From Prolixibacteraceae bacterium (lineage in GTDB: Bacteria; Bacteroidota; Bacteroidia; Bacteroidales; Prolixibacteraceae), in contig JABGRN010000027.1 in assembly GCA_018648265.1 (NCBI GenBank), forward strand, positions 1 through 55,206: DNA of 55,206 nt, written 5' to 3'. Shown one piece after another: positions 1 to 55,206 of this stretch (position 1 is its first letter; each line of letters starts with the position of its first letter). A program made the translations under genes and the position numbers. The notes below the pieces were generated by a model. It saw only the letters and a list, made by a program, of their open reading frames with translations, was not told the origin of the DNA and did not search any database.

Positions 1-1690
1 AAAATTATGTGACCGATGCCCAAAAAGTTGTTATTGAAAATACCAGCGGCGCAAATACCGGCGACCAGGACATCGGTGGGATTGATGATAACGCTGCCGA
101 TATTACCACCAAAGTAGATAAAAACACAAATATTACAGGAGATACAAAAACCAAAATCACCTACGATGCCAAAGGTTTGGTAACTGCCGGGACCGATGCC
201 ACCACCGCCGACATTGCCGCCAGCAGCAACAAAAATTATGTTACCGACGCCCAAAAAGTTGTTATTGAAAATACCAGCGGCACAAACACCGGCGACCAGG
301 ACCTCAGCGGGATTGCAAGCAACGCAAGCGATATTACCACCAAAGTCGATAAAAACGCAAATATTACAGGAAATACAAAAACCAAAATTACCTACGATGC
401 AAAGGGTTTGGTAACTGCCGGGGCCGATGCCACCACCGCAGACATTGCTGCCAGCACCAACAAAAATTATGTGACCGATGCCCAAAAACTTGTAATTGAA
501 AATACCAGTGGAACAAACACCGGCGACCAGGATATTAGCGGGATTGCATACAATGCAGCTTTTACTGCTACCAAAGTAGATAAAAACGCCGATATTACGG
601 GGGCAACAAAAACCAAAATTACCTACGATGCCAAAGGTTTGGTAACTGCCGGAATCGATGCCACCACCGCCGACATTGCCGCCAGCACCAACAAAAACTA
701 TGTGACCGATGCACAAAAAATTGTAATTGAAAATACCAGCGGCACAAACTCCGGCGACCAGGACCTCAGCGGGATTGCCGATAACGCAGCCGACATTACC
801 ACTAAAGTAGATAAAAACACAGATATTACGGGTGCAACAAAAACCAAAATTACCTACGATGCCAAAGGTTTGGTAACCGCCGGGACCGATGCCACCACCG
901 CAGACATTGCCGCCAGCACCGACAAAAACTATGTTACCGATGCCCAACAAACAGTTATTGAAAATACCAGCGGAATAAATTCCGGCGACCAGGACATTAG
1001 CGGGATTGATGATAACGCAGCCGATATTGCCACCAAAGTAGATAAAAATGCCGATATTACGGGGGCAACAAAAACCAAAATTACCTACGATGACAAAGGT
1101 TTGGTAACTGCCGGGGCCGATGCTACCACTGCCGACATTGCCGCCAGCACCAACAAAAATTATGTGACCGACGCACAAAAAATTGTAATTGAAAATACCA
1201 GCGGCACAAACACCGGCGACCAGGACATCAGCGAAATTGCAACCAACGCAGCCGACATTGCCACCAAAGTAGATAAAAACACCGATATTACTGGTGCAAC
1301 AAAAACCAAAATTACCTACGATGCCAAAGGTTTGGTAACTGCCGGAACCGATGCCACCACCGCAGACATTGCCGCCAGCACAAACAAAAACTATGTTAAT
1401 GATGCAGAAAAAGCAGTAATTGAAAATACCAGCGGAACAAACACAGGCGATCAGGACATTAGTGGAATTGACGATAACGCAGCCGCCATTACCACCAAAG
1501 TAGATAAAAACACAAATATTACAGGAGATACAAAAACTAAAATCACCTACGATGACAAAGGATTAGTAACTGCCGGTACCGATGCCACCACCGCCGACAT
1601 TTCCGCCAGCACCAACAAAAATTATGTGACCGATGCCCAAAAAGTTGTTATTGAAAATACCAGCGGCGCAAACACCGGCGACCAGGACTT
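1..1690 (+). repeat. 231-bp in-frame tandem repeats (7 full units plus a partial eighth)
   Basis: The conserved valine codon of YVTDAQ recurs at 9, 240, 471, 702, 933, 1164, 1395 and 1626, exactly 231 bp (77 codons) apart. Units are nearly identical in DNA. Differences cluster after GDQD and around the residue following NITG. Units 1 and 7 share the same variant combination (IDDNA, NTNITGDT), and units 5 and 7 share a DDKG variant, suggesting shuffling between units. Confidence 0.95.
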
Positions 1691-2513
1691 ATCATCGCTT
1701 GCCTTAAAAAGTAATGTACTTGAATTGGATAATACTACCCTGTTTACACCCGATGCAGATTACGAACCGGCTACAAAAGCGTATGTAGATGTTTTATTGG
1801 CAAGAATAGAAGCATTGGAAGAAACTACAGATGTACTAAATAATGGCTTTATTGATACTCGTGACGGCAATCATTATGATGTTGTAAAAATAGGCAACCA
1901 AATATGGATGGCAGAGAACCTGAAATATTTGCCAAGTGTAGTTGGTCCTGGCACCGGCTCAGAAACAAGCCCGTATTATTATGTTTATGATTATGATGGA
2001 ACAGTTGTAGCCGAAGCCAAGGCAACCGCTCATTACAGTACTTATGGAGTTTTATACAACTGGCCGGCTACTATGAATGGAGCAATAAGCAGTACTGCCA
2101 ACCCAAGCGGAGTGCAAGGTGTTTGCCCAACTGGTTGGCATTTGCCCAGCGATGCCGAGTGGACAGAACTGTCGGATTATTTGATTGCAAACGGGTATGG
2201 TTATGGAGGCAGTGGCGATGACATTGCAAAATCATTGGCAACAACAAGCAATTGGAGTGCAAGCGCCACACCCGGTTCACCAGGCAACGACCCTGCAAGT
2301 AACAACAGCAGCGGTTTTTCTGCCCTTCAGGGCGGCTACCGTGGCAGCACTGGCAGCTTCAGCGAGGTTGGCGACCACGGTTACTGGTGGAGTGCTACGG
2401 AGGAGGAAGGTTCACACGCGTGGACCCGGCACTTGCACTACCGCGGTTCAGATGTGGGCCGGTACTACGACTTCAAGGAGCACGGGTTTTCGGTACGGTG
2501 TATTCGGGATTAG
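1..2513 (+). CDS. Repeat-rich surface protein with C-terminal FISUMP domain (5' partial)
   Basis: The reading frame runs in from the left edge (codons begin at base 3) and no true start is visible, so the protein is N-terminally truncated; at least 836 residues are seen. About residues 1-560 are 77-aa repeats, each with YVTDAQ, IENTSG, NTGDQD, TKTKITYD and KGLVTAG blocks, resembling repeats in phage tail-fibre and adhesin stalks. A linker with an ATKAYVD motif and a short coiled-coil-like stretch follows. From about residue 615 comes a FISUMP-type domain (IGNQIWMAENL near its start, GWHLPSDAEW, YWWSATE, terminal GFSVRCIRD). FISUMP belongs to the C-type-lectin-like folds found in some DGR variable proteins. 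The last 60 codons are far richer in GC than the rest. The likely role is an extracellular binding protein; ligand unknown. Transcription appears to end before the IS at 2562. Confidence 0.85.
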   Translation, partial: NYVTDAQKVVIENTSGANTGDQDIGGIDDNAADITTKVDKNTNITGDTKTKITYDAKGLVTAGTDATTADIAASSNKNYVTDAQKVVIENTSGTNTGDQDLSGIASNASDITTKVDKNANITGNTKTKITYDAKGLVTAGADATTADIAASTNKNYVTDAQKLVIENTSGTNTGDQDISGIAYNAAFTATKVDKNADITGATKTKITYDAKGLVTAGIDATTADIAASTNKNYVTDAQKIVIENTSGTNSGDQDLSGIADNAADITTKVDKNTDITGATKTKITYDAKGLVTAGTDATTADIAASTDKNYVTDAQQTVIENTSGINSGDQDISGIDDNAADIATKVDKNADITGATKTKITYDDKGLVTAGADATTADIAASTNKNYVTDAQKIVIENTSGTNTGDQDISEIATNAADIATKVDKNTDITGATKTKITYDAKGLVTAGTDATTADIAASTNKNYVNDAEKAVIENTSGTNTGDQDISGIDDNAAAITTKVDKNTNITGDTKTKITYDDKGLVTAGTDATTADISASTNKNYVTDAQKVVIENTSGANTGDQDLSSLALKSNVLELDNTTLFTPDADYEPATKAYVDVLLARIEALEETTDVLNNGFIDTRDGNHYDVVKIGNQIWMAENLKYLPSVVGPGTGSETSPYYYVYDYDGTVVAEAKATAHYSTYGVLYNWPATMNGAISSTANPSGVQGVCPTGWHLPSDAEWTELSDYLIANGYGYGGSGDDIAKSLATTSNWSASATPGSPGNDPASNNSSGFSALQGGYRGSTGSFSEVGDHGYWWSATEEEGSHAWTRHLHYRGSDVGRYYDFKEHGFSVRCIRD
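2331..2510 (+). other. Candidate hypervariable region (DGR VR-like) at 3' end of FISUMP gene
   Basis: By hand count 110 of these 180 bases are G or C (61%), against an AT-rich gene and window. Many codons are NNC (GGC, AGC, TTC, GAC, CAC, TAC, CGC, ACC), as expected if AAC codons of a template repeat had been converted at adenines. The framework residues of the fold (GGYR, YWWSATE, GFSVRC) are intact. No reverse transcriptase gene or template repeat was found in this window, so the assignment is inference. Confidence 0.45.
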
Positions 2514-2552
2514 GTGAACGAAGTGAACTTTGACTATCCCGATACGCTCCCA

Positions 2553-2561
2553 ACCTTGGTA
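2553..2561. repeat. Left 9-bp target site duplication of the IS
   Basis: ACCTTGGTA abuts the left terminal inverted repeat and recurs at 4608-4616 directly after the right one. Confidence 0.8.
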
Positions 2562-2571
2562 CAACGATTTT
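2562..2571 (+). repeat. Left terminal inverted repeat of the IS
   Basis: CAACGATTTT is exactly complementary to 4598-4607. Confidence 0.8.
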
Positions 2572-2592
2572 ATTACAGTAATTCATCTTACA

Positions 2593-3969
2593 TTATTTGA
2601 ATCTAAAGTCAAGTTTAAAATCATAGAGCCAGGGAATTTTGGGATTAATCCCCTGGCTTAGCAATTTGTTGGGCAAATCAATATATTCCTCTTTTTTTCT
2701 GTATTGAGATGGGCCATAAAATGTAACTATAATTGTATCGTCTTTAACTCTCACATCACCATCATTCCAAGCTAAAATTTCGTTGGAAAGATGTCTGGCA
2801 TCCCATGTTTTATAATCGTGTGTTAGGTTCTTTCTTAATTCATAGGTTGCTGCTTGAGCCAGCATTGCCATTGCCAGGTTGGCATACCTGATATTAAGAT
2901 TCAATGTCGAAGCCCGGTTTAATCCCATGTCATTTTCAAATCTAAAAAACTCTTCCACACTCCAACGTTCATCATAATTTTTACACAAAAGCGTTTGCGC
3001 ATTCCTGCTTGACGTGGTTAAAAACGAACTATAACCATACTTTTTTTCTCCCAGTCGTTCTGCAATAAGCCTGTGTTTTGTCTTTTTCCCATCAAAATTG
3101 AAGTTTGTTTCTGCAATCGCAAACCCTGCTTTTATTCTTTCATATTCAAGTGCCTGCAGAATATTTTTTGTTCGCCGTGTATTTTGGGCAGGGACTAATA
3201 AATCAAAATTATGATGCTTTGATATTTTTTCAAATAGCTCATTTGTAAAATGCTCCTTATCCGCTATTAATAGAGATGGCGTTTTTATTATCTGTTCAGT
3301 TGCGTTTATTAAGTCTAATGTTGCCCTTGTTGTTGGCATACCCGTTGATGACATAAATGCCATTATTGGTTGCCCTGTTTCTGCCGACACGCAAAAAAAA
3401 GTTTGAAGCATCTTTTGCGAGGGCATATCGGGCTTTTTCTTTTTTTTAGGCATTGTCCGCTTTGAACTACTGATTATCCTATGCGGATCAACTGCAATTA
3501 TCTCTCCCTGATAATGTCCTGAAAGTTTACGCTGGATTCCCAGATTGAGCATCATATCACGGGACTCTCGTAAGGTGTGTGCATTCAACAATTGATGCAC
3601 CTGCTCATCTGAAACCAACCTACTCATCCCATTGAGCAATTGAAACCCTTGATGGTTCAAAGAACTTTTTCTCCTCACGCGATTAACACACAAGGCAGAT
3701 TCATTTACCAGTTGGAGTGCTATTCGTGGCTCTATATCTGTATCCATTTTGCCAGTCCAACTTTTGAGGATATCCCATGCCCCCAATTTTAATAGCGCAG
3801 GAACCAACAACCACAGGCCTACGGTTGTGCCAGATACTTTTTTTGCAAGCACCTCTCGAAATTCTCGCTCATTCGTCTGGGGTGTTAATGTCTTCTTGCG
3901 GTTACTGCGCTTGATTTTTTGTTCAATTATTACAACTCCCTCATCTTTCTTAGTTGTCTTATGTAGCCC
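2593..3969 (-). CDS. IS4-like DDE transposase, OrfB portion
   Basis: This is the catalytic half of the transposase. It contains the three acidic motifs of an IS4-like DDE/RNase H fold: AVDPHR, LIADKEHF and YDERWSVEEF. The last fits Y-(2)-R-(3)-E, but the lysine expected six residues on is replaced (N follows EFFRFE). The frame is open upstream to 4002 with no ATG near its beginning. The first conventional start is a GTG at 3852 and the first ATG is 35 codons further in, so efficient independent translation is unlikely. Joining at the slippery site (3969-3975) gives a product of about 593 residues with the OrfA helix-turn-helix at its N-terminus. If expressed alone from the GTG it would be 419 residues. 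Confidence 0.8.
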   Translation of the reverse strand, partial: GLHKTTKKDEGVVIIEQKIKRSNRKKTLTPQTNEREFREVLAKKVSGTTVGLWLLVPALLKLGAWDILKSWTGKMDTDIEPRIALQLVNESALCVNRVRRKSSLNHQGFQLLNGMSRLVSDEQVHQLLNAHTLRESRDMMLNLGIQRKLSGHYQGEIIAVDPHRIISSSKRTMPKKKKKPDMPSQKMLQTFFCVSAETGQPIMAFMSSTGMPTTRATLDLINATEQIIKTPSLLIADKEHFTNELFEKISKHHNFDLLVPAQNTRRTKNILQALEYERIKAGFAIAETNFNFDGKKTKHRLIAERLGEKKYGYSSFLTTSSRNAQTLLCKNYDERWSVEEFFRFENDMGLNRASTLNLNIRYANLAMAMLAQAATYELRKNLTHDYKTWDARHLSNEILAWNDGDVRVKDDTIIVTFYGPSQYRKKEEYIDLPNKLLSQGINPKIPWLYDFKLDFRFK

Positions 3970-4373
3970 TTTTTTTGAAGGCCATATGTATTGATCGTAC
4001 GCTCAACACTCCTTTGACTTATAGCATGGCCCGTTTGGTTCATCTTTTGGGCAATAACCTCACTGTTCGCCTCTGGGTCCAAAAAGCGGTGCCTGATTAT
4101 CTGCTTTTCTATCTCATCTGTACGTTTATAATTGACCTTGGGGCCTTTGGGTTTGTCAGATAGGGATAAACATCCACCCTCTTCATACTGTTTTTTTATC
4201 TTATAAAAATGCTCCCGTGTGTAACCATACTTCCTGGCTAATTTTTCGATACTATCTTCGTTTGCCGATGCGGCTTCCAGCAACATCGTAAATTTCCAGG
4301 CAATTGCATCAGTTGACCCTACCGTTAATGAAATGGAACCTTTAAAAGTTTTAGCTGCCTTGTTAGTTTTCAT
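3930..4373 (-). CDS. IS OrfA, helix-turn-helix DNA-binding protein
   Basis: The 147-aa protein starts at the ATG at 4373; an upstream extension to 4427 exists but adds only a hydrophobic stretch with no similarity to a binding domain. Residues about 25-60 form a homeodomain-like helix-turn-helix (EKLARKYGYTREHFYKIKK), and a second HTH-like segment follows (EVIAQKM...ISQRSVERTI). It resembles the N-terminal DNA-binding regions of transposases. The frame overlaps the OrfB frame over 3930-4002 and contains the slippery run. OrfA alone could act as a regulator or inhibitor by analogy with other two-frame IS elements; that role is inferred. Confidence 0.75.
   Translation of the reverse strand: MKTNKAAKTFKGSISLTVGSTDAIAWKFTMLLEAASANEDSIEKLARKYGYTREHFYKIKKQYEEGGCLSLSDKPKGPKVNYKRTDEIEKQIIRHRFLDPEANSEVIAQKMNQTGHAISQRSVERTINTYGLQKKGYIRQLRKMREL
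3969..3975 (-). other. Predicted -1 ribosomal frameshift slippery heptamer
   Basis: Read on the minus strand, the OrfA codons are CAA AAA AAG, giving the canonical A AAA AAG heptamer in the correct phase. Slipping back one base enters the OrfB frame, which then stays open to its stop at 2593. Eleven bases downstream lies a 6-bp stem (ACAACT/AGTTGT, 14-base loop), which could act as a weak stimulator. A simple indel in the run of seven A's is the alternative. Confidence 0.6.
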
Positions 4374-4597
4374 AAAAATGTAATTTATATTATGGCGATA
4401 TAAATTTATAAAAAATATCCCAATCACATCAATAAAATCACCAATATTAGCTTAAAATAGTTAATCATGCAGGGTTATTCAATCGTTAATACGAATTTAT
4501 AGCACATATGTCGCCATATTAAATATTACTTTTGCATATTATAAAATGAGGATAGTAGATAATTTATCTCTTATACTGTAATAATATCTACCTTTAA

Positions 4598-4607
4598 AAA
4601 ATCGTTG
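4598..4607 (-). repeat. Right terminal inverted repeat of the IS
   Basis: AAAATCGTTG is exactly complementary to 2562-2571 and is followed directly by the duplicated ACCTTGGTA. Confidence 0.8.
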
Positions 4608-4616
4608 ACCTTGGTA
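4608..4616. repeat. Right 9-bp target site duplication of the IS
   Basis: Second copy of ACCTTGGTA; see 2553-2561. Confidence 0.8.
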
Positions 4617-4725
4617 CGGGACAGGCTCGCTATCGGGACGAGTGGAACTCGTTTGTCTATTTGATTTATTTGTTTTGCCGCGAAGCGGTCGATTTTTTTC
4701 GGGTGTGGTGGTTTGCTTCTGGGTA

Positions 4726-4833
4726 TGGCGAATTCCAATTCGCCATTGGGACAGGGAGTTTCCAACTCCCTGATTTTAGTGTTGACGTTGGAATGTCAAG
4801 CCCCCCCGTTGGCGCGGATTTGCAATCCGTGCC
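4726..4833. repeat. Cluster of three REP-like palindromes
   Basis: Three compact hairpins lie in a row. The first is TGGCGAATT/AATTCGCCA with a 2-base loop (4726-4745). The second is CAGGGAGTT/AACTCCCTG with a 3-base loop (4752-4772). The third is GGCGCGGATT/AATCCGTGCC with one mismatch and a 3-base loop (4811-4833). Such GC-rich short palindromes resemble the REP sequences mobilised by RAYT (TnpA-REP) transposases; none is encoded in this window. Confidence 0.65.
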
Positions 4834-4963
4834 ATATTCTTAAACCGTGCCATATTCTTAACTTTATTGATATAATAAATAATCAATGAGCAGAAATTAC
4901 AAGTTTCATAATCCTGACGGTGTGGGTGGGCTTTTCTTCCCGGGGCCTTTCAAAAGGTTTAAC

Positions 4964-4991
4964 ATTACAAATTGAATTTTCAATTTGTAAT
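4964..4991. repeat. 28-base perfect hairpin
   Basis: Thirteen-base arms (ATTACAAATTGAA and its complement) are separated by two T's. It lies in a gene-free region and is not next to an obvious gene end, so it is more likely a repeat than a terminator. Confidence 0.7.
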
Positions 4992-5230
4992 CAAACGACC
5001 CCACCCGACCTCCCCAAAGGGGAGGAGTTGTCCCCTTAAATTGGGGGATTTTAGGGGGTCCAAAAGCAATTATAATATTCTATTCGTAAGTAAACAATTC
5101 CTGCAAATTACTTTTGAAACATCAACTTTGTGCCTGCTGTTTTACGTGTAAATTCAGGTTTACAAAATTCATTTGATTTTAACCGGGTTTTAATGGCGGA
5201 CCTTAACTAATTGTGTAGAAACAATTTATC

Positions 5231-5365
5231 TTTTGCCGTTTGGCTTTAGCCAACAGGTGCAAATGAATTAAAAAAGAAGGGCTTTAGCCCTTAATTAGTT
5301 AATTGGGTTAAAACCCCTTGATGCTGGTAATTTCAAATATCCTTCAGATAAATCTGACGGCAAAA
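5231..5365. repeat. Nested palindromic element, 135 bp (MITE-like)
   Basis: Outer inverted repeats TTTTGCCGT (5231-5239) and ACGGCAAAA (5357-5365) enclose two perfect hairpins, TTGGCT-TT-AGCCAA (5240-5253) and AAGGGCT-TT-AGCCCTT (5277-5292), and a weaker GGGTT/AACCC hairpin. It encodes nothing. The layout suggests a non-autonomous mobile repeat. Confidence 0.55.
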
Positions 5366-5502
5366 AATAGAAGTGCAAGCAAAACCGGAAAATATTTTTT
5401 ATATCTATTTCAAAATCATAAAAACCGGGGCTATTAATACGGTACGAAATGTGCATTAGCCCAGGATTAAATTATTGTGCCCTGCACCTAAGTAATTATT
5501 AT

Positions 5503-5510
5503 TATTTTTG
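5503..5510 (+). promoter_or_regulatory. Candidate -7 box (TAnnTTTG) for the HAD gene
   Basis: TATTTTTG matches the Bacteroidota -7 consensus and lies 23 bases before the GTG start at 5534. No convincing -33 TTTG was found. Confidence 0.35.
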
Positions 5511-5533
5511 AAACTGATTTTAAATATTTACAT

Positions 5534-6142
5534 GTGAAAAAACTTGCAGTTGATCCAAAAGCAAAAGCCTTGATTTTTGACCTCGATGGAACCCTGGCAG
5601 ACACCATGCCGGTACATTTTATGGCTTATAAAAATATTCTGGCAGAATATGGTATTAATTTTACACCCGAACTTTTTGCGACCCTCGCCGGGATTCCCGC
5701 AGTGGGGACCATTATTAAATTAAACGAGTTATTTGGAACTAAAATGAACCCCGAAGAAATCGGGTATCTTAAAGAGCGTGAGTATGAAAAAATGATGCAC
5801 AAAATGAAACCAATTGTTCCAGTTGTTCATTTAGCTAAAAAATACCATGGAAAGTTGCCAATGGCAATTGGCACAGGAGGATACAAACGACTGGCATGGA
5901 AAACAATGGAAATAATTGGTCTCGAAAAATATTTCGATATTTTGGTATCGAACGAAGATGTTGTGTACTCAAAACCGCATCCCGAAACATTTCTTAAATG
6001 CGCTGAACAATTAGGCGTTGATGCGGAATTTTGCCAGGTTTTTGAAGATGGTGATTTAGGAATCCAGGCGGCAGATGCAGCCGGAATGATGTCAACTTTG
6101 GTAACCGATTTTTATGAAGTTACCATAGGAGAAGAAATATAG
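5534..6142 (+). CDS. HAD-superfamily phosphatase (beta-phosphoglucomutase-like)
   Basis: 202 aa with a GTG start; the ATG two bases upstream is out of frame. Motif I is DLDGTLADT (nucleophile Asp16, acid Asp18), motif II the GTGG region, motif III the lysine of SKPHPETF, and motif IV EDGDLGIQAADAAGM. The alpha-helical cap inserted between motifs I and II makes this subfamily IA, the group of phosphoglycolate phosphatases and beta-phosphoglucomutases. It probably dephosphorylates or isomerises a small sugar phosphate in the cytosol; the substrate cannot be read from sequence. It stands alone, with a gap of 236 bases before the next gene, so it is likely monocistronic. Confidence 0.85.
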   Translation: MKKLAVDPKAKALIFDLDGTLADTMPVHFMAYKNILAEYGINFTPELFATLAGIPAVGTIIKLNELFGTKMNPEEIGYLKEREYEKMMHKMKPIVPVVHLAKKYHGKLPMAIGTGGYKRLAWKTMEIIGLEKYFDILVSNEDVVYSKPHPETFLKCAEQLGVDAEFCQVFEDGDLGIQAADAAGMMSTLVTDFYEVTIGEEI

Positions 6143-6378
6143 TTACTGGAGTTTGACTGTAAAGAAGGCAAATTTTAAAATGAAACATCAAATGGCAAAA
6201 CTCAAATTAATGCCGTTTAATTTAGCAAAAAACCTTCCACTCAGCTCTGGGCGACTGTCGGTCTGAGCGTAGTCGAAGACTGGCTTGCTAATTGAGATTT
6301 TTATTATCTATTTTTGAATTCAGATAAAGATATACTCTAATTAGTATTTTTAAATTTTCAATAAAATAACATTAAGAA
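6143..6378. other. Short intergenic with a dispersed-repeat fragment
   Basis: GTCTGAGCGTAGTCGAAGAC at 6261-6280 resembles a dispersed motif frequent in Bacteroidota intergenic DNA. A related, diverged stretch is seen in reverse at about 31725-31750. No hairpin terminator is evident. Confidence 0.4.
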
Positions 6379-7425
6379 ATGAAACGAATCAAAATAAAAT
6401 ATTCTCATCTGCTTAATTTTCTTGTAACAGCTATGCTTTTTACTTTTTTATTTTCGTGTACAAGTGAGAAAAACAAAGTCAGAAGGAATTTAACTTTGGT
6501 TTTTTATAATGTTGAAAACCTGTTTGATTTGCAGGATGAAGCGGGAAAAAGCGATGAAGAATTTACTCCTGAAAGTGAAAAAAAATGGAACCAGGAACGC
6601 TATGATAAAAAGCTGGAAGATATTTCGAAAGTGCTGAGTTCGATTAATGAAAATGATTTGCCTGAGATAATTGGTTTGTGCGAAGTTGAAAACAAAAATG
6701 TTTTGGCCGATTTAGTTAATACCGGAAATCTTGTAAAAGGGAAATACAAAATTGTGCACCACGAAAGTCCCGATTTTCGTGGAATCGATTGTGCGCTGGT
6801 TTATCGTCCCGATGAATTTAGGGTGATTAAAAATTTTCCGATCAACGTAAAGTTTCCCGATGAACCGGATTACAAAACCCGCGATATTCTTTATGTAAAA
6901 GGAAAAACAAAAAACAGGGAAGAGTTTCATATTTTTATAAATCACTGGCCTTCAAGAATTGGGGGAGTTGACCAAACCGAAGCAAAACGGGTTTTTGTGG
7001 CTGCCTTGTTAAAAAGTAAAATTGATTCGGTATTACTGAAAAATCGGGGGGCAAATATTATTGTTATGGGCGACACGAACGACGAGCCAGATAATAAAAG
7101 TTTAATTGAAACTTTAGGCGCTCAAATTCCTGGTTCTGATTCTGCGGGTTTGGTAAACCTGATGTTTCCTGATGATCAGCAGGAAAAGGGATCGTATTAT
7201 TATCGTGGAAATTGGAATATGTTAGACAATATTGTTGTTTCTGCAGGTTTGCTCGACGATGAAGGTTTTCAATGTAAAGAGAAAAAGGGCTTCGTTTTTC
7301 ATCAGGAATGGATGGAATTTAAAAACAGGGATGGACAAATTTCACCCAATCGCACTTACGGAGGCCCAAATTATTACGGTGGGATCAGCGATCATTTTCC
7401 GGTATATTTTAAGTTAGAACGTTAA
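6379..7425 (+). CDS. Endonuclease/exonuclease/phosphatase-family lipoprotein
   Basis: 348 aa. The N-terminus is a lipoprotein signal (hydrophobic segment, lipobox FLFSC, Cys at about 27), so the protein is probably anchored in the periplasm or on the surface. The EEP fold follows, with Mg-binding and catalytic motifs: FYNVENLFD, LCEVENK (catalytic Glu), RGIDCALVYRP, NHWPSR (catalytic His), MGDTNDEP and terminal SDHFPVYF. Family members hydrolyse phosphodiesters in nucleic acids or phosphoinositides. A secreted nuclease for phosphate or nucleotide scavenging is a reasonable inference. uvrB starts 11 bases after the stop, so the two may be co-transcribed. Confidence 0.85.
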   Translation: MKRIKIKYSHLLNFLVTAMLFTFLFSCTSEKNKVRRNLTLVFYNVENLFDLQDEAGKSDEEFTPESEKKWNQERYDKKLEDISKVLSSINENDLPEIIGLCEVENKNVLADLVNTGNLVKGKYKIVHHESPDFRGIDCALVYRPDEFRVIKNFPINVKFPDEPDYKTRDILYVKGKTKNREEFHIFINHWPSRIGGVDQTEAKRVFVAALLKSKIDSVLLKNRGANIIVMGDTNDEPDNKSLIETLGAQIPGSDSAGLVNLMFPDDQQEKGSYYYRGNWNMLDNIVVSAGLLDDEGFQCKEKKGFVFHQEWMEFKNRDGQISPNRTYGGPNYYGGISDHFPVYFKLER

Positions 7426-7436
7426 CGTATTAAACG

Positions 7437-9461
7437 ATGGCATTTAAAGTTGTTTCGGAATATAAACCCACGGGCGATCAACCCGAAGCTATTAAACAAC
7501 TTACCGAAGGTGTTGATAGTGGTGAACGATTTCAAACATTGCTCGGGGTAACCGGGTCGGGGAAAACTTTTACCGTTGCCAATGTTATGGAAAATGTGCA
7601 ACGGCCAACTCTAATCCTTAGCCATAACAAAACCCTGGCAGCACAGTTATACAGCGAAATGAAACAGTTTTTTCCCGATAATGCTGTTGAATATTTTGTT
7701 TCGTATTACGATTATTACCAACCCGAAGCGTATCTGCCATCTTCTAATAAATATATCGAAAAAGATCTCTCCATAAACAAGGATATCGAAAAGTTGCGTT
7801 TAAGTACTACCTCGTCACTTCTTTCGGGAAGGAGAGATGTGATTGTGGTTTCGTCGGTTTCGTGTTTGTACGGAATTGGCAATCCCGATGATTTTCACGA
7901 AAATATTTCAATTTTAAAAGTTGGGCAATTAGTTTCGAGAAATGCTATGCTCCACCATTTGGTCGATGCACTTTATTCGCGTAGTGAGGTTGATTTTCAA
8001 CGTGGCAATTTTAGGGTGAAAGGAGATACAGTTGATATTTATCCGGCTTATGCCGATGTTGCTATCCGTATTGTATTCTTTGGCGACGAAATAGAAACCA
8101 TTTCCGGGTTCGACCCACTTACCGGGCATGTGCAAGAAATGATGGATGAAGTTATTATTTATCCGGCAAGTATTTTTGTCACTACCAAAGAACGTATGAA
8201 ATCGGCAATTAGGCAAATTCAGGATGATCTGGTTAAGCAGATCGATTATTTTAAGGAGATCGGGAAACCATTGGAGGCAAAACGAATTCAGGAACGGGTT
8301 GAATACGATATGGAAATGATGCGTGAGCTGGGATATTGTCCGGGAATTGAAAATTATTCGCGTTATTTCGACGGACGGCTTCCCGGAACACGGCCTTTTT
8401 GTTTACTCGATTATTTTCCTGAAGATTTTTTATGTGTTATCGACGAAAGCCATGTAACTATTTCACAAATCAGGGCTATGTATGGAGGCGATAATTCGAG
8501 GAAAATCAATCTGGTTGAATATGGTTTCAGGCTGCCTGCGGCAATGGACAACCGGCCCTTAAAATTTGAGGAGTTTGAAAACCTAACCGGGCAGGTAGTT
8601 TATATGAGTGCCACCCCGGCAGACTACGAACTGACTAAATGCGAAGGTGTTGTTGTTGAGCAGATAATCAGGCCAACCGGGCTGCTCGACCCATTGATTG
8701 ACGTTAGGCCCAGCACAAATCAAATTGATGATTTAATGCACGAAATTAATCTTCGGGTCGAAAAAAACGAACGGGTATTAGTAACTACTTTAACAAAAAG
8801 GATGGCCGAAGAGTTGTCGAAATACCTCGTTAATATGGGGGTAAAAACCAGATATATTCATTCCGATGTCGATACAATGGAAAGGGTGGAAATATTGGAA
8901 CAACTTAGAAAAGGTAAATTTGATGTTTTGGTTGGGATCAATCTTTTACGCGAAGGTTTAGATCTGCCTGAAGTTTCGTTGGTTGCAATATTAGATGCCG
9001 ACAAAGAAGGTTTTTTGCGTTCGGAACGTTCATTGACCCAAACTGCCGGACGGGCTGCACGAAACCTGAATGGGATCGTAATTATGTATGCCGACAAAAT
9101 TACCAATTCGATGCAAAAAACTATCGATTCAACAAATTACCGCCGCGAGAAACAATTAAAATACAACACTGAAAATAATATTACCCCAACTCAAATTATT
9201 AAACCAACCCGCGAAATTATTGGTTATGAATATCGCAGCGATAGTCAGCAGGATTATGAAGGGGGAACGGCCCTCCCCGATGTGGCTGCCGACCCGGTTG
9301 TTCAATATATGAGTGTGGACGGATTGGAAAAAACAATCGAAAAAACAAAAAAACAAATGAAAGCTGTAGCGAAAGAGCTCGATTTTATTGAGGCCGCCCG
9401 TCTTCGCGACGAAATGTTTGCCTTACAAAATTTACTTCAAGAGAGAAAAAGAAAATTGTAA
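7437..9461 (+). CDS. uvrB: Excinuclease ABC subunit B
   Basis: 674 aa, the normal UvrB length. UvrB is the damage-verifying helicase-like subunit of nucleotide excision repair, loaded by UvrA and then recruiting UvrC. Visible landmarks are Walker A GVTGSGKT (37-44), the beta-hairpin YYDYYQPEAYLP near 91-102, CLYGIGNPDDF, IDESHVTISQI (DEAD-like motif II), MSATP (motif III), GINLLREGLDLPEVSL, QTAGRAARN (motif VI) and a C-terminal UVR motif (ELDFIEAARLRDEM) that binds UvrC. uvrA and uvrC are not in this window. Confidence 0.98.
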   Translation: MAFKVVSEYKPTGDQPEAIKQLTEGVDSGERFQTLLGVTGSGKTFTVANVMENVQRPTLILSHNKTLAAQLYSEMKQFFPDNAVEYFVSYYDYYQPEAYLPSSNKYIEKDLSINKDIEKLRLSTTSSLLSGRRDVIVVSSVSCLYGIGNPDDFHENISILKVGQLVSRNAMLHHLVDALYSRSEVDFQRGNFRVKGDTVDIYPAYADVAIRIVFFGDEIETISGFDPLTGHVQEMMDEVIIYPASIFVTTKERMKSAIRQIQDDLVKQIDYFKEIGKPLEAKRIQERVEYDMEMMRELGYCPGIENYSRYFDGRLPGTRPFCLLDYFPEDFLCVIDESHVTISQIRAMYGGDNSRKINLVEYGFRLPAAMDNRPLKFEEFENLTGQVVYMSATPADYELTKCEGVVVEQIIRPTGLLDPLIDVRPSTNQIDDLMHEINLRVEKNERVLVTTLTKRMAEELSKYLVNMGVKTRYIHSDVDTMERVEILEQLRKGKFDVLVGINLLREGLDLPEVSLVAILDADKEGFLRSERSLTQTAGRAARNLNGIVIMYADKITNSMQKTIDSTNYRREKQLKYNTENNITPTQIIKPTREIIGYEYRSDSQQDYEGGTALPDVAADPVVQYMSVDGLEKTIEKTKKQMKAVAKELDFIEAARLRDEMFALQNLLQERKRKL

Positions 9462-9494
9462 ATAGAATTATTCTTTCTGAAATTTATTTTAGAT

Positions 9495-9502
9495 TATTTT
9501 TG
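9495..9502 (+). promoter_or_regulatory. Candidate -7 box for the Yip1-family gene
   Basis: TATTTTTG matches TAnnTTTG and lies 19 bases before the ATG at 9522. The -33 element is unclear. Confidence 0.35.
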
Positions 9503-9521
9503 TACTCAAATTTAAAAAAGA

Positions 9522-10091
9522 ATGGATATTTCATTTTCAAAAATAATTAACCAGATCAAAGAAATTATTATTAACCCAAAAGGGTTTTGGAGAGAACAAA
9601 AGAATAAACAGGAAAGTCAGTTTGAACTTTTATCAGGCTTTCTTTTCCCGGTTTTATTAATAATTGCAATTGTAGTTTTTGTTGGTGAGTTTCTTTGGAG
9701 TGCCGATTTTTATTTTGCTTATGCAATTTTGAAGTCTGTTCGCGAAATTGTTTTATTTGCCTTACAATATTTTATTGCGGTGTATTTAACAAATGTACTG
9801 ATTGAAACATTTGGCGGAATAAAAAATATTGCGGTTTCAAGAAAACTTGTAGTTTTTTCGTTAACCCCGTTTTTGCTGGTTTCTGTAATTACCGGATTGT
9901 TTCCATATTTATACGTTATTGATATTTTGGGAATTTATGGTTTTTATATTTTCTGGATTGGTGCAAAAGAACTGCTGGCGTTTCCCGAAGAAAAACAAAA
10001 CCGCTTTATTTTGTTTGCTATTTTGGTGAATTTCTTTGTGTTTGGTTTTCTAAGCATTGTTCTTTCAAGGTTGTTAACAACTTATTTTTAA
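9522..10091 (+). CDS. Yip1-domain integral membrane protein
   Basis: 189 aa. A short cytosolic N-terminal segment contains INPKGFWRE, typical of bacterial Yip1/DUF1282 proteins. About five transmembrane helices follow (FLFPVLLIIAIVVFVG, a helix near YFAYAILKSV, FSLTPFLLVSVITGLFPYLYV, FYIFWIGAKEL, FILFAILVNFFVFGFLSIVL). Bacterial members have no established biochemical role. A gap of about 160 bases separates it from smpB. Confidence 0.75.
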   Translation: MDISFSKIINQIKEIIINPKGFWREQKNKQESQFELLSGFLFPVLLIIAIVVFVGEFLWSADFYFAYAILKSVREIVLFALQYFIAVYLTNVLIETFGGIKNIAVSRKLVVFSLTPFLLVSVITGLFPYLYVIDILGIYGFYIFWIGAKELLAFPEEKQNRFILFAILVNFFVFGFLSIVLSRLLTTYF

Positions 10092-10250
10092 TTATTTACA
10101 CAGTTAAATACAAGTTTATTAGAGTGGCTATTGATAAAAAAGAATTTATTAAATCCTGATTTTTTATTTTGCGTTTTAAACAGTGTCTAAGTTTTTTGTA
10201 TTTTTAGCGCAAAGTTTATTGTTCCAAATCTTGAAACATAAAATGTAAAG

Positions 10251-10709
10251 GTGGCTTTTAAAAATTCGAATATTAGTATTAAAAACCGAAAGGTAACTTT
10301 TGAATACGAGCTGATTGAGCGGTTTGTGGCCGGCATTCAACTGGTTGGCACCGAAATTAAATCAATCAGGAATGGTAAAGTAAACCTTACCGATTCGTAC
10401 TGCCAGTTCTTCAACAGTGAGTTGTATGTAAAAAACCTCCACATTGCAGAGTACGAAATGGGAACCTGTAATAATCATATTGCCAAGCGCGACCGGAAAT
10501 TGTTACTTAACAGAAAAGAACTTCTGAAACTTGAAAAAAAGGTTAAAAATTCTGGTTTGACAATAGTCTGCGTAAAACTTTTTGTTACTGATAAGGGATT
10601 TGCTAAACTGGAAATTGCACTTGCAAAAGGCAAAAAAACTTACGACAAACGGGAAACGTTGAAATCGAACGATGCAAAACGGGAAATGGATCGGATGATG
10701 AAATACTGA
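10251..10709 (+). CDS. smpB: SsrA-binding protein SmpB
   Basis: 152 aa, typical length. SmpB binds tmRNA and brings it to stalled ribosomes for trans-translation. The OB-fold core is recognisable ([29 protein letters not shown], shown here in part as [50 protein letters not shown]). The start is a GTG: the frame upstream hits a stop five codons earlier and offers no ATG. The basic C-terminal tail needed for mRNA-channel entry is present. The tmRNA gene itself is not seen in the window. Confidence 0.97.
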
Positions 10710-10800
10710 TCGCTTTAAAACTTCGGATTTTAGGATAAAAGTAAAAAGAGAAAACGTCCTTAGATTCATACATTTTCACACTTTCGCATTCATTTATTTC

Positions 10801-11523
10801 CTAAGCTATCTCCATATTTTCCATTTTAATAATGTTTTTCCCTTTGTATCTCAAAATTAAATTGGCAACGGCAAGAGTGTCTTTTTCGCAGTAACGGATT
10901 ATTCTGTCGAGGTCGTTTTCTTCCCAATAAATTTTTGCCACCTGGCTGCCGTCAATATCGTCTTTTGGAGTTGGGATATTAAAAAGTTCGCATAACAACG
11001 AAAGTGATGTGTAGTGTTTGTAATCGCCAAATTTCCAAAGCTGGAGCGTATCAATTAACTGCTCTTTAACTTCCCAGGGTTTAGATCCGGCAATGTCGAA
11101 GATTTTTGGCAGTGTCAGTTTGTTTACCAGTGCCCGCCTGGCTATGTACGGATAATCAAACTCCTGGCCATTATGAGCACAAAGCCTTCTTTTTCCTGCC
11201 CTCGAGAATTTATCCCAGGCATTAAAAAAAATGCTTATAAGTTTTTTCTCGTCGTCGTCGTAAAACGATTTTACCCTGAAAAATTGTTCACCCTGTTTTT
11301 GTGTTACGTAACCAGCCGAAATGCAGATTATTTTTCCAAATTCGGCATAAATCCCAGCCCGTTCGTACAAATCGTCGGCAGTTTCACCATTGCCGATATT
11401 GAACTGCATTTTATGTTCCCACAATTGTCTCCATTTTTCTGTAAGCTCCTTATATTCAGGAGCGATTGGAACTGTTTCTATGTCGATAAAAAGTACCTCA
11501 TCAATATTTAAATACTCAAGCAT
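10801..11523 (-). CDS. PolB-like predicted 3'-5' exonuclease
   Basis: 240 aa. DEDD-type exonuclease motifs: FIDIETVP (Exo I, Asp and Glu), CAHNGQEFDYPYIARRAL (Exo II) and YCEKDTLAVANL (Exo III of the YxxxD type). It matches the stand-alone proteins related to the proofreading domain of family B DNA polymerases (PF10108 type). It has no polymerase domain. A role in DNA or RNA 3'-end trimming is inferred. Its ATG directly follows the udk stop codon (TAA-ATG with no gap), so it is translationally coupled to udk. It converges with smpB. Confidence 0.85.
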   Translation of the reverse strand: MLEYLNIDEVLFIDIETVPIAPEYKELTEKWRQLWEHKMQFNIGNGETADDLYERAGIYAEFGKIICISAGYVTQKQGEQFFRVKSFYDDDEKKLISIFFNAWDKFSRAGKRRLCAHNGQEFDYPYIARRALVNKLTLPKIFDIAGSKPWEVKEQLIDTLQLWKFGDYKHYTSLSLLCELFNIPTPKDDIDGSQVAKIYWEENDLDRIIRYCEKDTLAVANLILRYKGKNIIKMENMEIA

Positions 11524-12138
11524 TTATTGATTTTTAAGAGTGTGGTTAATATGGTTGGTTAAAATATTTATTGCCACCAGGTTCATTCCCCCCTGTGGGA
11601 TAATTATGTCGGCAAACCGTTTTGTGGGCTCGATAAATTGCAGATGGCTTGGGCGGACCGTCTTTTCGTAACGTGCCAGAACCTGCTCTACATTTCGTCC
11701 ACGCTCCAGGATATCACGGCGGATAACACGCGAAAGCCTGATGTCTGAATCGCAGTCAACAAAAACTTTTATATCCATTAAATCGCGTAAGCCTTTACTT
11801 GTTAAACACAAAATCCCTTCAATAATTATTACTTTTTTTGGCTTAACTAATTTTGTTTCAGGGGAACGCGTGCAAGTAATAAATGAATAAATGGGCTCGT
11901 TAATCGGAAGCCCGTTTTGTAATTTAATTACATGGTCGATCATTAAATCGAATTCAATCGAATCGGGATGATCAAAATTCTTTTTCCTTCGTTCAGATAA
12001 ACTTAAATGACTATTGTCGATGTAGTATGAATCGTGCGATAAAATGGCGACTTCACGTTCGGGAAATTGCTCCAGAATTTTTTTTACAACAGTGGTTTTA
12101 CCCGAACCAGTGCCTCCTGCAATACCAATTACAAGCAT
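11524..12138 (-). CDS. udk: Uridine kinase
   Basis: 204 aa. It phosphorylates uridine and cytidine to UMP and CMP in pyrimidine salvage. Walker A is GGTGSGKTT near residues 8-16; SHDSYYID, NFDHPDSIEFD, YSFITCTR and IIEGILCL follow the usual Udk order, and RRDILERGRN is the lid region. Length fits the family. It is first in a two-gene minus-strand unit with the exonuclease. The upstream gap (12139-12252) to the divergent Dabb gene is AT-rich and presumably holds both promoters; no clear boxes were found. Confidence 0.95.
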   Translation of the reverse strand: MLVIGIAGGTGSGKTTVVKKILEQFPEREVAILSHDSYYIDNSHLSLSERRKKNFDHPDSIEFDLMIDHVIKLQNGLPINEPIYSFITCTRSPETKLVKPKKVIIIEGILCLTSKGLRDLMDIKVFVDCDSDIRLSRVIRRDILERGRNVEQVLARYEKTVRPSHLQFIEPTKRFADIIIPQGGMNLVAINILTNHINHTLKNQ

Positions 12139-12252
12139 AGTTTTTTTAGTTAATTGTTATATTTTAATATTTTAAACTGAATATCGAATTGTACCGCTCA
12201 GAAAAGATTAATTTCGCAGCAATAAAATTACAAGATACAAATTTTGATTGTT

Positions 12253-12552
12253 ATGATAAACCATGTCGTACTTTTTAAATTAAATGAATACCCGATTGAA
12301 GAAAAGGCAAAAATTATTATTGAACTAAAATCGTTGTTGGAGGGTTTAAAAGATAAAATTGGTGAAGTGAAATATATTGAAGTGGGCACAAACCACGAAC
12401 TAAAAACCAATGGGTTTGATATTGTTTTGATTTCTCATTTCGAAACGCATGAAGATTTAAACAAATACCGGGTTCACCCCGAACATTTGAAGGTGGTAAA
12501 ACGTATCGGCGAAACTACAATTAGTCGGGCTGCGGTTGATTATTTATTTTGA
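12253..12552 (+). CDS. Dabb (stress-responsive alpha/beta barrel) domain protein
   Basis: 99 aa from the ATG at 12253; a TTG three codons upstream would add three residues. INHVVLFKL at the N-terminus and SHFETHEDLNKYRVHPEHLKVV are characteristic of the ferredoxin-like Dabb fold, which forms dimers. Bacterial members are mostly of unknown role, and some act on small aromatic or polyketide substrates. No neighbour suggests a pathway. Confidence 0.85.
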   Translation: MINHVVLFKLNEYPIEEKAKIIIELKSLLEGLKDKIGEVKYIEVGTNHELKTNGFDIVLISHFETHEDLNKYRVHPEHLKVVKRIGETTISRAAVDYLF

Positions 12553-12680
12553 TGTCAGTTTTTAGTCTCAGTATTCAGTCTCAGTCTCAGTTTTCAGTGA
12601 GCAGGAAAAAGTAAAGAAATGAACAATAAATGACCAATGACCCAATGACTAAACGTCAAATGACCATAAATTAATTTATT
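12553..12680. repeat. Short low-complexity repeats before manA
   Basis: A run of imperfect CAGTCTCAGT-type units (about 12556-12600) is followed by imperfect AATGACC-type units (about 12627-12666). It is non-coding, and slippage is the likely origin. Confidence 0.5.
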
Positions 12681-13664
12681 ATGAACGGTTTGTACCCATT
12701 AAAATTTAAACCCATTTATCACGAAAAAATTTGGGGGGGGGATAGATTACAGAAAGTGTTAAATAAGGACTTTGGAAACCTTCCGAATTGCGGCGAAAGC
12801 TGGGAGGTTTCTGGTGTTGAAGGACATATTTCGGTGGTTGGCAATGATTTTTTGGCCGGAAATAGCCTGCAGGATTTAGTCGAAATTTACATGGGCGATC
12901 TTGTGGGCGATAAAGTTTACAAGAAATTTGGTATTGAATTCCCGCTGCTAATTAAATTTATTGATGCAGAACAAGATCTTTCGATTCAGGTTCATCCCAA
13001 TGATGAACTCTCGAAAAAAAGGCACAATGCTTACGGAAAAACAGAAATGTGGTATGTTGTTGATGCCGACAAAGGAGCACTTATTAATTCAGGGTTTAAT
13101 CAGGAAGTAAGCAAAAAGAAATACCTGGAATATTTTAACAAGGGAAAATTAACAGACTTACTTTGTTTTGAAAAGGTAAACAAGGGAGATGTATTTTTTA
13201 TACCAGCCGGCCGGGTCCATGCCATTGGTAAAGGAATTCTTGTAGCCGAAATTCAACAAACATCCGACGTAACTTATCGTATTTTCGATTATAACCGGAA
13301 AGATGAAAATGGAAATGGACGCGAACTGCATACCGAACTTGCGCTCGATGCAATCGATTTTTCGTATCTTGAAGAATACAAAACCAGGTATAAAACAGAT
13401 CGAAATAAAACATCAGAAATTGTTAGTTGTGAGTATTTTACAAGTAATATTTTAGAATTTTCGCAAACTATTGAAAAAGATTATTATCAACTCGACTCAT
13501 TTGTTATTTACATTAATTTGGACGGTGAATTTGAAATAGAACACGAAGAAGGAATAGAAAAAGTAAAAAAAGGCGAAACCGTTTTAATCCCGGCCAGTTT
13601 AGAAACGTTCAGGTTAAAGCCACTTTCAAAAGAGGTTAAGACTCTCGAAGTGTATATTAAATAG
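12681..13664 (+). CDS. manA: Mannose-6-phosphate isomerase, class I
   Basis: 327 aa, the short form also found in Firmicutes and Bacteroidota. It interconverts fructose-6-phosphate and mannose-6-phosphate, using one Zn. Zinc-site motifs are visible: QVHPND (Gln, His), KTEMWYV (Glu) and PAGRVHAIG (His). N-terminal KPIYHEKIWGG is family-typical. It stands alone, with about 50 bases to ysxC. It could supply GDP-mannose precursors or catabolise mannose. Confidence 0.93.
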   Translation: MNGLYPLKFKPIYHEKIWGGDRLQKVLNKDFGNLPNCGESWEVSGVEGHISVVGNDFLAGNSLQDLVEIYMGDLVGDKVYKKFGIEFPLLIKFIDAEQDLSIQVHPNDELSKKRHNAYGKTEMWYVVDADKGALINSGFNQEVSKKKYLEYFNKGKLTDLLCFEKVNKGDVFFIPAGRVHAIGKGILVAEIQQTSDVTYRIFDYNRKDENGNGRELHTELALDAIDFSYLEEYKTRYKTDRNKTSEIVSCEYFTSNILEFSQTIEKDYYQLDSFVIYINLDGEFEIEHEEGIEKVKKGETVLIPASLETFRLKPLSKEVKTLEVYIK

Positions 13665-13714
13665 TTGTATTTTTCAAATTCTTTCTAATAAAATATATTT
13701 AAATATTTGCATTG

Positions 13715-14308
13715 ATGGAAATAAAAGAAGCCCGTTTTTTAATTAGTAATTCGGTAATTGAAAAATGCCCCGTACCCGATAAACCGGAATACGCATTTAT
13801 CGGGCGTTCTAATGTAGGGAAATCGTCGTTAATTAATATGTTGACCAACAAAAAGTCGCTGGCCAAAATTTCTGGAAATCCAGGTAAAACGAGATTAATA
13901 AATCATTTTATTATTAACGAAGAGTGGTACCTGGTCGATTTGCCTGGTTACGGTTATGCGAAAGTTCCAATAAACGAACGAAAGAAATGGGAAAAATTCC
14001 TCAGAAAATACATTTTACAACGCGAAAATTTGTATTGTTTGTTTGTCCTTATCGATTCGAGGCATGAACCTCAGGCAGTTGATCTTGAATTTATGGAATG
14101 GGTTGGGATTAGCGAAATCCCGTTTTCAATAATTTTTACCAAAACCGATAAATTAAAGCCGGAAGAGCTTGAAAAAAACCTGAAAGTATATCAGGAAAAA
14201 ATGTTTGAAACTTGGGAAACAATGCCTGGTTATTTTATTTCTTCGGCAGAAACGGGAGAGGGAAAAGAGGATATTCTCAATTTTATTGAAAGTGTAAACC
14301 AGTCGTAA
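13715..14308 (+). CDS. ysxC: Ribosome-biogenesis GTPase YsxC/EngB
   Basis: 197 aa from the ATG at 13715; the TTG one codon upstream is less likely. It is a TrmE-Era-EngA-like GTPase needed for late 50S assembly. G1 [10 protein letters not shown]2 GNPGKTR, G3 DLPGYGYA, G4 TKTDK and G5 SSAETGEG are all present. Length is normal for the family. Confidence 0.95.
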
Positions 14309-14365
14309 AAATGACGGTATTCTCAACAAAATGTCCTAATTTGTTAACATCAAAAAAATAAAAGG

Positions 14366-14385
14366 GCAAAGTTTATTAACTTTGC
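14366..14385 (+). promoter_or_regulatory. Perfect palindrome overlapping the prs -7 box
   Basis: GCAAAGTT (14366-14373), TATT, AACTTTGC (14378-14385) is a perfect 8-bp inverted repeat. The right arm contains TAACTTTG (14377-14384), which matches TAnnTTTG, 32 bases before the prs ATG. It could be an operator, or a weak terminator hairpin for ysxC; the lack of a following T-run favours the former. Confidence 0.45.
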
Positions 14386-14416
14386 GACAAATCCAATTCA
14401 CAATAATTTTATTGAA

Positions 14417-15358
14417 ATGGGCAATAAAAATCACTCCTTGAAAATTTTTTCCGGCAGGGCCACATTGCATTTAACTAAAAAAATCTGCACCAGTTTAAAT
14501 ATTGAACTTGGATTATCTTCATGTCCGGTTTTTGCCGATGGTGAGTTTGAACCATGTTACGAGGAAACAATTCGTGGTTCACACGTTTTTATCGTTCAGT
14601 CAACACCCCCACCAGGCGATAATTTTTTAGAATTGTTGTTATTGATTGATGCTGCAAAAAGGGCAAGTGCTTATAAAATTATTGCAGTAATCCCATATTT
14701 TGGTTACGGCAGGCAAGACAGAAAAGACAAACCACGCGTTTCGATTGGTGCCAAGCTTTTTGCCGATATTTTGTCTGTAGCCGGAGTCGACAGGGTTATT
14801 ACAGTTGATTTACATGCTGACCAGATTCAAGGATTTTTTAATGTTCCGGTTGATCATTTATATGCCTCGGCAATGTTTGTTCCCTACATCGAAAAAATGG
14901 GGCTAAAAGATGTTGTTATTGCATCGCCCGACGTTGGAGGAACCAAGCGGGCAAATACTTATGCACGGATGTTGGAGACCGACATGGTTATTTGTCATAA
15001 AACAAGAGCTAAAGCCAACGAAATTAATAGCATGACCGTAATTGGTGATGTTGTCGGAAAAGATGTGATAATTGTTGACGATATGATCGATACCGCCGGA
15101 ACGATAAGCAAAGCTTCGAACCTGATAAAAGAAAAAGGTGCAAACAGTGTCAGGGCTTTTGCAGCTCACGGTGTACTTTCAGGCCCTGCCATTGAACGTA
15201 TTGAAAATTCGGCCTTGGAAGAGGTCTATTTTACCGATTCTATTCAACCTAAAAATGGTTGCGATAAAATAAAATATATCTCTGTGGCTGGGGCGTTGGG
15301 CGAGGCTATTGAAAGAGTTTATAAAAATCAGTCAATTAGTTCGTTATATTACAGGTAA
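14417..15358 (+). CDS. prs: Ribose-phosphate pyrophosphokinase (PRPP synthase)
   Basis: 313 aa, class I length. It makes PRPP from ribose-5-phosphate and ATP, feeding purine, pyrimidine, His, Trp and NAD synthesis. Motifs: FADGEFEPCYEETIRG, YFGYGRQDRKDKPR (ATP and flexible loop), DLHADQIQGFFNVPVDHL (the usual DLH motif) and VIVDDMIDTAGTI (PRPP-binding loop). It is followed by rplY and pth, a gene order common across bacteria, though rplY has its own -7-like box. Confidence 0.97.
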   Translation: MGNKNHSLKIFSGRATLHLTKKICTSLNIELGLSSCPVFADGEFEPCYEETIRGSHVFIVQSTPPPGDNFLELLLLIDAAKRASAYKIIAVIPYFGYGRQDRKDKPRVSIGAKLFADILSVAGVDRVITVDLHADQIQGFFNVPVDHLYASAMFVPYIEKMGLKDVVIASPDVGGTKRANTYARMLETDMVICHKTRAKANEINSMTVIGDVVGKDVIIVDDMIDTAGTISKASNLIKEKGANSVRAFAAHGVLSGPAIERIENSALEEVYFTDSIQPKNGCDKIKYISVAGALGEAIERVYKNQSISSLYYR

Positions 15359-15362
15359 TTTA

Positions 15363-15370
15363 TATATTTG
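15363..15370 (+). promoter_or_regulatory. Candidate -7 box for rplY
   Basis: TATATTTG followed by CACC fits TAnnTTTG. It lies just after the prs stop and about 105 bases before the rplY ATG, implying a leader of about 95 nt. Confidence 0.4.
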
Positions 15371-15474
15371 CACCGCTTTTTCCGTAAGCAGTCGCATTTT
15401 AATTATGCATGTTGTTTGTCCCGAAAAGTAGGGAAGGGCTAAGTACCATAATTATTAATTTAAAAATATTAAAA

Positions 15475-16107
15475 ATGAAATCAGTAGTTGTAAAGGGTGA
15501 GAAAAGAGTAGCCCTGGGTAAAAAAGAATCTAAAAAACTTCGTGCACAGGAAATTGTTCCTGCCGTTTTGTACGGAGGGGAAGAGGTATTGCATTTTGCT
15601 GTACCATTTAGCGAATTGCGAAAAATAATTTATACACCAAGTGTATTTTTAGTCGATCTTGAAATTAATGGTGAAACATACAAAGCCCTAATGCAGGACA
15701 TTCAATGGCATGCTGTTGAAGAGAAGGTCCTTCACGTTGACTTTCTAATGATTTCTGATGACAAGCCTATTAAAATTGAGGTTCCAATAAATGTGTTGGG
15801 ATTAGCCCCAGGTATAACAGCAGGTGGGAAAATGAAAATCAATTTAAGGAGGCTTAGAGTTAAAGCATTAGCGAAAGATGTTCCTGATACTATTGATATT
15901 GAAGTAAGCAAAATTGAACTCGGACAAAGTATTAAAGTGGGTGAAATATCGGTAGAAAACCTTGAATTCCTCAATAGTAAATCGAACGTTGTTCTGGCAG
16001 TAAATGTAACAAGACTTGCAAAAACAACTGTTGATGAAGAAGAGTCAGGCGAAGAAGGTGAAGAAGGGGCTGAAGCAGAAGAAAAAACCAGCGAAGAAAA
16101 AAATTAA
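15475..16107 (+). CDS. rplY: 50S ribosomal protein L25 (CTC-type)
   Basis: 210 aa from the ATG at 15475, where MKSVVVKGEKR begins the conserved fold. A longer frame upstream to 15409 lacks similarity and would run through the leader. The N-terminal 5S rRNA-binding domain (LRAQEIVPAVLYGG) is followed by the longer TL5/CTC beta-barrel domain (DFLMISDDKPIKIEVPI) and an acidic Glu-rich tail typical of Bacteroidota L25. pth follows after 11 bases, so they are co-transcribed. Confidence 0.95.
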   Translation: MKSVVVKGEKRVALGKKESKKLRAQEIVPAVLYGGEEVLHFAVPFSELRKIIYTPSVFLVDLEINGETYKALMQDIQWHAVEEKVLHVDFLMISDDKPIKIEVPINVLGLAPGITAGGKMKINLRRLRVKALAKDVPDTIDIEVSKIELGQSIKVGEISVENLEFLNSKSNVVLAVNVTRLAKTTVDEEESGEEGEEGAEAEEKTSEEKN

Positions 16108-16118
16108 AATAAAATTCT

Positions 16119-16685
16119 GTGAAATACTTAATTGCCGGTCTCGGTAATATAGGATCAGAATATAAAAATACACGCCATAATATTGGCTTTCAAATATTGG
16201 ATGCTCTCGCCGGGGCGTCCAATATTAGTTTTAGCGATAAACGTTATGGTTTTGTAACAGAATATAAGTTTAAAGCAAGAACATTTATTTTGTTGAGACC
16301 AACTACTTTTATGAACCTAAGCGGGAGAGCTGTTAATTACTGGCTTCAGAAAGAAAAAATACCCATTGAAAATTTGTTGGTTCTGGTTGACGATATTGCC
16401 CTGCCATTTGGTACTATCCGGGTAAGGGCAAAAGGAAGCGATGGTGGGCACAACGGATTGTCAAATATTAATCAGATACTTGGACGGAATGATTATGCCC
16501 GTTTGCGTTTTGGGATTGGGGATAATTTTCACAAAGGCTTCCAGGTCGATTATGTTTTAAGTGACTGGAGTAGGGAAGAAGAAAAAGAACTACCCGCTAA
16601 GATTGATGTTTGTATCGAGATAATCAAAAGTTTTGGTGCAATTGGCACTGAACGTACTATGAATTTTTTCAACAAAAGAAAATAA
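16119..16685 (+). CDS. pth: Peptidyl-tRNA hydrolase
   Basis: 188 aa with a GTG start. It releases peptides from prematurely dissociated peptidyl-tRNA. The catalytic His lies in GLGNIGSEYKNTRHNIGF; the substrate-binding Asn is in FMNLSG, and DDIALPFGTIRVRAKGSDGGHNGL is diagnostic. It belongs to the rplY-pth-S4 cluster, with three bases to the next start. Confidence 0.97.
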   Translation: MKYLIAGLGNIGSEYKNTRHNIGFQILDALAGASNISFSDKRYGFVTEYKFKARTFILLRPTTFMNLSGRAVNYWLQKEKIPIENLLVLVDDIALPFGTIRVRAKGSDGGHNGLSNINQILGRNDYARLRFGIGDNFHKGFQVDYVLSDWSREEEKELPAKIDVCIEIIKSFGAIGTERTMNFFNKRK

Positions 16686-16688
16686 AAC

Positions 16689-17063
16689 ATGGTCGAAAAT
16701 GTTAGGGTTGATAAATGGTTGTGGGCAGTCCGTGTATTTAAAACCCGCAGCCAGGCTTCCGAAGCGTGTAGGAAAGGGCATGTTTCAATTGGGGAAATAC
16801 CTGTAAAACCATCGAGGATTATTCATTCTGGTGAAATTTTAAAGGTAAGAAAGGCTCCCATTACCCGTAGTTATAAAATTTTGGCTTTGGTAGAAAAACG
16901 AATGTCTGCAAAACTAACAGTCGATTTTATAGAAGATGTTACACCAGGCGAAGAACTGGAATTGTTGGAAATGCAGAAAAATATGAAATGGGTTGCCCGC
17001 GAACGTGGAACAGGCCGGCCAACAAAAAAAGATAGAAGGGAACTTGAAGATTTTTTTGAATAA
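16689..17063 (+). CDS. S4-domain RNA-binding protein (Hsp15-like)
   Basis: 124 aa. The S4 fold is clear at residues 5-65 (RVDKWLWAVRVFKTRSQASEACRKGHV, quoted in part: VDKWLWAVRVFKTRSQA). The rest is a basic and acidic C-terminal extension ending in REERG-like segments (GTGRPTKKDRRELEDFF). Hsp15 binds 50S subunits carrying peptidyl-tRNA and helps recycle them, which fits its position three bases after pth. The specific role here is inferred. Confidence 0.88.
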   Translation: MVENVRVDKWLWAVRVFKTRSQASEACRKGHVSIGEIPVKPSRIIHSGEILKVRKAPITRSYKILALVEKRMSAKLTVDFIEDVTPGEELELLEMQKNMKWVARERGTGRPTKKDRRELEDFFE

Positions 17064-17069
17064 TATTTT

Positions 17070-17103
17070 TTTGAATGACTCAAGACACGGAATTTTAGCT
17101 TTG
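17070..17103 (+). promoter_or_regulatory. Candidate promoter for the DUF4924-like gene
   Basis: TTTG at 17070-17073 and TAGCTTTG at 17096-17103 fit the Bacteroidota -33/-7 pair with a 22-base spacer. The ATG at 17136 follows at a sensible distance. Confidence 0.45.
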
Positions 17104-17135
17104 AAACAGGGTTAAACTTTAAATTAAAATCGATT

Positions 17136-17675
17136 ATGCTAGAAGCAAAAAAGAAACGAAAAGAAAATATTGCCGGATATATTTTATACCTTTTTCAAGT
17201 AGAAGATTTAATCCGGGCTTTTAAATTCGATGAGAATTTAATAGAGAAACAACTGGTTTCGCGGTATAATGTTGATGAAAAAATTTCAATCGAAATTTTA
17301 GAATGGTACAAAAACCTGGCTTTAATGATGGAAAAGGAGGGTGTCAGGGAAAAGGGTCATTTGCAGTTTCTTATTAACCAAATTGCTGATATTAACGAAT
17401 TTCATTTAAAACTGCTTGAAACAGGTGTGGAAAAAACGTATGTCCTGGCATTTCAAGGTATCGCTGGTTTAATTACCGAACTTAAACAAAAAAATAAATC
17501 GGCAACAAACGATATTCATCTTTGTCTCGATGCTGTTTACGGCTATCTTTTATTAAAAATGCAGAAAAAAGATGTGAGCGACGAAACCACTGATGCGGTA
17601 AAAAGGTTAAGTCTTTGGTTGGGAACCCTTTCGAAGTTGTTTAAAGATTTTGAAGCCGGGGAATTAGAGATTTAA
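17136..17675 (+). CDS. Conserved Bacteroidota protein (DUF4924-like)
   Basis: 179 aa, predicted largely alpha-helical and cytosolic, with no signal or membrane segment. The start (KKKRKENIAGYILYLFQVEDLIRA, key part ENIAGYILYLFQVEDLIRAF) matches my memory of the DUF4924 family, which has no known function. Its last 12 bases overlap the 3' end of the convergent DCC gene. No catalytic motif is visible. Confidence 0.7.
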   Translation: MLEAKKKRKENIAGYILYLFQVEDLIRAFKFDENLIEKQLVSRYNVDEKISIEILEWYKNLALMMEKEGVREKGHLQFLINQIADINEFHLKLLETGVEKTYVLAFQGIAGLITELKQKNKSATNDIHLCLDAVYGYLLLKMQKKDVSDETTDAVKRLSLWLGTLSKLFKDFEAGELEI

Positions 17676-18080
17676 TTCAGTAATATCAGGAAAAAACTTA
17701 AGTTCTTCTGGCGTTGGAATACGGCAAATATTTTTTCTGCCAAACCATTTGTAACGATTTTTGGCAATCCATCTGTACACCATATCTCTAAACTTTTTTG
17801 GAACAACTTTTAAAATTACAGCCATTTTCCACGGGAAGGGTATAAGTCCGGCAATTTTAATTGCTGCATCCGATTCTGTAATTATTTGATTTCGATGAAT
17901 AAAAATTACAGAATCTGTTGCCGGGGGAATATCGAATTTATCAATTAAATATTTACCTGTTTCCGACTGTAAGGCAACAAACCTAAACTTTTTTTTTCTA
18001 TCCTTTTTCAGGATGAAATTTACCATACTATTACAAAGGTTGCAAACGCCATCAAAAAGTATTAAATGATTTTTATTCAT
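17664..18080 (-). CDS. DCC-family thiol-disulfide oxidoreductase
   Basis: 138 aa. The DCC signature is FDGVCNLCNSMVNF near residues 9-22, with the D-x-x-C-x-x-C core. LQSETGKYL, SVIFIHRNQIITESDAAI and the RWIAKNRYKWFG region complete the fold. Family members are thioredoxin-like proteins of uncertain substrate. It overlaps the DUF4924-like gene tail to tail. A strong hairpin with a T-run lies directly upstream. Confidence 0.88.
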   Translation of the reverse strand: MNKNHLILFDGVCNLCNSMVNFILKKDRKKKFRFVALQSETGKYLIDKFDIPPATDSVIFIHRNQIITESDAAIKIAGLIPFPWKMAVILKVVPKKFRDMVYRWIAKNRYKWFGRKNICRIPTPEELKFFPDITELNL

Positions 18081-18098
18081 TTTTACTGTTTAAATGAA

Positions 18099-18124
18099 AA
18101 AGGGCGGCTCAATAGCCACCCTTT
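18099..18124 (-). terminator. Intrinsic terminator (minus strand)
   Basis: On the minus strand AAAGGGTGGCT and AGCCGCCCTTT form an 11-bp stem with one G-U pair and a 4-base loop, followed by TTTTT. On the plus strand the same position would be a C-A mismatch, which favours the minus direction. It would end transcripts coming from the RhuM side, or attenuate the DCC gene whose ATG is about 20 bases on. Confidence 0.7.
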
Positions 18125-18255
18125 AAATGTTAAACCCCAAACACACAATACCAGGAATGGTATTGCAGTACAAAGTTATAATAATGTTATTATAAAAACA
18201 AATAAAAAAGCAGCATAAAAATGGATAATCAAAACGAACTTATTTTGAAAATTAA

Positions 18256-18350
18256 TATCAGGTAAATTATTGTGTAAAAATATAACTAGTTCCGAACAAA
18301 AAAATATTATTGTATGCTTACTTTTTGAACAAAAAAGTGCGGCTTTTTTT
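18256..18350. repeat. Direct repeat copy 1 flanking the RhuM-Fic gene
   Basis: About 95 bp beginning TATCAGGTAAATTATTG and containing CCGAACAAAAAAATATTATT. It matches 19721-19820 in the same orientation with scattered differences. Confidence 0.7.
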
Positions 18351-18627
18351 CCCCGGAATACAAGGGTAGGTTCATATAATCCTTCATAGTTTACCCTTTG
18401 CATTCCCAAAATTCTTTATTTTCATTGGTGGTCTTCTACTTTTAAAACTTTGGGGTTGTACTGTATTACTACTCAGTCGCTTTATAAAATTAGTCCATAC
18501 ACAATGATTGCCGTACTTAAACGACCTAATCTTATTTTACAATTCATTTCAAAAATCTTTTAAAATTGACTGTAAGTATTTAGATTGATACTATATTTTC
18601 AGAATAACTCAGGCTAAATATCAAATG

Positions 18628-19620
18628 TTAATTATTTTTGTTTATTAAATTAACTATTACTTTTGTCATAGTGTCCTTTTCATCCGGCCTGCTCACTGCT
18701 ATCATTAAAGTTAGTGCAACCAATGTGTTATCTGCTATTCTTTTATTTCCATTTTTGTCAAAGAGAATTCCATTTCGTTCGAGGAAATACAAAAACAGGA
18801 AAGCAGCAATTCTCTTGTTCCCATCCGAAAATGAATGATTTTTCGTAATGAAATATAATAGGTTTGCCGCCTTTTCTTCAATGCTTGGATACAAATCATT
18901 TCCACCAAAAGTTTGATAAATTGTCGCTACAGAACTTTGAAATGAATCATCTTTTTCATTTCCAAACAATGTACTGTTTCCATGTGCTTTTTTTACTATC
19001 TGAATTTGATTTATTGCTTCTTCATAAGTTAATTTATATGTCTCTTTGCCAGACGTGTTTCGTATTTTTAAACTCTGATAATCATATTGGTCTAAGATAT
19101 CCAGTGCATAAGCATAATCGGAAATTATTTTCAATAATCCAGAACTTTCATCACTCGACAAGGTGTTGAAGTTCAGTGTATTTCCAAGTAGCATAATAGA
19201 GTTTTGAAGGTCTTTTAGTTGTTTATTTTGCTCACTTAGTTTTCTTTCATTAAGTGCATACCCTTTTATAAGGTATTCCTTCAATATTTTATTGGCCCAA
19301 ATTCTAAATTGAATACCGCGTTTTGAATTTACCCTATATCCAACAGAAATAATAGCATCAAGATTGTATAGTTTTATATTTCTTTTTACATTTCGTTTTC
19401 CTTCAAGTTGAATAACCGAGGAATCCTCGGTTGTTGAAATTTCATCTAATTCACCTGATTTGTAAATGTTTTTTAAATGAAGTCCGATAGTATCAGTGTC
19501 CTTGTCAAACAATTGAGCCATTTGTTTTTGTGATAGCCAAACAGTTTCTTTCTCAACCTTTACTTGTACTTCTGTCTGTCCATCCTTTGATTGATATATT
19601 TTAATGTTCAAATTATTCAT
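18628..19620 (-). CDS. RhuM-Fic/Doc family protein
   Basis: 330 aa. Residues 1-130 are a RhuM-type domain (VWLSQKQMAQLF, HLKNIYKSGEL, YNLDAIISVGYRVNSKRG, FRIWANKIL). A helical linker follows, and residues about 200-330 form a Fic/Doc domain with HSFSDGNKR at 262-270. Fic enzymes transfer AMP or another phosphate-containing group from a nucleotide to a target hydroxyl; the catalytic His and the GNKR anion-binding loop are intact. No inhibitory (S/T)xxxE(G/N) helix was recognised and no antitoxin gene lies beside it. RhuM-type genes are found on genomic islands; here the gene lies between direct repeats. Target unknown. Confidence 0.85.
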   Translation of the reverse strand: MNNLNIKIYQSKDGQTEVQVKVEKETVWLSQKQMAQLFDKDTDTIGLHLKNIYKSGELDEISTTEDSSVIQLEGKRNVKRNIKLYNLDAIISVGYRVNSKRGIQFRIWANKILKEYLIKGYALNERKLSEQNKQLKDLQNSIMLLGNTLNFNTLSSDESSGLLKIISDYAYALDILDQYDYQSLKIRNTSGKETYKLTYEEAINQIQIVKKAHGNSTLFGNEKDDSFQSSVATIYQTFGGNDLYPSIEEKAANLLYFITKNHSFSDGNKRIAAFLFLYFLERNGILFDKNGNKRIADNTLVALTLMIAVSRPDEKDTMTKVIVNLINKNN

Positions 19621-19720
19621 TCTATGTTTTTATCAAAACTACAAAATCTAACCAAATTTTTCAGATTAATTATTTTGATTTTCCATGCCTAATAAATAAC
19701 CAACTTATTTAGAAAAAATA

Positions 19721-19820
19721 TATCAGGTAAATAATTGTGGTAAAAATATAATTAGTACCGAACAAAAAAATATTATTGTTGTGTTCACCTTTTCAAACAA
19801 AAAAGTAGGGCTCTTTCTTT
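19721..19820. repeat. Direct repeat copy 2 flanking the RhuM-Fic gene
   Basis: Begins TATCAGGTAAATAATTG and contains the same CCGAACAAAAAAATATTATT core as 18256-18350. It lies between the sulfatase stop and the RhuM-Fic start. Confidence 0.7.
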
Positions 19821-19874
19821 TTAAGATGAATAATTTTTCCTGGTATTAATTCTTTTGATAATCGAATTTCCTGA

Positions 19875-21311
19875 CTAAAACAATTCCGGAAAATACGGGT
19901 GCAAATCAAGTGGGTCATCCATAATTTTTTGTTGCTTTTTAAAACGTTCGGCCAATTCTATAATTACGGTTTTATATTCTGGATTATTAGCTAAATTAAT
20001 CATTTCGTCCGGATCGTTAATTATGTTGAATAATAGTAATTTATGTGCTTTTGGATAAATTATCATTTTAAACTCATCGGTACGGACCATTCGTTGCAGA
20101 TTAATATATGCTCCATAAATTTCCGGATACGGACTTTCTTGCACTTCCCTGTTTAGCAGTGGCATTAAACTATTAAATTCAACATATTTTGGTTTTTCGA
20201 TTCCTGCTAAATCAAGCGAAGTCGCCATTAAATCCTGTACATAAATCTGAGCCTCCCGTTTTTCGTTTTCCGGAATATTTGGCCCAACTAAAATGCAAGG
20301 AACACGCATACTGTGGTCGTACATATTTTGCTTGCCAACCAATCCATGGTTTCCAACACTCAATCCATGGTCGGCACCAAACATGATGTAGGTGTTTTTT
20401 TCCTGCCCGGTTTCTTTCAGGTAAGAAATAATGCGCCCGATTTGTTCATCCATGTGAGTAATAATAGCGTAATATTCCTGACGGTGAACTTTAATCGAAT
20501 ATTCGGTTCGAGGAAATGGTGCCAGTTTTTCATCACGCAGGCCAGGGCCACAACCAATGCTGTCTTTGTATGGGTACAATTCCTGATACGACCGTGGCAC
20601 AGCAACTTTTTCCAGTGGGTACATATCTACAAACTCTTTTGGAGATTGTCGTGGATCGTGGGGCGCGTTAAAGGCCAGGTACATAAAAAATGGGTTTTCA
20701 CTTTCTTTTGATTGGTTGAGGTATTTGATTGCATTGTCGCCAATTATCTCGCTCCAGTGTTTGCCCCCTTCCCAAAAACCGCCATATTTTGTGTGCCACG
20801 GAAGCCATGTTGTATCTTTTGGCGAATGAGGCCGGTTATACGATTCAGGAACTGTTTTTGGCATTCCCGGACGGATGTGGGAAACGTTCTGAAAAATGGT
20901 TTCAGCACCTTGTTTTACATGCCATTTTCCGGTCATGTAAGTATCGTATCCGGCATTTTCCATCATCTGGCTCCAAAACTGACCACTCTCTTTCATTGTC
21001 TGATAATTTTTTTCTGCTTTGTTAGCCTTCCAAATAAACCGCCCAGTGTTTAACATTGCGCGGCTGGCAACGCAAACTGCTCCGTTCCAACCACCCATAT
21101 TGTAGGTGTGTGTAAATGTAACTCCTGAGTGTGCAAGTTTGTCGAGGTTTGGAGTAATAAGCTCTTTGTTACCCAGGGCATTAACACCCAGATAGGTTTG
21201 ATCGTCGGCAAAAATAAACAAGATGTTTGGTTTTTTGGGTACGTTTGTTTTTTGCTTGCAGGAAATAGATAGAAAGGTAAAACAAAACAATAAATAAATA
21301 GGATATTTCAT
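19875..21311 (-). CDS. Type I sulfatase, lipoprotein
   Basis: 478 aa from the ATG at 21311; the longer frame to 21374 lacks a signal. The lipobox SISC (Cys18) predicts a lipidated exported enzyme. NILFIFADDQ supplies the two metal-binding Asp. Cys80 in GAVCVASRAML sits in a C-x-A-x-R motif and would be converted to formylglycine by an anaerobic or FGE-type maturase, neither of which is encoded here. GKWHVKQG, HDPRQSP and MFGADHGLSVGNHGLVGK complete the active site. It removes sulfate esters, probably from a glycan; the SulfAtlas subfamily cannot be set by eye. It lies downstream of the amidase, same strand. Confidence 0.9.
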   Translation of the reverse strand: MKYPIYLLFCFTFLSISCKQKTNVPKKPNILFIFADDQTYLGVNALGNKELITPNLDKLAHSGVTFTHTYNMGGWNGAVCVASRAMLNTGRFIWKANKAEKNYQTMKESGQFWSQMMENAGYDTYMTGKWHVKQGAETIFQNVSHIRPGMPKTVPESYNRPHSPKDTTWLPWHTKYGGFWEGGKHWSEIIGDNAIKYLNQSKESENPFFMYLAFNAPHDPRQSPKEFVDMYPLEKVAVPRSYQELYPYKDSIGCGPGLRDEKLAPFPRTEYSIKVHRQEYYAIITHMDEQIGRIISYLKETGQEKNTYIMFGADHGLSVGNHGLVGKQNMYDHSMRVPCILVGPNIPENEKREAQIYVQDLMATSLDLAGIEKPKYVEFNSLMPLLNREVQESPYPEIYGAYINLQRMVRTDEFKMIIYPKAHKLLLFNIINDPDEMINLANNPEYKTVIIELAERFKKQQKIMDDPLDLHPYFPELF

Positions 21312-21406
21312 AATGGTCGGTTTTAGTTTTTGTAAAAGTAGCGAATGTTGTTTAAACATTAGGTTTTTTAACAAATTGAAGAAGCAAAATTTATGTTTTT
21401 TGGAAC

Positions 21407-22435
21407 TTATTTATTTGTCTTAAAATCGATTTTCAAACCCTGGGCGAGCCAATTGGCAACTGCCTGCCTGTTGTCGGTAATAATGAAACGTTGAATATCG
21501 CGTTGGTGGTTTATGTTTCCCAATTCGATATAAACAGCAACCGGCCAGGTATTTTTTACCACATACAAATTCCGGGTTGAAACTGTTCCATGGTATCCGC
21601 GTCCCGGCTGGTGTTCGTTGTACTTGTCCTGAAATGTTTTTTGCAGGATTTTAGCAGATCTTTTACCCGTGTCGCTGCGTTTATCGTGGTAAAAAAATAC
21701 ATCAATATTTTCGCCCCGGCTACGCGAATCTACGTGGATTGCAATCATTCGCTGAAAAGATCCTTTGTGTTTTTTGTAAAGTTTGTTTACTGCTTCGGTT
21801 CGTTGCCGCAACCTTCTGATATGGTTAAGTGGAATTGTAAGTTTTGGATAGCAAACTTCATCGGTGTCGGCTGGTAAATAACTGTCGTCGCGTATTCCAT
21901 CGTTCCCGTCGCGCGTAATCATATAAACAGTAGCTCCATTTTGAATAAGTTTGCGTGCCAGTCGCAGGGTTACATCGTAGGCGTATTCATCTTCACACAA
22001 TTGTTTGTTGTTATATTTTCCTACGGCACCCGGATCTGGTCCGCCATGCCCTGCCATTAAATAATAAATGGCCCCGTTTAAATCATTGCCCGTAATTTCG
22101 ACATCGGCATATTTTTTACCAAAAATTTCAAAACTTGTAGTTTTTATATTACTTTTTGCCTGAGTATTTTTTACTGCGCCGGGAAGTTTATATTTTACAC
22201 CCGAAACAAGTGTGTTGTCTTTTCCTAAAAGATTTTTATTCAGTTCGATAAATGCATTTGTATGTTCCGAAATCGAAAGTCCATGCCTTGTTAAAAGGCG
22301 GTAAATCCCGTCACCCTTTTCTGCAACCACCTCTTTTTGTTGGGCGTTTAGCATTCCGGGGAGTACGATTGTAGCTAAAAAAAATATTAAAAAAATGGTC
22401 TTCAAATTTTTTATCTGTAAGTTTGAACCAAACAT
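21407..22435 (-). CDS. N-acetylmuramoyl-L-alanine amidase (Amidase_3) with LysM-like segment
   Basis: 342 aa with a signal peptide (about 1-31, ending LNAQ). Residues about 40-90 (GDGIYRLLTRHGLS...LVSGVKYKLPG) resemble a degenerate LysM. The Amidase_3 fold follows, with zinc ligands in AGHGGPDPGAVG, the Glu of CEDEYAYD and His of IAIHVDS. It would cleave the amide bond between MurNAc and the stem peptide in the periplasm. VLHADSR-type spacing is altered to HVDSRSRGENIDVFFYHD, common in Bacteroidota homologues. About 95 bases separate it from the sulfatase. Confidence 0.85.
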   Translation of the reverse strand: MFGSNLQIKNLKTIFLIFFLATIVLPGMLNAQQKEVVAEKGDGIYRLLTRHGLSISEHTNAFIELNKNLLGKDNTLVSGVKYKLPGAVKNTQAKSNIKTTSFEIFGKKYADVEITGNDLNGAIYYLMAGHGGPDPGAVGKYNNKQLCEDEYAYDVTLRLARKLIQNGATVYMITRDGNDGIRDDSYLPADTDEVCYPKLTIPLNHIRRLRQRTEAVNKLYKKHKGSFQRMIAIHVDSRSRGENIDVFFYHDKRSDTGKRSAKILQKTFQDKYNEHQPGRGYHGTVSTRNLYVVKNTWPVAVYIELGNINHQRDIQRFIITDNRQAVANWLAQGLKIDFKTNK

Positions 22436-22509
22436 GTAATTGCAATTCTGTAGATTAAATAACTAAGTTTGTGCTAAAATAATTGTAAATTTTAATTATA
22501 TCTTTTTTA

Positions 22510-23274
22510 ATGCGACGATCTATCACCCACACATTGTTGATAACTTGTGCTTTACTTCTGTTTTCGTGTAAAACGCAGTATTTGCCGGCAACTATCGAAT
22601 CCCAAAATATTTCTGTTTCAGAGAGTTTAAACGATTTGGATCATCAGCTTGTGCAGTTGTACCTTCCTTTCAAAAATATCCTGGATAAAGACATGGACCG
22701 GGTGATTTCTGTTTCCGAAATGGAGATGCAAAAAGGCAGGCCCGAAAGTTTCCTGACCAATTTTTTGGGAGATCTTTTATTGCAAGAAGGGAAAAAAGAA
22801 TTCGTTAAGCTGGGATTGGAAAAGGAACCTGCTATTTCCTATTTTAATTATGGTGGAATACGGTCATTCCTTCCGAAGGGTGAAATTACAGTGGGTAAAA
22901 TATTTGAATTGATGCCCTTCGAAAATGAGATGGTATTTCTTCAGTTGACTGGAAATCAAATTCAGGAATTTTTAAATATTATTGCCGAAAAAGGAGGTGG
23001 TTGCGTTGCAGGTGCACGATTTAATATTTCAAACAAAAAAGCCGAGAATATCCTGATTAAAGGAGACATACTAAAAAGCAACTCTAAATATTGGTTGGTT
23101 ACCAACGATTATGTTGCGGATGGGGGAGACGGTTTTGAGGTGTTTACAAAACGTGTTGAATTTGCAAATAGTCGAATAAAAATACGTGATGTTATAATTT
23201 CATATTTGGAAGATAAACAGGAAAAAGGTGAAGTGATAACGGCAAAACTTGATGGGAGGATTGTTAATGAATAG
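22510..23274 (+). CDS. 5'-nucleotidase C-terminal domain lipoprotein
   Basis: 254 aa. The signal ends in lipobox LLFSC (Cys at about 20). The rest matches only the C-terminal, substrate-binding domain of UshA-type 5'-nucleotidases: the first motif is NFLGDLLL, followed by FNYGGIRSFLPKGEITVGKIFELMPFENE (key NYGGIR and PFENE), QIQEFLNI and VTNDYVADGGDGF. It cannot hydrolyse anything without a metallophosphatase partner; that domain is the next gene, whose ATG overlaps the end of this one. It belongs to a three-gene unit with the metallophosphatase and lnt. Confidence 0.88.
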   Translation: MRRSITHTLLITCALLLFSCKTQYLPATIESQNISVSESLNDLDHQLVQLYLPFKNILDKDMDRVISVSEMEMQKGRPESFLTNFLGDLLLQEGKKEFVKLGLEKEPAISYFNYGGIRSFLPKGEITVGKIFELMPFENEMVFLQLTGNQIQEFLNIIAEKGGGCVAGARFNISNKKAENILIKGDILKSNSKYWLVTNDYVADGGDGFEVFTKRVEFANSRIKIRDVIISYLEDKQEKGEVITAKLDGRIVNE

Positions 23275-24193
23275 AAGAAATTTTATCCGCAATATTGCAA
23301 CCGGATCGGTTGGGATTAGTTTAGGTGCGCTTCCCTTTGAATTGTTAGCCAATGATGATTTTGTTACCATTAGTTTTTTGCATACAAACGATATGCATTG
23401 TCATATCGAACCATTTACAGGAACTAATGAGCGATATAACGGAAAAGGTGGCATAGCAAGGATTTCGGAGTTGGCAAAAAACAGCAGGCTCGAAAATCCT
23501 AATACATTACTTTTTGATGCCGGTGATATGTTTCAGGGAACACCTTATTTCAATTATTTTAAAGGCGACCTGATGCTGGATGTAATGAGTGCTGCCGGTT
23601 ATGATGCTGGTACTATCGGAAACCACGAATTTGACAATGGGCTTTCCGGAATTTTGGAACCGCTGCCAAATGCAGAATTTCCATTAATAAATTCGAATTA
23701 CGATTTTTCTGACACAATACTTGCCGGTAAATTTCCTCGATGGAAAATTTTCAAACGGTCAGGAATTAAAATAGGGGTTTATGGTTTAGGAATAGAACTG
23801 AAAGGATTGGTAAGTGATAATAATATTGGAAATACTATTTACACCGACCCCCTGAAAGTAGCTGCCGAGATGGAAACATTTCTTAAAAAGGATCAGAAAT
23901 GTGATCTGGTAGTTTGCCTTTCGCACCTGGGTTTGCGTTATCGCGAAAACATTGTAAGCGATCTTGTTTTAGCCGGAGAAACCTCAATGACCGATTTGAT
24001 TATTGGAGGGCACACACATTCTTATCTTGAAGAACCAATTATTCAAAAAAATAAAATTGGAAAACAAGTAATTGTAAACCAGGCATGGTGGGGTGGGCTG
24101 GTAATCGGGAAAATTGATTTTGTTTTCGAACGCTCACGAAAAAGAAAAAAAGCCATTTTCGCCAATAAAATAAATACCTTAAATGAAACGTAG
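23267..24193 (+). CDS. 5'-nucleotidase metallophosphatase domain protein with Tat-like signal
   Basis: 308 aa from the ATG at 23267, which overlaps the preceding stop by 8 bases (an upstream frame to 23249 adds no signal). NRRNFIRNIATGS is a twin-arginine-like signal. The dinuclear metal site of UshA-type enzymes is complete: HTNDMHCHIEP, DAGDMFQGTPYFNYFKG, GNHEFDNG, LSHLG and GGHTHSY. The substrate-binding C-terminal domain is absent and is supplied by the upstream gene. Predicted function: periplasmic hydrolysis of nucleotides or related phosphoesters as a two-protein enzyme. Confidence 0.9.
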   Translation: MNRRNFIRNIATGSVGISLGALPFELLANDDFVTISFLHTNDMHCHIEPFTGTNERYNGKGGIARISELAKNSRLENPNTLLFDAGDMFQGTPYFNYFKGDLMLDVMSAAGYDAGTIGNHEFDNGLSGILEPLPNAEFPLINSNYDFSDTILAGKFPRWKIFKRSGIKIGVYGLGIELKGLVSDNNIGNTIYTDPLKVAAEMETFLKKDQKCDLVVCLSHLGLRYRENIVSDLVLAGETSMTDLIIGGHTHSYLEEPIIQKNKIGKQVIVNQAWWGGLVIGKIDFVFERSRKRKKAIFANKINTLNET

Positions 24194-25778
24194 TTATCGG
24201 TTTTTGTTGTCAATCTCCTCAGGGATTTTACTGAGTCTGGCCTGGCTTGGATTTCCGGGATGGACACTTTTTATTGCATTTTTACCTTTACTTATTCTCG
24301 ATCATTTTTTTGTTGAAAAGAAAGCAAATTACCGAAGTGTGTCGTTTTGGGGGCATACTTTTTTAGCTTTTATTATTTGGAACATGTTAACAACCTGGTG
24401 GGTGTCGCATGCAACATTTGTTGGGGCAGTGATGGCAGTGTTTGTTAATTCATTTTTAATGTCGTTGGTTTGGTGGCTTGCCCATGCCGCACGACGAAAT
24501 TTTAAATCGAATTTGGCTTACCTTGCATTAATTGTATTCTGGATTTCTTTTGAGTATTTTCATTTTCACTGGGATATTGAGTGGCCCTGGTTAACCCTTG
24601 GAAACGGTTTTGCAAACAATGTAAAAATGATTCAATGGTACGAATTTACAGGTACATTGGGAGGCACTCTCTGGATACTGATGATGAATATTTTTGTTTT
24701 TAAAATTGTCTTGAATTTTCAGAAAAATATACTCCTTCAAAAAGCTATTTATCCGGTTGCAGCCTTTGTGGTGTTTTTAATTGTGCCCCTTTCATTTTCA
24801 TTCTCAACTTACTTTTCTTATGTTGAAAAGGAGAATCCTAAAAACATTGTTATTGTGCAGCCTAACATTGATCCGTATTCTGAAAATTATGATGTAGAAG
24901 CTGAAAATGAAAAATTGAATAAGTTTTTACGATTATCTGAATCGAAAGCCGACAATAATACCGACTTTATTATTGGTCCTGAAACAATTTTTGAAAGATA
25001 TCCCGATTGGGATGTTGATCGGCTGCAATACAATGGCCAGCAAATCCGCTTAACAAATTTTTTACAGAAGTATTCAAAAGCTGAATTGGTATTTGGAGTT
25101 ACTGCCAGTAGAATTTATCCGAATAAAGAAAATGCCACTTCAACGGCGCGTACGAGAAACGGAGTTATTTATGATGTATTTAATTCTGCAATTTTTATAG
25201 ATAGGAACGGGCAAAACCAGGTTTATCATAAATCAATACTTGTGGTTGGAGTAGAAAAAATGCCTTTTATGAAATATTTGGGTTTTCTGAGTGATATTGT
25301 TATAAATATTGGCGGCACCACCGGTAGTTTAGGGCGGCAGGAAGAAGCTTCTAATTTTATTTCGAAAGATGGAATGAAGGTAGCACCGGTAATTTGTTAC
25401 GAATCGGTTTTTGGTGAATATGTTACTGATTACGTAAAAAAAGGTGCAGAGCTGATTTTTATAATTACCAACGACGGCTGGTGGAGAAATACTCCCGGTT
25501 ACAAACAGCACATGTCGTTTGCCCGTTTGCGGGCAATTGAAACGCGCCGGAGTATTGCACGCTCAGCCAATACTGGTATTTCGTGTTTTATAAATCAGCG
25601 GGGCGATGTGTTTCAGCCTACAAAATGGTGGTTTGAAGATGCAATAAACGGGAAAATAAATGCTAACGACGAAATAACATTTTACGTAAGATACGGCGAT
25701 TATATTGCCCGTATTTCGTTGTTTGTAAGTGTTTTGTTACTATTGAATTTGTTGGTTGGGAGGTTCACGAAGAGGTAA
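24183..25778 (+). CDS. lnt: Apolipoprotein N-acyltransferase
   Basis: 531 aa. The N-terminal half has about six transmembrane helices. The second half is a periplasmic nitrilase domain with the Glu-Lys-Cys triad: Glu in GPETIFERYPDW, Lys in VYHKSILVVGVEKMPF and Cys in PVICYESVFG, then FIITNDGWW. Lnt adds the third acyl chain to lipoproteins at the inner membrane. Its ATG overlaps the metallophosphatase stop by 11 bases, so translation is coupled. Many lipoproteins are encoded nearby. Confidence 0.93.
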   Translation: MKRSYRFLLSISSGILLSLAWLGFPGWTLFIAFLPLLILDHFFVEKKANYRSVSFWGHTFLAFIIWNMLTTWWVSHATFVGAVMAVFVNSFLMSLVWWLAHAARRNFKSNLAYLALIVFWISFEYFHFHWDIEWPWLTLGNGFANNVKMIQWYEFTGTLGGTLWILMMNIFVFKIVLNFQKNILLQKAIYPVAAFVVFLIVPLSFSFSTYFSYVEKENPKNIVIVQPNIDPYSENYDVEAENEKLNKFLRLSESKADNNTDFIIGPETIFERYPDWDVDRLQYNGQQIRLTNFLQKYSKAELVFGVTASRIYPNKENATSTARTRNGVIYDVFNSAIFIDRNGQNQVYHKSILVVGVEKMPFMKYLGFLSDIVINIGGTTGSLGRQEEASNFISKDGMKVAPVICYESVFGEYVTDYVKKGAELIFIITNDGWWRNTPGYKQHMSFARLRAIETRRSIARSANTGISCFINQRGDVFQPTKWWFEDAINGKINANDEITFYVRYGDYIARISLFVSVLLLLNLLVGRFTKR

Positions 25779-26391
25779 AAAAAATCCGCATCAATTCCGT
25801 TTGTGTAAAACCCCTGTAAGACAAGATTTGAGTGCCCGGTCGATCAAACTTCCACCGGTCTTTCGACTCATCCCGCCAATTGACGGAACTACAAGGCCTG
25901 TTTTAGCAACCATAAAGAGCTTACCCGGTAAAAAAATTATGTTGAGTTTACCAACTGATAAATTAATGCGGAAAATATATTTTTCTCTTCAAAGAACTCG
26001 TTTTATTCGTTTCAAATGTAGTTTTAACCTTTTGTATTTGCAAATATTCCGCTAGTTTATTTTCATTCCAAATTTCTGTTTCTTGAGAAAAAATAGTACG
26101 ACCAATACAATAACGAATCCACGTTGGTAGTTTCGAAATTTAGTGTTTAATCAATCAACTGTAATCGAGGTGAATAGGTTAATTTCTTGTAGAATTATTT
26201 GAAATATTAGCTTGCTTCTGGTTAAAATTCAAACTTTGTTTTAGTCGTTGTTACAAACCAGCTTTTTCAATAAAAGAGATTTCATCCTAAAAAGTTAAAG
26301 AAGCCTGTGTATATTTGTGTTTTTTTTATTCTTAATGTTTTGTGCAGAGAATAAATATTTTTTTGATTAAGTATTGTAACGCAGGAACTAA
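25779..26391. other. 613-base intergenic region before the SNF2 gene
   Basis: No confident gene. On the minus strand a 40-codon frame (25791-25913) starts at an ATG, and its frame stays open without a stop for about 20 codons further upstream. Its sequence is well-composed (TGLVVPSIGGMSRKTGG), so a gene fragment is possible. TATATTTG at 26310-26317 could be a -7 box for the helicase gene. No repeats or terminators were seen. Confidence 0.5.
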
Positions 26392-29334
26392 ATGGCCGAA
26401 CTTGAATTTATTATCGCCTTAACCGAACACAGATTTTTAGGCAGTATATTTGTTCCTTATCTCATCCAGAAAAAAGAACAGTTTTTTACAGTTGTAAGGA
26501 TTGTTAAAAAGCGCGATTTAACTAATTCTACCGATTATCAGTTTAAGCCCTTTGAAAAAGAGCTGGTTGCGATTATTGAGAAATACAGCGATGATAAGCT
26601 GGTGAAAAAATTTTCGCGGGCTGCCAATGTTTCGGCTTTTTATTCCGAGCTCAAATCTGATTATTTAATAAAACAAATAAAACCGTTTATCGAAAGTTGT
26701 TTGTTCGAGGTGGCTACTATTTTAATGTCGAACCCGGTGCGTTTGTTAAAAAAGCAAGAAAAATATTCTAATCTGTATGATGAGGATGAGATTGATGTAC
26801 AATCTTTTTTTGCACGCCCGGTTTTTCATTTCGAACGTACCGGAATAGAAACTCACTATCGGTTAAATGTGTTTTTGCAGGAAAAAGAATTAGTTCTGCA
26901 AAATCAAAATATCAGGGTAATTTCCAACGATCCATGTTTGATTATCCACAGGAGCAAGTTAATTGCTTTTGAAAAGTTAACGGCAAAAAAATTACAGCCT
27001 TTTTTTGAAAAAAGCCATATTACTATTCCTGTTTCAATGGAAGAAAAATACTATGCTGGTTTTGTTTTGAAAGCTGTGCGCGATTTTGAAGTACGGGCTT
27101 CAGGGTTTAGAATTCTGGAAGAAGATACTGAAAAAGAAGCAGTGTTGAGCCTTGAAAAAAATCTAAAATCCGAACCTAGTCTTTTGCTTTCATTTTTATA
27201 TGGCGACGAAAAATTCCTTCCAAATTCGAACAGGAAAACTGGAGTAAAAATTCAAAATGAAAATAACGATTATGTTTTTGTAAAAGTGAACCGTGATTTT
27301 GAATGGGAAAAAAATATCTTACAGTTTTTATCGGAAAGTGGACTCGAAGAGAACAACGGTTATTTTTCGCCGCCCGGGTTGGAATTGCTGGAAAATGAAA
27401 ACGCACTTTATTTTTTGATAAACTGGCTTATTAAAAATAAGCCCCGTTTTGAAAAAAAAAGAATCAGGATTTTACAGGAAAAATTGGAGAAGGTATTTTT
27501 TACAGGAAACCAAAGTTTAGAATTAAGTGCAAAAATTAACGGCGACTGGTTTGATGTGCATGCCATTGTTAAATTTGGCGAATTCAACATCCCTTTTATT
27601 AAACTGAAAAAATTTATTTTAAATGATATTAGGGAATTTGTGCTGCCCAACGGAGAAACGGCTGTGTTGCCCGAAGAGTGGTTTGCCCGATTTAAAAATT
27701 TGATTTTGCACGCGAAGATCCAGGGAGATAAGCTTCAGCTTGCAAAACATCATTTTATGCTTCTGAATGAAAGAATACAGGTGTTTGACAAATCGGTTGT
27801 GGAGCGGATGAAGCAATTGCAAAACCTGGAAAATGTTCCTGTTAATTTGCCCGATAAATTGAATGCTACTTTAAGAAGTTATCAGAATGAGGGTTACAAT
27901 TGGATGTTTGGGTTGCAGAAAAATGGTTTTGGTGCTTGTTTAGCCGATGATATGGGCTTGGGAAAAACCTTGCAAACACTTGCCCTTTTATTAAAGTTGA
28001 AACGCTCAAAACAGGTGATAAAGGTGAGTAATCCTGTGGCGCAAAATAATCAGCTTGATTTATTTGCCGAAAAAGAACCCATGGAAATGCAACAAGCAGC
28101 CAGTTTAATTGTATTACCTACATCGTTGATCCATAATTGGGAAAACGAAATAAGAAAGTTTACGCCCGGATTAAAAACCTACAAATATATTGGGACACAA
28201 AGAAAAAAAGCTGTAGAATTGGAAAAAATTGCCCAATTCTACGATGTTATTTTAACTACATATGGTACAGTTCGAAACGATAGTAAAATATTATCGTCCA
28301 CCGAATTCTTTTATTTGATTTTAGATGAAAGTCAGTTTATCAAAAATTCGTCGTCGAAAACTTACAAAGCAATAATGGAATTGCAGGCAAAACACAGGCT
28401 GGTTTTAACCGGGACGCCTATCGAAAATTCTTTGTCGGATTTGTGGTCGCAAATGAATTTTATTAATAAAGGTATTTTGGGAAACAGTTCTTTCTTTCGC
28501 AAAGTTTTTATTACTCCTATCGAAAAATTCAATAATCAGGAGCAGAAAGATAAACTGCAATTAATGATTAAACCATTTATTCTGCGACGTAAAAAAATGG
28601 AAGTGGCAAAAGACCTTCCGCCATTGATGGAACAAGTATATTTTTGCGAAATGACCGATGTGCAACGAAAGAAATATGAGCATGAAAAATCGGTAGTTCG
28701 CAATGCAATACTTGAAAATATTGAAAAGGAAGGGGTGAAAAAATCGTCGCTGATTATTCTTCAGGGTTTGACAAAATTGCGTCAACTGGCCAATCATCCG
28801 ATGTTACTTGAAACTGAAACAGAAATTGAGTCCGGAAAATTCCAGGAGATTTTCAGGATGTTGGAAAATTTGGTTGCTGAAAATCATAAAGTCCTGATTT
28901 TTTCGTCGTTTGTAAAACATCTCGAATTATTAAAAGAAAAAATTGAATTAGAGAATTGGAAATACAGCCTTTTGACAGGTAAAACAACAAAACGCGAAAA
29001 AATAATCAGCCATTTTCAGGAGGATCCGGAAAATCGTATATTCCTGATTTCTTTAAAAGCGGGTGGGGTGGGCCTCAACCTTACCGGGGCCGACTATGTT
29101 TTTATTATCGATCCGTGGTGGAACCCCGCTGCCGAAAACCAAGCCATTAGCAGGGCGCACCGCATTGGGCAGGATAAAAATGTTTTTGTTTACCGGTTTA
29201 TTACCGAAAATTCAATCGAAGAAAAAATTCAGCTTTTAAAAGAGCGGAAAAGTTCATTGGCTGATACATTTATTAACTCGAATAATCCTTTTCAGAAAGT
29301 TAGCCAGGAAGAAATTATTTCTCTGTTTGGATAA
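26392..29334 (+). CDS. SNF2-family DEAD/DEAH helicase-like ATPase
   Basis: 980 aa. The N-terminal half is a poorly conserved region typical of bacterial SNF2 proteins. The ATPase core starts near residue 490: LRSYQNEGYNWM, Walker A DDMGLGKTLQT (about 518), LPTSLIHNW, motif II LDESQF in place of DEAH (about 642), and LTGTPIENSLSDLW. The helicase C-terminal domain has LLTGKTTKRE, LKAGGVGLNLTGADYV and AISRAHRIGQDK. Such proteins translocate on double-stranded DNA and are thought to remodel protein-DNA or RNA polymerase complexes. No methyltransferase or nuclease partner is adjacent, so there is no support for a DISARM- or restriction-like role. Confidence 0.9.
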   Translation: MAELEFIIALTEHRFLGSIFVPYLIQKKEQFFTVVRIVKKRDLTNSTDYQFKPFEKELVAIIEKYSDDKLVKKFSRAANVSAFYSELKSDYLIKQIKPFIESCLFEVATILMSNPVRLLKKQEKYSNLYDEDEIDVQSFFARPVFHFERTGIETHYRLNVFLQEKELVLQNQNIRVISNDPCLIIHRSKLIAFEKLTAKKLQPFFEKSHITIPVSMEEKYYAGFVLKAVRDFEVRASGFRILEEDTEKEAVLSLEKNLKSEPSLLLSFLYGDEKFLPNSNRKTGVKIQNENNDYVFVKVNRDFEWEKNILQFLSESGLEENNGYFSPPGLELLENENALYFLINWLIKNKPRFEKKRIRILQEKLEKVFFTGNQSLELSAKINGDWFDVHAIVKFGEFNIPFIKLKKFILNDIREFVLPNGETAVLPEEWFARFKNLILHAKIQGDKLQLAKHHFMLLNERIQVFDKSVVERMKQLQNLENVPVNLPDKLNATLRSYQNEGYNWMFGLQKNGFGACLADDMGLGKTLQTLALLLKLKRSKQVIKVSNPVAQNNQLDLFAEKEPMEMQQAASLIVLPTSLIHNWENEIRKFTPGLKTYKYIGTQRKKAVELEKIAQFYDVILTTYGTVRNDSKILSSTEFFYLILDESQFIKNSSSKTYKAIMELQAKHRLVLTGTPIENSLSDLWSQMNFINKGILGNSSFFRKVFITPIEKFNNQEQKDKLQLMIKPFILRRKKMEVAKDLPPLMEQVYFCEMTDVQRKKYEHEKSVVRNAILENIEKEGVKKSSLIILQGLTKLRQLANHPMLLETETEIESGKFQEIFRMLENLVAENHKVLIFSSFVKHLELLKEKIELENWKYSLLTGKTTKREKIISHFQEDPENRIFLISLKAGGVGLNLTGADYVFIIDPWWNPAAENQAISRAHRIGQDKNVFVYRFITENSIEEKIQLLKERKSSLADTFINSNNPFQKVSQEEIISLFG

Positions 29335-29520
29335 AAAAATTAGGCTGCAATAAATCTATTGGATTTTGAAGGATTGGACAAAATTGAAATCAAAAAAATA
29401 ATTATCCCGAAAAATTTGGTCTGTTCTAACTGATTTGGAATTAAAAATTATAAGTAATACTTTCCAAAGTTTTGAATGGAATGTTTTGCAATTTCCAAAT
29501 CGCTTATTTTAATCCGGCGT

Positions 29521-30702
29521 TCAAGAACCTGATAATTTGCCGCTAAAAAGTTTGTAATTATTAAACCTGCATTCCAGCGACCCATTGTACAATTCTATTT
29601 TTTTTGAAGTTTTAAGCCCGATATTTTTAAAATTTTCTCTCGAAGCACTTAAAATCCAGGCAGAATTTCCAGCAAACCGGTGTTTTAGGCGTTCCCCAAT
29701 CATTGCATAAAGTTCGTCTATATTTTCATGCTTTAAACGTTCCCCGTAAGGCGGGTTAATCATTATTGTTGCATTATTGGCAGTAATCGATAAATCTTTG
29801 AAATCGCAGGTTTGAAAAATAATTTTGTTGAATACCAAACCCCGTCGTGCATTGGTTTGGGCATTTAATAAATTACTTCCCGAAATATCGGAAGCATAAA
29901 TCTTTTTATTAAACTTTTTTTTTGGTTTTGGCGCGGTTACCTTTTCAAAAATTTCGTAGTTGTAATCGGCCCAGTTTTCAAAAGTATAATTTTTCCTGAA
30001 TTTACCTGCCGGAATATTTTGTGCAATCATGGCTGCCTCGATTGGTAAAGTTCCCGATCCGCACATTGGATCGATAAAATCGGTAGTACCATCCCAACCT
30101 GAAAGAAAAATCATACCGGCAGCCAAAACTTCATTTAAAGGAGCCTCGCCCTGTTTTATCCTGTACCCCCTTTTGTGGAGCGATTCCCCCGAACTGTCGA
30201 GCGAAATTGTACAGGAATCCTGATTGATGTGGAGGTTGATTACAATTTCCGGATTTTCGGTGTTAACATTAGGTCGTTTCCCGGTTTTTTCCCTGAAATA
30301 ATCGGCGATGGCATCTTTTGCTTTTAGCGAAGCAAACATTGAATTGCTAAAATCTTTTGAATGCACAACCGTGCTGTTAATCATAAAATTCTGCTCAATT
30401 TTTAAATATTTCGACCATTCAATTCCCTTGCACTTTAAATAAAACTGATCGACATTTTTAAACCGGAATAATTCAATTTCTTTTAAAACCCGCAAGGCAG
30501 TTCGCAATAAATAATTCGATTTGTAAATAATTTCGAGATCCCCTTCATAAAAAACTGCACGGTTACCTGTGGTAATATTACTTCCGCCAATTGTTTCAAT
30601 CTCCTTGGCTAGTACTTGTTCCAGGCCAAAAGAGGTTTTGGCCACCAGACGAAAATTTTTCAATGTTTTTGATTTAGTGTTTAATTTATATTCCTGCCCC
30701 AT
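29521..30702 (-). CDS. THUMP-domain RNA methyltransferase (RlmL N-terminal-like)
   Basis: 393 aa from the ATG at 30702; a TTG two codons earlier is possible. A THUMP RNA-binding domain covers about residues 45-160, and an N6-adenine/guanine-type Rossmann methyltransferase follows: DPMCGSGTLPIEAAMIA (SAM binding), YASDISG, INPPYGERL (NPPY catalytic motif). Architecture matches Bacteroidota proteins annotated as class I SAM-dependent RNA methyltransferases, related to the 23S rRNA m2G2445 enzyme. The start overlaps the cysE 3' end by 17 bases, so it is co-translated with cysE. Confidence 0.88.
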   Translation of the reverse strand: MGQEYKLNTKSKTLKNFRLVAKTSFGLEQVLAKEIETIGGSNITTGNRAVFYEGDLEIIYKSNYLLRTALRVLKEIELFRFKNVDQFYLKCKGIEWSKYLKIEQNFMINSTVVHSKDFSNSMFASLKAKDAIADYFREKTGKRPNVNTENPEIVINLHINQDSCTISLDSSGESLHKRGYRIKQGEAPLNEVLAAGMIFLSGWDGTTDFIDPMCGSGTLPIEAAMIAQNIPAGKFRKNYTFENWADYNYEIFEKVTAPKPKKKFNKKIYASDISGSNLLNAQTNARRGLVFNKIIFQTCDFKDLSITANNATIMINPPYGERLKHENIDELYAMIGERLKHRFAGNSAWILSASRENFKNIGLKTSKKIELYNGSLECRFNNYKLFSGKLSGS

Positions 30703-31612
30703 CGGCAAAAGCTGTTTCCCTTGGGTGCGATTGAACTACTTTTGAATTAGGGGGCAAATTGCGTGTAACCCAAACATTACCGCCAATTACCGAGCCTTTG
30801 CCAATTGTTATCCTTCCTAAAATTGTTGCTCCGGCATAAATAACTACATTGTCTTCCACCATCGGGTGGCGTGGAATCCCCTTTATCGGGTTTCCATCGC
30901 TGTCGAGCGGAAAACTTTTAGCGCCAAGTGTGACCCCCTGGTAAATTATAACATTCTTTCCTATAATACAGGTTGAACCGATTACCACACCAGTGCCGTG
31001 ATCGATGGTAAAACTTTCTCCAATCTGTGCCCTCGGATGAATGTCTATTCCAGTTTCGCTGTGTGCCATTTCTGAGATAAAACGTGGTATTAACGGAACT
31101 TTCAGTTGTAAAAGTTGATGCGCAATTCGGTAATTTGTAATTGCCCTGATTGCCGGATAACAAAATATTACCTCTCCCATGTTTCGTGCTGCGGGGTCGT
31201 TTAAAAATATAGCGTTAACATCGGTAACCAGTTGGCGTCTGATTTCAGGGAGATGCGCAATAAATTCAAGTGCAATGCTTTTTGCTTTTTCTGAGTGTTT
31301 TTCCATTTCCTGTACTTTTTTATCGCGACATTCAAAACACATTCCCGCAAAAATCTCTTCTCTTAAAAGCCCGTTAAGTTCGTCAACATAAACTCCCATG
31401 TAATGTTTTACAGTATTTGGTCGCAACGAGGTATTCCCAAAATACCCCGGGAAAAGGAGTTCGCGTACCATGTCTATAATTTTACTAAGTTTTACAATCG
31501 ATGGGAGTGGTTCGCCTAAACGGTGTTCGTGGCAAACTACATTGTACGATGCTGGATCGCTCAATTGTTCAATAGTTCGGGTTATTTTGTTTTCAAATTC
31601 CTGGCTTGTCAT
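30686..31612 (-). CDS. cysE: Serine O-acetyltransferase
   Basis: 308 aa. It makes O-acetylserine from serine and acetyl-CoA, the first step of cysteine synthesis. An N-terminal helical domain is followed by left-handed beta-helix hexapeptide repeats, with DIHPRAQIG, FTIDHGTGVVIGSTCIIG and IYQGVTLGAKSF carrying the catalytic Asp/His pair. The helical domain is longer than in E. coli CysE, resembling the plant/EpsC-like Bacteroidota forms. It is first in a two-gene unit with the methyltransferase. Confidence 0.93.
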   Translation of the reverse strand: MTSQEFENKITRTIEQLSDPASYNVVCHEHRLGEPLPSIVKLSKIIDMVRELLFPGYFGNTSLRPNTVKHYMGVYVDELNGLLREEIFAGMCFECRDKKVQEMEKHSEKAKSIALEFIAHLPEIRRQLVTDVNAIFLNDPAARNMGEVIFCYPAIRAITNYRIAHQLLQLKVPLIPRFISEMAHSETGIDIHPRAQIGESFTIDHGTGVVIGSTCIIGKNVIIYQGVTLGAKSFPLDSDGNPIKGIPRHPMVEDNVVIYAGATILGRITIGKGSVIGGNVWVTRNLPPNSKVVQSHPRETAFADGAGI

Positions 31613-31814
31613 AATTAAGTCTTTTTCAAAGATTTTTTAATTGAACCCGTTAATTTCAAACTTTCATAAAGTAACGTCCCTTATTTTAATTTTATTAGCT
31701 GGTTAACTCGTTAACTGCAGGTTTTCAGACTTCGGTTCTGCTCAGCCCGATATTTATCATCAATAAGGTTTAATCGTTATTAAAAAGTTATATTTTATAT
31801 AAGCAGGTTTAAAA

Positions 31815-32339
31815 TTAGCTAAACGATTTCAAATGTAATAAAGCATTTTCAAAACGGTCCTTATTTTTCCCATTTACAATTTTATAATCAAAATTATAAT
31901 TTTTAATATTTTCCAGGTATTTTTTATGAAGAATTAATCTGGTTTCACCCCCGTTTTCACGAACAGGGTCAGCTTGCCACGGAAGATCAATATCGCAAAC
32001 TAAAAACAGATCTATTTTTGTATTTCGAATTTCATTTTCTAACCACGAAGGAATTTTGTTGAATACCACTTCGAACCATATTTTTGTAATTATTAGCCAT
32101 GTATCAACAAAAATAAAAGGGTGGTTTGAATTTTTTAGTGCATTTAATTGATCGACCTGTCTCTTTGCAATATTTTCAACATCGCTGTAATTGTATTTTC
32201 TATTTAAGTTCTCAACATAATCGCGGGCAATTTCGGGAATGTACGGGGCATTAAAATGTTGGGCGAGTAATTCGGTAATTGTACTTTTGCCTGTTGATTC
32301 TGCACCAGTAATAACAACTATTTTAGGAGTTTTACTCAA
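31815..32339 (-). CDS. NadR-like AAA ATPase / predicted nicotinamide riboside kinase
   Basis: 174 aa with a TTG start overlapping the pnuC stop (TTGAGTAA); no ATG is available. Walker A is GAESTGKST (about 12-20) and the fold matches the C-terminal kinase domain of NadR: IPEIARDY, FVDTWLIITKIW, FLVCDIDLPWQADPVRENG. The NMN adenylyltransferase domain of NadR is absent. Beside pnuC it most likely phosphorylates imported nicotinamide riboside to NMN, trapping it inside the cell. Confidence 0.88.
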   Translation of the reverse strand: MSKTPKIVVITGAESTGKSTITELLAQHFNAPYIPEIARDYVENLNRKYNYSDVENIAKRQVDQLNALKNSNHPFIFVDTWLIITKIWFEVVFNKIPSWLENEIRNTKIDLFLVCDIDLPWQADPVRENGGETRLILHKKYLENIKNYNFDYKIVNGKNKDRFENALLHLKSFS

Positions 32340-32937
32340 TTGTTTGTTGTTTTAAATTTTTGTTCCATTCTTTAAATCCAAAATATGCCATTGTTGTATA
32401 AACAAGAAATAGAATTACTGTTGGCCACAGGTTTTTATAAATGTATAATCCGGAAGAAAACAAATCAACAAAAATCCAAATTAACCAGTGTTCGATGTAT
32501 TTTTTTGCCAGCATCCAGGTTGCTACAATACTCAGGGCAGTGGTAAACGAATCCATAAACGGAACATCGGAATCAGTAAATTCGAGCAAAATAGTCAGCA
32601 GAACGAAATAAATTACGACCGTAACGATAACAAGTTTATAGCTTAGTTTTTTAGTTAGATTCCTTACCGGAACAGTTTTTCCATTTTCAGGTTTTGCCCC
32701 TTTTAACCAAAAATACCATCCGTAAATACTAATGACTACATAATATATTTGTAGCCCCATATCGGCATAAAATTTTGATTGGAAAAAAACAATTGTATAA
32801 AGTGCCGAAGTTAAAAGCCCGGTTGGCCAGGTTAAAATATTTTGCCTGATTGAGAAGAAAATGTAAGTTATACCAAGAATGGCTCCCAGCACTTCAATTT
32901 TGTTGCTCAAGAGCCATTCCAGAATTAATCCCGTCAT
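32332..32937 (-). CDS. pnuC: Nicotinamide riboside transporter PnuC
   Basis: 201 aa with about seven transmembrane helices and the PnuC signature segments LEVLGAILGITYIF-like (here IEVLGAILGITYIFF), WPTGLLTSALYTIVFF, YGWYFWLKG and WLIWIFVDLFSSGLYIYKNL. PnuC works as a facilitator, and uptake depends on phosphorylation by the adjacent kinase. It starts seven bases after the protease stop and overlaps the kinase start. Confidence 0.93.
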   Translation of the reverse strand: MTGLILEWLLSNKIEVLGAILGITYIFFSIRQNILTWPTGLLTSALYTIVFFQSKFYADMGLQIYYVVISIYGWYFWLKGAKPENGKTVPVRNLTKKLSYKLVIVTVVIYFVLLTILLEFTDSDVPFMDSFTTALSIVATWMLAKKYIEHWLIWIFVDLFSSGLYIYKNLWPTVILFLVYTTMAYFGFKEWNKNLKQQTIE

Positions 32938-32943
32938 TTGTTT

Positions 32944-34572
32944 TTATTCTGATGAAACCAATAAAATATTATATTCTTCCTGATTTTCAATTACTTCGAG
33001 GGCTTTTAAAATGGCCTCGTCATCCTGATAGAATATTTTATAAAAATCGTTGCGCGAATATAAATCGCGCGCAATTAGTGCTTTTATTTCCCTAATCATC
33101 GATTTTTTTGTAAAGGCCAAACTTTCTTCGTCTTTTTCAATTTTTTCTTTTTCACCATTGGCAACAATCTGATTTATCATTTCAGATGTAACCTCAAAAT
33201 TTTTATTGAATTCATCAAACTGTGTGAATTTTTTCTTCAATTTTTCGCGGTTAGAATCCACAAAATCAAGTACAAAATTATATACAATGTTGTTTCTTCT
33301 TAACCGGTTATAATATTGGTAATGCGATGATGTGTCCATCGGGATAAAAATGTCGGGCATGATACCTCCGCCCCCAAAAACTGTACGTCCGTTATTTATG
33401 GTTTTGTATTGTAGCGAGTCGGCAAATGCAATACTGTCGGCATTAAACATTTCGCCATGGCTCAACCGGTTTTGAAAATCCATCCTATATTCTTCCACGC
33501 CATTTTCATATGTTTTCTGAATGCATCTTCCGCTGGGTGTGTAATAATGTGCAGTAGTTAAACGTACTAAAGAACCATCGGTAAGGAAATAGGGCTTTTG
33601 TACCAATCCTTTGCCAAACGAACGTCTGCCAATAATAATACCACGATCCCAGTCTTGCACTGCTCCCGAAACAATTTCGCTGGCCGAAGCTGATGATTCA
33701 TCAACTAAAACTACCAAATTGCCGGTTTCGAATGTTCCCCTTGCTGTTGCTTTGTAATCTCTTTTTGTTTCGTTAACACTGTTGGTATATACAACCAATT
33801 CATCGTCTTTTAAAAACTGATCCGAAATTTGAATGGCAGAATTAAGGTACCCCCCACCATTGCCACGTAAATCGAGTACCAGGTTTTTAAGGTCTTCTCG
33901 TTTTAATTGATTTATTGCTGTTACAAATTCGTCGGTAGTAGTTGCCGAAAATTTGTTAAGTTTTATGTACCCCGTTGACTCATTTAACATAAAAGATGCA
34001 TCGAGGCTGTTAATTGGGATTTTATCGCGGACAATAGTAAAATCAAGCAAGTCACCAAAGTTTTTTCTTAGTACTTTAATGGCAACCTTGGTACCTTTAT
34101 CACCTCTTAACAAATCAAAAACATCGCTGTTTTTTAACTCGATCCCTGCAATATTTTTCCCGTCAACTTCAACAATTCTGTCGCCAGCCCGCAATCCCAC
34201 TTTTTCTGACGGACCGCCCGGAATAGTTGTCGTTACCAAAAGTGAATCTTTAAATATGTTGAACGAAATCCCAATGCCCTCAAAATTACCTTTTAAAGGT
34301 TCATTCATTTTTTTGACTTCCTCTTTTGAAATATACACTGAATGTGGATCGAGTTCACTTAGTAAATGGACAATTGCCTTTTCGGTTAATTCTTCAACAT
34401 TTGCCGAATCAACATAATATCCATCAACTAATCTTAATAACCGGCCAAATTTTAACTGGTTTTTTTGAACCACTTCCTGAGCAGTAATAAATTGAGATGG
34501 TATTAATAAGGTAAAAACCAGAACCAGGTTTAGGCCTATATTTTTTAGTTTTCCAACTGGTATTTTTTGCAT
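32944..34572 (-). CDS. S41-family C-terminal processing peptidase (CtpA-like)
   Basis: 542 aa with an N-terminal signal (about 1-31). An N-terminal helical domain (LLSELDPHSVYIS) is followed by a PDZ domain (GNFEGIGISFNI...LRAGDRIVEVDG) and the S41 protease domain. The catalytic Ser lies in VDESSASASEIV and the Lys in GRRSFGKGLVQ. It is a periplasmic protease that trims C-termini of exported proteins. It leads a three-gene unit with pnuC and the NadR-like kinase. No functional link to NAD salvage is evident. Confidence 0.92.
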   Translation of the reverse strand: MQKIPVGKLKNIGLNLVLVFTLLIPSQFITAQEVVQKNQLKFGRLLRLVDGYYVDSANVEELTEKAIVHLLSELDPHSVYISKEEVKKMNEPLKGNFEGIGISFNIFKDSLLVTTTIPGGPSEKVGLRAGDRIVEVDGKNIAGIELKNSDVFDLLRGDKGTKVAIKVLRKNFGDLLDFTIVRDKIPINSLDASFMLNESTGYIKLNKFSATTTDEFVTAINQLKREDLKNLVLDLRGNGGGYLNSAIQISDQFLKDDELVVYTNSVNETKRDYKATARGTFETGNLVVLVDESSASASEIVSGAVQDWDRGIIIGRRSFGKGLVQKPYFLTDGSLVRLTTAHYYTPSGRCIQKTYENGVEEYRMDFQNRLSHGEMFNADSIAFADSLQYKTINNGRTVFGGGGIMPDIFIPMDTSSHYQYYNRLRRNNIVYNFVLDFVDSNREKLKKKFTQFDEFNKNFEVTSEMINQIVANGEKEKIEKDEESLAFTKKSMIREIKALIARDLYSRNDFYKIFYQDDEAILKALEVIENQEEYNILLVSSE

Positions 34573-34710
34573 AATATTTTCTTATTTAATTATTTCTAAA
34601 CAATGCGAACTTTTTGTACTGAATTTAACACAAACGAATTCAAGTTGTTTTATATGTTCTAAAATATATTTTAAACTTTAAACTTTAAACTTTTGACTTT
34701 TAACTTTATA

Positions 34711-36240
34711 CTATTCCCACTCAATTGTAGCCGGGGGTTTCGAACTGATATCGTAAACTACACGGTTTATTCCACGTACTTTATTAATAATTTCGTTCGA
34801 CATTTTAGCCAGAAAATCGTAGGGCAGGTGTACCCAATCGGCAGTCATCCCATCGGTTGAAGTTACGGCCCGTAATACGATTGTATTTTCGTACGTCCGT
34901 TCGTCGCCCATCACACCAACCGATTGAACAGGCAATAAAATAACGGCTGCCTGCCATACTTTTTCATACAATCCCCAATCTTTTAAACCTTTAATAAAAA
35001 TAGCGTCTGCTTCCTGCAACATTTCAACTTTTTCTGGAGTAATATCGCCTAAAATGCGAATCCCTAACCCCGGGCCTGGAAAAGGATGTCGTCCTAACAA
35101 TTCTTGTTTAATACCGAGTGCCTTTCCAACACGGCGAACTTCATCCTTAAATAAAAGACGAAGAGGCTCAGCCACTTTAAGTTTCATTTTTTCGGGGAGC
35201 CCGCCAACATTATGGTGAGATTTTATGGTTGCCGAAGGTCCGTTAACCGAAATAGATTCAATAACATCGGGATAAATCGTTCCCTGTGCCAGCCATTTTA
35301 CCTCCTTTATTTTGTGCGCTTCTTCATCAAAAACTTCAATAAAATTTCGTCCTATTACTTTCCGTTTTTGCTCCGGATCGCTTATCCCTTTCAAATCATC
35401 CCAGAATTTTTTTCTGGCATTGACCCCAAAAACATTCAAACCCATATTTTTGTATGAATGTAAAACCTCTTCAAACTCATTTCTTCGTAACAGGCCGTTG
35501 TCAACAAAAATGCAAGTCAGGTTTTTGCCAATTGCTTTGTGAAGTAATACAGCAGCCACAGATGAATCCACGCCGCCCGACAAACCAAGAACTACTTTAT
35601 CGTTTCCCAGTTTTTGTTTGAGTTCGTTAACCGTGGTATCAACAAACGAATCTGGTGTCCAGTTTTGTTGACAACCGCATATGTTTGCCGCAAAGTTTTC
35701 GAGTAGTTGTTTGCCTTCGCTTGTGTGGTAAACCTCAGGGTGAAACTGAATTGCATAACTAATTTCGTCATCAATTTTGTATGCTGCATAATTTACATCT
35801 TCGGTCGAGGCAATAACTTTGTAATTTTTTGGAAGCCGCACAATTGTATCTCCGTGCGACATCCAAACTTGCGAATGCAAACTGATATTATTAAATAAAA
35901 TGCAATCGTGGTCGATGTATCCAAGGTTTGCCCTTCCGTATTCCCTTGAATTTGACGGTGCAACTTCGCCGCCAAAAAAGTGTGCCATATATTGTGCCCC
36001 ATAACAAATTCCCAATACAGGTATTTTCCCTTTTATTTTCGATAAATCAGGTTTTGGCGCATCCTTATCTCGCACCGAATAAGGACTGCCGGAAAGTACA
36101 ACACCTTTTACCGAATCGTCAATATCGGGATAATGATTGTAGGGATGAATTTCGCAGTACACATTTAACTCGCGAATTTTTCGTCCAATTAACTGGGTAT
36201 ATTGTGAACCAAAATCAAGAATTAATATCTTATCCTGCAT
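34711..36240 (-). CDS. guaA: GMP synthase (glutamine-hydrolysing)
   Basis: 509 aa, standard length. It converts XMP to GMP. The N-terminal class I glutamine amidotransferase domain has the nucleophile motif GICYGAQ (where many have GICYGMQ) and the His/Glu of QFHPEVYHT. The ATP-pyrophosphatase domain has the P-loop [13 protein letters not shown] and the C-terminal dimerisation domain has [10 protein letters not shown] and terminal KPPATIEWE. It is a single gene. Its 3' flank (34640-34700) contains imperfect TTTAAAC heptamers. Confidence 0.97.
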
Positions 36241-36433
36241 GTATTTAATTTTATTTAGACGAATTCAATAATTCAAAAACAAAAGTAAAAATTACAGGTA
36301 AAAGTCATTCCTTTATTTGTGAAAAAGAAGTACTTGTTAACAAGAAGTCAAAAAAAAGTACAACTGATTACACTGCTTGTTAAAATTATTTTCAAATAAA
36401 ATCGTTAAAAAACAAGGGTTGATCTTTTATTAT

Positions 36434-36441
36434 TATTTTTG
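36434..36441 (+). promoter_or_regulatory. Candidate -7 box for the LysM gene
   Basis: TATTTTTG fits TAnnTTTG and lies 24 bases before the ATG at 36466. The region 36241-36433 separates it from the divergent guaA. Confidence 0.4.
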
Positions 36442-36465
36442 AACGAAATTTAAATCCGCTATTAA

Positions 36466-38880
36466 ATGAAGGTTTTTAAGGCTTCAATTTTGATTTTTAT
36501 CATTCTGATGGTCTCAGGGGTTTCTATTGCCCAACAGTTAAAAGAAAACGAGATTGTGGTTATTCGGGGCGAAAAATTCGTTTTGCATGAGGTACGTACC
36601 GGTGAGACAGTTTATTCAATTACAAGGAATTTTAAAACGGACAGTTTGACACTGGTTGAAAATAACCCGGATATTGTGGATGGTTTAAAAATAGGGGATA
36701 TCCTGAAAATACCATATAACAAAAATGTAAACCTAAAACAAAAGCCGGTTTATCTAAAAGGCGATCCAAGCCATTTTGATTTTCATACTATCGAATCACG
36801 AAAAGAAACCCCTTATTTTATTGCAAAAAAATACGGGATAACTGTTGAAGAAATTTATGCTTACAATCCTGAAGTTAAGCGTTTTAAAAAACGACAAAAA
36901 ATTCGGATCCCCCGCTGGGCAGATCAACAAAAAAATATATCTGAAAAAATTGAAACTCAAAAGCCGCAACAAGAAATTACATTAAAAAGTGATTTATTGG
37001 TTCATAAAGTATTGCCCGGTGAAACCCTTTATTCTATTTCAAAGAAGTACAATGTCTCGGAAAGCGAAATTTTGTTTTTTAATCCCGATGCAAAAAACCT
37101 GAAAGCCGGTTCAGAAATTTATTTGCCTAAACAAAATAATGAAACAACTGCTCAGGTTGAAGTTAACCTGAAAGAAGAAAATTTAGAAAACTATTTTGAA
37201 CATCTTATTGAATCAGGACAAACGATGTATGGGACTACGAGAAAATATGGTGTTTCAGTAGGTGAGCTAAAAGAGTTAAATCCTGTTTTAGAAACTGGTT
37301 TCCCTGCAGGTGTAATCATTAGAATTCCGGTTAAAGAGGTTTCAGAAACTCAGGCAAAACCTGTGAACGATGATGCGTTTCAAAAACATTTAGTTGAGAA
37401 AGGTGAAACATTGTATGGTCTGTCAGCAAAATATGATTTGAAAATTCCTGAGATAAAAAAGTATAATCCTGTGCTCGAAAAACGGAACCTGGTTTTTGGT
37501 GAAACTATCTTAATTCCACTAAAACAGAAAGAAAAAATTGCTCAGTTTATTGAAGTAAATAATGTTGATTCTGTTCGATTTTTAAACGAATATTATAAAG
37601 TTGAAGTACCGCTGGAAATCCCCGAAGCTTGTAAACCTGGTGATTTTGGAATATTTGCAAACCAAACTTTTACGGTTGCTTTGTTTTTACCATTTTTTGC
37701 AGAAGCCAACGACACATTAAATAAACAAACTGAAATTTTGGATCTTGTTGATAGTTTGGAAATAAATTTGGTAGAAGAACCGGATACGTTGATTGTAAAA
37801 GAAGAACCGGAAGATTTGTTTAAAGGTTTTTATCGAAACAGCGAAAATTTTCTTCAGTTTTACGAAGGGGTTTTGCTAGCAATTGATTCGTTGCAAAGTG
37901 TTGGAATGAAAATTAATTTAAATGTTTTCGATACCCAGGAAAGTGCCGATTCAATCAGAAAATTTATTTATTCGGAAGATTTTTTGGAGACCGATTTAAT
38001 TATTGGACCGGTTTATGGCAATGTACAAACCGAGGTTGCGGCCATTGCTGCTAAAAACCGTATTCCATTGGTTTCGCCATTGGCTTCACAATCTGATGAA
38101 ATAAGAAGTAACCCATATTTTTATCAGGTGAACCCGGTTCGTGGATATTTGGTCGATGAAACAGCCGAATTGGTTGCTGATGAATATTTCAATAGTAATT
38201 TTATTGTTTTTAGTACCGGGGATTATAAAGGAACTTCAGAAGAACGATTGCTTAATTTAATAAAGGAGAAATTTTATAATTCAGGATTTTTAAGTCATTT
38301 AAACGGGGTTAGTTTTAGCGTGTACGATTTTAAAACCGAGGGCCCTTTTGGTTTTAGAAGTATTCTTTCGCACGAAAAGGAGAATGTGGTATTTATTCCA
38401 TCGTCAAATGAAGGTGAGTTGAGTGTGGCGATTTCAAACATTAACAACCTCGCTTCTGAATATTCGATAACCCTGGTTGGTTCCAATCGCTATCAACAAT
38501 TCAGAAGCATTGATGTTGAGCATTTTCATAACCTGAAACTAAAATACATTGCCCCATACTGGACTGAATATAAAAAGCCTTCAACGATTAGTTATTTTAA
38601 AAAATTTAAAAATAATTTTTATACAGAACCAAACAGTTTTGGAATGCAGGGTTACGATGTTGCATTTTATTTTCTGAGTGCTTTGAAAAATTATGGTAGG
38701 GATTTTAATGAATGTTTGCCGTTTATGAATGTTGATTTAATCCAGGGAAATTATAGTTTTGAAAAGGTCTCACAGTTTGGTGGTTTTATGAATCAAGGAG
38801 TTTCGGTTATTTCGTACGAACCCAATTACGAGGTAGTAAGAAAACGTGTAAAAGGTCAGGCTAAGTTTGCACAAAAATAG
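36466..38880 (+). CDS. LysM-repeat protein with periplasmic-binding (LppC/YraM-like) domain
   Basis: 804 aa. A signal peptide (about 1-23, ending SIAQ) is followed by five LysM-type modules at about 38-88, 105-152, 178-224, 243-290 and 304-352, each ending in an IP motif (ILKIPYN, IRIPRW, IYLPKQ, IRIPVK, ILIPLK). From about residue 395 comes a type I periplasmic-binding-fold domain (NFLQFYEGVLLAID, LIIGPVYGNVQTEVA, RIPLVSPLASQSDE, GMQGYDVAFYFLSAL). The modules bind peptidoglycan. The second domain resembles the LppC/LpoA region that activates PBP1A in gamma-proteobacteria, so a cell-wall synthesis regulator is a plausible inference. It is a single gene followed by a shared terminator. Confidence 0.88.
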   Translation: MKVFKASILIFIILMVSGVSIAQQLKENEIVVIRGEKFVLHEVRTGETVYSITRNFKTDSLTLVENNPDIVDGLKIGDILKIPYNKNVNLKQKPVYLKGDPSHFDFHTIESRKETPYFIAKKYGITVEEIYAYNPEVKRFKKRQKIRIPRWADQQKNISEKIETQKPQQEITLKSDLLVHKVLPGETLYSISKKYNVSESEILFFNPDAKNLKAGSEIYLPKQNNETTAQVEVNLKEENLENYFEHLIESGQTMYGTTRKYGVSVGELKELNPVLETGFPAGVIIRIPVKEVSETQAKPVNDDAFQKHLVEKGETLYGLSAKYDLKIPEIKKYNPVLEKRNLVFGETILIPLKQKEKIAQFIEVNNVDSVRFLNEYYKVEVPLEIPEACKPGDFGIFANQTFTVALFLPFFAEANDTLNKQTEILDLVDSLEINLVEEPDTLIVKEEPEDLFKGFYRNSENFLQFYEGVLLAIDSLQSVGMKINLNVFDTQESADSIRKFIYSEDFLETDLIIGPVYGNVQTEVAAIAAKNRIPLVSPLASQSDEIRSNPYFYQVNPVRGYLVDETAELVADEYFNSNFIVFSTGDYKGTSEERLLNLIKEKFYNSGFLSHLNGVSFSVYDFKTEGPFGFRSILSHEKENVVFIPSSNEGELSVAISNINNLASEYSITLVGSNRYQQFRSIDVEHFHNLKLKYIAPYWTEYKKPSTISYFKKFKNNFYTEPNSFGMQGYDVAFYFLSALKNYGRDFNECLPFMNVDLIQGNYSFEKVSQFGGFMNQGVSVISYEPNYEVVRKRVKGQAKFAQK

Positions 38881-38893
38881 GGATGGCAAAAAA

Positions 38894-38925
38894 GGGAACC
38901 GTTTTTTCTTTTGAAGAACGGTTCC
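38894..38925. terminator. Terminator between convergent LysM gene and ornithine aminotransferase
   Basis: GGAACCGTT (38895-38903) pairs perfectly with AACGGTTCC (38917-38925). The stem is followed by TTTAATTTT on the plus strand and preceded by an A-run (T-run on the minus strand), so it can serve both genes. Confidence 0.8.
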
Positions 38926-38936
38926 TTTAATTTTCT

Positions 38937-40160
38937 CTATAATCCAATTTCTTTAAAAGTATTTTTAATAATTTCGACGGCTTCCATTAATTGGTTTTCA
39001 GTAATTACCAACGGAGGTGTAAATCTGATTATATGTTCGTGCGTTGGCTTGGCAATCAAACCGTTTTCTTTTAATTTTAAACACACATCCCACGCTGAAG
39101 TACCTTTTACAGATTTTATAACAATTGCATTAAGTAATCCTTTTCCCCTGACTTCTTTAATCATTTCAGAATCGATTGATTCCATCTCACGTCTGAATAT
39201 TTCACCCATTCGCATGGAGTTTTCCACCAGGTTTTCTTCTAATATTACATCGATGGCTGTCATGGCAACTTTACCGGCAATTGGGTTTCCGCCGTAAGTA
39301 CTTCCATGTTCTCCGGGTTTTATGGTCATCATAATTTCGTCGTCGGCAAGAACACACGAAACCGGGTAAATTCCACCCGAAACGGCTTTTCCAAGAATTA
39401 GAATATCGGGACGTACATTTTCGTGGTCGCAGGCCAGCATTTTACCTGTTCGGCCTAAACCGGTTTGAACTTCGTCGGCAACAAAAAGGACATTGTGTTT
39501 TTTACACAAATTGGCCGCCTTTTTCAGGTAACCATCTTCCGGTACATAAACACCTGCTTCTGCCTGAATTGGTTCTACAAGGAAACCTGCAACATTCGGA
39601 TCCTGTAATTCCTTTTCAAGCTGTTCCAAATCGTTGTACGCGATATTTACAAAACCTGGTGTGTAAGGTCCATAGTGTGTGTATGCATCGGGATCGGACG
39701 ACATAGAAATGATCGTGATTGTACGTCCGTGAAAATTACCGTCGCACACCACAATTTTGGCTTCGTTTGTCGGAATTCCCTTTACTTTATACGCCCATTT
39801 TCTGATTAGTTTTAATGCCGTTTCATCGGCTTCGGCACCTGAATTCATTGGCAGCATTTTATCGTAGCCAAACAATTTGGTCATGTATTCTTCCCATTCG
39901 CCCAATACATTGTTATAAAAAGCCCGGGATGTTAATGCCAGTGTTTTTGCCTGGTTTACCAGTGCATCTAAAATTTTAGGGTGTGAGTGGCCCTGGTTTA
40001 CCGCGGAATACGCGGCAAGAAAATCAAAATATTTTTTGCCTTCAACGTCCCATACAAAAACACCTTCGCCTTTTGCCAAAACAACTGGTAAGGGATGATA
40101 ATTGTGTGCGCCAAATTTATCTTCTTTGGCCATAAAATCCTGTGATGTCAATTTTGGCAT
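38937..40160 (-). CDS. rocD: Ornithine--oxo-acid transaminase
   Basis: 407 aa, fold-type I PLP class III aminotransferase. The order of motifs fits ornithine delta-aminotransferase: [75 protein letters not shown], and the PLP lysine in [18 protein letters not shown]. It converts ornithine and 2-oxoglutarate to glutamate semialdehyde and glutamate. Acetylornithine aminotransferase is the main alternative, but the AYSAVNQGH and GGIYPVS signatures favour RocD. No other arginine genes are nearby. Confidence 0.92.
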
Positions 40161-40264
40161 TTCAAATCAATTTAATTTGGTACAGAATTACAATTTTAGA
40201 TAATATTTTCAAAAAAACTTACGGTGTTAAAAAGCATTATTTAAATGAATAGAAATCAACGCGA

Positions 40265-42328
40265 TTATTTCCAAAAGCGGATAATTAAAACTTCAATCAA
40301 AATAAAAAATAGTGCCAACAAAATGCTTAATTTCCAAAGTTGTTTGCCATTTTGAATTTCATCAAAAATTTCAGAAAAATTTCTATCCGTATTTTGAACC
40401 ACCGAAACATTTTGCAGCCCTGCAATTTCAATTTTCTCATTTAATTCTGTACTGCTGAAATATTTTAAATCAGATTCGTTGCGGTTGTAATTAAATGCCA
40501 GTGCCGAAAAAATTTCGTTATTATTTTGAACCATAAAATATCCAGCTTCAGTAATTTGATCCCCGAATTCAATACGTGCATAACCATCGGTAATTTTTTT
40601 CCCCGGTATAAATTTTTCCCCGGTAGTTTTGTTAATTATTTCTATTTGTGAATTTAGCTTGATATTTTCATTTTTAGGAATATCATAAAATAGATCTTTC
40701 CCAACTGTAAATGATATTTGCTGGCCGGGTAAACTGTTTAAAACAATGTTGTAAATGGTTGGGACAAATAGTACGTCGCGGGCAAACGATTCGTTCTTTT
40801 TTTCGAGTGGAAAGCTGAAAGTCCACAATACCCCATTTCCGAAAGGCAAGTGCGACAGTGCTTTATCCCCATTTTGAAACCATAGTAAATTAGTTTCACG
40901 AGTGCGGATATTTTCTTCAAATTTCAGGTGGCCTTTAACTTTTGGCAAAACGGCATTTTCTTCTTTCTTTTTAAAAACATCGCTGTAAAAATTGTTGTCG
41001 AAATCGATTCCCGAAATCTCCTGGCTGGTCGTGTCGGTTCCGCTTACAATGTTTGCCCCAAAATTCGATAAAAAGTTGTTGTTAAATGTCGGGTTATTTT
41101 TTATTCCCGGAAACAAAACCACCGAAGTGCCGTTTTCCACAACTTTTGAAAGTTCATTTAAAAAACCGCTTGAGAAATCCTCAAGGTTAAGAAGGTAGAT
41201 TGTATTGTATTCGGCAAGTTTACTTATTTGTAAACTTTGAACATTCATTTCGTCTAACTGAATGTAATTGTCGTTTTTAAATAACGACGAAATATAAGCC
41301 AGCCCTTCGTTCGATTCGGGAGAGTTGTTGGAAATTACAAGGGCATTTAATTGAGGTTCAACAAAGTAACTAATGTGCCAGGTGTTGTCGTGTGTAAAAG
41401 GGTAGTCGGTAATTTCTATTTTCCCCAATTGTGAACCACTGGAATTATTTGTGTATTTCATTGAAGTTGTGATCTCGTTTTGGGCTGAAACTGAAAAATT
41501 ACTTATCGATTTTAACGAGTCGTTTAAATATAGTTTTAGGGGGAGATTTTGGTAATCTTCGTTTGAGTTGTTTTTAATTCTGACAAAAACGGTTTCTTCC
41601 TGGTTTAGCCTGTGGGCTGGGATTTCAACCCAGCATGAATCGATGTATAAATTATTTACCTGATTTGGTAACAGTGGTAAAAAGTAGGTAAAAATAGTTT
41701 CGTCTGTGAAGTTTTCAATATCGGTAATACTACGTTGAAAATCGGAAATTAAATAGAGGTTTTTATCTGAGTTTTTAGTAATATCCTCCTGGGTTGGTAT
41801 TGCAAATCGTTTATAAACCAACGAAAGGGGAATTACCACAGGAGAGGATTGAATTTCGGAAACCTGTTGAATAAATTGTTCTTTGTTAAATAAATGTTGG
41901 TGCCTGGGTTTTAAATCGTTGGTGAAAAGTTTGAATTTTGTTCCGGTGGGATGTGCGAGGCAAATTTCCAATGCTTTGTTACGGGCAACTTCAAGTAGTT
42001 GCCCACGCTCCGACAAAGCATTCATGCTGAACGAATTATCTACATAAACGGCAACAGTTTGATTGGCTTGTTTTTGAACGTTTTTATTAACAGGAATGTA
42101 TGGCTGCGAAAACGCAAACACCAAAAAAATAAGGATTAAAATACGTGCCAGCAAAATCAATAATTGTTTTAATTTCGATTTTTTCTGCGATTCCTTTTTA
42201 ATGTCTTTTAGAAATCCAACATTACTAAAATAGACGGTTTTGTACCGCCTAAAACTAAACAGGTGGATAATAATTGGAATGGCAATTGTAAAAAGTGCAA
42301 ATAAAAATGCCGGATAAAGGAATTTCAT
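40265..42328 (-). CDS. BatA/vWA-domain membrane protein
   Basis: 687 aa. The N-terminus (LYPAFLFALFTIAIPIIIHLF, key IPIIIHLFSFRRYKTVYFSNVGFL) is the BatA/PF07584 double-helix anchor. A second helix (LLILLARILILIFLVFAFSQPYIP) precedes a von Willebrand A-like domain starting AVYVDNSFSMNA, a MIDAS-type DxSxS site (D-N-S-F-S). A long periplasmic or extracytoplasmic region and a C-terminal helix (LSILLALFFILIEVLIIRFW) follow. The related Bat operon is not adjacent. Function in envelope integrity or stress is inferred from the family. 21 bases separate it from the next gene upstream. Confidence 0.85.
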   Translation of the reverse strand: MKFLYPAFLFALFTIAIPIIIHLFSFRRYKTVYFSNVGFLKDIKKESQKKSKLKQLLILLARILILIFLVFAFSQPYIPVNKNVQKQANQTVAVYVDNSFSMNALSERGQLLEVARNKALEICLAHPTGTKFKLFTNDLKPRHQHLFNKEQFIQQVSEIQSSPVVIPLSLVYKRFAIPTQEDITKNSDKNLYLISDFQRSITDIENFTDETIFTYFLPLLPNQVNNLYIDSCWVEIPAHRLNQEETVFVRIKNNSNEDYQNLPLKLYLNDSLKSISNFSVSAQNEITTSMKYTNNSSGSQLGKIEITDYPFTHDNTWHISYFVEPQLNALVISNNSPESNEGLAYISSLFKNDNYIQLDEMNVQSLQISKLAEYNTIYLLNLEDFSSGFLNELSKVVENGTSVVLFPGIKNNPTFNNNFLSNFGANIVSGTDTTSQEISGIDFDNNFYSDVFKKKEENAVLPKVKGHLKFEENIRTRETNLLWFQNGDKALSHLPFGNGVLWTFSFPLEKKNESFARDVLFVPTIYNIVLNSLPGQQISFTVGKDLFYDIPKNENIKLNSQIEIINKTTGEKFIPGKKITDGYARIEFGDQITEAGYFMVQNNNEIFSALAFNYNRNESDLKYFSSTELNEKIEIAGLQNVSVVQNTDRNFSEIFDEIQNGKQLWKLSILLALFFILIEVLIIRFWK

Positions 42329-42349
42329 TTTTTGACCGTTCTAAATAAT

Positions 42350-43330
42350 TTAGTTTTCTTTAAAAATAGCAATTTCTTTTTCACCGTTCGATTTGATAAA
42401 ACCACGGAACATTCCACCGGTGTTAAATTCCATTGCAATATCTCCGTTTGCATCTACGGCAATTACGCCTCCGGTTCCGTCAAGTTCGGAAAGTTTGTTG
42501 ATTTCTTCTTTACACGCTTCCGATACGCTTAAATTTTTATATTCCATTAGTGCAGAAATATCGCGTGCAAACCCCAGCCTGATGTAATATTCGCCGTGGC
42601 CTGTGCACGAAACTGCGCAGGTGTTATTGTTGGCATAAGTTCCGGCACCAATAACAGGTGCGTCGCCAATGCGGCCAAATTTTTTGTTTGTCATCCCACC
42701 CGTTGAAGTTCCGGCAGAAAGGTTTCCGTGAGTATCGAGGACTGCACAACCCACTGTTCCCATGTTGTCTTTTTTTGTCCGTTCACGTTCTCTTTTTTGC
42801 AGTTGTTTTAGAGATTCGTACCTCGATTTGGTGAAAAAATATTTGTTATTTACTATTTCCAAACCCTGTTGTTTTGCAAATTCCGATGCTCCTTTTCCGC
42901 TTAAAAAAACATGCTCCGATTTATACATCACTTCCCGGGCAGCATTAATTGGGTTTTTAATGTTACTAACGCCGGCGACTGCACCAGCATTTATATTGTT
43001 CCCTTCCATAATCGAAGCATCCAGTTCGTTTTTGCCTTCGTTGGTAAAAACAGCCCCTTTCCCGGCATTAAACAGTGGAGAGTTTTCCATAACCTGAATA
43101 ACTTCAACAACAACATCGGTGGCAGTTGCACCATCTTTGAGTAATTTCTCTCCTACTTCAAGTGCCTGGTTTAATACTTTTTTATATTCGGCCTGCCGCT
43201 CATCGTTCATTCTCGATTTCGACATTACACCAGCACCACCATGAATTACTATCGCATATTTTTGCTGTCCAAAAACCGTGAGGTTAACAAAAAAGACAAC
43301 TATCAATAAAAGGGAAATTCTTAATTTCAT
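42350..43330 (-). CDS. Isoaspartyl peptidase / L-asparaginase (N-terminal nucleophile)
   Basis: 326 aa with a signal peptide (about 1-21, ending VFGQQ). It belongs to the plant-type asparaginase Ntn hydrolases: autocleavage before Thr192 in GTVGCAVLD yields the two subunits. IHGGAG, NAGKGAVFTNEGKNELDASIM, GTSTGGMTNKKFGRIGDAPVIGAGTYA and CTGHGEYYIR are the substrate-site segments. It removes isoaspartyl residues from peptides or hydrolyses asparagine. Export to the periplasm fits the signal. Gene order with the BatA-like gene suggests co-transcription. Confidence 0.93.
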   Translation of the reverse strand: MKLRISLLLIVVFFVNLTVFGQQKYAIVIHGGAGVMSKSRMNDERQAEYKKVLNQALEVGEKLLKDGATATDVVVEVIQVMENSPLFNAGKGAVFTNEGKNELDASIMEGNNINAGAVAGVSNIKNPINAAREVMYKSEHVFLSGKGASEFAKQQGLEIVNNKYFFTKSRYESLKQLQKRERERTKKDNMGTVGCAVLDTHGNLSAGTSTGGMTNKKFGRIGDAPVIGAGTYANNNTCAVSCTGHGEYYIRLGFARDISALMEYKNLSVSEACKEEINKLSELDGTGGVIAVDANGDIAMEFNTGGMFRGFIKSNGEKEIAIFKEN

Positions 43331-43726
43331 TTTGAATATATTTTTAATCGTTACAAAAATGATATAATAATATTAAATGAAGATAAAATTTTAAAAAACT
43401 TTTGGGAAATGGATTTGTTACGCGTGTTATTTTATTGTTGGAAATGTAAAATCAAATCGGTTTGAAAAAGAATATGGATTGTCTCTTGTTATATCAAAGA
43501 ATTACTTAATTACCTAAATTAACCACTTCGCAAAACTTATTCAAACATCCGGTAAACAGTAGAAAAAACAAGCTGTTAAACCCGGCAGAAAATATTTCAT
43601 GATATTTGGCGTATAAAACATTGACAAAATTGCAAATCGATTTTTGTGATAAACAATGCTCAATTTAGGTATAAACTTTCTTATCTTGCAAAATTCAAAA
43701 GGGGAATAATTGAAACGGGAAAGATA
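43331..43726. other. Divergent intergenic region, about 400 bases
   Basis: It separates the asparaginase (minus) from the sensor kinase (plus) and must hold both promoters. TTATCTTGCA near 43681 resembles a weak -7 box for the kinase. No palindromes, repeats or genes were seen. Confidence 0.45.
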
Positions 43727-45865
43727 ATGAAACCAAATAATCGGCTTTTGCCAATCCTATTATTAATTAATTTACTAATTATCTTATCAACTGCATACGG
43801 AGAAGTTGTGAGCGATACTAAAACTGACAGCTTGCGTATTGCTTTGGATAAAGAAAACGGATCCGACAAAATCTCTATTAAGCTGGATCTTGCCCTCCAT
43901 ATTCATGAAAATGAGAAAAATGAAGCGGAGAGTTTAGCAAAATCGGCTCTGAAGGATGCCCGGATTGAAGGAAACAAAACCCTTGAGATGCGCTCTTATT
44001 ATGTTTTAGGGAGGATTTATCTGGCGTTAAACAATATGGGGTTTTCAAACTCATATTACGATACTGCTTTAACTATCTCAGAATCAATTGATGATAATTG
44101 GTACAAAGGTGAAATTCTGTTTCGTAGGGGTTTAAATCAATACAATGAAGGTAAAGTTGTTCTGGCGCTTGAGTCTTTTTATGATGCACTTCAGCCTTGC
44201 AGTTTGTCCGACAATTTTAAGGTTTTAGGTTCTTCCTACTCTATGATGGGTACTATTCTCAGGTTAAATGGGATTTATGATCGGGCTATCGAGTACATTA
44301 TCAAGTCGAAGCTGAATTATGAAAAAGCCAATTTTACGGAAGGATATGCATGGGCGGACTATTTGGTGGGAAGAATTCATGCAGACTTAAATCTTCCGAA
44401 AGAAGCGCGTAAGAATTTTGAGCAAGCTCTGGCAACATACTGGGAGTTGGCTTCTATTGATGGAAATCGAAATGGTGTAGCTTTATGTCTTGAACAAATT
44501 GGTCTTTTAAATATGGAAGCAGGCAATTTAGATCAGGCGCTTGAAAATATTGAAAATGTCTTGAAAATACATTCCGAAAGCGAATCAAAAGATGGGATTC
44601 TAAATACTTATAAACACTTGGGCCAGATAAATTATTATATGGGAAATTATACGCTGGCAGAAGATTATTTAAATAAAGCGCTGATTATTAAAAAAGAAAT
44701 TGGTGATTTAACTAGCAGGCCTGGTATTTATGAATACATGGGGCTATGCCTGATTAAAAGAGGCCGCGTTGAAGAGGGATTCAATAATATTCACAAAGGA
44801 TTGGAGCAAGCCATCTTGAACAACCAGAAAAAATTTGAGTTAGATATTTATTCAAAGTTGGTAGAAATTCATTCGGGTTTGGGCGATTATGAAAAAGCTA
44901 TTTTTTATCAGAACAAACAAATTGAAATTCAAAATTTAATTCTTTCAGGTGCAGCTGGTATAAAGATGGAGCAATTGCAAGGGATTTATGAAATCGATAT
45001 AAAAAACAGTCAGATTGCGGAATTGGAAAAACAAAATGAAATCAGTTCCTTAAAGATTAAGCATGATAGGACTATTCAAATTATCATGATAATTGGAATC
45101 CTTTTGGCATTTTTTATATCAGTAATTATATTTTTATTTTACAATAAAATACGTCTAAAAAACCACGCACTTAACGAAGCGAATGCGACCAAAGATAAAC
45201 TTTTTTCAATAATAGCACACGATTTAAGGGGACCAATTGGTACCGTATTTGGGCTTAGCGAGTACCTTGTTGAAGAAATCAAAAACAATAATTTATTGAC
45301 TGCTAAAAAATTTGCTTCATTAATTCATCAAAATTTAAACGATACGTATAATCTTTTAAACGATCTTCTTGATTGGGCCCGGTCTCAATTACAAAAAATA
45401 GAATTTAATCCACGGCACTTGGTTTTATTTGTTGTTATAAATGAAGTAAAGAACCTTCTATCTGTCCAGGCTGAAAAAAAGAATATTTCTTTAAAAATCA
45501 ATGTTGAAAAATCTCATCAAGCATTAGCCGATGGGGAAATGTTAAAAACAATCCTTAGAAACCTAATTTCCAATGCTATTAAATTTTCAAATGCAAATGG
45601 GGAAATAACAATTTTTACAAAAATAAATGATAATTTTATTGAACTGTCAGTCCGTGATAATGGAGTTGGAATAGCCCCCAATGCTCTAAAAAACCTTTTT
45701 TATTTAGAGTCAAATATCAGTACGCCGGGTACCTCAGGTGAAAAAGGGACTGGATTAGGATTAATTTTGGTTAAAGATTTTGTTGAAAAGAATGGTGGTG
45801 AAATATGGGTTGAAAGTGAAGTGCAAAGAGGTAGTATCTTTAGTTTTACCCTTCCGATAAACTGA
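43727..45865 (+). CDS. TPR-containing sensor histidine kinase
   Basis: 712 aa from the ATG at 43727; a longer frame starting with a GTG at 43646 has no signal, whereas MKPNNRLLPILLLINLLI is a good signal peptide. The periplasmic part carries several TPR-like helical repeats (about 50-420). One transmembrane helix (about 450, IIMIIGILLAFFISVIIFLF) leads to a HisKA domain, with His near 498 in FSIIAHDLRGPIG, and a HATPase domain (N-box NLISNAIKF, DNGVGIAP, GTGLGLILV). No receiver or regulator gene is beside it, so its partner is elsewhere. It differs from hybrid HTCS regulators in lacking receiver and AraC domains. It may sense a signal for the downstream PUL, but that is inference. Confidence 0.88.
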   Translation: MKPNNRLLPILLLINLLIILSTAYGEVVSDTKTDSLRIALDKENGSDKISIKLDLALHIHENEKNEAESLAKSALKDARIEGNKTLEMRSYYVLGRIYLALNNMGFSNSYYDTALTISESIDDNWYKGEILFRRGLNQYNEGKVVLALESFYDALQPCSLSDNFKVLGSSYSMMGTILRLNGIYDRAIEYIIKSKLNYEKANFTEGYAWADYLVGRIHADLNLPKEARKNFEQALATYWELASIDGNRNGVALCLEQIGLLNMEAGNLDQALENIENVLKIHSESESKDGILNTYKHLGQINYYMGNYTLAEDYLNKALIIKKEIGDLTSRPGIYEYMGLCLIKRGRVEEGFNNIHKGLEQAILNNQKKFELDIYSKLVEIHSGLGDYEKAIFYQNKQIEIQNLILSGAAGIKMEQLQGIYEIDIKNSQIAELEKQNEISSLKIKHDRTIQIIMIIGILLAFFISVIIFLFYNKIRLKNHALNEANATKDKLFSIIAHDLRGPIGTVFGLSEYLVEEIKNNNLLTAKKFASLIHQNLNDTYNLLNDLLDWARSQLQKIEFNPRHLVLFVVINEVKNLLSVQAEKKNISLKINVEKSHQALADGEMLKTILRNLISNAIKFSNANGEITIFTKINDNFIELSVRDNGVGIAPNALKNLFYLESNISTPGTSGEKGTGLGLILVKDFVEKNGGEIWVESEVQRGSIFSFTLPIN

Positions 45866-46418
45866 GGTGTTAATAAGAATTATTATCTTATTTCTAATAT
45901 TCGTATTTTTTTTGGCTTAAAATGACAAATAGCAAAACTCAAATTACTTGAATCATTATAAGGAATAGTTTAGAATTTGGATAATCAAAAAGAATAAAAA
46001 GTACCAAAATGTATGCTAAAAAACACAGTTGATTATAATAGATTGATTTATTGCATCTTACCATCAGGTATGTTGGTTTGTGCCAGAAATTCATTAGCAA
46101 AACTTGACAATTATCATAATATTTCATAGCTTTATGCAATCGATTGCTAAACGCAAAAGTGCATGAAACATTTTTATAATTTCAAACGTAAAATATTTGA
46201 TGATCATTTTTAGGAAATTGCATTTAGTTTTTATACGTATTTATAAGAATATATTTTATTGTTCAATAGCTATTTAGAAATATAAACTAAAACTTAAATA
46301 AACGATGAAACAATTTAATCGACATTTCCCTTAGTTAATTTCAGGACAGGAGTCTTCCCCATTTTTTGTGAAGGCTCTTTTCAATTAATTATATAATAAA
46401 CGTTTCGCTTAACTAACG
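45866..46418. other. 553-base intergenic region before the PUL
   Basis: AT-rich with no gene I believe; a minus-strand frame at 45939-46139 has random composition. It includes a terminator-like hairpin at 46350-46381 in the leader of the GH88 gene. Confidence 0.5.
46350..46381 (+). terminator. Terminator-like hairpin in the PUL leader
   Basis: GAGTCTTC (46350-46357) pairs with GAAGGCTC (46370-46377), with one G-U pair and a 12-base loop, followed by TTTT. It lies about 38 bases before the GH88 ATG, so it may end an upstream transcript or attenuate the PUL. Confidence 0.5.
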
Positions 46419-47603
46419 ATGAACAAACTAAAAACTTTTTTTATCTTACTTGTTCTTTTTGCTTGTTCTAACCAAAAAGAAAAAGATCTAGAAATTGATT
46501 TGATAGATCACGTAACCCGTCAGTTGGAATATGCAGTTGAAATTTCAGAACCAGTTAGGGACAGCATTTTAACCTCGCCCCGGACGATTGTTGATGGTGA
46601 GTTAAAGTTAGTTCGCAGCCGCGATTGGACAAGCGGGTTTTTCCCTGGTAATTTATGGATGTTGTACGAAATTACCGGCGATGAAAAGTGGAAAGAATAT
46701 GCACTGGAATACACGCTTCCCCTGGAACAAGAACAGTGGAATGGCAAAACTCACGACATGGGATTTAAAATGTTTTGCAGTTTTGGCAAAGCCTATAAAA
46801 ACACTGGGGATGAAGCTTACAAAAAAATTCTTATCCAATCGGCAAAAACGCTTGTTACACGTTTTAACCCAGCAGTTGGTTGTATCCGTTCCTGGGATCA
46901 CAATACCGATAAATGGGATTTCCCGGTTATAATAGATAATATGATGAACCTTGAGTTTCTTCTTTGGGCTGCCGTCGAAACAGGAGATCAATCATTTAAA
47001 GACATTGCAATTACACATGCGCAAACAACCATTAAAAATCATTTTCGCGATGATAATTCTTCATATCATGTTATTGATTACAATCCGGAAACAGGTGAAG
47101 TAGAAAATAAACATACCCATCAGGGATTTGCACACGAAAGTGCCTGGGCTAGGGGACAGGCATGGGGTTTATATGGTTTTACAATGATGTACCGCGAAAC
47201 CGGAATGACAGAATTTTTAATTCAGGCAGAGAAAATAGCTGCTTATTTATTAAACAAGCCAGGTATTAAAGATGGCGAAATTCCGTATTGGGATTTTGAT
47301 GCCCCTAATATTCCGGATGAACCTTACGATGCTTCGGCAGGTGCAATAATAGCTGCTGCATTGTTTGATCTTGGTAAAATATCTGCCGACGGTAAATTAT
47401 ATACAGAAGTAGCAAAAAATATATTGGAATCGCTTTCTTCTGAAAAATTCCTTGCGCCGGTTGGCGAGAACAAGGGATTTTTATTGTTGCATTCAACCGG
47501 GCATAAACCACATAATTCGGAAGTGGATGTCCCAATTGTTTATGCCGACTATTATTTTTTGGAATCGATAATAAAAAGAAACAATTTTGAAAAAACAGAG
47601 TAG
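46419..47603 (+). CDS. GH88 unsaturated glucuronyl hydrolase, lipoprotein
   Basis: 394 aa. The signal ends in a lipobox (LFACSN, Cys at about 16). The (alpha/alpha)6-barrel sequence matches family GH88: VRSRDWTSGFFPGNLWMLYE, THDMGFKMFCSFG, IIDNMMNLEFLLWA (catalytic Asp in this region), HQGFAHESAWARGQAWGLYGF, YWDFDAPNIPDEPYDASAGAI (key WDFDAP) and HSEVDVP-like ending NSEVDVPIVYADYYF. It removes the 4,5-unsaturated uronyl residue left by polysaccharide lyases through hydration of the double bond. It lies first in the PUL, 61 bases before SusC. Confidence 0.92.
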   Translation: MNKLKTFFILLVLFACSNQKEKDLEIDLIDHVTRQLEYAVEISEPVRDSILTSPRTIVDGELKLVRSRDWTSGFFPGNLWMLYEITGDEKWKEYALEYTLPLEQEQWNGKTHDMGFKMFCSFGKAYKNTGDEAYKKILIQSAKTLVTRFNPAVGCIRSWDHNTDKWDFPVIIDNMMNLEFLLWAAVETGDQSFKDIAITHAQTTIKNHFRDDNSSYHVIDYNPETGEVENKHTHQGFAHESAWARGQAWGLYGFTMMYRETGMTEFLIQAEKIAAYLLNKPGIKDGEIPYWDFDAPNIPDEPYDASAGAIIAAALFDLGKISADGKLYTEVAKNILESLSSEKFLAPVGENKGFLLLHSTGHKPHNSEVDVPIVYADYYFLESIIKRNNFEKTE

Positions 47604-47664
47604 AACAATTTTAAAAACTATATTTTCTAAAATTCATTTTTTTTAAACCTAAAAACTATTTTTT

Positions 47665-50600
47665 ATGAAAGACAAAAATGGAATTAAAAAAGCACTTAGC
47701 TTTTTAATGCTATGTTTCTTTTTCGCTTCAGTTAGTGTGGGTGCGTATGCACAAAAAACGGTAACTGGCACGGTAAAAGATGACGGTGGGCTGCCTCTGC
47801 CAGGTGTAGCTGTAATTATTCAAGGTACAACTACAGGGACAGTTACCGGAATTGATGGTGAGTTTTCGCTGTCTGGTGTGAGCAACAATGCCACACTTGT
47901 TTTCTCTTTTGTGGGTATGGAATCTCAGGAAGTTGCTGTGGGTACTCAAACATCTCTTAATGTAACAATGGTAACTTCTTCAATTGGTTTGGAAGAGGTA
48001 GTTGCGGTGGGATATGGTACTCAGAAAAGAGCAAATTTAACGGGTTCTGTAGCAATGGCAACGGCTGCACAGTTGGAAAATCGGCCAATTGCTTCAATTG
48101 GGCAGGGATTGCAGGGAGCAATCCCAAATTTGAACATTACAGTTCAAAACAATGACCCAAACAATACAGCCGATTTTAATGTACGCGGTTTCGAGTCCAT
48201 AAATGGTGGTAGTCCACTTATCCTAATTGATGGGGTGCCGGGCAACATGGACAAGTTGAACCCGAATGACGTGGAAAGCGTTACGGTTTTGAAAGATGCT
48301 GCAGCAGCAGCTGTTTATGGAGCACGTGCAGCATTCGGTGTAATTTTGGTTGAAACCAAAAGGGGTAAAACTGGAAAAATGCGTGTTACTCTTGCTGCAG
48401 AAGAATCACTTGCTTTTCCGATTGCCTTGATCGATCCGGAAGAAGATCCTTATAAAGCTGCAATAGCATGGAATACAGCTGAAACTAATACTTCGGGTGG
48501 AACTAGATTTGATGACGATTACCTTGCAGGATTTCAGCGTTGGAATGATAATCCAACTTTTGAAAATGAATGGGGCGTTTACGAAGGTTCACTAAGGCGT
48601 TATGGTTTCACCGACTATAAAGGTATGACCATTGCCGATTTCTCAGTACAACAAAAATACGACATGAATATTTCCGGTGCAACAGAGGATGCCGCTTATT
48701 ATGTGTCGTTTGGTTATCTGGATAAAGAGGGTTGGGCTGAACTCCCAAGGGATAAAAATTACATGTACAAACGTTACAACGTGCTTATGAAGGCAGATTT
48801 TAAAATAAACGACTGGTTAAGTATGGATGAGCAGATTAGCTGGAGTGCAGAACATGATGATAATCCACACTTCTACAACTGGGATGTGAATATCAACACT
48901 GTAGCTAGGGTAAATCCGAATGCTAAAGTAACATTCCCTGATTTACCATATTATTTAACACAAGGTGACCGTGATCAATATGAGCAGTTTATTGGAAAAT
49001 ACTGGCTGGATGATTTGAATGCTTTACCTTATTGGCATGATGGTGGCCGTGATACGGAAACAAAACATCGTCTGTTGATGAAACAGGGAGTAACATTAAC
49101 TCCATTAAAAGGTTTACGTATAAGGGGTGATTTCTCTTATAGTACTTATCACCGCGAACGTCAGGATGTGGCCAGCAAAATTACAGCAGTGGCTAATACC
49201 GGCGACCTTGCAAATATGTACTTCGAAAATGGTTTTAGTGGTAACGACTACATTAGAAACTACTCTAATTACGACCAATATTATGTAGCAAATGTTTATG
49301 GCGAATATACCTTAGATCAATGGGCCGACCACTATATCAAGGCTATGGTAGGTTACAATCAGGAATGGGGTCGTAATACATACATTAGTGCACAAAATAA
49401 TGTGTTAATTACTCCTGTAATAACTGATTTAAATGCAACTACCGGAACCCAGCAAACATGGGGTAGCAGATCGCATGTATCTTTACGTGGTGTATTCTAC
49501 AGGTTGAATTATAGCTATAAAGAAAGATACCTGCTTGAAGCCAACGGCCGGTACGATGGTACTTCGCGTTTTCCAAAAGATGATCGGTTTGGTTTCTTCC
49601 CGTCAGTGTCAGCTGGATGGAGGCTTTCTAACGAACCGTTTATGGAAAGTACACGCAGCTGGCTCGATAACTTAAAAATTCGTGGGTCGTATGGTACTTT
49701 GGGTAACCAGTTGTTAGGTAGCAACTACTATCCTTACATAGCAACCATGGGATCGGGACAGTCTAGTTATATGTTTACCGGTGGAAAAATACCTTATGTA
49801 AGTGCTGCAGGTTTGGTAAGTCCATCATTAACATGGGAAACTGTTGAAACCAGAAATATTGGAATTGATTTAACCTTATTAAATCAACGTTTGGATATTT
49901 CTGTTGATGCATACACACGTAACACCAAAGACATGCTTATGGATGTTGAATATCCTGATGTACTGGGTACATCGGCTCCAAAACAAAATGCTGCCGACCT
50001 GCAAACAATGGGTTGGGAAATGGCAGCAACATGGCGTGACCGTATTGGCCAGGACTGGTCGTATAGTGTTTTGTTTGGATTATCAGACAACCAATCTGAA
50101 ATAACCAAATACGATAACCCAACGGGCGCTCTTTCAGAATACTATGTTGGAGAAAAAATTGGTGAGATTTGGGGGTATGAAACAGAGGGAATCTTCCAAA
50201 CCGACGCAGAAGTGGCAGCACATGCTGATCAGGCAAGCTTAGGTGCCAATTGGAAAGCAGGTGATATGATGTACAAAGATCAAAACGGAGATGGAGTAAT
50301 TAATTCAGGAAGTAATACACTGGATGATCCGGGTGACCGCATAATTATTGGAAATAATACGGCTAGGTACTCCTTCAGCATTCAACCTGATATTCAGTAC
50401 AAAAGCTGGACTTTGAACCTTTTCTTCCAGGGATTGTTCAGGGATCACCTGCCAGCTAATGGCAATTGGCAGGCATTTTATCCTTTTAATGCCGGGCACG
50501 TAGAAAAATGGTATATCGAAGAATCATGGAGCCCGGATAATCCGGATGCATTTTTTGCCAAACCTGGTGTTTCAACCAAAGACGGCAAAAAGAACATTCA

Positions 50601-50850
50601 TCCACAAACCCGTTTTGTATTGGATGGCTCTTATATTCGTTTGAGAAATGTAACCTTAAGTTATGAAATTCCAAAGAATATTACGCAAAAAGCAGGTATG
50701 AGCAGAGCACTGTTATATGTGTCGGGTATGAACCTTTGGACTGGAACAAACTTGCATAAGCCGTTATATCCGGATAGAACCAGTACTAATAATACGCAAG
50801 AATATTACTTCGAAAAACTTGTGACGATGGGTGTGAAACTTACATTTTAA
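47665..50850 (+). CDS. SusC/RagA-family TonB-dependent outer-membrane transporter
   Basis: 1061 aa. A signal peptide (about 1-29, ending AYAQ) is followed by a carboxypeptidase-regulatory-like domain (VTGTVKDDGGLPLPGVAVIIQG, core DGGLPLPGV), the TonB box region EEVVAVGYGTQ and the plug (NFNVRGFESINGGSPLILIDG, key VRGFES and PLILIDGVPG). The rest is the 22-strand barrel, ending KLVTMGVKLTF with the terminal aromatic. It imports oligosaccharides, gated by the SusD lid encoded 21 bases downstream. Confidence 0.97.
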   Translation: MKDKNGIKKALSFLMLCFFFASVSVGAYAQKTVTGTVKDDGGLPLPGVAVIIQGTTTGTVTGIDGEFSLSGVSNNATLVFSFVGMESQEVAVGTQTSLNVTMVTSSIGLEEVVAVGYGTQKRANLTGSVAMATAAQLENRPIASIGQGLQGAIPNLNITVQNNDPNNTADFNVRGFESINGGSPLILIDGVPGNMDKLNPNDVESVTVLKDAAAAAVYGARAAFGVILVETKRGKTGKMRVTLAAEESLAFPIALIDPEEDPYKAAIAWNTAETNTSGGTRFDDDYLAGFQRWNDNPTFENEWGVYEGSLRRYGFTDYKGMTIADFSVQQKYDMNISGATEDAAYYVSFGYLDKEGWAELPRDKNYMYKRYNVLMKADFKINDWLSMDEQISWSAEHDDNPHFYNWDVNINTVARVNPNAKVTFPDLPYYLTQGDRDQYEQFIGKYWLDDLNALPYWHDGGRDTETKHRLLMKQGVTLTPLKGLRIRGDFSYSTYHRERQDVASKITAVANTGDLANMYFENGFSGNDYIRNYSNYDQYYVANVYGEYTLDQWADHYIKAMVGYNQEWGRNTYISAQNNVLITPVITDLNATTGTQQTWGSRSHVSLRGVFYRLNYSYKERYLLEANGRYDGTSRFPKDDRFGFFPSVSAGWRLSNEPFMESTRSWLDNLKIRGSYGTLGNQLLGSNYYPYIATMGSGQSSYMFTGGKIPYVSAAGLVSPSLTWETVETRNIGIDLTLLNQRLDISVDAYTRNTKDMLMDVEYPDVLGTSAPKQNAADLQTMGWEMAATWRDRIGQDWSYSVLFGLSDNQSEITKYDNPTGALSEYYVGEKIGEIWGYETEGIFQTDAEVAAHADQASLGANWKAGDMMYKDQNGDGVINSGSNTLDDPGDRIIIGNNTARYSFSIQPDIQYKSWTLNLFFQGLFRDHLPANGNWQAFYPFNAGHVEKWYIEESWSPDNPDAFFAKPGVSTKDGKKNIHPQTRFVLDGSYIRLRNVTLSYEIPKNITQKAGMSRALLYVSGMNLWTGTNLHKPLYPDRTSTNNTQEYYFEKLVTMGVKLTF

Positions 50851-50871
50851 TAACTATTAAAAGAAGAAAAG

Positions 50872-52659
50872 ATGAAAAAACATATTATAAAACTTTGTTT
50901 AGTAGTTTTTGCAACATTGTTATTCTTTAGTTGCAACGATGAATTCCTTGAAAGATTTCCTCTTGATAGGATTAGTTCGGAAACTTTCTGGACATCAGCA
51001 AACGACCTTGAAGTATTCAACAATAGTTTGTATAACAGAATAAGAGACGACCGTGATGTTGATTTTTTAGTAGCGCACCAGGACGGTTACTGGAGCAGCC
51101 GTATTAGCATCTGGTATCTCGATGAGTTTTCCGACAACATTGCACCTCGCCACTCAAGAACCATTGATTACCAAAAGGTTCGAGCCGGGAAATTTGAAGC
51201 ACAAACTGGCGCACGCTGGTATGGATGGCACTCCGACGGTTGGCGATTAGTTAGAGAAATTGCCGTTGGTATGGAAGGTAGTGCATTAGCCCTTGAGAAT
51301 GGAGTAAACCAGGCAGAGGTAAATAAATATCTCGCCGAACAACGTTTATTCCGTGGCATTTGGTATGCAAGAAAAGCTTTCAAATTCGGTAATGTACCTT
51401 GGATTGAAGCACCGTTAAACATCGACTCAGAACAGTTGTACGGACCGCGCACGCCAAAAGCAGATGTTATGGCCAATGTAATGGAAGATTTAAATTTTGC
51501 ATGTGCTAATCTTCCCGATGACTGGGGTGTGGGTGCAACTCGGCTGAACCGGGGTGCTGCCTTGTTGATGAAATCAAGGATCTGTTTGATGGAAGGAACA
51601 TGGAGAAAATATCATGGTACAGGCGATGCAAATAGCTGGTTGCAAGCTGCAGCAGATGCTGCGAAAGAATTGATGGACGGTGGAAATTATTCACTTTATA
51701 CAACAGGTGATACGGATAATGACTATCAGGCGATGCATAAAATGCTTGATTTATCTGGTGTTTCTGAAGTAATTCATTACAGGAAATATCAGGCAGGAAT
51801 TGGGATGAGTAACCACGTTCAAAGTTACCACAGAGGTTACAACGGTGGTGCTACCAAAAGTATTGTAGAAGATTACCTCTGTACCGATGGTAAACCAATC
51901 ACTTTGTCCGATTTATACATGGGTGACGAAGTATATGAAAATATTTTTGAAAACCGTGATCCTCGTTTACGTCAAACTATTTTGCATCCGGCAGATGTTG
52001 CACGATGGGACTGGAATAAAAATGACGAACGTCTATACCCGCGTATTGATGGTATGGAAGGTGGTATAAAAAGTACAACAGGTTATCACATCTGTAAAGT
52101 ATATGAATCGGGTGCCGCACATGCAACATACAATACTTCAAGTACACCTGCAATTATTATGCGTTATGCCGAAGCTTTGTTAAACTATGCAGAGGCTAAA
52201 GAAGAATTAGGTCAATTGGACCAGGCTGTTTTAGATATGACAGTGAACGCGTTGCGCGATCGTGCAGGTATGCCCCACTTAACCATGGGAGCTACAATGG
52301 ATCCTCGCTATGCGCACTGGGGAGTATCAGCCGAGCTTGTAGAAATCCGAAGAGAACGTCGTGTTGAGTTGTTTATGGAAGGATTCCGTTACGATGATCT
52401 TAGAAGATGGAAACTTGGTAAGGAACTCGAGAATCCGGATTTAGGAATGCGCTGGGATGCTGCTAACTCAGGTCGTTTTGATCCGGCGGGAGATGCTACC
52501 ATCAAAACCAAAACGGTCGATGGTGTAATCTATCTGGCTCCGTATGTTGGAACTGACTGGGAAGGGCCTGTTTTCGACGAAGGCAAACACTACTTGTGGC
52601 CATTACCACTGGGAGCAATTGCTCAAAATCCAGAGCTTGGACAAAATCCTGGATACTAG
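50872..52659 (+). CDS. SusD/RagB-family glycan-binding lipoprotein
   Basis: 595 aa. Lipobox FFSC (Cys about 20) is followed by the usual SusD start NDEFLERFPLDRISSETFW. Helical TPR-like elements follow, and the C-terminal segments RYAEALLNYAEAKEEL and ELVEIRRERRVELFMEGFRYDDLRRWK are diagnostic. It forms the extracellular lid of the SusC transporter and binds the glycan. Its C-terminus (LPLGAIAQNPELGQNPGY) is complete. A strong terminator follows at 52698. Confidence 0.97.
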   Translation: MKKHIIKLCLVVFATLLFFSCNDEFLERFPLDRISSETFWTSANDLEVFNNSLYNRIRDDRDVDFLVAHQDGYWSSRISIWYLDEFSDNIAPRHSRTIDYQKVRAGKFEAQTGARWYGWHSDGWRLVREIAVGMEGSALALENGVNQAEVNKYLAEQRLFRGIWYARKAFKFGNVPWIEAPLNIDSEQLYGPRTPKADVMANVMEDLNFACANLPDDWGVGATRLNRGAALLMKSRICLMEGTWRKYHGTGDANSWLQAAADAAKELMDGGNYSLYTTGDTDNDYQAMHKMLDLSGVSEVIHYRKYQAGIGMSNHVQSYHRGYNGGATKSIVEDYLCTDGKPITLSDLYMGDEVYENIFENRDPRLRQTILHPADVARWDWNKNDERLYPRIDGMEGGIKSTTGYHICKVYESGAAHATYNTSSTPAIIMRYAEALLNYAEAKEELGQLDQAVLDMTVNALRDRAGMPHLTMGATMDPRYAHWGVSAELVEIRRERRVELFMEGFRYDDLRRWKLGKELENPDLGMRWDAANSGRFDPAGDATIKTKTVDGVIYLAPYVGTDWEGPVFDEGKHYLWPLPLGAIAQNPELGQNPGY

Positions 52660-52697
52660 AATTAGAAAATTCGGTATAAAAAATAAGCAAATAAATG

Positions 52698-52740
52698 CAA
52701 AGCCGTTATTCGTCAGCTGACGGATGCGGCTTTGTTTTTT
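52698..52740 (+). terminator. Strong nested terminator after susD
   Basis: CAAAGCCG (52698-52705) pairs with CGGCTTTG (52727-52734). It encloses the self-complementary CGTCAGCTGACG (52711-52722), and six T's follow. It should separate the GH88-SusC-SusD transcript from the lyase gene. Confidence 0.85.
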
Positions 52741-52986
52741 CAATTGAAATTTTAGATAATTTTACTTTGCGTGTTTCAACTTAGCGTTCTTTGCGAGAAC
52801 AATCTCCTGGAAATTTTACGCAAAAACAGCAAAGATTACGTGAAGTACTTAAAATAATTAAATGTAGTTTTTTGTTTTTCCGATTTAAAACAGACCAATG
52901 AAACGAGCATGGCAAATTTTGCACACTGGAGAATCATTATTCAGCGAGTTACATCGAATACCATTAAAATAAAAAATTATAATGAG
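52741..52986. other. Leader of the heparinase gene
   Basis: About 250 bases after the terminator. CTTTGCG-type motifs recur (52766, 52792 and, in complement-like form, near 52830) and resemble dispersed intergenic repeats of this phylum. No clear promoter boxes were found. Confidence 0.35.
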
Positions 52987-54933
52987 ATGAAAAGATCTTT
53001 GTTTAAGCAATTATTATTGATGATTATTCTTTTCTGTTTTCTTTTTGAAAATGGATTCGCACAGCAAAAGGGAAATTCGTCTGAAATTGAAAAACTTCTA
53101 TCCAGAATTAATTTACCTGAAAATAGATTGGAACAAATAACACTTTTTGCTGAGAATCCTGAAAAATCAGCCAAAGAATTACTTAATTACTACAAAAACC
53201 GAACAGCAGTAAAACACCCAATTAACTTAACTACCAAAAAAGAAATTGTTACCGATAAAGATCTAAAATGGGCAAACGACGCACTTCAACACATTTTTGT
53301 TGGGCAGCCAGCTTACCCATCTCATTTTTGTGGCGAAGATATTGACTGGAGTTCACGTCCGGTGCCCGATAACGAATGGGTGTGGCAACTCAACCGAATG
53401 TATTTTTGGAATTCAATGGCAAAGGTTTATGCAAAAATCGGCGATGAAAAATATGCTAAAGAGTGGTGTGAACAACTAATTGACTGGACTCGCAAAAATC
53501 CAAACAACGAAGATCATAAATATGCCTGGCGCTCAATAGAAACCGGTATTCGGGGTTACAATTGGACAGGACTTTACCATCAATTTATTCAGTCGCCACA
53601 TTTTACACCCGAAGTTTTGGTTGCTTTTCTCAACAGTATGTACGACCATGCCGAATTTTTAATGACCGAATACCGCAGCCGAAGTAACTGGGGTTTAATG
53701 GAAGCCGAAGGAATGGCTTTTATCGCAATCAACTTTCCTGAATTTGTAGATTCAGAAAAATGGAAAACTGAAGCATTCCGAAGATTAAATAATGAAATTA
53801 ATATCCAGGTTTATCCCGACGGACACCAACGAGAACTGGCAATGGGATATCATTTGGGCTGCATTCGTTGGTTTTTTAGAACTTACGAATTAGCTAAATT
53901 GAATGGAATTGAAAATGCATTTCCTGAATCGTACTTAGAAATGATTGAGCTTATGTGTGAAGTGCCAATGAAACTTTGCCTTCCAGATGGAACAAACGCA
54001 CAGTTTGGCGATGCCTGGGCTGGGACTCCGGGTCAGCATTCTGATAAGTTTTTAGAGTGGTCGAAACAATTTGCCCGCCATGATTTTTTGTATTTAGCAA
54101 CGGAAGGAGAACAAGGAATTAAACCTAATAAAACTGCTTTTGCTTTAAAAGAAAGTGGTTTGTATTCTTTGCGTAGTAGCTGGGATAAAGATGCAATTTG
54201 TTTGGTTCTAAAATGTGGCCCGGATGGGGGAGGGCACAGTCAGCCAGATAACGGAACTTTTGCTTTATATGCAGGTGGTAGAAATTTAATGCCCGATGCA
54301 GGTAGTTATATTTATAGCGGAAACCCGGAAGGTAGAAAATGGTTCCGCCAAACCAAAGTTCACCAAACACTCACCTTAAATGGAGAAGATACAAAATATG
54401 CTCCCAAACTATTAAAATGGCAACCCGGAGAAAACCTCGATTTATTAGTTGTTGAAAATGCAGGTTACGAAAATCTAACACATCGGCGCTCTGTATTTTT
54501 TGTCGATAAAAAGTATTTTATAATTGTTGACGAAGCGATTGGAACCGGAATTGGAGATGTGGATATTCACTTCCAACTGGCACCGGGCGATGCAGTTTTT
54601 AATGATAAAGAATTTTCAGTTAAATCTGATTTTAAAGAAGGCTGGAATGTTTTTGTTCAAACGCAAAAACAAAATGGATTAGAACTTACAGAGGAAGAAG
54701 GTTGGGTTTCATTTGTTTATACAAAAAAAGAACCCCGGCCAGCATTTCGGTATCGTTTAAAAAAGGAAAATGATTCAGAACAAATTCGATTTGTAACTGT
54801 AGTTGCACCTTTCGAAAAAGAAATCCCAAATATAAAAGTTGAAATTGTGGGTGATCCTAAAATCGGTTCATCAATCCTTCAATTTAAAATTGATGAAAAT
54901 GGAATGAAAAAAATAATAGGATATTCTTTATAG
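52987..54933 (+). CDS. Heparinase II/III-family polysaccharide lyase
   Basis: 648 aa from the ATG at 52987, giving a clear signal peptide (KQLLLMIILFCFLF, ending FAQQKG); the frame starting at 52909 lacks one. Residues about 90-370 form the (alpha/alpha) toroid (IDWSSRPVPDNEWVWQLNR, WTGLYHQFI, SRSNWGLMEAEGMAFIA, YPDGHQRELAMGYHLGCI). Residues about 390-640 form the beta-sandwich with GGGHSQPDNGTFALYAGGR, typical of this superfamily. It cleaves uronic-acid-containing chains by beta-elimination, producing the substrate of GH88. The layout recalls PL12-type heparinase III, but the PL family is not settled by eye. Confidence 0.88.
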   Translation: MKRSLFKQLLLMIILFCFLFENGFAQQKGNSSEIEKLLSRINLPENRLEQITLFAENPEKSAKELLNYYKNRTAVKHPINLTTKKEIVTDKDLKWANDALQHIFVGQPAYPSHFCGEDIDWSSRPVPDNEWVWQLNRMYFWNSMAKVYAKIGDEKYAKEWCEQLIDWTRKNPNNEDHKYAWRSIETGIRGYNWTGLYHQFIQSPHFTPEVLVAFLNSMYDHAEFLMTEYRSRSNWGLMEAEGMAFIAINFPEFVDSEKWKTEAFRRLNNEINIQVYPDGHQRELAMGYHLGCIRWFFRTYELAKLNGIENAFPESYLEMIELMCEVPMKLCLPDGTNAQFGDAWAGTPGQHSDKFLEWSKQFARHDFLYLATEGEQGIKPNKTAFALKESGLYSLRSSWDKDAICLVLKCGPDGGGHSQPDNGTFALYAGGRNLMPDAGSYIYSGNPEGRKWFRQTKVHQTLTLNGEDTKYAPKLLKWQPGENLDLLVVENAGYENLTHRRSVFFVDKKYFIIVDEAIGTGIGDVDIHFQLAPGDAVFNDKEFSVKSDFKEGWNVFVQTQKQNGLELTEEEGWVSFVYTKKEPRPAFRYRLKKENDSEQIRFVTVVAPFEKEIPNIKVEIVGDPKIGSSILQFKIDENGMKKIIGYSL

Positions 54934-54938
54934 CAGAT

Positions 54939-55017
54939 GTCATTTCGAGAGTTCACCCAAAATTATTGGGCATAATAATTTAATGACAGCTGAGATGCCG
55001 AAATGAATTCGGCATGA
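54939..55017. repeat. Palindromic repeat copy 1
   Basis: 79 bp with outer GTCAT/ATGAC ends. Hairpin A is CCCAA/TTGGG (54956-54970). Hairpin B is ATGCCGAA/TTCGGCAT (54995-55014). Confidence 0.8.
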
Positions 55018-55045
55018 CGTTCTAACCAGTGTTGTTATTTAGAAT

Positions 55046-55122
55046 GTCATCCTGAGAGTTCACCTAATTTTATTAGGCATAATGAGATAATTACAGAGAT
55101 GCTGAAACAAGTTCAGCATGAC
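55046..55122. repeat. Palindromic repeat copy 2
   Basis: 77 bp with the same plan. Hairpin A is CCTAA/TTAGG (55063-55077). Hairpin B is ATGCTGAA/TTCAGCAT (55099-55119). Both stems differ from copy 1 by matched base changes. Confidence 0.8.
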
Positions 55123-55156
55123 GAATAAACATTTAGTGCAAAAGTAAGTTAAGAAC

Positions 55157-55202
55157 GTCATCCTGAAGCACGGAATATATGTATAATTCATAATAGAATG
55201 AC
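55157..55202. repeat. Palindromic repeat remnant, copy 3
   Basis: 46 bp that keeps the outer GTCATCCTGA and ATGAC ends but has lost hairpins A and B. A short TATG/CATA hairpin lies inside. Confidence 0.5.
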
Positions 55203-55206
55203 ATAA

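What the first reader, a model, noticed from the sequence alone, without database searches (positions are those of the whole stretch)
2331..2510. DGR-like hypervariable 3' end of a FISUMP protein
The last 60 codons are about 61% GC, enriched in NNC codons, and end a C-type-lectin-like FISUMP domain whose framework residues are intact. This is what a variable region looks like when AAC codons of a template repeat are mutagenised at adenines. The protein also carries a stalk of tandem repeats, fitting a display molecule. No reverse transcriptase is in the window, so a remote or upstream RT would be needed.
Basis: partly seen in the sequence, partly recalled or inferred. Interest (0 to 1): 0.78.

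Follow-up and report, generated by a model that had tools for sequence, protein, structure and literature searches.

The report
Orphaned retroelement target in surface protein
The end of this probable bacterial surface protein looks like a region once rewritten by a mutation-making retroelement, but that machinery was not found in the assembled genome and a jumping gene sits beside it, so the tip is probably frozen in its last form.

Summary
In detail: 2331-2510 has GC 0.61 and GC3 0.72, reached by none of 1,258 other 60-codon stretches of the window and by none of the genome's other FISUMP gene ends. NNC richness alone is not special; the gene's own stalk is as rich. The DGR reading holds for origin, not for present activity. 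The best relative, L026, is a complete diversity-generating retroelement: FISUMP target, bAvd, template repeat (TR) and RT, with TR-VR differences at 24/67 adenines and 0/92 other bases. Two more FISUMP DGR cassettes lie in another genome of the window's family. Against L026's TR the window differs at 43/71 adenines but 23/109 other bases (odds ratio 5.7); ten own paralogs give 0.8-2.5. The 3' flank of intact DGRs, with hairpin CCGCGAAGCGG and a T-run, is at 4649-4699, parted from the VR by an insertion sequence (2562-4607). No RT, TR or adjoining avd was found in the assembly. Verdict: an orphaned DGR target. Orphan targets are in print for Treponema, so this is a new member of a known kind.

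The parts
3..2513 (+). FISUMP target gene, 836 codons, open at the contig start, intact to its stop
1..1688 (+). tandem-repeat stalk, 231 bp x 7.3 copies
1884..2507 (+). FISUMP (Fib_succ_major) domain
   Evidence: model pLDDT 96.7 for 1863-2510
2316..2511 (+). DGR-type variable region (extent = stretch that aligns without gaps to the TRs of L277 and L278)
   Evidence: adenines 45/73 and 43/70 different, other bases 24/123 and 24/126; 43/71 and 23/109 against the L026 TR
2553..2561 (+). left copy of the 9-bp target-site duplication ACCTTGGTA
2562..4607 (-). insertion sequence, 2,046 bp, imperfect terminal inverted repeats (35 nt, 71% complementary)
2593..3852 (-). transposase ORF, DDE_Tnp_1
   Evidence: PF01609 E 3.7e-8; weak IS4-type match below cut-off
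3930..4427 (-). helix-turn-helix ORF of the insertion sequence
   Evidence: PF13518 E 1.1e-10
4608..4616 (+). right copy of the target-site duplication
4649..4699 (+). DGR post-VR flank shared with L026, L277, L278, L065, L067, G002 and G008
4678..4688 (+). hairpin CCGC-GAA-GCGG, followed by TCGA and a run of seven T (4693-4699)
   Evidence: its fold is not unusual against shuffles: z -1.56

Best explanation
The 3' end is the variable region of a DGR target whose diversifying cassette is absent from the assembled genome. In L026 the order is FISUMP target with VR, 43 nt later a hairpin with a T-run, then bAvd, TR and RT. By established DGR knowledge the RT copies the TR with errors at adenines and the copy replaces the VR, changing residues of a lectin-like tip. 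In the window the target gene and the hairpin flank remain, but no avd, TR or RT follows, and an insertion sequence has moved the hairpin from about 43 nt to about 2.16 kb from the stop codon. Shown: the architecture of the relatives, the adenine bias, the flank, the IS and the lack of RT and TR in the assembly. Inferred: the cassette was lost, or the target came without it; the VR is frozen at its last diversified sequence; even an RT supplied in trans would probably home poorly because VR and hairpin are parted; the protein still works as a stalked binding protein of one fixed, unknown specificity.
For: L026 is a complete FISUMP DGR (TR-VR 24/67 adenines, 0/92 others; bAvd E 1.2e-14; RT with GNLTSQ...YVDD). 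Two complete cassettes in G171, same family, other genus (33/73 and 33/70 adenines, 0/123 and 2/126 others). Window against the L026 TR: odds ratio 5.7, ten own paralogs 0.8-2.5. The flank with hairpin is shared and rare: 20-mer within 1 mismatch once each in 3 of 37 genus genomes. IS with 9-bp duplication between VR and hairpin. No RT at E 10 and no TR in the assembly. Parallel decay in the genus: truncated avd after the VR in G002 and G008, no DGR-type RT found in either.
Against: No TR for this VR exists in hand, so adenine mutagenesis is inferred from other DGRs' TRs that differ at about 20% of non-adenine bases. The assembly has 164 contigs and this gene lies at a contig end, so a cassette in a gap is possible. 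GC3-rich FISUMP ends do not track RT presence in the genomes tested (6 of 25 against 5 of 25). The hairpin has a 4-bp stem and folds no better than 16 of 200 shuffles; it may be a terminator. L026's pair also differs by one 3-nt insertion.
Confidence: 0.82

Rival explanations
1. The VR is still being diversified in trans by an RT and TR that lie in a gap of the assembly or on an unbinned replicon.
For: 164 contigs and a gene at a contig end. Target genes far from the DGR core and multi-target DGRs are described (PMC3521204 and PMC4891356 passages). The VR reading frame is intact.
Against: Completeness 100% with no RT of any kind at E 1e-3; none at E 10 with a DGR RT; the IS parts VR and hairpin, while in BPP-1 the region just after the VR with its hairpin is needed for homing (PMC3240598 passages).
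Confidence: 0.12
2. The target gene with its 3' flank was acquired alone, and no cassette ever stood at this locus.
For: L067 also has VR and hairpin flank with no avd after it. The gene is richer in GC than the neighbouring ORFs. The authors of PMC4891356 name this alternative for a Treponema target (passage).
Against: In L026, L065, G002 and G008 an avd or avd relic follows the same flank, so loss in place is a simple history; the two cannot be separated from one genome.
Confidence: 0.3
3. An ordinary FISUMP end, GC-rich by horizontal transfer or codon choice, with no DGR history.
For: FISUMP ends vary naturally; own paralogs also show some excess at TR-adenine positions (odds ratio up to 2.5). 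GC3-rich ends do not track RT presence.
Against: The window matches a DGR TR at 79% of non-adenine bases, own paralogs at 40-59%; the DGR flank with hairpin is present.
Confidence: 0.05

Closest known systems
FISUMP DGR of L026 (Bacteroidales UBA6244, DJVY01000159.1), found here
   Same: FISUMP target with similar stalk motif and coil, 61% identical best segment, same post-VR flank and hairpin
   Different: avd, TR and RT present and in place; 43 nt between stop and hairpin; no IS
DGRs with Fib_succ_major/DUF1566 targets (PMC4159848 passages; PMC8143477 passages)
   Same: target domain class; C-terminal VR in a C-type-lectin-like domain
   Different: those have TR, and in Bacteroides uniformis phages RT too; from human microbiome and gut phages
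Orphan DGR targets of Treponema denticola isolates (PMC4891356 passages)
   Same: target genes with VRs in genomes lacking RT and TR, called remnants by the authors
   Different: other phylum and target; here the 3' flank is kept and an IS lies between VR and hairpin
BPP-1 DGR target site (PMC3240598 passages)
   Same: hairpin just after the VR in intact relatives
   Different: there 7-10 bp stems with GRNA loops 4-34 bp from the VR in the phage DGRs shown; here 4 bp stem with GAA loop, and in the window 2.16 kb away
TaqVP, Thermus aquaticus DGR variable protein (5vf4)

Membership tests
complete diversity-generating retroelement | DGR-type reverse transcriptase | tested here: not met
   no RVT_1 at E 1e-3 and no match to the L026 RT at E 10 in the assembled genome
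complete diversity-generating retroelement | template repeat with adenine-only differences to the VR | tested here: not met
   genome; window. The related TR as query found no copy better than E 0.34 here; it also missed the window's own VR, so, with the VR as query, is the stronger test (the same kind of query found a 73% copy in G002)
complete diversity-generating retroelement | accessory protein (bAvd) beside the target | tested here: not met
   none after the hairpin in the window (tblastn). Three bAvd-family matches elsewhere in the genome (contig 31) are below the family cut-off; their role was not examined
DGR target gene (orphaned) | VR at the 3' end with adenine-biased differences to a TR | tested here: met
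   only against TRs of relatives:
DGR target gene (orphaned) | post-VR flank with hairpin as in intact relatives | tested here: met
   displaced 2.16 kb by the IS; its role in homing is not tested
DGR target gene (orphaned) | C-type-lectin-like fold of the variable domain | tested here: inconclusive
active DGR target | excess variation at TR-adenine positions in strains or reads | not testable with these tools
   no strains or reads of this species at hand

The most novel reading that the evidence does not exclude
VR-plus-hairpin modules such as this one are portable, dormant targets: they persist without RT in this bacterial family and can be rewritten again when a DGR cassette with a related TR arrives, while an insertion sequence between VR and hairpin locks a useful specificity in place.
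Probability: 0.12. Interest if true: 0.7.

Novelty: new member of a known kind. Interest (0 to 1): 0.4.

Why it matters
It shows how a DGR appears to end: the diversified binding tip is kept while RT, TR and avd disappear. In this genus the parts are seen at several stages (truncated avd in G002 and G008; avd gone and an IS beside the VR in the window), and a genome of the same family still has two complete cassettes. That makes it possible to ask when diversification stops paying and a specificity is fixed. It also warns that a VR-like end in an RT-free genome need not mean a hidden RT, and offers the post-VR flank as a marker for orphan targets.

Tried and rejected
GC3 excess as a marker of DGR targets: 80 FISUMP loci (of 234 relatives, the best 80 kept) were ranked by it. 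50 of the 80, one per genome, were tested for a DGR RT: 25 from the top of the ranking and 25 picked by hand from lower down. 23 of 50 genomes matched at E 1e-3; I read the RT motif in 14 of the 23, the other nine, all weak matches, not. The DGR motif was seen in 6 of the 25 upper and 5 of the 25 lower genomes. The marker does not predict an RT and was replaced by the TR ruler. One search used 35 of the 80 loci, 10 own ORF ends (L013, in one ORF with L009, was dropped) and three genus loci.

Same-genome TR for other FISUMP ends: 14 RT regions, each against one FISUMP locus, gave no exact pair; best L177 with L099, 17/35 adenines and 6/53 others.

Phage or plasmid origin of the 3' end: no DNA match in either collection at E 1e-5; two relatives in viral contigs (36% and 33% identity), none of the L026 RT there. 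Hairpin as a common repeat: rejected, 3 of 37 genomes. bAvd family as a DGR marker: rejected, it matches in 32 of 37 genus genomes, over its cut-off in 13. No sequence relative of the domain in the PDB at E 0.01. The first RT motif scan used a wrong expression and printed nothing; one search replaced it. Two weak TR-VR-like pairs (L282, 6/25 and 1/23; L285, 5/20 and 0/25) were not followed. One fetched stretch of G002 around an RT fragment (L258) and one of G008 (L259) were not analysed.

Papers: FISUMP with DGR, 0 papers; GCGAAGC with DGR, 0 papers; searches for lost or remnant DGRs were seen as listings. PMC6642488 was searched for six terms with no occurrence. Orphan targets are in print, so no first report is claimed.

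Full report
The observation. The last 60 codons (2331-2510) of ORF 3-2513 have GC 0.611, GC3 0.717 and NNC 0.417; none of 1,258 overlapping sixty-codon stretches of 34 other ORFs in the window reaches any of these. The genome's 11 other FISUMP domains end 10 ORFs whose last 180 nt have GC3 0.25-0.52. The gene's own sequence before the VR is also NNC-rich (up to 0.53), so that part of the argument is weak. The domain is FISUMP by Pfam and NCBIfam; the stalk is a 231-bp tandem repeat.

The genome. The window is contig 13 of a 5.58 Mb, 164-contig assembly reported 100% complete. It has no RVT_1 match at E 1e-3 (the family rang in 3 of 14 control genomes), no match to the L026 RT at E 10, no second copy of the VR at E 1e-3, and an 18-mer of the VR framework, with 2 mismatches, occurs only in three FISUMP genes. 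A related TR as query gave nothing better than E 0.34; that query also missed the window's own VR, so it speaks only to a TR-like copy.

The intact relatives. The best of 234 relatives in genome contigs is L026, a Bacteroidales MAG contig; other top hits are labelled Bacteroidales or Prolixibacteraceae. L026 encodes a target with a similar stalk motif (NTGDQDLS) and coil, a bAvd protein (PF22296 E 1.2e-14) and an RT (RVT_1 E 3.8e-17) with the motif GNLTSQ...YVDD. Between avd and RT lies a TR that differs from the VR at 24 of 67 adenines and 0 of 92 other bases over 159 ungapped nt, with a 3-nt insertion further on. In the window's family, 13 of 140 genomes, its own included, have DNA similar to the VR at E 1e-5. 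I read 14 stretches from ten of them; two, both in G171 (another genus), are complete FISUMP DGR cassettes: adenines 33/73 and 33/70, others 0/123 and 2/126; RT 91% and 94%, avd 99% and 96% identical to L026. The TRs of L277 and L026 differ at 2 of 75 adenines and 13 of 125 other bases, as if the adenines were kept.

The ruler test. Codon-aligned to the L026 TR, the window end differs at 43/71 adenines and 23/109 other bases (odds ratio 5.7, p 1.1e-7). Ten own ORF ends give odds ratios of 0.8-2.5, with 41-60% of other bases different. The true pair gives 23/71 and 0/109. L065, L046, L031, L037, L080, G002 and G008 group with the window (odds ratios 4.3-6.0); the rest form a continuum down to 0.9. 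The p-value is not a clean probability, because TR adenines mark positions that vary in any such domain; the paralogs are the control.

The flank. In L026, L277 and L278 the VR stop is followed by one and the same 39-nt stretch, then a hairpin CCG(C/T)GAAGCGG and a T-rich run. In the window this flank is at 4649-4699, beyond an insertion sequence with imperfect terminal inverted repeats (2562-4607) and a 9-bp duplication ACCTTGGTA. The 20-nt hairpin motif within one mismatch occurs once each in 3 of 37 genus genomes: here, and in G015 and G021, there right after ORFs that look by eye like Lcl_C-type targets. An avd match follows in G015 (41% over 46 residues, E 4e-8, to the contig end); in G021 I see a broken avd-like reading by eye only, with no tblastn match at 1e-3. 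The core GCGAAGC is known as a very stable DNA mini-hairpin (recalled; one search lists papers that use it). In BPP-1 a hairpin right after the VR is needed for homing (PMC3240598 passages). Whether this shorter one does the same, or is a terminator, is not shown; by DNA folding it is no outlier (16 of 200 shuffles fold as well), and the G002 and L067 flanks fold hardly or not at all.

Decay in the genus. G002 (one contig) has a FISUMP VR, a degenerate flank and an avd whose similarity ends after about 47 codons. G008 has VR, hairpin and truncated avd on one contig and a stray intact avd on another. Their better RT matches carry group II-type motifs (QGG..SP), the rest are fragments (one G002 and one G008 fragment were not read for motifs). 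19 of 37 genus genomes have an RVT_1 match; among the loci that I read the only DGR-type motif is in G028, in a phage-like region with its own TR and two VRs of another target type (adenines 15/24 and 16/20, others 1/60 and 1/61). Not every match became a locus.

Mechanism and verdict. Shown: DGR-type target end, DGR flank, IS, and no RT or TR in the assembly. Inferred: past adenine mutagenesis of this VR, loss of the cassette or arrival without it, a frozen tip, and a further block by separation of VR and hairpin. Fib_succ_major targets of DGRs are known (PMC4159848, PMC8143477; passages) and orphan targets are described in Treponema (PMC4891356 passages). This is a new member of a known kind, with unusually legible anatomy.

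Noticed in passing
L277 (minus strand) and L278, genome G171: Two complete FISUMP DGR cassettes in one genome of the window's family, with near-identical avd and RT.
   Followed up: partly
window 4678-4688; L026 1120; L278 2562; L256; L082 1256: A GCGAAGC-type hairpin, usually with a T-run, follows the VR in several Bacteroidales DGR targets; stems of 4, 5 and 7 bp were seen.
   Followed up: partly
L137 (G028), also L184 and L185: DGRs with a GNYLSQ-type RT and two adjoining targets of a different kind (WWPWF...GFSGS), in G028 amid phage-like genes.
   Followed up: partly
L199 1480-1830 (G008): Intact avd gene standing alone between unrelated genes.
   Followed up: partly
G051:C137:5665-5955: DGR-RT-like match with three TAA stops in the genome of the VR-like FISUMP locus L093: perhaps another decayed cassette.
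   Followed up: no
L181 3666-3786 and 4322-4442 (G084): DGR with TR-VR differences at 14/30 adenines and 0/91 others in a genome labelled Patescibacteria; the target looks FGE-like by eye.
   Followed up: no
L175 3731-3843 and 4491-4603 (G072): DGR with an Lcl_C target (17/42 adenines, 0/71 others).
   Followed up: partly
L007 (own genome, contig 77): FISUMP paralog with an in-frame TAA.
   Followed up: no
window 4730-4860 and 2537-2544/4631-4638: Short palindromes (GGCGAATTCCAATTCGCC, GGGAGTTTCCAACTCCC and others) after the hairpin, and an imperfect palindrome split by the IS; they look like repeat elements.
   Followed up: no
G000 contig 31, 51908-55078: Three bAvd-family (below cut-off) genes in a row; similar sets occur in other genomes of the genus.
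   Followed up: no
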